From: Acidobacteriota bacterium | GTDB lineage: Bacteria; Actinomycetota; Acidimicrobiia; ATN3 | Length of the DNA: 36,959 nucleotides | Direction: 5' to 3' | Assembly (NCBI GenBank): GCA_003577105.1 | Contig: QEUQ01000041.1 | Coordinates: 1-36,959, forward strand | Part shown: positions 1 to 36,959 of the stretch, piece after piece | Numbering within the stretch: the stretch's first letter is position 1 | How the letters are laid out: every line of letters starts with the position of its first letter | The notes under the pieces: generated by a model | What the model saw: only the letters and a program-made list of their open reading frames with translations | Database searches by the model: none | Told to the model about the DNA's origin: nothing | Translations under genes and position numbers: made by a program

Positions 1-1
1 C

Positions 2-484
2 AAGTTCGTCGGGTGGACGAAGTCGGGAAATGCCGGGTCCGGCAGATACGAGATCTTCCTTGACCCCGCCGATACCTACAAGGTCTTAGTCAAAGGCCCG
101 CCCACTCATGAAGACATCTGGTATTCGGCGTCCCAGGGCTACATGGAATCAAGCCCCCTTGCCCCGCCTGCAACGGCGAACTTCTCACTTCGCCCAGCAG
201 GGCTCATAGGTGGATGGGTGATGCAGTCGGGCTGGCCACTTCAGGGAGCATATGTTTCGGTATTCACATCCTGTGGGTGTATGACACCTAAGAACGCAGG
301 CACTGATGTCGCGGGTAACTACTCGGTCAAAGTCGTCACCAGTGCATCGTCGGGGTATCAATACCGGGTCCGCGCAATACCACCGACAGGCCAGACCCGT
401 TGGTATTCAGTGGCAACGAGTATTTGGGGTGCCGATGACGTAGATGCTCCGGACATCGATGTCAACATCGAGACCCCCCCGTAG
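2..484 (+). CDS. Secreted surface protein, C-terminal fragment (carboxypeptidase-regulatory-like modules)
   Basis: The reading frame is open from the first bases of the window to a TAG stop, so only about 160 C-terminal residues are present and the true start lies upstream. The fragment has a K-V-L-V-K-G-P-P motif, a segment reading A-T-A-N-F-S-L-R, a conserved S-C-G-C motif and a Y-S-V-K-V strand. All of these recur in the same order in the C-terminus of the convergent neighbour ending at 532. The pattern resembles small beta-sandwich modules of the carboxypeptidase regulatory-like type, which are usually extracellular. The two genes converge with 47 nt between stops. They are paralogues or share a duplicated C-terminal module. 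No catalytic residues are visible and the function is unknown. Confidence 0.75.
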   Translation, partial: KFVGWTKSGNAGSGRYEIFLDPADTYKVLVKGPPTHEDIWYSASQGYMESSPLAPPATANFSLRPAGLIGGWVMQSGWPLQGAYVSVFTSCGCMTPKNAGTDVAGNYSVKVVTSASSGYQYRVRAIPPTGQTRWYSVATSIWGADDVDAPDIDVNIETPP

Positions 485-531
485 GGGCGGGCGGCTGGCA
501 CCCTGCAGGTGGAGCTGAGCAGGATCTGCGC

Positions 532-2787
532 TCAACCGAAATCGACGTCGGCAGCTGGAGATGCAGCATCCAGTCCTCCCCAGATCGTGGGTGCTGAGAA
601 GTACCACACCGGAGAGCCTGCGGCGGGTATCGAACGGATTCGATACACATTGCCCGAACTCGCGGTAGTCGGGACCTTTACTGAATAGTCTCCGGCGATG
701 TTTGCGACCGCATTCGCCGGGCTCTTGCAACCGCACGATGGATAAGCGGAGACAAACGCCGAACTGCTCGTATTGCCGGAGATGGTTGCCGCTTCTCGCA
801 GTGAGAAATTCGCGGTGGCGGGCGCTACAACCGGCGAGGACTCCGCAAAACCCGATGCACCCGAGTGCCATGTGTCCTCCAATGCAGGGGGACCTTTGAC
901 CAACACCTTGTAGCTGCCCGAAGGAGCTACTTGGACTTCGTAGCGGCCGGGGCCGGTGCGTCCCGATCGCGCCCAGGTGACGAAGCGGCCCGACTCGTCG
1001 TACACGTACACGTACGCGCCATCAACATCAGCCGCCGTCGCGGCGTCTTTGACATAGCCCGTGATGATGTCCGATGCAGGCAAGGTCGAGTCAAGACCTG
1101 TCGAGGGTGAATCGACGCAGTCAGCCTCAGACCAATTCAGCTTGTCGTTGTACCAGCGAGCCTGGTGCCCTTCCATTGGGGAGACAAGAACCTTGTAGCC
1201 TCCGCCAAGAGCACACGATGACTCTGGAACCTCCACCGACCACGTCTCGGAGGTGTTGCAGCATCTGTACGCGGCAAGATCTCCTGTCGCGGCGTGATAG
1301 ACCGAGACCGACCCCCACATGGAATTCACAGTGGTGCCTGAGAGCGCGGGCGGTGTGCAAGGGTCAAGTGGCGGGAGGACTGCTCGAGGAGATGGCGTCG
1401 GTGTGTTCTCTGGGTCATCGATGACGATCTCCGTTACGAAAAGGAACGGGTCAATTGGGGGCTGCCCCCCTTCGCACCAGCCGACAGACTCGCCAAGGCT
1501 CGAGTTGTCTGCAAAGGCCGAGTTCGTGGGGTTCCAGATCCATCGGTACGGATTCGCGTTGCCTGAAATCTCTGCAGCGTTGTCCTCAATCAACGTGCCA
1601 TTGACCGGTACTCCTAGATCGTCAGTTCGCCATCGGGTTCCGACAATCACAGCCTGGTGAGCAGTGTCGGTGCTCGTGAATGTGTTGCCAGAAACAGTCG
1701 CCGTGTTGTCTTCAACGCGCACCCCGTAACGCACATTCTCAAAGGTGTTGTTTTTGACGGTGTTGGCGGCCGCATGATCCAGATGGACTCGGTGAACGAA
1801 ATTGTCTATGTATGCGGGGTCGCTGCAGTCCATGAAGTACTGGTTCTCGGCCATCCGCGAACCCACCCACACACCATTGAACGTGTTGCGAATCGTGTTC
1901 CCCTCAATGAGGTTTCCGTCGGCGCCGTATGGGCGAGTCCACCATTCGGTGGGTTTCTCGGTGTAGAACTCACCACAGTTCTTGTACAGAAAAATTCCGC
2001 CAGCTGAATTGGATTCGATCGTGTTGCTCATGATCACGTTGTTGCGCGAGCCGTCTATGGCTATGCCTTCACGCCCGGTCTGCCAGTAGCGGTAGGTCAT
2101 GCCGAGGAGTTCCATGGTGGATCCCTCGGGCTGTGCATCCTTGTACCCGTTGTCATGAATGTGCGACCCGATTACAGCATTATCCTTTGAGCCGGCTTCC
2201 AGGTAGACGCCGACACTGCCGGCATTTCGAATCTCAAGGTCTTGCGCAACCACACCTGTCACGTAACCGTCGACGAAGAGACCCGACCCACCGGAGTTTC
2301 CCAGCAGATTGTTTTCAATCAAGATGTCTGAGAACGCGTGCTCGTACTCGAATCCCGGCGTCAGCTCTTTGAAGTTCTCCCGACTTACGCGCATCGGATT
2401 GGTGAAACCGTTGACGATGCAATTCCTCACCGTGACGTCAGAGAGGGCAAGAGTGCGAGGGGCGACGATATGAATCCCGCGCCCCGATAACTGAGCCGAT
2501 TCGATAGTCGCCCCGCGGCAGTCCAGAACGACTCCCGAGGCCTTGATATCAATCCCCTTCGTGTACGTGCATCCCGGGTCGAGGTGTGAAGTCTCAGTGA
2601 TCGTGATGCGAGTCGTCGCCCGACCGCAGTCAACCAGAGTCGATGAGGGGTCCAGCGTGCCTACTAAACCGCCGAGGGGAAGGTCGGAAGGTGCAGCGCT
2701 TGAAACGTGCTCGATCATTGAAAGGGATGTGACCCAAAGCGCGCATAGCAAGACGAGGACTATTCGGCGGCTCAAGCTGTGGCACAT
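532..2787 (-). CDS. Secreted right-handed beta-helix (NosD/pectate-lyase-like) protein with C-terminal beta-sandwich modules
   Basis: This 751-residue protein starts with a signal peptide (basic S-R-R, hydrophobic stretch to about residue 22, probable cleavage after A-A near 32). Residues about 75-430 carry repeated short N-N-x-I/N-x-I-x-x-N patterns (L-I-E-N-N, N-L-I-E-G-N-T-I, N-T-V-K-N-N-T-F) typical of parallel beta-helix repeats in NosD-like and polysaccharide-lyase-like proteins. A proline/threonine linker near 460-478 precedes three modules (about 481-560, 575-660, 666-751). The last two match the C-terminal fragment at 2-484, including the S-C-G-C motif at 684-687. The likely location is the cell surface or exterior, with a carbohydrate-binding or carbohydrate-processing role. 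No lyase active site could be assigned. No Shine-Dalgarno precedes the ATG, but a TATATT box lies 6 nt upstream of it. Confidence 0.8.
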   Translation of the reverse strand: MCHSLSRRIVLVLLCALWVTSLSMIEHVSSAAPSDLPLGGLVGTLDPSSTLVDCGRATTRITITETSHLDPGCTYTKGIDIKASGVVLDCRGATIESAQLSGRGIHIVAPRTLALSDVTVRNCIVNGFTNPMRVSRENFKELTPGFEYEHAFSDILIENNLLGNSGGSGLFVDGYVTGVVAQDLEIRNAGSVGVYLEAGSKDNAVIGSHIHDNGYKDAQPEGSTMELLGMTYRYWQTGREGIAIDGSRNNVIMSNTIESNSAGGIFLYKNCGEFYTEKPTEWWTRPYGADGNLIEGNTIRNTFNGVWVGSRMAENQYFMDCSDPAYIDNFVHRVHLDHAAANTVKNNTFENVRYGVRVEDNTATVSGNTFTSTDTAHQAVIVGTRWRTDDLGVPVNGTLIEDNAAEISGNANPYRWIWNPTNSAFADNSSLGESVGWCEGGQPPIDPFLFVTEIVIDDPENTPTPSPRAVLPPLDPCTPPALSGTTVNSMWGSVSVYHAATGDLAAYRCCNTSETWSVEVPESSCALGGGYKVLVSPMEGHQARWYNDKLNWSEADCVDSPSTGLDSTLPASDIITGYVKDAATAADVDGAYVYVYDESGRFVTWARSGRTGPGRYEVQVAPSGSYKVLVKGPPALEDTWHSGASGFAESSPVVAPATANFSLREAATISGNTSSSAFVSAYPSCGCKSPANAVANIAGDYSVKVPTTASSGNVYRIRSIPAAGSPVWYFSAPTIWGGLDAASPAADVDFG

Positions 2788-2793
2788 CGCGCA

Positions 2794-2799
2794 AATATA
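2794..2799 (-). promoter_or_regulatory. Candidate -10 box for a leaderless transcript of the beta-helix gene
   Basis: The minus strand reads TATATT ending exactly 6 nt before the ATG at 2787, and no Shine-Dalgarno-like run lies between. This fits the TANNNT-N6-start arrangement common for leaderless mRNAs in Actinobacteria. The STAS gene upstream ends only 53 nt away, so read-through is also possible. No convincing -35 element was identified. Confidence 0.35.
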
Positions 2800-2840
2800 C
2801 CGGCGCGCCAGCTCACCACCTTGCTCACCGCGACTTGGGC

Positions 2841-3182
2841 TCAGCCCGCAGCTGCTTGTGCCTCGATACCGACTCCAAGAGCCGACATGCGCCGAAGCTG
2901 GCCGTAGGTCCCTGCTAGCTGGACCGCCCCGCCCCTCTGGCGAACCGCGCGCATGAAAGCCTCAATCACCCCAAGCGATGACGCGTCAGGCCACTTCACA
3001 GCTGTCAAGTCAATCGTCACCCTGTCGATTTCAGCAGGAAGTTCGCTCAGAAGTGCTTCGAACTGGCGAGCGGTGTAGGCGTCGAGGTTCCCAAGGACCA
3101 CGCAGCGGCACTGGTGATCGAAGACCTCCACCTCGCAGGCTATGCGCCCAGGTGTTGCCCTGATTACAAAGTCCGGCGACAT
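2841..3182 (-). CDS. STAS-domain protein (anti-sigma factor antagonist-like)
   Basis: This 113-residue protein has a single STAS fold. A beta strand (C-V-V-L-G-N-L-D) is followed by the helix T-A-R-Q-F-E-A-L-L, then V-T-I-D-L-T-A-V and the signature P-D-A-S-S-L-G-V-I at 65-73. STAS proteins of the SpoIIAA/RsbV group bind anti-sigma kinases and are switched by phosphorylation of the serine after the conserved Asp. Here that Asp is D66, but the next residue is Ala67, with serines at 68 and 69, so the canonical phosphoacceptor looks displaced or lost. The ATG start has a good upstream GGGGAG. No kinase or sigma factor is adjacent. It is co-directional with the beta-helix gene 53 nt downstream. 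A non-phosphorylatable lipid-transport STAS (MlaB-like) is an alternative. Confidence 0.8.
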   Translation of the reverse strand: MSPDFVIRATPGRIACEVEVFDHQCRCVVLGNLDAYTARQFEALLSELPAEIDRVTIDLTAVKWPDASSLGVIEAFMRAVRQRGGAVQLAGTYGQLRRMSALGVGIEAQAAAG

Positions 3183-3216
3183 CTACTATCTCCCCGTCAG
3201 ACTTGGAATCAGCGTA

Positions 3217-3243
3217 GCCCTACTTGGCGTTGTGTGGTAGGGC
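3217..3243. repeat. Inverted repeat between the STAS gene and tRNA-Leu
   Basis: GCCCTAC (3217-3223) and GTAGGGC (3237-3243) form a perfect 7-bp stem with a 13-nt loop in the divergent spacer. It could be an operator or a 5' UTR hairpin for the STAS transcript. There is no T-tract on either side that would suggest termination. Confidence 0.35.
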
Positions 3244-3291
3244 CAAAAGACCTACGCGTATAACGTTGAGTCGCGCGACAATGCACGCCCC

Positions 3292-3374
3292 GCCGGGATG
3301 GCGGAATTGGCAGACGCGCGCGACTCAAACTCGCGTGGGCTCAGCCCGTGAGGGTTCGACTCCCTCTCCCGGCA
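3292..3374 (+). tRNA. tRNA-Leu (anticodon CAA)
   Basis: A full class II cloverleaf can be drawn. The acceptor GCCGGGA (3292-3298) pairs with TCCCGGC (3367-3373), with A3374 as discriminator. The anticodon stem CGCGA/TCGCG encloses the loop CTCAAAC with anticodon CAA at 3326-3328. A long variable arm GGGCT/AGCCC follows, then the T arm GAGGG-TTCGACT-CCCTC (3350-3366). The long variable arm and A73 are leucine identity features, so it decodes UUG. CCA is not encoded. A TATAAC hexamer at 3259-3264 could be its -10 box. The next gene starts 27 nt downstream without an obvious terminator. Confidence 0.96.
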
Positions 3375-3401
3375 CGACAAGAGAGCGACAGGAGCTATCC
3401 C

Positions 3402-3779
3402 ATGAAGTCCATTGAAACAACGGTCGCGATGCCCATTTCCGAGGCTGAAGCGGCAGTGCGGGCCGCCCTTGCCGAACAAGGATTTGGAGTGCTCACCGAG
3501 ATAGACGTCGCCGCGACGATCAAGAACAAGCTAGGTATTGACCGGGCACCCATGAAGATCCTCGGGGCATGCAACCCGTCACTAGCTCACCGTGCCCTTG
3601 AGGCAGATTCAAGCGTCGCGCTCCTCATGCCGTGCAACGTCGTTCTCGAAGAGATCGAGGGCGGGACACACGTTGCCGCGGCAGATCCCTTCGACCTACT
3701 TCAGGGCCCGGCCTGCGATGTCGTCGGCGAGGAAGCTTCGATCAAGATAAACGCTGCGATGGACTCGCTCAGCCAGTAG
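3402..3779 (+). CDS. DUF302 family protein
   Basis: This 125-residue protein matches the DUF302 pattern. An N-terminal half reads T-V-A-M-P-I-S-E-A-E-A-A-V-R-A-A-L-A-E-Q-G-F-G-V-L-T and I-D-V, followed by K-I-L-G-A-C-N-P and a central L-M-P-C-N-V-V-L strand. DUF302 proteins are small cytoplasmic proteins of unknown biochemical role, sometimes linked to redox or metal stress. The ATG at 3402 is preferred over the longer open frame because the upstream part overlaps the tRNA and CAGGAG lies 7 nt before it. It begins 27 nt after tRNA-Leu and could be co-transcribed with it. Its 3' end overlaps the convergent trpA by 11 nt. Confidence 0.85.
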   Translation: MKSIETTVAMPISEAEAAVRAALAEQGFGVLTEIDVAATIKNKLGIDRAPMKILGACNPSLAHRALEADSSVALLMPCNVVLEEIEGGTHVAAADPFDLLQGPACDVVGEEASIKINAAMDSLSQ

Positions 3780-4875
3780 CTAGAGGCGAACCCGGTCCGA
3801 AGAAACCACCTGCCGGACGAACGTGGCAATGAAAGTGGTCGGGGATATTGCGCATCATCGGATCAAACCAGTAGCCCTTTTCGCCATAGACCTCGATTGC
3901 CACTGACTCGAGCTTGGCCTTGAGGCGGTCGGCAACCTCATCTGCGGGCATCCCGTGTGAACGCCATACGACCATCGGCGTGTCGCACTGGTCGCACTCG
4001 GCAATCCAACACTCGTCGTCGTCATAGAACCAATGGGTCACCCGTTCTGCCCTACAAAGCAGGCAGTGCGGATCCTTCTCGGCGTCCATTGCCGCGCGCA
4101 TCGCGGCGACCAGCTCAGCCGGGCTTCCATGATCTTCAAGGACCCGCTTTACGATCGCAGAACCCACCACAACTCCATCTGCAACCTGGCACGCCTCGGC
4201 CGCCTGCTCGGGTGTCGAGATTCCCAGCCCGAGCGCGACTACCAAGTTGGTCATTGGTGCGAGCCGGCCCGCAATTGCCGATGCGACTTCGGAGAGCGAG
4301 TCGCGCTCCCCCGTCACGCCAAGTAGGGAGATCGCGTAGACGAAACCGCGTGAGCGCTCACAAACCTCGGCGAGTCGCTCATCTGCTGCGTTCGGCGCGG
4401 CAAGAAGTATCGGCGCAACGCCGACTCCCTTCGCGATCTCCTCCCATTCGCCGGATTCCTCAAGGGGAAGATCCGGAATGATCACGCCGCCCACACCCGA
4501 CTCCGAACAGTCCGAGGCGAAGCGCTCGAGGCCATGGCGAAAGACCGGATTGAAGTAAGTCATGACGGCAACCGGTATGGGCACATCGGCCAGGCGGACA
4601 CATTCCAGTACGTCTGCCGGGGCGGTGCCTGATTGGAGCGCCGCTTCGGATGCTCTTTGAATCACCGGACCGTCCATGACGGGGTCCGAAAACGGAATGC
4701 CAAGTTCGATTAGGTCCGCACCTGCATCGGCCACCTCTCGCATGAGCGCCACGCAGCCTTCGACGCTTGGAAACGCACCAGTGAGATAGGCAATGAGAAC
4801 CTTCCTGCCCGCCGCCTTCTTCTCAAGAAGCGCAGCTTCGAGCTCCCCTCCGGGGCCGCCGAGAACCTCAGCCAT
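3769..4875 (-). CDS. trpA: Tryptophan synthase alpha chain fused to a C-terminal Cys/His-rich HIT-like domain
   Basis: Residues about 10-262 are a complete TrpA TIM barrel, which cleaves indole-3-glycerol phosphate to indole and glyceraldehyde 3-phosphate. The catalytic pair is Glu57 ([11 protein letters not shown]) and Asp68 (V-M-D-G-P), with the same 11-residue spacing as E49/D60 of E. coli. TrpA normally ends near 265-270 residues, but this protein continues to 368. The extension has C271-x2-C274, C294-x2-C297 and an H-F-H-C-H-V run at 347-352. This resembles the Cys pair and His-phi-His-phi-His run of HIT-superfamily proteins and suggests zinc binding. HIT-like is my inference; an unrelated zinc ribbon is possible. 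The start overlaps the trpB stop by 8 nt, implying translational coupling. Confidence 0.93.
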
Positions 4876-6049
4876 CAGTGAGACTCCCCCGATACCCGGC
4901 GATGCTCTGCACGTCCTTGTCTCCCCTACCTGATAGGTTGAGAAGGATCAGCGAGTCAGCAGGGAGCGAAACGGCCTCGCGGGCAACCCAGGCAACCGCA
5001 TGAGCCGACTCCAGCGCGGGAATAATCCCTTCCGTCTTGGCGAGCAGTTCAACGGCATCGAGTGCTTCGGCGTCGGTAGCGGTCGCGTACTCCGCTCTGC
5101 CCGATTCCTTCAGGTAGGCGTGCTCGGGTCCCACCCCCGGGTAGTCAAGCCCGGCGGAGATCGAATGTGCCTCTAGGATCTGACCGAATTCATCTTGAAG
5201 CAGCAAGCTCATCGATCCGTGGAGCACTCCGGGCACTCCCCTGCTCAACGTCGCACCATGCCGGCCAGATTCGATTCCGAGCCCGGCGGCCTCCACGCCG
5301 ACAAGACGAACTCTCGGGTCATCTACGAATCCTCTGAATATCCCCATCGCATTGGACCCCCCGCCCACACAGGCAACGACGACATCGGGCCTGGCATCAC
5401 CAAGCTGTTGGCTGGCCTCACAACCAATTACGGACTGAAGCTCCCTGACCATGAAGGGATACGGGTGCGGCCCCACCACTGAGCCGATGATGTAGTGCGT
5501 CTCGCCAACCGTTGCAACCCAATCCCTGAGCGCTTCGTTTGTGGCGTCCTTCAACGTGCGGCTCCCCGACTCGACGGGGCGAACCTCCGCGCCGAGCAGT
5601 TGCATTCGAAGTACGTTGAGCGACTGGCGAGCAACGTCCTCGGCGCCCATATAGATCGTGCACTCCAGCCCAAAGAGCGCGGCGACCGTAGCTGTGGCCA
5701 CTCCATGCTGGCCGGCACCAGTCTCAGCGATTACCCGGGTCTTTCCCATGCGCACTGCGAGGAGCGCCTGGCCCAGGCAGTTGTTGATCTTGTGAGATCC
5801 GGTGTGGGCCAAGTCTTCTCTCTTCAACAAGATGCGCGGCCCGCCAAGTTCCGCACTCAGCCTCGCCGCCTCGGTCAGTGGCGTTGGGCGACCGGCATAT
5901 GAATGAAGCAGCCCGTCGAGCTCTGCCCTGAATTCCGAATCGGCCCAGCTCTCCTCGAAGGCACTCTCTAGCTCTTCTAGTGCGGGGATGAGCGTCTCAG
6001 GTACAAAGGTTCCCCCGAAGGAGCCGAACCTCCCTCTCGCTGAACTCAC
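4868..6049 (-). CDS. trpB: Tryptophan synthase beta chain, TrpB1 type
   Basis: This PLP enzyme condenses indole, channelled from TrpA, with L-serine to give tryptophan. It has the TrpB1 N-terminus ([12 protein letters not shown]), the PLP-lysine motif H-T-G-S-H-K-I-N-N (K87 from the GTG start), the catalytic glutamate in A-E-T-G-A-G-Q-H-G and the phosphate-binding loop G-G-G-S-N-A-M-G. I chose the GTG at 6049 because it overlaps the trpF TGA in a GTGA junction; a TTG at 6058 would add three residues. Length, about 393 residues, is normal. It sits between trpF and trpA in one minus-strand operon and probably forms the standard alpha2-beta2 complex with the fused TrpA next to it. Confidence 0.96.
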
Positions 6050-6744
6050 AGCAAGCAACGCCCCGGCGGTGGAGCCACCTCCGCGGCCCTCACCGCGCCG
6101 ATGAACTCGGTGATCAGGAAGGGATCCTTGATCCCCGGCTCGCTCTCGACGCCGCTTGAGACATCAACGCCCCACGGCCTCACGCGCTGGACTGCCTCGC
6201 CCACATTGGAGGGTCCTAGGCCACCAGCGAGCACGACCGGAACGACCGCGAGGTGACCGGCAACCGCAGACCAGTCGTAGGTGACGCCGGCACCCGGTTC
6301 ACTGCCGTCATAGAGGACTGCATCAGGAGCTTCGCTCTCGGTCAGGGCCTTGAGGGCTTCAAAGGGTGATGGCTCTACGCCGTGGCGCCCGGCGAGACAC
6401 GCAAATGCAAGCGTTGGGATGATCCGTCGCAGCTCTGCAAACTCGGGCGCGGCACCGTAGAACTGAACTGCCTCGATGCCCGAAGTCATCACTACGTCGG
6501 CGACCTCCGGGGGCTTGATGCCGAGAAAAACGCCTACCGCGGTAACGCGTCTCCCGCGCACGCGCGCCCAGCCACGGGCGACATCGACCAACTCGCGAGC
6601 GCGCTCGGCAGTGATCCTTCGAGGGCTGTCAGCGAAGACGAACCCGACCGCGTCGGCCCCCGCCCCCACGGCAACTTCGACGTCCTCTTCTCTAGTGAGA
6701 CCGCAGATTTTTATCCAAGTTCTTGCTGCGTAGCGTTGCTCCAA
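6046..6744 (-). CDS. trpF: Phosphoribosylanthranilate isomerase
   Basis: TrpF carries out the Amadori rearrangement of phosphoribosylanthranilate to CdRP in tryptophan synthesis. The protein has the family start K-I-C-G-L-T with the general-base cysteine, then [21 protein letters not shown] and the C-terminal phosphate-binding segments L-A-G-G-L and G-V-D-V-S-S-G-V-E. It is 232 residues, slightly longer than typical, with an arginine-rich insertion near residues 57-66. The only usable start is TTG at 6744, directly after a purine-rich AGAGAGG, and a stop lies just upstream in frame. It begins 9 nt after trpB2 ends, and its stop overlaps the trpB1 start. Confidence 0.95.
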
Positions 6745-6753
6745 CCTCTCTGC

Positions 6754-8064
6754 TCACACCTCCGATTCGAGCCGGCCGTTGAGATAGGCGTCGTAGGCGG
6801 CTAGGTCGAAGTCTGCATTGCCCGAAAGGTTGAAGACGATCGTCTCGGCAGAGTTTTCTTCCTTGCAGCGAAGCGCCTCATCAATTGCAGCACGAACTGC
6901 GTGGGCTGATTCGGGTGCGGGAATGTAACCCTCGGTTCTGGCGAATTGAACCGCCGCCTCGAAGACTTTGCCCTGTGGATAGGCGACCGCTTCGAGGTAG
7001 CCGTGCTCAGCAAGGCCGGAGATCAACGGAGAGTCCCCGTGATATCTAAGTCCGCCGGCATGGATCGCCGGAGGGACGAACTCATGACCGAGGGTGTACA
7101 TGCGAAGAAGAGGCGTCATGCCAGCCGTGTCGCCGAAGTCGTAGTCGATCTTGCCTGCCGTAAGGGTCGGACACGAGGCAGGTTCAACTGCGACGAATCG
7201 CAGGCCATCACCGCGTTCGATCTTTTCCTCGAGGAACGGGAATATGAACCCACCGAGATTCGAGCCGCCCCCGCAGCACGCGATCAGCACGTCGGCCTGA
7301 AGCCCTGCCTTCTCGAGCTGCTTTCGAAGTTCGAGACCTTCGACAGTCTGATGCAATAAGACGTGATTGAGAACGGAACCCAGTGAGTACTTGGTGTCTT
7401 CCCGGCCCGCGGCGTCTTCGACAGCTTCAGAGATCGCTATACCAAGAGACCCGGGTGAATCCGGATTGGCATCGAGGATCGCACGACCCGCATTCGTCTC
7501 GGTACTCGGGCTAGGGGTGACAGATGCCCCCCAGGTCTCGATCATGAGTCGGCGGTAGGGCTTTTGCTCGAAGCTCGACTTCACCATGTAGACCTTGCAC
7601 TCGATGTCAAAGAGCGCACAGGCAAACGCGAGGGAGCTTCCCCACTGCCCCGCACCGGTCTCGGTCGCAATCCGTGTGACGCCTTCCTCCTTGTTGTAGA
7701 AGGCCTGCGCAATGGCCGTGTTCGGCTTGTGGCTGCCGGCCGGGCTCACGCCTTCGTACTTGTACCAGATCTGCGCCGGCGTGCCGAGAGCCTTCTCGAG
7801 GCGGGTGGCTCGCTGAAGTGGAGTCGGACGCCAGCGCGCATAGATATCCAAAATCGGGCCAGGAATGTCGATCCACGGGTCGGTCGAGACCTCTTGACCA
7901 ATCAAGCCCATGGGGAACAGCGGCGCGAGATCATCGGGGCCGATCGGCTCACGAGTTCCGGGGTGAAGCGGGGGGTCAGGCGGGAATGGGAGGCGAGGCA
8001 AGATGTTGTACCAAGCCTCTGGCATCTCGCTCTGCTCCAGCGTGACTCTGGTCTGATCGGCCAT
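6754..8064 (-). CDS. trpB2: TrpB2-type tryptophan synthase beta-like PLP enzyme
   Basis: This 436-residue protein belongs to the TrpB2 class, distinguished from TrpB1 by its longer N-terminus ([14 protein letters not shown]) and by inserts around the active site. The PLP lysine is K113 in [10 protein letters not shown], followed by [10 protein letters not shown] and the phosphate loop C-G-G-G-S-N-L-G-G. TrpB2 enzymes make tryptophan from indole and serine, often without a tight TrpA complex, and are thought to salvage free indole or act on O-phosphoserine. A strong GAGGAGG ribosome-binding site precedes the ATG. It lies between trpC and trpF, 9 nt from trpF, so the same operon encodes both TrpB classes. 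Confidence 0.93.
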
Positions 8065-8094
8065 TGAGACCTCCTCGATTGATTTACTGCCGGA

Positions 8095-8877
8095 TTAACG
8101 CCCCAGCAGCTCGTGAACTTGACCCTCGACGTTACCCGAGATGAGCAGGGATTCGCCTACGAGAATGGCGTCATAACCCGCGGATTCGACGAGCTCGACA
8201 TCGGTTCGTGTCGAGATTCCGCTTTCGGCCACTCCGAGAACCCACGACGGAATCTGATCGGCTAGCCCGATGCACGTCGTCAGGGAGACCTCGAAAGTCC
8301 GCAAATCACGGTTGTTGACCCCGACAATTGAGGCCCCTGAGTCAAGTGCGAGTCCGAGCTCTCGCCCGTCATGCACTTCGACGAGCGAGGCCATACCGAG
8401 ATCTTGAGAGAGCTCGAGCATTGACTCAAGATCTCTTTGGTCGAGCGCGCCGACGATGAGCAAGATCGCGTCGGCGCCCGCGGCCCTTGCCTCGAATACT
8501 TGATAGGGATCGACGATGAAATCCTTTCGCAGCAGTGGCAGCGAAACTGACTCTCTAGCAGCCGTCAGATCGGCCAGAGTGCCGGCAAAGCCGGCTTCGT
8601 CGGTGAGAACGCTGATTGCCGAAGCTCCGGCCTCTTCGTACGCCCCAGCTATCGACGACACCTCGAGATCGGGGGCAATCTCACCCTTTGATGGCGAAGC
8701 TCGCTTGATCTCGGCAACTAGTGAGATCCCCGGAGCCTCAAGCGCAGCGGCAAAGTCCCGTGGTAATGGAGCCGCGCGGGCGTCGGTTTCGATAGCGTCT
8801 AGTGAACGCGATTCAATCGCGTCGGCCACCTCACCACGCTTGCGCGCGCAGATCTCGGCAAGGATGTCGGGTGGCAC
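8095..8877 (-). CDS. trpC: Indole-3-glycerol phosphate synthase
   Basis: TrpC closes the indole ring of CdRP to form indole-3-glycerol phosphate. The signature E-I-K-R-A-S-P-S-K-G is present, followed by I-S-V-L-T-D, L-R-K-D-F-I-V-D-P-Y-Q, L-V-E-V-H, V-N-N-R-D-L and the phosphate-binding A-E-S-G-I and L-V-G-E-S-L. The frame is open further upstream to a TTG, but that would run into the divergent corA gene. GTG at 8877 is preceded by TGGAG with 5-nt spacing and gives a normal 260-residue protein. It is the first gene of the trp operon. A TAAAAT box on the minus strand (8904-8909) is a plausible -10. The spacer to corA is only 57 nt, too short for a classical attenuator. trpE, trpG and trpD are not in the window. 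Confidence 0.95.
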   Translation of the reverse strand: MPPDILAEICARKRGEVADAIESRSLDAIETDARAAPLPRDFAAALEAPGISLVAEIKRASPSKGEIAPDLEVSSIAGAYEEAGASAISVLTDEAGFAGTLADLTAARESVSLPLLRKDFIVDPYQVFEARAAGADAILLIVGALDQRDLESMLELSQDLGMASLVEVHDGRELGLALDSGASIVGVNNRDLRTFEVSLTTCIGLADQIPSWVLGVAESGISTRTDVELVESAGYDAILVGESLLISGNVEGQVHELLGR

Positions 8878-8903
8878 TGCTTCTCCAGGTATTGGGAAGC
8901 GTG

Positions 8904-8909
8904 ATTTTA
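8904..8909 (-). promoter_or_regulatory. Candidate -10 box of the trp operon
   Basis: TAAAAT on the minus strand lies about 26 nt upstream of the trpC GTG, in the 57-nt divergent spacer with corA. Placement is reasonable for a short leader carrying the TGGAG site. No clear -35 was found, so this is only a candidate. Confidence 0.3.
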
Positions 8910-8934
8910 CGTCAGCGATATACCGGGACGGCAG

Positions 8935-9903
8935 ATGACAGCGACAACCCGCACATTCCGACGCGACGGACAAACCCAGACGGCCACAGGATTGAACCTC
9001 GAAGCAGGCCTATCGGATGACTGCCTCACGTGGATTGACATCACGGACCCAACTGACCAAGAGATCGAAGCGCTTGCAGCCGAATTCCATGTGCCTGGAT
9101 TTCTAGCTGAAGACCTGCTCAAAGGGAATCAGCGCCCAAAGATTCACGTTGAAGCAGGATTCGTCTTCATAGTCGCCTACGGCGCAAACCTTGACGGGGA
9201 CATCTGCACCCATGAGGTCCACATGCTCGTGAGCTCACAGGCGGTCGCAACAATTCGTCACTCACCCGCCTACGACATTGAGCCGGTGGTTTCGCGCCTG
9301 GCGGCAGTGCCAAACGTCTATGACCGCGGAGTGGCGCTGGTCCTATACGACCTTCTTGACGAGATGGTTGACGGGTACTTCACCGCCGTTGACGAACTCG
9401 AAGACCGAATTGATTCCGTGGAGCAGTTGGTCTTCTCCGCCGAACAGGGCGGCACTGACAAAGAGATACAAGAGAGTGTCTTCGCGCTCAGAAAGCAGAT
9501 CGTCGCCTTCTACCAGATTTCGACGGCGATGCGCGATGTTCTCAACGGGATCCTGCGCCACGACGTCGATTTGTTTCCTGAGAAAGTCCACCTGTACTTC
9601 CTCGACATCTACGACCATCTCCTGCGAGTCAATTCATCATTGGAACTCTTCAGGGAATTGGTGGCAGGCATGTTCGAAGCACATCTTGCTGTGGCCTCAA
9701 ATCAAATGAACAAGGTGATGAAGAAGATGACGAGCTGGGGCGCGATTCTTCTAGGAGCAACCCTGATCGCCGGCATTTACGGCATGAATTTCCGTGAGAT
9801 GCCAGAGCTACGCTTCCTCTATGGCTATCCGATGGCCCTCGCGATGATGGCCACCCTCACCATCACTCTCTGGATCGTCTTCAAGAAGAAGAACTGGCTC
9901 TAA
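8935..9903 (+). CDS. corA: CorA-family divalent cation transporter
   Basis: This 322-residue inner-membrane channel of the CorA/MIT family moves Mg2+ or related divalent cations as a pentamer. It has a large N-terminal cytoplasmic domain with the long stalk helix (roughly residues 150-255). Two C-terminal transmembrane helices follow, the first ending in the selectivity motif Y-G-M-N-F (G283-M284-N285). The acidic loop and a lysine-rich C-terminus (F-K-K-K-N-W-L) match the family. It is divergent from trpC, and its 3' end overlaps the convergent AtuA-family gene by 23 nt. The precise cation (Mg, Co, Ni or Zn) cannot be told from the sequence. Confidence 0.95.
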   Translation: MTATTRTFRRDGQTQTATGLNLEAGLSDDCLTWIDITDPTDQEIEALAAEFHVPGFLAEDLLKGNQRPKIHVEAGFVFIVAYGANLDGDICTHEVHMLVSSQAVATIRHSPAYDIEPVVSRLAAVPNVYDRGVALVLYDLLDEMVDGYFTAVDELEDRIDSVEQLVFSAEQGGTDKEIQESVFALRKQIVAFYQISTAMRDVLNGILRHDVDLFPEKVHLYFLDIYDHLLRVNSSLELFRELVAGMFEAHLAVASNQMNKVMKKMTSWGAILLGATLIAGIYGMNFREMPELRFLYGYPMALAMMATLTITLWIVFKKKNWL

Positions 9904-11722
9904 CTGGAATCTCGATTTCTAGAGAGAGCAAGTGGGCGCCCATAGCCTTGCCGAGGTTGTCTGCCCGAATCGACTTCGGAGCACCGCCATCGAGAGCCTG
10001 CTCGCATAAGAAATTGAGCGCTTTCAAATTTGGGACTTCATAGCGCGTGACTCTTCCAAGTACGAGATGGCCAAAATGCGCCTTGACGACCTCGGCAGTG
10101 ACCGCCGACTTGATCAATTCGTAGTGAGCGTCGTCGGGAGCGAAGAGTGCGACATTGACCAAGTCGGCCTTGTCTCCAGATCTTGCCATCGCGAACTCGG
10201 CAAGTTGCACTTTGCGAAGCTCGCCCTCCGGCCGCACTGCTTCGGCTGCAGGAGGTGGATCAAGACGTCTGAATTCGACGCCGGGTGCTGCGCCCAGGAG
10301 AGGATTCGACGATTCGGAGTCATTGCCGCCCAATGTCGAGACTTCCACGCTCACCTGCGGGTCAATTGCCGACTTCGGGACTAAGGTCGGCCAAATATCG
10401 AGAAGCTCACTCGGTCCGCCACCGCCTCGCCCGGTGCCGAAAACGGCAGGCGGCCCGGAGAGGCCGAGGGCCGCAAATTCACGCGCAAATTTGCCCGCGA
10501 GCTTCTCGTCGTCGGTGCGCATGGCTATGCGAGCGATCACCTCGTTGGGCTGCTCAGATAGGGGCAGTTTCTCCATGTCATCGAGCTCGGCATCAGTAGC
10601 GGGCCCAAAGACTCCGCCCGGCCGGCCGCCCCGGCTTGCCCCGAAGTACTCGACGCACGTCTCCTCGGCGCCGCCGAGCACCTCGAGTCTGTCGAGCAGC
10701 ACCCCGGCTGCTCGCCGTGCCTTTCCGAGCGCGTCGGGCCACGCAAAGGCCAGCCGCCCCTCACCCGACCACCCCGCATGTCCGCACACTATTGCCTTGT
10801 ATTGGTCCGTTGCCGGAGATCCCTTAGCCCCGGAAACCCGGACACGATTTGCCCCGTCTGCCTTCAGCTCAACAGCTGTGAAATCGGCCACACAATCTGG
10901 TGAGATGTACTGTCGAGGATCTCCGACCTCATATAGCAGCTGCTCTTTGACAGTGTCGAACGAGACCAGGCCACCGCTCGCCTCAGGCTTGGTGATGATC
11001 GCCTCGCCGGACTCATCAACTTCAGCGATTGGGAATCCGTATCTCGCGGGATTCGGGACCGAGCGCCAATCCCCCGAGAAGTTGCCACCCGCGACTTGTC
11101 CGGAGCACTCACAGAGGTGCCCTATCACCACGCCGGCAGCCAAACGATCCCAGTCATCTGACGCCCAGCCGAACGCGTGAATCATTGGTCCGAGGAAGAG
11201 GGACGCGTCGGCGACACGGCCGGTTATGACGATCTGAGCCCCAGCATCGAGCGCGGCCGCTACGGCTGTAGCACCGAGATAAGCCGTCGCGAAGCTTGGC
11301 TCGTCGATGTGGCAGGGCTCGCCGGTGTCAATGTGGGCCAGCCCGCCGGTTGCCTCGCGCAACTCCTCGTAGTTGTGCCTGAAACCGTCACCGGTGACGA
11401 TCGCGATCTTCACCCCGCCTATGCCAAAACGCCCGGCCAAATTCTCAATGGCAGCCGCGGCCCCCGCCGGATTTATGCCCCCGGCGTTGGTGACAAAACG
11501 AGTCTTGCCTCCGAGGATTGCCGGCATGATGTCTTTGAGGTAAAGAGGTAAGTCCCTCGTATATCCGAGAGATGGGTCGCGCTGACGGTCCTTCTGCAGG
11601 ATCGCTAGCGTCAGCTCGGCCAAGGCCTCAGCGACGATGAAGTCCGGCTCCTCTGACAACAAGTCGGCCAACGGTGCATGCGAGTCACCGTAGTAGCCCT
11701 GTGCGCCGGCCAGCTTGATCAT
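9881..11722 (-). CDS. AtuA-family (DUF1446, acyclic terpene utilization-like) protein
   Basis: This 613-residue protein has the DUF1446/AtuA N-terminal region: G-A-Q-G-Y-Y-G-D-S near the start, D-Y/E-L-A-E-L-T-L-A, T-N-A-G-G-I-N-P-A-G, a G-D-G stretch and I-T-G-R-V-A-D-A-S-L. A C-terminal AtuA-like domain (about 505-610) begins K-V-Q-L-A-E-F-A-M-A-R-S-G-D-K and contains a long strand-helix pattern. AtuA is encoded with terpenoid (citronellol/geraniol) degradation genes in Pseudomonas, but its own reaction is not established. Here no AtuC/AtuF carboxylase or acyl-CoA gene is adjacent, so the pathway is unknown. It follows the DUF3054 gene by 2 nt and is probably co-transcribed with it. Confidence 0.88.
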   Translation of the reverse strand: MIKLAGAQGYYGDSHAPLADLLSEEPDFIVAEALAELTLAILQKDRQRDPSLGYTRDLPLYLKDIMPAILGGKTRFVTNAGGINPAGAAAAIENLAGRFGIGGVKIAIVTGDGFRHNYEELREATGGLAHIDTGEPCHIDEPSFATAYLGATAVAAALDAGAQIVITGRVADASLFLGPMIHAFGWASDDWDRLAAGVVIGHLCECSGQVAGGNFSGDWRSVPNPARYGFPIAEVDESGEAIITKPEASGGLVSFDTVKEQLLYEVGDPRQYISPDCVADFTAVELKADGANRVRVSGAKGSPATDQYKAIVCGHAGWSGEGRLAFAWPDALGKARRAAGVLLDRLEVLGGAEETCVEYFGASRGGRPGGVFGPATDAELDDMEKLPLSEQPNEVIARIAMRTDDEKLAGKFAREFAALGLSGPPAVFGTGRGGGGPSELLDIWPTLVPKSAIDPQVSVEVSTLGGNDSESSNPLLGAAPGVEFRRLDPPPAAEAVRPEGELRKVQLAEFAMARSGDKADLVNVALFAPDDAHYELIKSAVTAEVVKAHFGHLVLGRVTRYEVPNLKALNFLCEQALDGGAPKSIRADNLGKAMGAHLLSLEIEIPVRASSSS

Positions 11723-11724
11723 GT

Positions 11725-12153
11725 TCAGCTCCGCTCCGTCACCGCGTTCTGGTCAAGCATCTCACCTTCGGCCTTTCCGCCGCCCGGACCAACGAATCGC
11801 CACACTAGCCACGCGATCACGCGCCAAGCCGCGAGCAAACCAAGGATTGCTGACATTGCGATGGGAATGAAAACCGCTGTCACAGTCGTGAACACCCGCC
11901 CGAGTAGCGCTGCACGAACCAGCAGGGCGATGGGCACCGCTATGAGCCAAGTCAGTAGTAGCCGCCAGATCCCGCCCTTCTTGTATGTATCCAGAATGAA
12001 CGCAACCACTACCCAGCTAACAATGAGCGGAAGGAGATTTCTGGCAATAACCGCAAACGTAATCGCCGAATTGTGGCTTCTCACTCCAAGCGGAACGAAG
12101 AGCGAGATAGCGGCCAAATCACCGACGGCAAGGATCAAGTACTTTTTCTTCAT
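11725..12153 (-). CDS. DUF3054 integral membrane protein
   Basis: This 142-residue protein starts M-K-K-K and has four hydrophobic helices (about residues 5-23, 36-58, 66-88 and 95-122). A G-D-L-A-A near the N-terminus and S-W-V-V-V-A-F-I-L-D-T-Y in the second helix fit DUF3054, an actinobacterial four-helix membrane family of unknown role. The longer open frame upstream overlaps the histidine kinase gene, so the ATG at 12153 is preferred, although its ribosome-binding site is weak. It sits between the kinase gene (13 nt) and the AtuA-family gene (2 nt) on the same strand. Confidence 0.8.
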   Translation of the reverse strand: MKKKYLILAVGDLAAISLFVPLGVRSHNSAITFAVIARNLLPLIVSWVVVAFILDTYKKGGIWRLLLTWLIAVPIALLVRAALLGRVFTTVTAVFIPIAMSAILGLLAAWRVIAWLVWRFVGPGGGKAEGEMLDQNAVTERS

Positions 12154-12166
12154 AGCACCCGCAATG

Positions 12167-13705
12167 TTAGAGGCTGGCTCTGACACTTCCTGCCGGTGGG
12201 TGCGGTGGAATCCAAATGTTGACCTTGGTGCCTTCGTCAGGTGCGCTCTGAATATCGATCGTCCCGCCGAGCGCCCCGACAAGCTGGCTCACTATTGCGA
12301 GGCCAAGGCCAGTACCGACGTTGGACTTGTCAGCACTCCTGCCGACATAGAGACGCTCAAAGATATGGGGCAGGTCATCTGGAGGAATTCCACTGCCGTT
12401 GTCTGCTACTTGAATCCAAGCGCCCGCTGACGCTGGTTCAAGCAATATGGAGATCTCCCCGCCCTCAGGGGTGTGGCGCATCGAATTCTCGAGGAGATTG
12501 CCGACGATCTGGACGATGCGATCACCGTCAGTGGTCAGCACGACCTGCTCACTTGCCTCGATCTTGAGCTGCTGACCGGCTTCAGCAATGCGCGGGCCCC
12601 AGACTTCGCTCATTCCGTTGAGAACCTCGGCCAAGTCGAGGGAGGTGAAGCGGAGCGCGAATTCGCCTGCATCGAGACGGGCCAAGTCCAGGAGGTCACC
12701 CACCAAGCGCTCCAGCCTCGCCGACTCGGAGACAATCACCTCGGCAGCGTGTTGCTCAGCATCTCGGTCAGGGAGTATCCCGTCAGAGAGAGCCTCCCCA
12801 TAGCCTCGGATTGCCGTCAGGGGGGTACGCAAATCATGTGAGACAGCCTCGCGGGGCACAGTTACCCGATGCGAGAAATCTCCCCGGGCCATCGCTCCGG
12901 TGGCGGCAGCCATCTCGTTGAGCGGGCGGTCGAGCCGGCGCGACAACCACAGCGCAATGAGTATCGAAATCACAATTGCAAGCAACGCACCGATGATGAA
13001 TCTCGGCCCGCCAATCAGCGCATCGCCAATGCGAACTTGGCGACCGATGACCACGAGATACGGACCGCGCTCTGTCGAGATTCGCTGAGCGCCAAAACTC
13101 ATAGGGGTGCGTCCCTTACCGCGGTACATCCCGCTTCCCGAGCCATCGGAATTCAGCTTTATGCCGTTGACGAATGCGGGGTCAAAGCTCTTCTCCCCGT
13201 CGGAGCGGGCTAGCACCCACTGCCCGTTTGCGCCGTCAGCCCAGACGGTCGCGGCGTCGAGGCGCCCTGCCGCCTTGATCACTTGCATCGGCAGCGGTGG
13301 GAGCTCGTCGTCTCGGCTGGGGTTCTGCGGCGATCCCGGTCCGCTGGGGTTCTGGCTCTGCCCGCCCCCTGGCCCAACTGGGTTCTGGCTCTGCCCGCCC
13401 CCTGGCCCGCTCGGGCTCTGAGGACTTCTAGGCTGACGACCCTGGAGCGCGTCGCGGTTGATGCGAGTCTCGAGCTCATGACCGAGGGCGCTCGCCTGCT
13501 TCTTGAGTTCTGCCTCGGTTTGTCTGTTGGCGTTCAGCCTGAAGAGCCCCACCGCCAACAAGGCCGTCAGGGTCACGGCAATGACCGCCGACCCGACAAG
13601 AGCGATGAGCAGCCGGCGCCGCATCGAGGTCTTCACCCCGAGCTCTGACAAAGTACGCGCATCCCGCTCAAATGGCGGTGGCGCTAAGTAACGGGCACGC
13701 GTCAC
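12167..13705 (-). CDS. Sensor histidine kinase with low-complexity sensor loop and shortened HAMP/dimerization segment
   Basis: The protein has a transmembrane helix at about 29-55 and an external domain of about 180 residues with a Gly/Pro/Gln repeat (about 99-130). A second membrane helix spans 236-255, followed by a HAMP-like start (R-R-L-D-R-P-L-N-E-M). The phosphoacceptor H290 is in V-S-H-D-L-R-T-P-L. The N box (N-L-L-E-N-S-M-R-H-T, 403-412), G1 (D435-N-G-S-G) and G2 (G-T-G-L-G-L) complete the kinase. Between the HAMP proline P261 and H290 there are 29 residues, versus 71 for the matching pair in the second kinase of this window. The second HAMP helix and the start of the dimerization helix therefore appear missing. 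The GTG start lies 1 nt after the regulator stop; an ATG at 13624 is the alternative. Confidence 0.9.
   Translation of the reverse strand: MTRARYLAPPPFERDARTLSELGVKTSMRRRLLIALVGSAVIAVTLTALLAVGLFRLNANRQTEAELKKQASALGHELETRINRDALQGRQPRSPQSPSGPGGGQSQNPVGPGGGQSQNPSGPGSPQNPSRDDELPPLPMQVIKAAGRLDAATVWADGANGQWVLARSDGEKSFDPAFVNGIKLNSDGSGSGMYRGKGRTPMSFGAQRISTERGPYLVVIGRQVRIGDALIGGPRFIIGALLAIVISILIALWLSRRLDRPLNEMAAATGAMARGDFSHRVTVPREAVSHDLRTPLTAIRGYGEALSDGILPDRDAEQHAAEVIVSESARLERLVGDLLDLARLDAGEFALRFTSLDLAEVLNGMSEVWGPRIAEAGQQLKIEASEQVVLTTDGDRIVQIVGNLLENSMRHTPEGGEISILLEPASAGAWIQVADNGSGIPPDDLPHIFERLYVGRSADKSNVGTGLGLAIVSQLVGALGGTIDIQSAPDEGTKVNIWIPPHPPAGSVRASL
13347..13412 (-). repeat. 33-bp tandem repeat inside the histidine kinase gene
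   Basis: A unit beginning GGGTTCTGGCTCTGCC starts at 13347 and again at 13380, near-perfect over 29 of 33 bp, with degraded partial copies on both sides. It encodes an 11-residue period (S/V-G-P-G-G-G-Q-S-Q-N-P) in the extracytoplasmic loop. Such repeats can change copy number by slippage while staying in frame. Confidence 0.8.
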
Positions 13706-13706
13706 G

Positions 13707-14387
13707 TCACGGCTCTAGCTGATATCCAATTCCCCACTTTGTCCTGATGGGGAAGTCGTCACCGAGCTTCTTGCGGAGCTGGCGAATGTGGGCATCGACG
13801 GTGCGAGTCTCTCCGTAGTACTCGTAGCCCCACACCGCATCCATGATCTGGTCCCGAGTCAGCACGAGGCCCTTGTTTTCGGTCAAGTACCAGAGAAGGT
13901 CGAACTCCTTCGGGGTGAGTGCTATGACCTCTTCGTCGTGGCGGACCTCACGGCGCCCTCTATCGATTGAGCGCCCGGCGATCTCGCGTACTTCGATTGT
14001 CGGCACCGTCTCGGACCGTCGCAGTACCGCCTTTATTCGGGCGAGGAGTTCTCGTGGCGAAAACGGCTTGGTTACGTAGTCGTCAGCCCCGATCTCAAGA
14101 CCGAGCACCTTGTCGATTTCGGAGTCCCGGGCGGTGAGCATGATCACGGGCACTGAGCCGTGCTCACGAATCCGCTTGCAGACTTCGATGCCGTCAATTC
14201 CGGGAAGGCCCACGTCAAGCAAGACCACCCGCGGCCTTACGGCGGCGTACGCCTCAATCGCGTCCTCACCCGTCGCCGTCTTGGTGACCTTGTAGCCCTC
14301 GCGCTCGAGGTAGACCTGAACCAGATCGGCAATGTTTTCTTCATCCTCGACGAGAAGGACGCTGCCCTTTTCCGTTGGGTTGCTCAC
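13707..14387 (-). CDS. OmpR-family response regulator
   Basis: This 226-residue regulator has a receiver domain with acidic residues E14-D15-E16, phosphoacceptor D58 in V-L-L-D-V-G-L-P-G, T85 in M-L-T-A-R-D and K107 in V-T-K-P-F-S. A C-terminal winged-helix domain follows (L-T-P-K-E-F-D-L-L, T-V-D-A-H-I-R-Q-L-R-K-K-L, G-I-G-Y). The GTG start is served by AAGGAG about 8 nt upstream. It is transcribed ahead of the cognate kinase, 1 nt apart. An 11-nt-spaced TTGTAA direct repeat in its upstream region may be its own operator. Confidence 0.96.
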   Translation of the reverse strand: MSNPTEKGSVLLVEDEENIADLVQVYLEREGYKVTKTATGEDAIEAYAAVRPRVVLLDVGLPGIDGIEVCKRIREHGSVPVIMLTARDSEIDKVLGLEIGADDYVTKPFSPRELLARIKAVLRRSETVPTIEVREIAGRSIDRGRREVRHDEEVIALTPKEFDLLWYLTENKGLVLTRDQIMDAVWGYEYYGETRTVDAHIRQLRKKLGDDFPIRTKWGIGYQLEP

Positions 14388-14446
14388 CGGAGATCTCCTT
14401 GGTAGCTGCGAGTATCAGCCATGCCGGTCAATGCCCTGCTAGAGAA

Positions 14447-14463
14447 TTGTAAGGATTTTGTAA
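14447..14463. promoter_or_regulatory. Candidate OmpR-family operator (TTGTAA direct repeat, 11-nt period)
   Basis: TTGTAA occurs at 14447-14452 and 14458-14463, exactly 11 nt apart, which is one helical turn. It lies in the 228-nt divergent region between the response regulator and the SDR gene. OmpR/PhoB-family regulators bind direct half-sites with this spacing, so autoregulation is a reasonable inference. The surrounding DNA is AT-richer than its neighbours, as promoters often are. Confidence 0.45.
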
Positions 14464-14615
14464 AGACGCAGTTGGGAAGTTGGTTGAGCGAATGGGCGAG
14501 GGCCCTTGCTTGGGCAATTGCAGGCCTGCTCTGTCAGGATGAGCCGTCGACGTTTCGCGTGAGCAGATTGCGCCACGCAGGCCCGGCGTGCCGATGTGCT
14601 TCGGAGGTGTGAGAG

Positions 14616-15464
14616 TTGAAAGAACTTGAAGGTAAGACGGCGGTAATCACCGGAGGCGCAAGCGGCATTGGCAATGCGATTGCGCATTCACTCAGCCAAC
14701 GCGGCATGAACCTCGTTATCGGCGACATAGAGGAAGAGGCGCTCGCGAATGCCGTTACCGATCTCGAGCGCGCGGGTGCATCGGTCTTCGGGCTGCCCTG
14801 CGACGTGTCGAAGATCTCCGACGTCGAGACATTGCGCGACTTGGCCCTTGAGAAGTTCGAAGGGGTTCATGTTGTGTGCAATAACGCCGGAGTCGGCGCG
14901 GGCGGCCCGCTCTGGAAGTCAACGGTTGAGGATTGGCAGTGGGTGCTCGGTCCAAACCTGTGGGGTGTGATCAACGGAATACTGACGTTTGTGCCGTACA
15001 TGGTGGAGCGGGGCGAGGGCCATGTGGTCAACACGGCATCCATGGCCGGCATGGTTACCGGCCCCGGCCTTGGCATCTATTCCGCCACCAAGTTCGCAGT
15101 CGTCGCGATATCGGAATCGCTCATTCAAGATCTGCGTATGTCGGGCTCACAAGTGGGAGTCTCGGTTCTCTGTCCCGGGTGGGTGAAGACCCGCATTGCA
15201 GATTCGGAACGCAACAGGCCCCCTGAGCTATCGCGCACGGCAGAACCAGATGCTGCAGGTCAGGTAATGAGAGAAATGCTGAACCAGGTCATCGAATCGG
15301 GAATTGAGCCCGCGATCGTTGGCGAGATGGTCGCAGACGCCATCGAAGAAGACCGCTTCTACATATTCCCCCACCCGGAGATGCTCGGAGGATTCAAGTC
15401 ACGCGCCGACAAGATTCTCAACGGCGAATCACCTGCCTTCGACGCAACTGGATGGGTCGGTTAG
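14616..15464 (+). CDS. Short-chain dehydrogenase/reductase
   Basis: This 282-residue classical SDR is a cytoplasmic NAD(P)-dependent oxidoreductase. It has the cofactor motif T-G-G-A-S-G-I-G at 12-19, C-D-V-S for the adenine pocket, N-N-A-G-V-G, catalytic Ser in T-A-S-M-A-G and the Y-S-A-T-K catalytic pair, then the C-P-G-W-V-K-T segment. An Asp (G-D-I-E) at the end of the second strand favours NAD over NADP. The TTG start is supported by GGAGGT 7 nt upstream. The substrate is not recognisable. It stands alone, divergent from the two-component operon, and is followed by a 198-nt spacer with strong secondary structure. Confidence 0.93.
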   Translation: MKELEGKTAVITGGASGIGNAIAHSLSQRGMNLVIGDIEEEALANAVTDLERAGASVFGLPCDVSKISDVETLRDLALEKFEGVHVVCNNAGVGAGGPLWKSTVEDWQWVLGPNLWGVINGILTFVPYMVERGEGHVVNTASMAGMVTGPGLGIYSATKFAVVAISESLIQDLRMSGSQVGVSVLCPGWVKTRIADSERNRPPELSRTAEPDAAGQVMREMLNQVIESGIEPAIVGEMVADAIEEDRFYIFPHPEMLGGFKSRADKILNGESPAFDATGWVG

Positions 15465-15540
15465 GCGTATCTAGCAGCTAGTTACCGGCTGAGCATCAGA
15501 AACTGTCATACCCCATTTGGATAATCGTCCCAGTCCCTGC

Positions 15541-15587
15541 GGGGGCTCTGGGGTCCGCTGGGGGGAATCTCGGAGCCCCCGGCGGAC
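15541..15587 (+). promoter_or_regulatory. Two mutually exclusive strong hairpins sharing one C-run
   Basis: GGGGGCTC (15541-15548) pairs perfectly with GAGCCCCC (15573-15580). Alternatively GTCCGCTGGGGG (15553-15564) pairs over 12 bp, with one G-U, with CCCCCGGCGGAC (15576-15587). Both use the C-run 15576-15580, so only one can form at a time. There is no T-tract, so a standard intrinsic terminator is not supported. Termination of the SDR transcript or a switch in the leader of the downstream glycosyltransferase operon are both possible. Confidence 0.5.
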
Positions 15588-15612
15588 GTAATAGCGGCGA
15601 TTCACAGCTAGT

Positions 15613-15629
15613 TCCAAGGTTCCTCCAAG
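15613..15629. promoter_or_regulatory. Candidate OmpR-family operator upstream of the glycosyltransferase operon
   Basis: TCCAAG is repeated at 15613-15618 and 15624-15629, 11 nt apart, 34 nt before the GT2 start codon. The same apparent operon encodes an OmpR-family regulator 3.6 kb downstream, so feedback control is plausible. The repeat differs in sequence from the TTGTAA repeat at the other two-component locus, as expected for different regulators. Confidence 0.35.
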
Positions 15630-15662
15630 TTCCATCGCACATGGGTCGCCGAATCTACGGGC

Positions 15663-16907
15663 ATGACAGCGATCATCGACCGCCCAGCCAACGTTCCCTC
15701 CCCCGTCCGAGGTGCACGGAACCAGAACCGGACAACCGGCGACTCACAGTCAGGCGCCGGCAACCTCGTTGAGATTGTCGTCCCCGTCTACAACGAGGAG
15801 GCGGTGCTCGAGTCGAGTATCCGCAGGCTTGTCGGGTATCTGAACGAGCACTTCCCGTTTGACTGGGCGGTCATGATCGCTGACAACGCGAGCGCCGACG
15901 AGACCTGGCAGATTGCGCAGCGCCTTGCAACGGAGATCCCCGGGGTAGATGCCCTCCGCCTCGAGGAAAAGGGCCGTGGCAGGGCTCTGCGTACTGCCTG
16001 GCGCTCGAGCGGAGCAGATGTTGTCGCTTATATGGACGTCGACCTCTCCACCGACCTCAATGCACTTCTCCCCCTCGTCGCTCCACTGCTGAGCGGTCAC
16101 AGCGACGTCGCGATTGGATCGCGGCTCTCCAACGGTGCCCACGTCGTTCGAGGGCCAAAGCGCGAACTCATATCCCGCTCCTACAACTTTCTACTTCGCA
16201 GAATTGCGGGCGCTCACTTTCACGACGCTCAGTGCGGATTCAAGGCTTTGAGGCGTGATGCCGCATTGGCGCTCCTTGACAACGTTGAAAATGAAAACTG
16301 GTTCTTTGACACCGAGCTGTTACTGCTGGCCGAGCAGAACGGCATGCGGATTCACGAGGTGCCGGTGGACTGGATCGATGATCCCGACTCGCGGGTCAAG
16401 GTAATCGCCACTGCACTAGAAGATCTGCGAGGTATTTGGCGCGTAAAGCGGAGAGCCTGGCGCGGCGAGCTAGAGGTCGACTGGGAAGACGGCGTCACGA
16501 TCCGTTCTTTGCCAGCGGCTCAGCGCCTGCTGTCCTTCGCGATTGTGGGAACGCTCAGCACTCTGCTGTACCTAGCCGGCTTCGCTCTGCTTCGCGCCCA
16601 TCTGAGCGCGATGGCTGCCAATGCCATCTGTCTCGTAGCCACGACGGTACTCAACACATCGATCAACCGCCGTTTCACCTTTGGTATTACGGGCAGCCGT
16701 CATGTGCTGCGCCATCACGTTCAAGCCGGTATTGCCCTTGGCGCGGCAATCGCGCTCACATCGGCTGCGCTCGCCGCGTTCGGCTGGATTGCTCCTGAGG
16801 CCGGCCGGCTCCAAGAGCTTGTCGTGGTGGTCGCCGCCAACGCGGCCGCGACCGTTCTTCGTTACATCCTGCTAAACGGTTGGATATTCAGAGAGGCAAG
16901 CAAGTGA
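15663..16907 (+). CDS. GT2 polyprenyl-phosphate glycosyltransferase with GtrA-like membrane domain
   Basis: Residues about 35-260 are a GT-A glycosyltransferase related to dolichyl-phosphate mannose/glucose synthases. It has V-V-P-V-Y-N-E-E at 39-46, nucleotide-sugar/metal-binding D-V-D-L-S-T at 125-130, acceptor-region Q-C-G-F-K-A and N-W-F-F-D-T-E-L. Residues about 285-410 form four GtrA-like membrane helices (I-N-R-R-F-T-F and L-N-G-W-I-F are typical). Such fusions make polyprenyl-phosphate-linked sugars on the cytoplasmic face and help present them outside, where GT39-type enzymes use them. Its TGA overlaps the GTG of the GT39 gene (GTGA), so the two are translationally coupled. The sugar transferred cannot be determined. 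Confidence 0.92.
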   Translation: MTAIIDRPANVPSPVRGARNQNRTTGDSQSGAGNLVEIVVPVYNEEAVLESSIRRLVGYLNEHFPFDWAVMIADNASADETWQIAQRLATEIPGVDALRLEEKGRGRALRTAWRSSGADVVAYMDVDLSTDLNALLPLVAPLLSGHSDVAIGSRLSNGAHVVRGPKRELISRSYNFLLRRIAGAHFHDAQCGFKALRRDAALALLDNVENENWFFDTELLLLAEQNGMRIHEVPVDWIDDPDSRVKVIATALEDLRGIWRVKRRAWRGELEVDWEDGVTIRSLPAAQRLLSFAIVGTLSTLLYLAGFALLRAHLSAMAANAICLVATTVLNTSINRRFTFGITGSRHVLRHHVQAGIALGAAIALTSAALAAFGWIAPEAGRLQELVVVVAANAAATVLRYILLNGWIFREASK

Positions 16908-19282
16908 CCGAGACTCAAGCATTTCAGAATCAACTGAAGCCGCCCCGTTCGCGGTTTGTCGCGATCTTCCTCGGTAAAGAGGATGAGCCGCCTTGGGCTC
17001 GCCCGCTCCTCTGGGGGATCTTGGTTGCCGCGGGACTTCTCTACGCCTGGGGGCTCTCTAGCAACGGCGCCGCCAACGACTACTACACGGCCGCTGTTAT
17101 CTCCGGCTCGAAGAGCTGGAGCGCGGCGTTCTTCGGCTCTCTCGACACAGCCAACTTCATAACGGTGGACAAGCCTCCGCTGGCCCTGTGGTTGATGGTC
17201 GCCAGCGTGCGGATCTTCGGGTACTCGTCTTGGTCGTTACTTCTCCCTCAGGCTGCGGCGGGGGTCGCAACTGTGGCAGTGCTGTACGCGACCGTTCGCC
17301 GCCCGCTCGGCCATGGCGCCGCGGTAATTGCGGCAGCCGTCGCGGCATTCACACCAATCGTGGTCGCCGTCAATCGCTGGAACACACCCGACACCCTTCT
17401 GGTCTTGCTCTTGGTCCTTGCGGCGTGGGCAATGACTCGCGCTCTGGAGTCGGGGGGCACCGGATGGCTGCTAGCGTCAATGGTCTTCGTCGGCCTTGGT
17501 TTCAACGTGAAGATGCTCCAAGCCTGGATGGTGATTCTCGCACTCGGCTTCGCGTATCTACTGGCCGGGCGGCGTAGGGCGTTAGTCCGCATCGGTCAGC
17601 TCGCGGCTGGTGCTGCGGTAGTCATTGCGGTATCGGCGTCTTGGATGGTCGTGGTGGATTCGATCCCCGCCGATCAGCGCCCATACATCGGCGGTTCGAA
17701 AGACAACACCGTCTTCGAGCTAGTTACAGGGCATAACGGACTCGCGAGGCTGGCTTCAAATGGCGGCCCAGGGCGGGCCGACGGCTCACCAAAGCCAGCT
17801 TACGCAACCGGGCCGAACCCTCCCGCCGACGGCTCAGAGAGCGCACCGGTCAGCGGCGGGGCAATCCCGCAGCCAAACCCGGGCCGAGCAGCCGGTGGCG
17901 GCCCAGGTTTCAGCGGTGAACCCGGATTGTTCCGCCTCTTCAACGAGAAGATGGGCGGTCAGATCTCATGGCTACTGCCGATTTCAGTTCTTGGTCTCGC
18001 ATTGGGCTTGATCGCAGCGGGCCGCAAGACTCGCACAGATCAAGCGCGCGCGGCTTTCGTGCTCTGGGGAATCTGGCTCGCAGTCCATGCGGGGCTCTTC
18101 TCGCTGTCATCTGGAATCATCCATGAGTACTACACAAATGCAATGGCACCGGCGATGGGTGCGCTGATCGGCGGAGGCACGGTGATCGCCTGGCGCTGGA
18201 TGCAAAAACGCGAGACTGCTCGCTCGCACGCCGCCACGGCGATCCTCATTGCCGGAATACTCGCCACCGGGGTCTGGGCGGTGGTCTTGCTCAGCCGCAC
18301 GCCCGACTGGCAGCCGTGGCTCAGGCCAGTCATCGCGCTCGCGATGGTCGTCGCCTCTGTGCTGGTGCTCATCTACCGGTACTCCTCCGGGGCATCGAGG
18401 CTTCTCGGCAGAGCTGCAATTGCCGCCGCAGTCGTCGCCGTGTTCCTTGCGCCCGTCGCGTACGCGACAACCCCTCTGTCAGTCACATCGCGAGATCCGT
18501 TAGCGGGCCCTGCCAGTACTCGCATGGGTGGCCCGGGGCAACAGGGTCCTCCGCCGGGACAACAGGGCCCTCCGCAGGAACAACAGCGACTCCAACCGGT
18601 TGCAAAGCAGGTCCCTGTCCGCGGGGGTGAGCCGCAGCGGCAAGCCCCACTCGATCAGCCACAAACTGACGCCGGCAGCCCGCCGAGCGGCGCGAGTACG
18701 GGTGGCGATCTGCCAGCGGGCGGTCCGCCGTCAGGCAATCCGCAGTCAGGCGGCCCCGACTCGAGTGCCGACCCCGAGATCGTCGAGTACCTCCTCACTC
18801 ACAGGTCGGGTGAAACCTGGATCGCAGCCGCAACTGGGTCTTTCACCTCGGCCCCGCTAATCATTGCCACCGATGGCGAGCCCGTCATGACCATGGGCGG
18901 CTTCGGCGGCAACGATCCCGCCCCGACGCTTGATGAACTGAAGGGCTACGTCGAGCGAGGCGAAGTGAGGTTCGTCGTCGTCTCGCAGCGCGGACCCGGT
19001 GCGGGCGGACCCGGCGCGGGCGGACCCGGCGCGGGCGGGCCAGGTGCGGGCGGGCCAGGCCTCACGGGCGCCAACAACGCCCCACCGACCGAACGCCCGT
19101 CAATCGGCGGCGCCCAAGTCCCGGCAGATGCTCCACAGCGCGCATTCAGTTCAAATCCCCAGGGTCCTCAGGGTCCTCAGGGTCAAGCCGACCGCAACGC
19201 CTGGGTCGTCGAGGAGTGCGAGCTGATTGACGTAGGCGCCGGACAGGCTCAGCTATACGATTGCGCGGGTGCATTCGCCTGA
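16904..19282 (+). CDS. GT39/ArnT-like membrane glycosyltransferase with low-complexity outer regions
   Basis: This 792-residue multi-pass membrane protein has the PMT/ArnT pattern. A first outer loop reads D-Y-Y-T-A-A-V-I, with F-I-T-V-D-K-P-P-L-A-L-W carrying the acidic catalytic-type residue. About ten further helices follow, then N-R-W-N-T-P-D-T and the S-G-I-I-H-E-Y-Y-T segment. It resembles the actinobacterial YkcB-like group. An outer loop near 285-350 is rich in Gly/Pro/Ser. The C-terminal tail after the last helix is rich in Gln/Pro/Gly (Q-G-P-P, G-A-G-G-P, P-Q-G-P-Q-G) around a small conserved domain (S-G-E-T-W-I-A-A-A-T-G). GTG at 16904 was chosen for its GTGA overlap with GT2 and upstream GAGAGG. 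It probably transfers the sugar from the lipid carrier made by GT2 to an envelope acceptor. Confidence 0.9.
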   Translation: MTETQAFQNQLKPPRSRFVAIFLGKEDEPPWARPLLWGILVAAGLLYAWGLSSNGAANDYYTAAVISGSKSWSAAFFGSLDTANFITVDKPPLALWLMVASVRIFGYSSWSLLLPQAAAGVATVAVLYATVRRPLGHGAAVIAAAVAAFTPIVVAVNRWNTPDTLLVLLLVLAAWAMTRALESGGTGWLLASMVFVGLGFNVKMLQAWMVILALGFAYLLAGRRRALVRIGQLAAGAAVVIAVSASWMVVVDSIPADQRPYIGGSKDNTVFELVTGHNGLARLASNGGPGRADGSPKPAYATGPNPPADGSESAPVSGGAIPQPNPGRAAGGGPGFSGEPGLFRLFNEKMGGQISWLLPISVLGLALGLIAAGRKTRTDQARAAFVLWGIWLAVHAGLFSLSSGIIHEYYTNAMAPAMGALIGGGTVIAWRWMQKRETARSHAATAILIAGILATGVWAVVLLSRTPDWQPWLRPVIALAMVVASVLVLIYRYSSGASRLLGRAAIAAAVVAVFLAPVAYATTPLSVTSRDPLAGPASTRMGGPGQQGPPPGQQGPPQEQQRLQPVAKQVPVRGGEPQRQAPLDQPQTDAGSPPSGASTGGDLPAGGPPSGNPQSGGPDSSADPEIVEYLLTHRSGETWIAAATGSFTSAPLIIATDGEPVMTMGGFGGNDPAPTLDELKGYVERGEVRFVVVSQRGPGAGGPGAGGPGAGGPGAGGPGLTGANNAPPTERPSIGGAQVPADAPQRAFSSNPQGPQGPQGQADRNAWVVEECELIDVGAGQAQLYDCAGAFA
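18992..19060 (+). repeat. 15-bp tandem repeat encoding G-A-G-G-P in the GT39 tail
   Basis: Four full copies of a 15-bp unit (GGACCCGGYGCGGGC, later drifting to GGGCCAGG...) start at 18992, 19007, 19022 and 19037, with a partial fifth. A second, 9-bp repeat (CAGGGTCCT) near 19159-19185 encodes collagen-like P-Q-G triplets. Both are in frame and lie in the external tail. Confidence 0.85.
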
Positions 19283-19297
19283 TTCGGGGAGGCCCCG

Positions 19298-19996
19298 GTG
19301 ACGGACCAGCCGGCCAATCGCATCCTAGTTGTCGATGATGAGCCCTCGATCACGGACCTTGTTTCGACGGCGCTGAAGTTCGTTGGCTTTGGCGTGGCCA
19401 CGGCAGGAAACGGCCGGGATGCGCTGGCCATGCTCCAGCGCTTCGAGCCGGATTTGGTCATTCTCGACGTGATGTTGCCCGATGTCGATGGCTTCGAGCT
19501 GTGCTCGAGGATGCGTGCATCAGGCGAGCAGGTGCCGGTGATCTTCCTCACTGCGCGAGATGAAGATGACGACAAGATCTCAGGCCTCGAACAGGGAGGC
19601 GATGACTACGTCACCAAGCCGTTCAGCCTTGAGGAGCTTGTGGCGAGAGTGCGCGCTGTATTGCGTCGCTCTGGCAAGGTCGAGCCCGATCAACCTGAGC
19701 GCCTCAGCTGCGGGGACCTGGTCATTGACACTGCAACCCACCGAGTCTTGCGGGGCGGGGCCGAGATCGAGCTTTCCCCCACTGAGTTTCGACTCCTCCG
19801 GTTTCTGATGATCAATTCCGGAAAGGTTGTGTCGAAGTCCGAAATTCTTGATCACGTTTGGCAGTACGACTTTGGAGGCAACGCCAACGTCGTCGAGACT
19901 TACATCTCTTACCTTCGCCGAAAGGTGGACCAGGGCAAGCCGAAGCTGATCCAGACCGTGAGAGGTTTCGGCTATAGCCTTCGGCCCGAGACCTGA
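19298..19996 (+). CDS. OmpR-family response regulator
   Basis: This 232-residue regulator has receiver acidic pair D13-D14, phosphoacceptor D57 in V-I-L-D-V-M-L-P, T-A-R-D and K-P-F-S. A winged-helix effector follows (L-S-P-T-E-F-R-L-L, V-V-E-T-Y-I-S-Y-L-R-R-K-V, G-F-G-Y-S-L). GGGGAGG lies 5 nt before the GTG start. It begins 15 nt after the GT39 gene and 1 nt before its kinase, so it is probably co-transcribed with the glycosyltransferases. This couples envelope glycan synthesis to a sensor circuit. The pattern resembles regulators of the TcrA/MprA/TrcR type in Actinobacteria, but orthology was not established. Confidence 0.96.
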   Translation: MTDQPANRILVVDDEPSITDLVSTALKFVGFGVATAGNGRDALAMLQRFEPDLVILDVMLPDVDGFELCSRMRASGEQVPVIFLTARDEDDDKISGLEQGGDDYVTKPFSLEELVARVRAVLRRSGKVEPDQPERLSCGDLVIDTATHRVLRGGAEIELSPTEFRLLRFLMINSGKVVSKSEILDHVWQYDFGGNANVVETYISYLRRKVDQGKPKLIQTVRGFGYSLRPET

Positions 19997-19997
19997 A

Positions 19998-21416
19998 ATG
20001 ACCATGCGCCTGAAGCTTGTGCTCGCCACGGTCGCGCTCGCCACGGTCGCGCTAGGCCTTACCGGGGCTATCTCGGTGACACTGACTCGAGCGGAGATGA
20101 TCGACCGAGTCGATGCCACGCTCGCCGAGGCTATTCGCCGCCCGCCACCGCCGCCGACTTCTCAAATCGACAGCCCCCAACCTTCCAACCCTCCAGCTCA
20201 GCCCGGTTCAAGCGCGGACGGACCAAGCAAGCTGGCACTCGCGGTGATTGTGCTCGCGCCTGACGGCTCGGTATCGGGCAGCGCGCCGTCAGGATTCTCG
20301 GGCGCACCGGACCCCCTCCCAGATCTATCTCGCGCCAAAGATCTCAAGAGCAAAGAGACGTTCACTGTGCCGTCGATCGATGGCTCACTCGATTACCGCG
20401 CTCGGGCAGTGACCTTGCGAGACGGGCGGAGCATGGTCATCGCAATTCCGCTCACCGAAGTCGACGCGACCACAGCGCGACTTGTGCTGATCTGGCTCCT
20501 CGCAAGCCTCGGAGTCCTCGCAATCTTGAGCACTGCGGCTTGGGTAATCGTGGGTCGCGGCCTCGCCCCGGTTGGTGCGATGGCACAGACGGCCGATGAG
20601 ATCGCCGCGGGAGAGATCACCGCCGCGGACATGGCCCGCCGGATCGACCATGAGCACCCCGGCACCGAGGTCGGCCGGCTTGGGATGTCGCTAAACACCA
20701 TGCTCGAGCGAATCGAGTCGGCATTTGCCGCCAAAGCCGAGAGCGAGGAGCGCCTTCGCAGATTTGTGGCTGACGCTTCACACGAATTGCGGACTCCAAC
20801 CGCTGCAATCCGCGGTTACGCCGAGCTTTACCGCAGTGGAGCGGCGGCCGATCCTGAGGCAGTTGAGCACGCGATGGAGCGAATCGAAGGGGAGGCTATT
20901 CGCATGGGCGAGCTGGTCGAGAATCTTCTCCTTCTTGCCCGCTTGGATCAAGGGCGCCCACTGCGACATGACCGAGTCGATCTGGCGCAACTCGTGGTCG
21001 ATGCGGTCTCTGACGCAAAGGCGGTTGAGCCCGAGAGGCCAATTGAAATTGAGGGCATCGCCCCAGCGGTCGTAACCGGCGATGAGGCCCGGTTGCGCCA
21101 AGTTTTCTCGAATCTCATGAGCAACGCCCTCGTTCACACCCCCGCTGCCACCCCAATCCATGTGACCGTCCAGCTCACCGACGGCTCGGTTCACATAATC
21201 ATCGAGGATGAGGGTGACGGAATCCCCGAAGACGAACGGATTCGTATCTTCGACCGCTTCACCCGCCTTGAGGCCGGTCGTTCGCGTGAGACCGGTGGCG
21301 CAGGCCTCGGCCTTTCGATCGTTGCATCGATCGTGCAAGCCCATGGCGGATCAGTCAGCGCCTCGCCCTCGTCATATGGTGGCGCTCGATTCGAGGTTGT
21401 ACTTCCGCTGACGTGA
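19998..21416 (+). CDS. Sensor histidine kinase (HAMP, HisKA, HATPase)
   Basis: This 472-residue kinase has a first membrane helix at about 5-30 and an external sensor of about 130 residues opening with a poly-proline/Ser segment (49-76). A second membrane helix spans 161-186, followed by a full HAMP (P191 onward, E-V-G-R-L-G). The phosphoacceptor H262 is in D-A-S-H-E-L-R-T-P. The N box (N-L-M-S-N-A-L-V-H-T), G1 (D-E-G-D-G-I-P) and G2 (G-G-A-G-L-G-L-S-I-V) are all intact. It follows its regulator by 1 nt. A second in-frame ATG lies two codons downstream. The first helix contains L-A-T-V-A twice, from a perfect 15-bp DNA duplication at 20021-20050. Confidence 0.95.
   Translation: MTMRLKLVLATVALATVALGLTGAISVTLTRAEMIDRVDATLAEAIRRPPPPPTSQIDSPQPSNPPAQPGSSADGPSKLALAVIVLAPDGSVSGSAPSGFSGAPDPLPDLSRAKDLKSKETFTVPSIDGSLDYRARAVTLRDGRSMVIAIPLTEVDATTARLVLIWLLASLGVLAILSTAAWVIVGRGLAPVGAMAQTADEIAAGEITAADMARRIDHEHPGTEVGRLGMSLNTMLERIESAFAAKAESEERLRRFVADASHELRTPTAAIRGYAELYRSGAAADPEAVEHAMERIEGEAIRMGELVENLLLLARLDQGRPLRHDRVDLAQLVVDAVSDAKAVEPERPIEIEGIAPAVVTGDEARLRQVFSNLMSNALVHTPAATPIHVTVQLTDGSVHIIIEDEGDGIPEDERIRIFDRFTRLEAGRSRETGGAGLGLSIVASIVQAHGGSVSASPSSYGGARFEVVLPLT
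20021..20050 (+). repeat. Perfect 15-bp tandem duplication in the first membrane helix of the kinase
   Basis: GCTCGCCACGGTCGC occurs at 20021-20035 and 20036-20050 without mismatch. It inserts five residues (L-A-T-V-A) in the signal/membrane helix and could alter helix length if copy number changes. Confidence 0.9.
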
Positions 21417-21532
21417 CAACAGAGCGCGCAGACAGGTTCGCAGCGCCACCCTCCGCTGTCACCCCTTGGTGTCACCGCACGGGCCACCGCGACCGCTCCG
21501 GGTGGCCGCCTAAACGCTAGAGTCTGGCCCCT

Positions 21533-23191
21533 ATGGCGCGGCTCATCACGAGAAATCCTGACTACAAGTCCGGAGCCGAGCAAGAGGTCGTCGAGGCTCT
21601 AGTCGAGCAACTACCAGACGAGTGGGCGATCGCACATTCGGCCGCATGGACTTCAACAGACAGACGCGGACGCACACAGGAAGATGGCGAATGCGACGTC
21701 GTCGTCCTCGGCCCAACGGGGCTAGCGACAGTCGAGGTCAAAGGTGGGCGCATCTCGCGAGATGGCTCAAACAACTTCTACAGCACCGACCGGTTCGGAG
21801 CTCGGCACGAGATCAGCAATCCGGTACGGCAGGCACAGGACGCCAAACACACCCTCAAGAGGGCAATCAAGCAGCATTTCAACACCGAGCACCCCATGGC
21901 GCACGTGGTTGCCTTCCCTGACTGCAACAAGAATGGAACCAGCCTGCTTGGGCTCGATCTCGAAGGCGGGGTCCTCGTCGACGGCGACTCGCTTCCCGAG
22001 GCCGGCAAGCACATTGCCGCGCTTCTTCATGCAGACGAGTGGCAGCCGATGCCGTTGGCAGAGTTTGAAAGAATTTGCGAGCTGCTTGAACCCTCGTGGC
22101 AACTAGGAGGCGTGCTTGGGCTCGAAGTCGTCGACGTATCCGAGCAGGCCGCCGAGCTGACCGAAGACCAACACCGAGCGATCCAAGGACTGCGGGCCAA
22201 CCCCCGTGTGGTCATCACCGGCTGCGCAGGTTCAGGCAAATCAATCATCGCTTTACGTCTCGTCGCCGAGGCCGCGCAGGCCAACAAGGCTGTTCTCTAT
22301 GTCTGCTACAACCGCCTGCTCGCGGCTCATCAACTCGAAATCGTCGAGCGCGCATCCCCGCAGAATCTGCCTCGGGTAACAACCTTTCACACCCTCGTCG
22401 ACGAATGGCTGAAGGCCTCAGGCATCGACATCGGGCCCCAGCCTGCTAGCGGAGATCGCCAAGGTTGGCAGGAATATTTCGATCACATGGTTGCCCTCGC
22501 AATCGAGCACACAGCGGTCGCCACTGAGTTCGATACGATCGTCATTGACGAAGGCCAGGACTTCAAGCAGAGCTGGATTGACCTACTAGAGCTTGGGCTC
22601 GCAGATTCAGATAGCTCGATGTTCTACATGTTCCTTGATCCAGCGCAGAACATCTTTCAGTCCGGTGACCCTCCCAAGATTGAAGGCGCTGTTCAATACG
22701 ACCTTGGGACCAACTGCCGAACTGGCGATGCTCTTGCAAAGTCGATCGCCAAGCTCCTTGGCGACCCTGAACCTGTATGTGGAATCGAGGGTGGATTCCC
22801 GATAGAGGTGATCGAATGCTCCGACGAAGCCCATGCGGACGAACAGCTTCGGACACTGCTGCATCGGCTGGTGGCAGAGGAGGGTATTCGCCCAAACGAC
22901 ATTGTCGTTCAGACGATGGCACGCGTTGACCGGAGCCGCTACTGGGGCAAGCAATTCGGCAATCTCACTCTCGTGGGCCGCAAGTCCACCGCTGACGCTC
23001 CCCCACCGCTTGGCCCCAACGATGTACGCATCGATACCGTCCACTCCCTCAAGGGCCTTGAGACCCCTACGACGGTCATTGTCGAGACCGAACACATCCG
23101 AGAGGAACATAAGAACAGTCTCTTGAGAGTCGGCCTGACTCGCGCGACGACATTTGCGGCCTTGATCAAGATCGCCGATGAAGCTGACTGA
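21533..23191 (+). CDS. NERD-domain nuclease fused to superfamily 1 helicase
   Basis: The N-terminal NERD region (about 10-150) has G-A-E-Q-E-V-V-E-A-L, then D55 in E-C-D-V-V-V-L and E68-V-K70 in V-E-V-K-G-G. This matches the D-x(n)-E-x-K nuclease core. The helicase part has Q motif-like T-E-D-Q-H-R-A-I, Walker A G-C-A-G-S-G-K-S (230-237), Walker B V-I-D-E-G-Q-D-F (337-344), a T-N-C-R-T segment and C-terminal T-V-H-S-L-K-G-L-E and R-V-G-L-T-R-A-T. NERD-UvrD proteins are thought to process DNA in repair or in defence. It stands alone, with a 116-nt upstream spacer that includes TAGAGT, and no typical defence partner next to it. Cytoplasmic. Confidence 0.92.
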   Translation: MARLITRNPDYKSGAEQEVVEALVEQLPDEWAIAHSAAWTSTDRRGRTQEDGECDVVVLGPTGLATVEVKGGRISRDGSNNFYSTDRFGARHEISNPVRQAQDAKHTLKRAIKQHFNTEHPMAHVVAFPDCNKNGTSLLGLDLEGGVLVDGDSLPEAGKHIAALLHADEWQPMPLAEFERICELLEPSWQLGGVLGLEVVDVSEQAAELTEDQHRAIQGLRANPRVVITGCAGSGKSIIALRLVAEAAQANKAVLYVCYNRLLAAHQLEIVERASPQNLPRVTTFHTLVDEWLKASGIDIGPQPASGDRQGWQEYFDHMVALAIEHTAVATEFDTIVIDEGQDFKQSWIDLLELGLADSDSSMFYMFLDPAQNIFQSGDPPKIEGAVQYDLGTNCRTGDALAKSIAKLLGDPEPVCGIEGGFPIEVIECSDEAHADEQLRTLLHRLVAEEGIRPNDIVVQTMARVDRSRYWGKQFGNLTLVGRKSTADAPPPLGPNDVRIDTVHSLKGLETPTTVIVETEHIREEHKNSLLRVGLTRATTFAALIKIADEAD

Positions 23192-23226
23192 AGGGCCGTG
23201 TTGCTGACTATGCAGGCGGGTGCCGC

Positions 23227-25533
23227 CTAGGGGAGAGAAATCCCCGGGCCCGATGTCGAATCTCTATATGGACCGGGCGGCGCATAGACCGAGCGCTCCA
23301 CCACCACAGGCTGGGTCGCGTCGACCCGAGTTGCAACGTCATATGTCGTCACTGCCTCGTTGACCTTTATCGATCGGCGCTGCCCAGGTGAGAGCGGAAA
23401 CGGCGCAAGTGACTGAGGCCCAGAGCCAGTCAAGTAGGTCAAGGTGACAGTTGCAGTTGCGCCGCTGGGATTCATCACAAGAATCCACGTCTCGAACCCG
23501 CCGGCCGTCGCGCCTTCAGCGAGTATCCATCGGGTCGCGGGCGCGCTAACCCCCTCGCCAGTCGATGCGCCTCTGCCAAGCACCGGATGATTTGAGTACA
23601 AAGCTCGCTCTGCCACAACGGGCCGATTCGCGCTCACCCGGGTTGCGACGTTGTACGTGCTCACCGACGAGTTGACAAGGACAGAACGTCGTTTCGACGG
23701 CCCAAGTTCAAAGGTGGGGCCAGTCACCGGGCCGGTTCCGGTCATGTAGTTCAGCACCACCGTCGCGCTCAGCACCGGATCAGGATTGGCGACAAGTACC
23801 CACGTCTCGAATCCCCCCGTCGTTGCTCCTTCGGTGAGGTACCAGTTGGTACCAGGTGCCTGGGTCCCCGGGGAGTTCGTTGCACCCGCAAGTCGATTGT
23901 TGTTGACGTAAGTCGCCCGCTCCGCAACCACCCCAGGGCCATCCGCATCTACGCGGGTGGATACATCAAATGTCTGAACGGTGTCATTGATTCGAAAGGA
24001 TGCGCGTTGATACGGCCCAAGCAACATCTCGGGGCCGGCTATCGGCCCGGACTCGGTTAGATATGTCAGGCGAATATTGGATCCTCGGCTCGCGTCGGGG
24101 TTGGCCACGAGGATCCAAGTCTCGAATCCTCCGGTCGATGCACCCTCTGGCAGAAACCACACAGGCCCGGGCGAGTCCGCGGCCTTGCCCACATGGGCTC
24201 CTGAAGCCAGGGCGTTGGCGGCATACATTGCCCTTTCGGCGACTACAGTCCCAGTGATCCCGTCGATGATCGTCGAGACATTCCAGTCGGTGACGTAGTT
24301 GCGGACCCTCACCGAGCGGCGAGTTTGCGGCGGCAGCGTGACCACCGGGCCCGGTACCGCTCCGGTTCCAGTGAAGAAGGTCAAGCAAGCAGCGACTGTC
24401 TGCTTCTCGCTCGGATTAGCAACGAGCACCCAAGTGTCAAACGGGCCGTTTGTCGATCCCTCGGCCAAGTAGCCGGTCGAGGCCGGGGCCAGCGGGCGCT
24501 CATTGCACGTCGGCCCGGCAGAAGGCTGTCTGGCCTGCCCCGAGGTTGGGGAGATCATCAGTGAAGACGAATCGACTGCGTCAAACGCCGACGCCGGTAT
24601 CGACTTCAGTTCGTCGAGGAAGTCCGTGTCCCATCCCTCTTCAGAGGTGCCGCCGAAGTACCAATCCGATCCGTTGTCGGCGAGGATGAGTCCATAGCGC
24701 TTCATCGCTAGGAGCACGGCCTGGGTGTCAGCCCTTAAGCCGGAGATATCGAAGTCAGGCCGCAGGCGGAATCTCGCCCCCATGGGCGGCAAGTTCGGAT
24801 TGTTCGCACTCCCCGCCTGGTGAGTTGCGGGCCAGACATAGCTGCGGTCGGTTGCATGTGCGGTGAAGCGAATCGCATGAGTGACTTCGCCGGCTAAGAC
24901 CTCGTCACGCCTGAGGACAAGCGGAAGAATCGGCAGACCCGCCGCATCAGCCGAGGTCCAGCCCGCAGGGCGCAGCGCGTTGGAGTTCAGATTGATCGCA
25001 ATTCCCGAACCGGCCCACGAATCGCTGGGCGAGACATAGTGGGTGTCGTAGGTCTCGTAGAGAGTGCAGGTATCGCGGTCAACCATGAGCGCGTGACGGT
25101 CGCCACCCGACTCCTGCCCCCCCTCAATTGGTGTACCCGCCGCGAGCGGGTACGGCCCCGGATCGCTGTCACCGGCGTAGTAGAAATCGATTGGGATCTT
25201 GGTTCGGCTTGAGTCAACAACCTCGTAGGGCATGCCGTAGGGAATTGAGATATCGCCATAGGAGGGCCCGAAGTCTGGGTGGAGATCGCGCGTCGCGGCA
25301 TTCATGTTGGATTTCCACGCCTCGCTCTGGGGGTGAAGGGGCATGGTCGAGATATCCGTGTTCAAGATGTTGTCAGCCGGCAACATCGGGCACGCCAGCG
25401 CGCCCGGCAATGGCGTCGATGCGGATGCGGCAACTGAGTCCGGAAGCGCCGCGGGTAGTGTCATGATTGCTACTGCGAAGATCGCGATCGCAGGCGCGAC
25501 TTTGATTCGCAGTGTAGATCGCACGCCTCGCAT
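23227..25533 (-). CDS. Large secreted protein with conserved N-domain and four ~100-residue tandem repeats
   Basis: A signal peptide (hydrophobic stretch about 12-32, A-x-A near 36-38) leads into a conserved extracellular region (about 40-345). That region has C-P-M-L-P-A-D-N-I-L-N-T, H-P-D-F-G-P, G-G-D-R-H-A-L, L-N-S-N-A-L-R-P and L-P-P-M-G-A-R-F-R-L. It occurs in other secreted actinobacterial proteins, but I know of no assigned function. Four repeats follow (about 353-450, 457-548, 563-648, 669-752). Each has L-A/T-E-G-A-T-x-G-G-F-E-T-W-I-L-V-A-N-P, a G-T/S-G-P strand, R-R-S-V-x-V-N, V-A-T-R-V and V-V-A-E-R-A. These look like beta-sandwich adhesion modules. GGGGAGAGG precedes the ATG. No sortase motif or membrane anchor is visible. 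Confidence 0.85.
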   Translation of the reverse strand: MRGVRSTLRIKVAPAIAIFAVAIMTLPAALPDSVAASASTPLPGALACPMLPADNILNTDISTMPLHPQSEAWKSNMNAATRDLHPDFGPSYGDISIPYGMPYEVVDSSRTKIPIDFYYAGDSDPGPYPLAAGTPIEGGQESGGDRHALMVDRDTCTLYETYDTHYVSPSDSWAGSGIAINLNSNALRPAGWTSADAAGLPILPLVLRRDEVLAGEVTHAIRFTAHATDRSYVWPATHQAGSANNPNLPPMGARFRLRPDFDISGLRADTQAVLLAMKRYGLILADNGSDWYFGGTSEEGWDTDFLDELKSIPASAFDAVDSSSLMISPTSGQARQPSAGPTCNERPLAPASTGYLAEGSTNGPFDTWVLVANPSEKQTVAACLTFFTGTGAVPGPVVTLPPQTRRSVRVRNYVTDWNVSTIIDGITGTVVAERAMYAANALASGAHVGKAADSPGPVWFLPEGASTGGFETWILVANPDASRGSNIRLTYLTESGPIAGPEMLLGPYQRASFRINDTVQTFDVSTRVDADGPGVVAERATYVNNNRLAGATNSPGTQAPGTNWYLTEGATTGGFETWVLVANPDPVLSATVVLNYMTGTGPVTGPTFELGPSKRRSVLVNSSVSTYNVATRVSANRPVVAERALYSNHPVLGRGASTGEGVSAPATRWILAEGATAGGFETWILVMNPSGATATVTLTYLTGSGPQSLAPFPLSPGQRRSIKVNEAVTTYDVATRVDATQPVVVERSVYAPPGPYRDSTSGPGISLP

Positions 25534-25640
25534 AGCCCTCTCCCCGGTTCTGCGACTGCCCCAGCATGGCCTCGCATACCAACGCTTTCGGCGGTTGCGG
25601 GCTTTGAGGTTTAGCGCGCAGAGCGAGAAAGGATGAGCCG

Positions 25641-26051
25641 ATGACAGATTCCGTCTCTGACCCCGGCAGTGAAGAGCGCTGGCGCGACAAGCTCACCCCC
25701 TTGCAGTACCACGTCTGTCGCGAAGGTGGTACCGAAGTTCCGCACTCGGGCGAGTACGTACACGAGAAGTCCCCGGGAATCTATCTGTGTGTCGCGTGCG
25801 AGGCCGAACTGTTCGATTCAGAGACGAAGTTCGAGTCGGGAACTGGCTGGCCCAGCTTCTATGAGCCGGCTGCAGCCGACGCGGTCGAAGAGGCGGTTGA
25901 CCGCAGCCATGGCATGGTCCGCACAGAGGTGAAGTGCTCAAACTGTGGATCACACCTCGGGCATGTCTTTCCCGATGGTCCCGACCCGACTGGCATGCGC
26001 TATTGCATCAACTCGGTCGCGCTCAAGCTCCGACCCGCTGAAGCTGAATAG
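25641..26051 (+). CDS. msrB: Peptide-methionine (R)-S-oxide reductase
   Basis: MsrB reduces the R-epimer of methionine sulfoxide in proteins. The 136-residue protein has the two zinc CxxC pairs (C50/C53 and C99/C102), the substrate motif G-T-G-W-P-S-F and the catalytic cysteine C122 in R-Y-C-I-N-S. H105-L-G-H-V-F is also conserved. AAAGGA lies 7 nt before the ATG. The gene is monocistronic, divergent from the large repeat protein and separated from the convergent histidine decarboxylase by a strong hairpin. A cytoplasmic location is expected since no signal peptide is present. Confidence 0.97.
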
Positions 26052-26055
26052 GAGC

Positions 26056-26092
26056 CGAGCGACGCGCCCACCAATGACGGCGCGCCCGCTCG
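26056..26092. terminator. Bidirectional terminator-like hairpin between msrB and hdcA
   Basis: CGAGCG (26056-26061) pairs with CGCTCG (26087-26092) and CGCGCC (26063-26068) pairs with GGCGCG (26079-26084), with a small internal bulge and a 10-nt loop. It sits in the 65-nt convergent spacer, which fits termination from both sides. No T-tract follows on either strand. Confidence 0.6.
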
Positions 26093-26116
26093 ACACCACA
26101 TTGAGACAGCCTCGCG

Positions 26117-26953
26117 CTATTCAAGCCCGATCGCGGCTTCCCAATCAGTGAGAGACAAATCGAGCAGCGAGGAAGGTGGTTGACCATTGGGAATCGCATT
26201 CTTCGCGAGTACCAAGTATGGAGCGCACGTCAGCGCGCATCCGACGTAGCCCTCGGGAATTGCCTCAGTCCGAAAGCCGGCAAAGACCTTCTCGTAACGA
26301 ACACCTTGATCTTCACCGCAGAGGGCAACACTCGTAGCCACATTGCTGAGCATCGTCGAGAGCCGCTCGACAGCCTCGGTCTCTCCAGAAACCTCGAAGT
26401 GACCACAGTCCTCAATGAATAGGCTTGAATCGCGATCGCGATCGGCCGCTATAGCCAGCGCGATTGTGGACCAGACCGTCGTCGGACCTGGCACGGTTGC
26501 AGATTTCGTTGCACAAATCACATGCGCCCCCGGCAGCAGCGGAAAGCGCCTTGACTCGTTCTTACCGAAAAGACGCTCCGCGGCATCAAGCAATGGATCC
26601 ACTGAATAGACGGGCAATGCCTCGCCGAAGTGTTCGGCCGTGAACATCGGCTCCTGAGCTCCGATCGCATCATGACGAGCGATGTCGTACCCCCACACTG
26701 CGCCGTTGAGGCCACAGAACGAAGAGGCAGCAATCATGTTGATCTGCCCGATGTATGCACCGTTGGCCTCAGCTCGATCGTAAGAGACGATTCCTTCGAG
26801 TACGTCGTCGTACTTCTTCTCGACTTTGCCAGTCGACAGAGTCAGCGCCGATATGTAGCCGACCCCGCTGGCTCCGGCGTTGCCATACCCGTCGCAGTAA
26901 TCGTCGAACGGACCTACCGCGCCATCAACGATCGCTCTTCGAGTCAGTTCCAT
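26117..26953 (-). CDS. hdcA: Histidine decarboxylase, pyruvoyl type (proenzyme)
   Basis: The protein converts histidine to histamine and CO2 using a pyruvoyl group made by serinolysis. The sequence follows the Lactobacillus 30a enzyme: D-D-V-L-E-G-I-V-S-Y-D-R-A-E, A-Y-I-G-Q-I-N-M and the cleavage site A-A-S77-S78-F. S78 should become the pyruvoyl residue (Ser82 in the Lactobacillus enzyme). Y58, D59 and E62 match the imidazole-binding Y62, D63 and E66, and E181 in F-I-E-D-C-G matches E197. Length (278) is a little shorter than the roughly 310 of lactobacilli, mainly at the C-terminus. AAGGAG precedes the ATG. Its start overlaps the upstream antiporter gene by 29 nt, so the two are coupled. 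PLP-type enzymes are unrelated. Confidence 0.93.
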   Translation of the reverse strand: MELTRRAIVDGAVGPFDDYCDGYGNAGASGVGYISALTLSTGKVEKKYDDVLEGIVSYDRAEANGAYIGQINMIAASSFCGLNGAVWGYDIARHDAIGAQEPMFTAEHFGEALPVYSVDPLLDAAERLFGKNESRRFPLLPGAHVICATKSATVPGPTTVWSTIALAIAADRDRDSSLFIEDCGHFEVSGETEAVERLSTMLSNVATSVALCGEDQGVRYEKVFAGFRTEAIPEGYVGCALTCAPYLVLAKNAIPNGQPPSSLLDLSLTDWEAAIGLE

Positions 26954-28436
26954 TTCCGTCTCCTTGTTCCGGCGCTTCAGTCTCGGCCGTGTTGCGCTCC
27001 CCTATGCGCCCGCGCGCGACCGCCATGAATATGAAGGGCGGCACAGACATTGCAAGAATCCCGCCACTCAGAAGAGTTACGTAGATCACTGGATTTCCAA
27101 TGCTGACCTGCGAAGGTGGCACGAAGCCTATGAAGAACGTGAATAGGGATGCCCCGATGCCGGCCCCGGCGACCACCCACATGCCGACCAAACCGCCCGG
27201 GACTCTGTAGGGGCGTTTGATCTCCCGACGCGAATAGCGAAGCCTGATTGCGGCGCCGAAAAGAAGCAGATACATCAAGACCGTTAGCTGAGCCGTGAGG
27301 GCCGAAAGTGCCCAATAAGAACTACTGACCGACGGCATGATCAGAAACACAAGCGACAGCACGCTGACGACGCAAGCCTGTGAAATCAAGACGCTCACCG
27401 GAGCGGCCTGCCGGTTTGTGCGTGTAAACACTTTGGGCATCACTCCGCTCTTGGCCGCCGCGAGGATTCCCTTTGACGGCCCGATAATCCAGGTGCTGAT
27501 TTGAGCGAGCGCGCCAATCGCAACCATCGCTGCCATCGGCTTGACTGCCCATCCCATATGGAACTTCTCGAAGAAGACCTCAAAGCCCTGCATTAGCCCC
27601 GCAACCAGACTTATCTCGGTAGCCGGGACCACCACGGCAATCGCAAGGGATCCGATTATGAAGACGGCCAGTATCAACAGAGTCGTCAGCAGGATCGCCT
27701 TTGGGTAGTCGCGCTGGGGGTTCTTCGCTTCGTTTGCATGAAAGGCAGACATCTCCATGCCCGCAAGCCCCAGAATCACCCCGGCAAAAAAGGAGAGGTT
27801 GTCGAGCTCGAAGCCCGGAATGATCGTCGAAGGACTCCACGACATGGCCGACGAGTTACCACCAGCAACCCAGATAACTCCGAGTGCGATTATCAGCGCA
27901 CCCGGAATGAGTGTCCCGGCTATCGATCCGAACGATGAGATGAATCCCGACGCCCTCATGCCGAAGAAGTTGAGCAGGGTCGAACCCCAGAAGACAGCTA
28001 GCACGACCGCGATTGTGTAGAGCTTGTTCTCCGCGAGTCCCGGATTGATGACATATGCCGCCGTGGCCGACAAGAAGCTGAGTGCAGTCGGATTCCAAAC
28101 CACGTTCTGGATCCACTCGAACCAGACTGCCAAGAACGCATATCTCGGACCGAAAGCTTCTTCGACCCAGACATAGAGACCGCCGTTCTTCGGCCAGGTT
28201 GTTGCAAGCTCTGCCGCAACGAGCGAGACGGGTATGAAAAAGAGCAACCCAGCCATGCCGTTGAAGAAAATGGATGCGAGTCCATACTCGGCCGTCAGCG
28301 GAAGGTTCCTGAGGCTGACGATTGCAGCGAAGCTGATCATGGCGAGCGTGAAGACGCCAAGAACCCGCTTTGGCTGGATTCCCTCTGCCTCCGACGGATC
28401 GGGAGTCGCGGAGGTGACAGGATCGATCGGACTCAA
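26925..28436 (-). CDS. APC-superfamily amino acid antiporter (likely histidine/histamine exchanger)
   Basis: This 503-residue protein has about 12 membrane helices. It starts with the APC first-helix pattern (L-A-M-I-S-F-A-A-I-V-S-L-R-N-L-P) and has P-K-N-G-G-L-Y-V-W-V-E-E-A-F-G-P-R. G-L-A-G-M-E-M-S-A-F-H-A-N-E and a W-I-I-G-P-S-K-G segment resemble the glutamate:GABA antiporter (GadC) group, which includes HdcP and TyrP. Next to pyruvoyl histidine decarboxylase, import of histidine and export of histamine is the natural inference. Such exchange consumes a cytoplasmic proton and can support acid tolerance or a proton motive force. The start is TTG with GGGGG upstream. The C-terminal tail is acidic and polar. 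The gene order is antiporter then decarboxylase. Confidence 0.88.
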   Translation of the reverse strand: MSPIDPVTSATPDPSEAEGIQPKRVLGVFTLAMISFAAIVSLRNLPLTAEYGLASIFFNGMAGLLFFIPVSLVAAELATTWPKNGGLYVWVEEAFGPRYAFLAVWFEWIQNVVWNPTALSFLSATAAYVINPGLAENKLYTIAVVLAVFWGSTLLNFFGMRASGFISSFGSIAGTLIPGALIIALGVIWVAGGNSSAMSWSPSTIIPGFELDNLSFFAGVILGLAGMEMSAFHANEAKNPQRDYPKAILLTTLLILAVFIIGSLAIAVVVPATEISLVAGLMQGFEVFFEKFHMGWAVKPMAAMVAIGALAQISTWIIGPSKGILAAAKSGVMPKVFTRTNRQAAPVSVLISQACVVSVLSLVFLIMPSVSSSYWALSALTAQLTVLMYLLLFGAAIRLRYSRREIKRPYRVPGGLVGMWVVAGAGIGASLFTFFIGFVPPSQVSIGNPVIYVTLLSGGILAMSVPPFIFMAVARGRIGERNTAETEAPEQGDGNGTDSKSDR

Positions 28437-28709
28437 ATTCCCCCGGCCTCTACTACATGGGTGTCTAGGTTTGTGTGTGAGGTCTGCTTTCGGTAGTTGA
28501 GTTCTCGGCCCCGTCTGACCGCTTCTTTACTGATTCTCTCTGCGCAGCCGATCCCAATGGAGATGCGGCAATCAATCGTGGCCGCTGCTGCGGCAGACCA
28601 GTTGAATCGTGTTGGGGGGCGCCGGCCTGCATCACGGTGGCCGAGCGGTTGCTCCCTCTCATGTGCGAGTCTGACCAAGCACCACGAGCTTCAGGGGGAG
28701 CCGCAAGAC
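28437..28709. other. Divergent spacer between antiporter and glycoside hydrolase genes
   Basis: About 270 nt that probably hold promoters for both directions. The plus-strand frame is open from a TTG at 28497, but the encoded segment looks unlike protein of this family and has no ribosome-binding site. I saw no clear operator, riboswitch or terminator. Confidence 0.5.
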
Positions 28710-30662
28710 GTGAGCATTCACCTACACGCCAACGCACCCGGGCCGGTCCGCCATGGTGCCCACCGGCTCGCCGATTACACGGGGCTGACCATCGGCGACG
28801 GTGATACCCGCGATTCAAGAATCATCGCTGAACTCAACTCGTCCATGGACCCCGAAATCGGTCATCAGGGGTACATGATCACCGGCGGTGTTTCCGAACC
28901 TGGGAGAGCCGCGGACATCGCAATCAAGGCCAACCACGACGAAGGCCTTGCCAACGGCATCTACACGTTGCTACGCATCCTCATTATCAATCAGTCCCGA
29001 GACCCCTTCAGCTTGAAGTGGGACATCTGCGAGCGGCCCCACTTTCCAATCCGGGCGATGCTTATCGCCCCTTACCGATTCGGCGGTTCATTTGGTCTTG
29101 CAGCCATGAGTCCGGACCGCTGGTCAATCGAGGAGTGGCGGGAGTACGTCGATCTCATGCGACTCTGCAACATGACGACGCTCACCATGGGTTCTGCCCG
29201 CATGTACCACCCGCAATACCCCCACAGCGAGCGCGAGAAGTGGCGCTACGAGACCTGGAAAGAGGTCATGGACTACTGCCACCAAGTTGGCATGCGTTTC
29301 AACTGGTTCACAGCTCCCAATATTGTTTGCGAACAGGCATTTTGGGACAACCCCGATCTCAGGGCCGACTCGGCAAAGGCGAACTGGTACGGCAATTCGC
29401 TCGTTTGGTCGAAGGCCAAGGAGCTCATTCTTGAAAATCAGCGATTCGGTCTCGAGTTCTTTGCCGGTCTTGACGGTCTAGAGCTGATCTTCACCGACGG
29501 CGGATCGATCTCATTTGATCCCGAAACTGGCGCCGATCCCGCCGCGTACTTCGCTGACGCGACTAGGAGCTACATCGACTTGATGCGCGAGGCCGGCAAC
29601 GACGCTGACTTCGTCTTCTGGAACTGGGGCTTAGATGTCTGGGCCAAAGTGCTGATTCCGCCCGACGAGACCGAAAGGTACCCAAAGTACGCAACGATGC
29701 AAGACGACATTGTCGGGCTGCTACCAAAGAACGTTGCCTGGCTCGATGCTTCAATGCTCACCTGGATCCAGTGCTACGCGCCGTTCATCAAGGCGAGAGG
29801 CAATCCTGCGCTGCGCGAACACATCTTGTTTGGGCGTGAGCACGGCTTCGAACCGGTGATCGACTTCTTCTGGTGCATGAATCCCGAGTTCTCCATAAAC
29901 ATGCTCCCCCACCCAAGCGTCGGACGCGGTATCCAGGAGGCTCATTACGCACGAGACGAGCTCAGATCTGATGGCGTAATGGGTTATCGCCTCGCCCCGG
30001 CATGCCGCTTCGCAGACGACTACATCTTTTTCAGGCTCGCTTCGGATCCAGGGATGGGTGAAAACCAGCTGATCAACGAGGCCGCCACACTCTTGTGCTC
30101 AGATTTTGGCAAGGCTCGCCAGATCAAGGCGAGCACCGCCGAAACGGTCAAGTCCGTCGAAGACGCGATACACAGACTCGAGCGATTCTGGACCACCCAT
30201 GAACTTGACGATATTGATGCATCCGCAGCCGGCTTTGCTGCCAGCGGGGCTGATGCTCCAACTCACCTCGAATTCACCCGAGACGCCGCAGTGGTCCTTT
30301 CATATGTCGCACGACTTGCAGCATTGAGACGCGATGGCGACGAGCTCGAGTACGAGCGGATCAGTTACGAGCTATATGAAAAGGCCAAGGACATGTACGT
30401 CTTCCAGGGCCTTGTCGCCGACATCGTCTGCGTGGCCGACGCGATTCCAAACTTCATGTTTCGTCTTGGCCGCATGGTCGAGGAGTACGCCACACCACTA
30501 ATGCGTGATGCGCCTTTCCCCGAATACGTGGACCGGCGGATCTACCCCGAGGCGAGTTTCGAGCCGAGGATTCTCGACTTCGCCGCCTCAGATCAGAACT
30601 ACAACCTCAACCCAGCCGAGGTCATCAAGATGGCTCGAATCGCCTCAATGAAACGAGATTAG
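28710..30662 (+). CDS. Glycoside hydrolase-like protein (GH20/GH67-type N-domain and TIM barrel)
   Basis: The 650-residue protein begins with a small alpha/beta domain (about 1-95: A-H-R-L-A-D-Y-T-G-L, G-Y-M-I-T-G, L-A-N-G-I-Y-T-L-L-R) like those that precede GH20, GH67 and GH84 catalytic barrels. The barrel follows from about 105 (R-P-H-F-P-I-R-A-M-L, W-R-E-Y-V-D-L-M-R-L-C-N-M, Y-C-H-Q-V-G-M-R-F-N-W, F-T-D-G-G, F-W-N-W-G-L-D-V-W). A helical C-terminus completes it. No signal peptide is seen, suggesting a cytoplasmic enzyme acting on imported sugars. The catalytic acids and family cannot be fixed by eye. GTG at 28710 was chosen because GGGGGAG lies upstream and homology-like sequence starts there; an ATG at 28557 is possible. 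Confidence 0.65.
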   Translation: MSIHLHANAPGPVRHGAHRLADYTGLTIGDGDTRDSRIIAELNSSMDPEIGHQGYMITGGVSEPGRAADIAIKANHDEGLANGIYTLLRILIINQSRDPFSLKWDICERPHFPIRAMLIAPYRFGGSFGLAAMSPDRWSIEEWREYVDLMRLCNMTTLTMGSARMYHPQYPHSEREKWRYETWKEVMDYCHQVGMRFNWFTAPNIVCEQAFWDNPDLRADSAKANWYGNSLVWSKAKELILENQRFGLEFFAGLDGLELIFTDGGSISFDPETGADPAAYFADATRSYIDLMREAGNDADFVFWNWGLDVWAKVLIPPDETERYPKYATMQDDIVGLLPKNVAWLDASMLTWIQCYAPFIKARGNPALREHILFGREHGFEPVIDFFWCMNPEFSINMLPHPSVGRGIQEAHYARDELRSDGVMGYRLAPACRFADDYIFFRLASDPGMGENQLINEAATLLCSDFGKARQIKASTAETVKSVEDAIHRLERFWTTHELDDIDASAAGFAASGADAPTHLEFTRDAAVVLSYVARLAALRRDGDELEYERISYELYEKAKDMYVFQGLVADIVCVADAIPNFMFRLGRMVEEYATPLMRDAPFPEYVDRRIYPEASFEPRILDFAASDQNYNLNPAEVIKMARIASMKRD

Positions 30663-30858
30663 ACCTGATCGTCTAGCAGGGAGCATTGGGCGATCTTCGG
30701 ACCGTTTTCGAGCGATCTGGCAAGCGGGCTCAAGAATTGTCACACCCGATAGCGAAAATACCTCCAGCGATATCTGCCGCGCTCGCCGGGCTCGCTTGCG
30801 ACCGGCGGTCTGCGGCAGCGGTCGCGATTCAGTGTCGCCGCGATGCGGAGGGTAGGGC
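30663..30858. other. Non-coding stretch downstream of the glycoside hydrolase-like gene
   Basis: No convincing gene is present. A hairpin GCGACCG (30798-30804) / CGGTCGC (30819-30825) with a 14-nt loop lies here and may terminate the upstream transcript, though it is 136 nt away and lacks a T-tract. Confidence 0.4.
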
Positions 30859-31080
30859 ATGGACCGAAAGACATACTGCGAGTACTACGTCGGACCTCAG
30901 GCGCCACCGCCTCGGGTAAGGCGCTCGATCAAGATCTCCATGGTTGCGATTCCGATTTGCCTCCTCTTCCTCAGGCTACTGCCGATCGGACTCAACGCTC
31001 TTCCTGGAGAAGTCGGCATGAAGCTCCGGCTGGTGCTGACCATGGTTTCTCGGTCGCCATTTGGCTGGATTTACGCCTAG
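30859..31080 (+). CDS. Possible small single-pass membrane protein
   Basis: This 73-residue frame has an ATG preceded by GGAGGGTAGGGC, codon choice like neighbouring genes and one hydrophobic segment (about residues 28-43, I-P-I-C-L-L-F-L). The N-terminus contains P-P-P-R-V-R-R and the rest is basic. I recognise no family. It lies alone in an otherwise gene-poor 565-nt interval, so it may be a genuine small gene, a remnant or chance. Confidence 0.35.
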   Translation: MDRKTYCEYYVGPQAPPPRVRRSIKISMVAIPICLLFLRLLPIGLNALPGEVGMKLRLVLTMVSRSPFGWIYA

Positions 31081-31227
31081 GTGCGCAAGGGTGCTCGCGC
31101 CAAAGTGCCAGCGCGTCAGAGTGCTTCAGCTCCTGAGCCAAACGGGTTCATCGACGTCCCGGCCCTGTCCCGGGTCCCGGCCCTGTCCCGGCCCGGTTGA
31201 GTGACCCGGCCCTATTAAGGCGCTCCG
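31081..31227. other. Gene-free spacer with tandem repeat and short inverted repeat
   Basis: This stretch holds the 18-bp repeat and one arm of TAAGGCG (31216-31222) / CGCCTTA (31241-31247), a 7-bp stem that reaches into the end of the Nudix gene. It may form part of a terminator for the minus-strand gene, but no T-tract was seen. Confidence 0.4.
31156..31191. repeat. Perfect 18-bp tandem repeat (two copies)
   Basis: GTCCCGGCCCTGTCCCGG occurs at 31156-31173 and 31174-31191 without mismatch, and CCCGG-rich derivatives continue to about 31213. It lies between the small ORF and the end of the Nudix gene, in DNA without coding signal. Confidence 0.85.
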
Positions 31228-32010
31228 CTACGCCAAAGTCCGCCTTATTACAGGCGCGAACTCCACAACTGATTGATTGACCCGATACAACTCGGCCGGC
31301 CTCCCCCCTTCGGGACCCGGAGGCACGCGACTTCCCGTGGGAATCAGGTAGTTCTGTACCCCAAGAACCTTGCGCCGGAAGTTAGCGGGGTCTAACTCGA
31401 CCCCCCAGACCGCCTCATATACGCCACGAAGCTCCGCCAGCGTGAACTCCGCGCCGACAAAGGCACTCGCAAACAAAGTGGACTCCAGTCGCGCTCGCAA
31501 CAGCTCAACCGCATCGGCCACGATCTCCTCATGGTCAAAGGCGAGCTGGAAGGCCGGAGGCTCGCCTGTCTCGCCAAGGAGCGACGCGACCTCCACCAGC
31601 CTCGCCTCGGCGGCGTCAGAGCCTGCTCGCAAACCACTTACGGATTTCAAGACGGCCACATATGCGACGGTAATTACGCGCATTCGAGGGTCTCGCCCCG
31701 GGTCGCCGTAGCTCCGTAGCTGCTCGATCGGGGCTGCCGGCTCGAGTCCTGTTTCCTCGCCGAGCTCGCGCAACGCGGCCTCGTCGAGCGTCTCATCGGG
31801 GCGAACAAATCCCCCAGGCAAGGCCCACATGCCCTCAAAGGGCGGTTGCGCGCGCCGCACCAGCAGAACCTTCAGCGCCTTGTCCTCGATTGTGAGGATC
31901 ACCACATCGACCGTCACGGCCACCGGAGGGTAGTCGGCAGGCTCATAGTCGAGCAGATCCTCTGTCGCCGCACTCGCCTCGTCTTCCTCGACTTCGGATT
32001 CCTCAATCAT
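31228..32010 (-). CDS. NrtR-like Nudix protein with C-terminal winged helix
   Basis: A Nudix domain (about 28-165) is followed by a winged-helix region (about 185-245: F-T-L-A-E-L-R-G-V-Y-E-A, N-F-R-R-K-V-L, G-G-R-P-A-E-L-Y-R-V). This is the NrtR architecture, a repressor of NAD-metabolism genes that responds to ADP-ribose. The Nudix box is complete (G67-x5-E73-x7-R81-E82-L-G-E85-E86-T-G-L), so hydrolase activity could be retained; in several characterised NrtR regulators the box is degenerate. An acidic N-terminal tail of about 20 residues is unusual. It is divergent from an ADP-ribosylglycohydrolase gene, a known NrtR regulon partner. The Shine-Dalgarno is weak. Confidence 0.88.
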   Translation of the reverse strand: MIEESEVEEDEASAATEDLLDYEPADYPPVAVTVDVVILTIEDKALKVLLVRRAQPPFEGMWALPGGFVRPDETLDEAALRELGEETGLEPAAPIEQLRSYGDPGRDPRMRVITVAYVAVLKSVSGLRAGSDAAEARLVEVASLLGETGEPPAFQLAFDHEEIVADAVELLRARLESTLFASAFVGAEFTLAELRGVYEAVWGVELDPANFRRKVLGVQNYLIPTGSRVPPGPEGGRPAELYRVNQSVVEFAPVIRRTLA

Positions 32011-32042
32011 TTGGACAGGTCTTTCGCATGAGCTTCGGTGTC

Positions 32043-32094
32043 ACTTGTCGGCTCAAACATTACTTGTCATACACCGTCGTTATAGTCACCACTA
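32043..32094. promoter_or_regulatory. Candidate regulator sites in the nrtR-like/draG-like intergenic region
   Basis: The 218-nt divergent spacer has ACTTGTC twice (32043-32049, 32062-32068) and an inverted TAGT-CACC-ACTA (32083-32094) overlapping a TATAGT -10-like box (32081-32086). Autoregulatory NrtR sites are usually near-palindromes in such spacers, but I cannot match the known consensus with confidence. Confidence 0.3.
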
Positions 32095-32228
32095 CCTTAA
32101 GAACGGCGATCATAAAGGGTTAGCTCGAAGGTGCTCTATCACCGCCATCGAATCGGGTTTGCGTCTACGCGCCACTGTCATGACTTGGTTGCTCAGCAAT
32201 ACCTACACCTCGGAAAGGCAGGACTAAA

Positions 32229-33311
32229 GTGAACCCCAACTCACGCCTTAAGCAGGTTACCGAGCGGGTGAGAGGCTGCTTGATAGGCGGCGCGATCGGC
32301 GACGCGCTCGGCGCTCCTGTCGAATTCGACTCACTAGATTCAATCCGTGCGAGATCCGGCGAGGCCGGCGTGACTGACTATCTCCCCGCCTACGGACTCG
32401 ATGGTGGGGCAATCACCGATGACACCCAGATGACGCTCTTCACGGCCGAAGGCTTCATACGAGCCCGGAATCGCATGAGCGACAGGGGGATCTGCAATGT
32501 CGACAGCGTCGTTCATCGCGCATACATCCGATGGCTTATCACGCAGAGCTACGAGACCGAGTACGTCGACGCCGACTTCAGTGAGGACCCACCCTCAGGT
32601 TGGCTCGTGACCCAAGAGATACTTCACTCACGGCGCGCGCCAGGCAACACTTGCATTGCCGCGCTGCGCTCTAGAAGAGAGCGCTCAATTGAGAGAACGA
32701 TCAACGACTCAAAGGGGTGCGGCGCCGTCATGCGAGCCGCGCCGGCTGGAATTATCGGCACTACCCCCGGAGAGGCATTTGACTTCGGAATCCTAAGTGG
32801 AGCGATTACACACGGCAATCCCAGCGGATACCTGCCCGCGGGCGTTCTCGCCTCGATAGTGTTCCAAGTGGTACGCGGGGCGACTCTCGAGGAGGCGATC
32901 GAAGAAGCGCGATCGCTCTTGTGTCAGCACGACGGCCACGAGGAAACCCTCGACTTCATTGACGCGGCCGCCGCACTCGCAGCTAACGGGCTCCCTTCCC
33001 CTGAAGCAATCGAAACTCTAGGCGGTGGGTGGATGGGGCACGATGCACTTGCGATCTCGCTTTGTTGCGCTCTTGCCGCTGACGACTACGAAGAAGGCGT
33101 CTTATGCGCCGTCAACCACAGTGGCGACAGCGATTCGACAGGTTCAATAACGGGCAATCTGCTTGGAGCTCTGCTCGGAGAGGGAGCAATACCCAAGAGA
33201 TGGATCGAACGCCTCGAGGCCCTCGAGGTCATCTCTACTGTCTCCGATGATCTCGCCAGCGCGGCTCTAGGCCCGGGGTACATTTCCCTCGATCGCTACC
33301 CAACTTGGTGA
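32229..33311 (+). CDS. ADP-ribosylglycohydrolase family protein
   Basis: This 360-residue DraG/ARH-type hydrolase has R-G-C-L-I-G-G-A-I-G-D-A-L-G-A-P-V-E at the N-terminus, the metal-binding T-D-D-T-Q-M-T-L, G-C-G-A-V-M-R-A-A-P-A-G and N-H-S-G-D-S-D-S-T-G-S-I-T-G-N-L-L-G-A near 298. Together these give the dimagnesium site. The family removes ADP-ribose from proteins or nucleic acids, or cleaves related N-glycosidic bonds. The start is GTG at 32229, after AAAGGCAGG. Divergence from an NrtR-like regulator supports a link to NAD or ADP-ribose turnover. The exact substrate is unknown. No ADP-ribosyltransferase is nearby. Confidence 0.94.
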   Translation: MNPNSRLKQVTERVRGCLIGGAIGDALGAPVEFDSLDSIRARSGEAGVTDYLPAYGLDGGAITDDTQMTLFTAEGFIRARNRMSDRGICNVDSVVHRAYIRWLITQSYETEYVDADFSEDPPSGWLVTQEILHSRRAPGNTCIAALRSRRERSIERTINDSKGCGAVMRAAPAGIIGTTPGEAFDFGILSGAITHGNPSGYLPAGVLASIVFQVVRGATLEEAIEEARSLLCQHDGHEETLDFIDAAAALAANGLPSPEAIETLGGGWMGHDALAISLCCALAADDYEEGVLCAVNHSGDSDSTGSITGNLLGALLGEGAIPKRWIERLEALEVISTVSDDLASAALGPGYISLDRYPTW

Positions 33312-33367
33312 AGCACTATCGGCGCACCCGCTAGCAACAAGGGCGCTGAGCTATAGACTCAAGATCG

Positions 33368-33922
33368 ATGTCTGAGATTCCCCTTCCGAAGCACTCCGGT
33401 CACTACCGACTAGCACCGATGTCTCGCTCACTAGCGATCATGACCGTCGTGCTGTGGGGAATACCCCTCGTATTCGTCGCAATCGCCCTCACGACGGACT
33501 ACTCACCCGCAAGGATCTTCATCTTGGCGATGACAGTCTTTATCGTTGGGACCTTCGCGTGGACCTGGGTCCGGTTCCGCCCTACCACCTTTGTCCTTGG
33601 GAGCAATGCCATGGAGGTGATCTGGCCTGCCAAGCGTCGCCAAGTCACCTATGCAAGCATGCGCTCGGTCAGGATCGCTACGAGCCGTGAACTCAAGGAC
33701 CTTGTCGGCTTTGGAATGCGGGTAGGAGCGGGCGGTCTATGGGGTGCGTTCGGATGGCTGTGGACTACCAAACGCGGGATTGTCCAGATGTACATCTCAC
33801 GTCTGGATCGATTCGTCTGGATCGAGCGCGACGACCGCCCTTGGCTGATCACGCCTGAGCGCCCTGACGACTTCGTCGCCGAGTTGACCCAGCACATAGG
33901 TGCTTGGGCTCCTCAGGGCTGA
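33368..33922 (+). CDS. Membrane protein with bacterial PH domain
   Basis: This 184-residue protein has two hydrophobic helices (about 22-42 and 51-70) followed by a beta-rich domain (F-V-L-G-S-N-A-M-E-V, R-R-Q-V-T-Y-A-S-M-R-S-V, V-Q-M-Y-I-S-R-L-D, W-L-I-T-P-E-R-P-D-D-F). This matches bacterial PH-like domains that follow paired membrane segments. The last motif is typical of these families. The role is unknown. It begins 56 nt after the ADP-ribosylglycohydrolase stop, so it could share its transcript. Its 3' end overlaps a small convergent frame by 10 nt. Confidence 0.78.
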   Translation: MSEIPLPKHSGHYRLAPMSRSLAIMTVVLWGIPLVFVAIALTTDYSPARIFILAMTVFIVGTFAWTWVRFRPTTFVLGSNAMEVIWPAKRRQVTYASMRSVRIATSRELKDLVGFGMRVGAGGLWGAFGWLWTTKRGIVQMYISRLDRFVWIERDDRPWLITPERPDDFVAELTQHIGAWAPQG

Positions 33923-34098
33923 CCTCGCCGAAGCTCAGCGTAGAAAACCTCTGCGGCCTCCTGGATCTCTCGGGCGGAGCGCTTTACGAGCATCGCGGCC
34001 TCTCGGGTCACAGCAATGAACTCGTAGTGCTCAGCCGTCACATACCTGGTACCGATTTCCAGGTAGGGTCGTAAAATCAAGCCAAGGGGATTCGACAT
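33913..34098 (-). CDS. Small hypothetical protein
   Basis: This 61-residue frame runs between the PH-domain gene and the oxidoreductase. Its ATG (34098) and the oxidoreductase ATG (34097) overlap back to back on opposite strands at the palindrome CATG. Codon use is like real genes, and the C-terminal 30 residues look like an amphipathic helix (V-K-R-S-A-R-E-I-Q-E-A-A-E-V-F-Y). The ribosome-binding site is weak. No family is recognised. It would fill an otherwise empty 174-nt gap, but it may be chance. Confidence 0.4.
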   Translation of the reverse strand: MSNPLGLILRPYLEIGTRYVTAEHYEFIAVTREAAMLVKRSAREIQEAAEVFYAELRRGQP

Positions 34099-36886
34099 GT
34101 CACCCAGTACCGATGACCACCGCTCCACCGAGAGCTCATATCGCGCCATGTGGTCTTGGGATGATGTCCGCTATGGAACTCATTGCGTAGATTGCTACCC
34201 GGGCAATTGCCCTTACCGCGTATACATACGCGACGGAAAGGTAGTGCGGGAAGAGGTCGCCGCTGACATCAGCCCCGTCGAAGATGGCGTCCCCGACATG
34301 AACCCGATGGGCTGCAACAAGGGCGCCGTCTGGAGCCACCAGCTAAGAAATGCCGACCGCTTGCTAAGCCCCCTCAGGCGAGTCGGCGAACGCGGATCTG
34401 GCTCATGGGAGGCAGTCACCTGGGATTCAGCGCTCAGCGAACTCGCGGATTCGATTATCGACGCGATCGAGGCTGAAGGTGCAGCGTCGGTCATACACGA
34501 GGGCACCCCGGAAATGACGACCGTCGCTCCAACTCACCGGTTCATGGCTCAAATTGGCGGCACCGTCACCGACTTCAACGCGACAACCAACGACTTCAAC
34601 GTCGGCATGCACATGACATTTGGGAAGTACGGCATAGTCTCTTCAATTGATGACTGGTTCCACTCCGAACTGATCCTCGTCTGGTTTCTCAACCCCGCAT
34701 ATACACGGATTCCGCACGCGCACTACATCTGGGAGGCCCGCTACCACGGTGCTGAAGTAATTCAGATTGCACCTGACTACAACGCTTCCGCGATGCACGC
34801 AGACGAGTTCGTTCCGGTTCGCCTCGGAACTGACGGAGCCTTCGCCCTTTCGATTTCCCAAGTGCTGATCGCCGAGGGACTCATCGACCGTGAATTCGTG
34901 GCGAGCCAGACGGACCTCTCGCTCTTGATCCGCACTGACACCAACAGGTTTCTGCGGGCATCCGATCTCGAAGAAAACGCACGCGACGACATCTTCTTTC
35001 AATGGGATTCGAAGGCCGGGGCTCCGGTAGAAGCGGACCGGGCCAACCTACTGCTTGGAGATCGCGAGCCCGAACTGACCGGTCGCTTCGTGGTCGGCCT
35101 CGCCGACGGCACAAGCGTCGAGACCTCCCCCGCCCTCGAACTTCTCACCAAATTGCTAGATGAGCATTACTCCCCCGAGAGCGCGTCTCAAGTCTGTGGA
35201 GTGAGCCCCGATGTCATTCGCGACATAGCTCGCAAAATCGCATCGAAGAAGACCAACATCTTGTTTGGCGCTGCTGCCTCGAAGTACTACCACGGCGACC
35301 TAATCGAGCGTTCGCTCTGTCTCCCGATCGCGCTCACCGGGAATTGGGGCAAGAAAGGCACTGGCATTCGCGCGTGGAGCGCAGGCATGTTCGACGGATC
35401 CGGCATCGCAATGGCCAAACAGATGCCTGGAGTCCAGGGTGCAGATCTGATCATTCAGGCGCTTGAGGCAATGGTCTCTGTCACTCAGGCTCAAGATCCA
35501 ACCATGTCGCGAGAGCTCGCCGGTCTGCAGCTTGCCCGCATGCAGAGTTCAATGGTCCCGCCGTTCTTCTTCTGGTACTACCACGGCGGATATGCAAAGC
35601 GCTGGTCCAAGCGCGAATGGAACGATCCCGCCATGACCCGCCCTCTCGATGAGTACGTGAGCGAAGCCATTGAGGCCGGGTGGTGGAAAGGGCTGATACC
35701 GCTTCCGCCTGACTCGAGCCCCAAGGTGCTCATCGAATGCGGGGGCAACATGTTGCGCAGGACCAGAGGCGGAAAAGCCCACCTGCTCGGTCACCTCTGG
35801 CCCAAGTTCGAGAAGATTGCCGTGATCGACACACGAATGACGGCGACCGCGCAATACGCAGACCTGCTCCTCCCTGCAGCCAATCACTACGAGAAGATCG
35901 ACTTCCACATTCCAACACCACACGTGATGAACCTGACGTTCTCTGATAAGTCGCAGGAACCAGAGGGCGAGGCAAAGACGGAGTGGGAGATTTTCACGGC
36001 ACTTGCGGAGAAGATCGCCGAGCGGGCAGCCGATCGCGGCCTGGAGTCTTATCGAGACTCATCTGGGTTAACTCGCCGCTATGCAGATCTTCCTTCCGCC
36101 TACACGCTTGCAGGCCATTTCGAAGACGCGGAGGTGCGCGCCGACGAGATGCTGCGAGATTCGACGCTTACCGGCACTCTCCCTGAGGGCACCGACCTCG
36201 CAACGATGCGAGAGCGAGGGCACGTCAGATTCGCGGGGTGGGGCGTCTTACCCTACGGGTGGTCCCAAGGTTCACCCTTCCCCAGTAACGAGACGCTCAC
36301 ACCGCTGCGCTCCCATGTCGAGCAAGGCGACCCGTATCCGACCTTGACCAGGCGGGCGCAGTTCTACATAGATCACCCGTGGTTCATCGATGCCGGTGAA
36401 GGATTCCCGTGCCACAAGGATCCGCCACCAATGGGGGGCAACTACCCGTTCATGCTCACCTCAGGGCACTGCCGGTGGTCGATTCATCGCATGAACATCG
36501 CCAATTCCGCACTGCTGCAGACTCACCGGGGTGAACCGCACGCGGCAATCGCCGCCGAAGATGCTCGACGCCTTGGAATTGAGGACAACGACGAAATCGA
36601 GATCTTCAACGACAGCGGATCGTTTGTCGTCAGAGCCCGGGTCCAGGGGTCGGTAATGCCTGGTCAGGTCATTGTTTATAACGGATGGGAGTCATTTCAG
36701 TTCCGTGATTGGCGCGCCGTCAATGAAGTCGAAGCGGGCATGATCAAGTGGCTGCACCTCGCCGGCGGTTATGGCCACCTCGACTACGCCCCTACCGGCT
36801 GGCAGCCATCAACAGTCGACCGTGGAACCAGGGTCGGAATTCGACTCTTCGATCAAGAATTGATGCTCCTATGCCGCGCAAGTTGA
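34097..36886 (+). CDS. Molybdopterin (bis-MGD) oxidoreductase, type II DMSO reductase-like catalytic subunit
   Basis: This 929-residue protein has an N-terminal Fe-S site of the form H29-x3-C33-x4-C38-x34-C73. A histidine in the first ligand position is typical of type II members such as ethylbenzene dehydrogenase, DMS dehydrogenase and selenate/chlorate reductases. Cofactor-binding segments include N-D-F-N-V-G-M, V-I-Q-I-A-P-D-Y-N-A-S, L-T-G-N-W-G-K-K-G-T-G, I-D-T-R-M-T-A-T-A-Q-Y-A-D-L-L-L-P and a C-terminal molybdopterin-dinucleotide domain (T-S-G-H-C-R-W-S, G-Q-V-I-V-Y-N-G-W-E). No twin-arginine signal is present, unlike most type II enzymes, so it is probably cytoplasmic. AGGGGA precedes the ATG. 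No beta or gamma subunit is within the window. The substrate is unknown. Confidence 0.9.
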   Translation: MSPSTDDHRSTESSYRAMWSWDDVRYGTHCVDCYPGNCPYRVYIRDGKVVREEVAADISPVEDGVPDMNPMGCNKGAVWSHQLRNADRLLSPLRRVGERGSGSWEAVTWDSALSELADSIIDAIEAEGAASVIHEGTPEMTTVAPTHRFMAQIGGTVTDFNATTNDFNVGMHMTFGKYGIVSSIDDWFHSELILVWFLNPAYTRIPHAHYIWEARYHGAEVIQIAPDYNASAMHADEFVPVRLGTDGAFALSISQVLIAEGLIDREFVASQTDLSLLIRTDTNRFLRASDLEENARDDIFFQWDSKAGAPVEADRANLLLGDREPELTGRFVVGLADGTSVETSPALELLTKLLDEHYSPESASQVCGVSPDVIRDIARKIASKKTNILFGAAASKYYHGDLIERSLCLPIALTGNWGKKGTGIRAWSAGMFDGSGIAMAKQMPGVQGADLIIQALEAMVSVTQAQDPTMSRELAGLQLARMQSSMVPPFFFWYYHGGYAKRWSKREWNDPAMTRPLDEYVSEAIEAGWWKGLIPLPPDSSPKVLIECGGNMLRRTRGGKAHLLGHLWPKFEKIAVIDTRMTATAQYADLLLPAANHYEKIDFHIPTPHVMNLTFSDKSQEPEGEAKTEWEIFTALAEKIAERAADRGLESYRDSSGLTRRYADLPSAYTLAGHFEDAEVRADEMLRDSTLTGTLPEGTDLATMRERGHVRFAGWGVLPYGWSQGSPFPSNETLTPLRSHVEQGDPYPTLTRRAQFYIDHPWFIDAGEGFPCHKDPPPMGGNYPFMLTSGHCRWSIHRMNIANSALLQTHRGEPHAAIAAEDARRLGIEDNDEIEIFNDSGSFVVRARVQGSVMPGQVIVYNGWESFQFRDWRAVNEVEAGMIKWLHLAGGYGHLDYAPTGWQPSTVDRGTRVGIRLFDQELMLLCRAS

Positions 36887-36959
36887 GTTCAGCGACTCCA
36901 GCCAGTCCCGATATCGCGCTGTAAGTTCGTAGTTGGCTCCCCGGCCGCACTCGATATTG
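36869..36959 (-). CDS. C-terminal fragment of a gene continuing past the window
   Basis: On the minus strand a frame enters from the right edge and ends at a TAG (36869-36871). It encodes about 30 residues with the plausible ending Y-E-L-T-A-R-Y-R-D-W-L-E-S-L. It would overlap the convergent oxidoreductase by 18 nt, as other convergent pairs here do. Too little is visible to name it. Confidence 0.45.
   Translation of the reverse strand, partial: NIECGRGANYELTARYRDWLESLNSTCAA

Follow-up and report, generated by a model that had tools for sequence, protein, structure and literature searches.

An apparently private in-frame deletion between HAMP and the phospho-acceptor helix that may uncouple a two-component histidine kinase from its sensor

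A histidine kinase gene in a draft genome of the class Acidimicrobiia (assembly GCA_003577105.1, contig QEUQ01000041.1) carries, as assembled, a deletion between its HAMP region and its phospho-acceptor histidine. What is observed directly is that the assembly has this deletion, that the catalytic motifs of the kinase are intact and that the orthologues examined have the full linker. The explanation that we favor, and regard as probable with only moderate assurance, is that a lineage-private, in-frame loss of 87 nt has uncoupled the sensor from the catalytic core, leaving a kinase that is blind to its signal. Positions refer to the whole stretch of 36,959 nucleotides (hereafter, the window), and the features on which the argument depends are as follows.

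12167..13705, minus strand: sensor histidine kinase, 512 aa (translation, Pfam, hydropathy)
12170..12529, minus strand: HATPase_c region, residues 393-512, with N, G1, F and G2 boxes intact (translation, Pfam)
12836..12838, minus strand: codon of the phospho-acceptor His290, in the H box SHDLRTPL (translation)
12842..12854, minus strand: deletion junction between ..RVTVPRE and AVSHDL.., most likely at ~12847/12848, with 87 nt / 29 aa missing relative to orthologues (alignments)
12923..12925, minus strand: codon of the HAMP Pro261, with HAMP helix 1 present (translation, Pfam)
13707..14387, minus strand: cognate OmpR-type response regulator (Response_reg and Trans_reg_C), directly upstream of the kinase (Pfam)

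The kinase is organized in the order TM1, extracytoplasmic sensor region, TM2, HAMP helix 1, HisKA and HATPase_c, with two hydrophobic segments (hydropathy maxima that begin around residues 32 and 236) flanking the sensor region. Both catalytic domains are well represented: HisKA, with its phospho-acceptor histidine, scores 64.7 bits over profile positions 8-66 of 66, and the ATP-binding HATPase_c domain scores 99.6 bits over positions 2-109 of 111. The initial annotation had described all catalytic boxes as intact, and the N, G1, F and G2 boxes are indeed present, at residues 403, 435, 448 and 464. The HAMP match extends only over profile positions 1-33 of 53 and is followed directly by HisKA, which begins at profile position 8; this partial match, together with the absence of helix 2 in alignments, indicates that the kinase does not have a complete two-helix amphipathic HAMP domain. 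Within the extracytoplasmic region, two tandem 33-nt repeats (13347-13412, minus strand) that are 88% identical encode a Gly/Pro/Gln-rich stretch (GPGGGQSQNP..), which the same-order orthologue does not have.

Gene order and sequence identity place the kinase in a conserved OmpR-type two-component operon. The response regulator is intact, and a single base separates its stop codon from the start of the kinase. In four other genomes, a regulator orthologue with 62-64% identity immediately precedes a kinase gene. In the one belonging to the same order, the only such genome among those compared and the best basis for comparison, the top regulator match (62% identity) stands far above the next and has the kinase directly behind it, and the same regulator-kinase order recurs in the other three (62-64%).

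The anomaly was first noted as a spacing of 29 residues between the HAMP proline and the active histidine, as opposed to 71 in the second kinase of the window, and counting in both proteins confirmed these values (Pro261 to His290 in the shorter one). The loss of about 40 residues, or about 120 bp, that the initial annotation derived from this comparison is too large because an unrelated kinase had served as the ruler: the second kinase belongs to another subfamily with a longer, MprB-like linker between HAMP and the dimerization domain, as in the kinases L072-L074 and L081 from other genomes, and was rejected as a measure of the missing length. When the same columns were counted on an alignment with 27 class relatives that have a full linker, the spacing was 58-61 residues in 25 of them, with 66 in the MprB-like L046 and 80 in L028. 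The same-order orthologue aligns with the kinase over its whole length, interrupted only by one gap, of exactly 29 residues, at RVTVPRE/AVSHDL. Together, this gap and the spacing in the relatives set the loss at 29 residues (87 nt). The interval 12836-12868 to which the loss had originally been assigned does cover the histidine and the 10 residues before it, and the junction itself falls near 12847/12848. The alignments and the structure model support the view that the missing part comprises the DExG/AFNxMA segment that forms HAMP helix 2, then the linker, and then the opening turns of dimerization helix 1 to about H-4, much as the initial annotation had proposed in describing an in-frame loss of the second HAMP helix, the linker and the start of the dimerization helix. 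In all orthologues examined, a comparison also proposed there, the linker is of full length.

To describe how widely the short form occurs, genomes were searched with patterns of two kinds. A degenerate pattern that places the H box a short way behind HAMP helix 1 (18-48 nt separating the Arg codon from the His codon) was found in none of 395 genomes of the class, and the control pattern with normal spacing was found in 11 of 119 class genomes. It should be noted that the short-spacing pattern fixes some codons and would miss the kinase at 12167-13705 itself, so that this search is a partial census. With the exact spacing of the kinase and free codons, its own genome was the only one recovered among 296 genomes of the phylum. 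Several BLAST matches elsewhere seemed to span the junction; 20 such regions were read, and since the HAMP kinases in them all have the full linker, the matches are attributed to sloppy extension. One scan of a wider set of genome contigs for close relatives returned only distant kinases. As far as can be seen from the genomes searched, the deletion thus appears to be private to one genome.

Privacy of this kind is also what would be expected if the 87 nt were present in the organism, or in its main strain, and had been lost in assembly or in the joining of strain variants. The sole carrier is a single draft assembly of 104 contigs, and none of the searched relatives shares the deletion. Against such an artefact, which we consider unlikely although it is the most serious competitor, the loss preserves the reading frame exactly, and that frame stays open. 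No direct repeat flanks the junction, and a repeat-mediated collapse was rejected on this ground; the finding applies to long direct repeats, as a short microhomology lost together with the deleted copy would escape notice. Neither a second copy of the gene nor a contig end bearing the missing part was found in the genome; one candidate, L015, a kinase truncated by the end of its contig, proved to be a different kinase of the PAS/GAF type. In addition, Pfam matches to the window's other conserved genes extend across almost the whole of each model. If the deletion were nevertheless a product of assembly, it would provide a useful warning about inferring domain losses from draft genomes.

If the deletion is real, its probable consequence can be read from the way in which the remaining parts are joined. 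TM helix 2 and HAMP helix 1 would now be connected to the H box by a short proline-containing loop. A two-helix HAMP bundle could not form and no continuous helix would be left from the membrane to the phospho-acceptor, and for these reasons the catalytic core is probably cut off from the sensor. AlphaFold models of both window kinases, built alike as monomers from a shallow alignment of 13 sequences, are consistent with this picture. In the shortened kinase, one helix runs from the membrane through HAMP helix 1 (model residues 10-49), a low-confidence break follows at 50-60 (kinase residues 274-284), and the dimerization helix (61-86) begins only 5 residues before His66, so that this shallow monomer model lacks the unbroken helix that would lead from HAMP helix 2 to dimerization helix 1. 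The model of the second kinase has a single unbroken helix at 67-122, running from HAMP helix 2 past His105 and beginning 38 residues before the histidine. Confidence around the junction is low, with block means of 41-50 pLDDT.

The shortening of the dimerization helix raises the further question of whether the core is active at all. The gene could be a pseudogene in the making, in which a dimerization helix deprived of its N-terminal turns renders the core inactive and the gene is decaying: the loss to about H-4 removes residues that orthologues conserve as R/E-x-F-L, and Pro284 now stands 6 residues before the histidine. We regard this as improbable, in that the remainder of the 512 codons outside the shortened region contains no stop, frameshift or damaged motif and the response regulator is intact. 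Several solved DHp-CA chains (e.g., 6dk8, 7zp0, 3jz3) likewise have, by their coordinates, only some 5-8 residues ahead of the VSH motif, and a kinase core without a long N-terminal extension can therefore probably still fold. The same intact frame and motifs would also suit a working kinase with a new coupling geometry, its phospho-acceptor helix being driven by HAMP helix 1 without an intermediary, and the existence of HAMP-less kinases such as AgrC, BvgS, DesK and DctB indicates that a kinase can in principle do without HAMP (review PMC8199190). The initial annotation had raised such a geometry, and the present data lend it no support: the short spacing was found in none of the relatives searched, and the model places a low-confidence loop with a proline where the helix should be. 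We judge this geometry to be more improbable still than incipient decay, and least probable of all is its strongest form, a natural, fixed kinase with next to nothing between HAMP helix 1 and the phospho-acceptor helix that still signals without HAMP helix 2 or linker.

Uncoupling of sensor and core, the interpretation preferred here, is best appreciated by comparison with characterized kinases. CpxA, PhoQ and BaeS, which have the architecture HAMP-HisKA-HATPase_c and OmpR-type regulators, share with our kinase the domain order, the catalytic boxes and the operon of response regulator and kinase, but they retain the stretch from HAMP helix 2 through the linker to the start of dimerization helix 1, which it lacks. 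Insertion of Gly7 into the same three proteins breaks the helical connection between HAMP and autokinase (PMC8719878), as the deletion would do here; the difference is that the present case is a natural deletion, which also costs part of the dimerization helix. AgrC, BvgS, DesK and DctB (PMC8199190) resemble our kinase in having no complete HAMP between membrane and dimerization domain. Going by their description, they are set apart from it by the HAMP helix 1 that it keeps and by its shortened phospho-acceptor helix, and it looks more like a HAMP kinase from which a segment has been deleted.

The suggestion in the initial annotation that the enzyme is signal-blind and locked on or off is plausible and in line with published work on HAMP uncoupling. 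In PhoQ, CpxA and BaeS, the autokinase disconnected from HAMP is highly active, with HAMP acting as its repressor (PMC8719878). In HitS, 14 of 17 selected HAMP point mutations gave an OFF kinase (PMC7790381). Because part of the dimerization helix is gone as well, the direction of any effect on basal activity is not predictable. If real, the deletion would parallel in nature what has been engineered in HAMP-uncoupled kinases, and the kinase would reveal how a two-component system behaves once the sensor is disconnected and the kinase core and regulator are kept. We would like to emphasize that the claim is modest: the protein would be an ordinary two-component kinase set apart by a private deletion, and HAMP-less and HAMP-uncoupled kinases are already known.

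Other genes of the window are of separate interest. A 721-codon open frame (28497-30662, plus strand) has no Pfam match at E <= 0.001. Within a trp cluster, two genes for PALP-fold proteins (4868-6058 and 6754-8064, minus strand) flank the PRAI gene, with trpA, PRAI and IGPS as neighbors, and the second of the two might encode a second TrpB-like protein. Finally, a gene for a pyruvoyl-type histidine decarboxylase (Pfam HDC, 269.6 bits) adjoins an amino acid permease gene at 26117-28436 (minus strand), and the two possibly constitute a histidine/histamine exchange pair.
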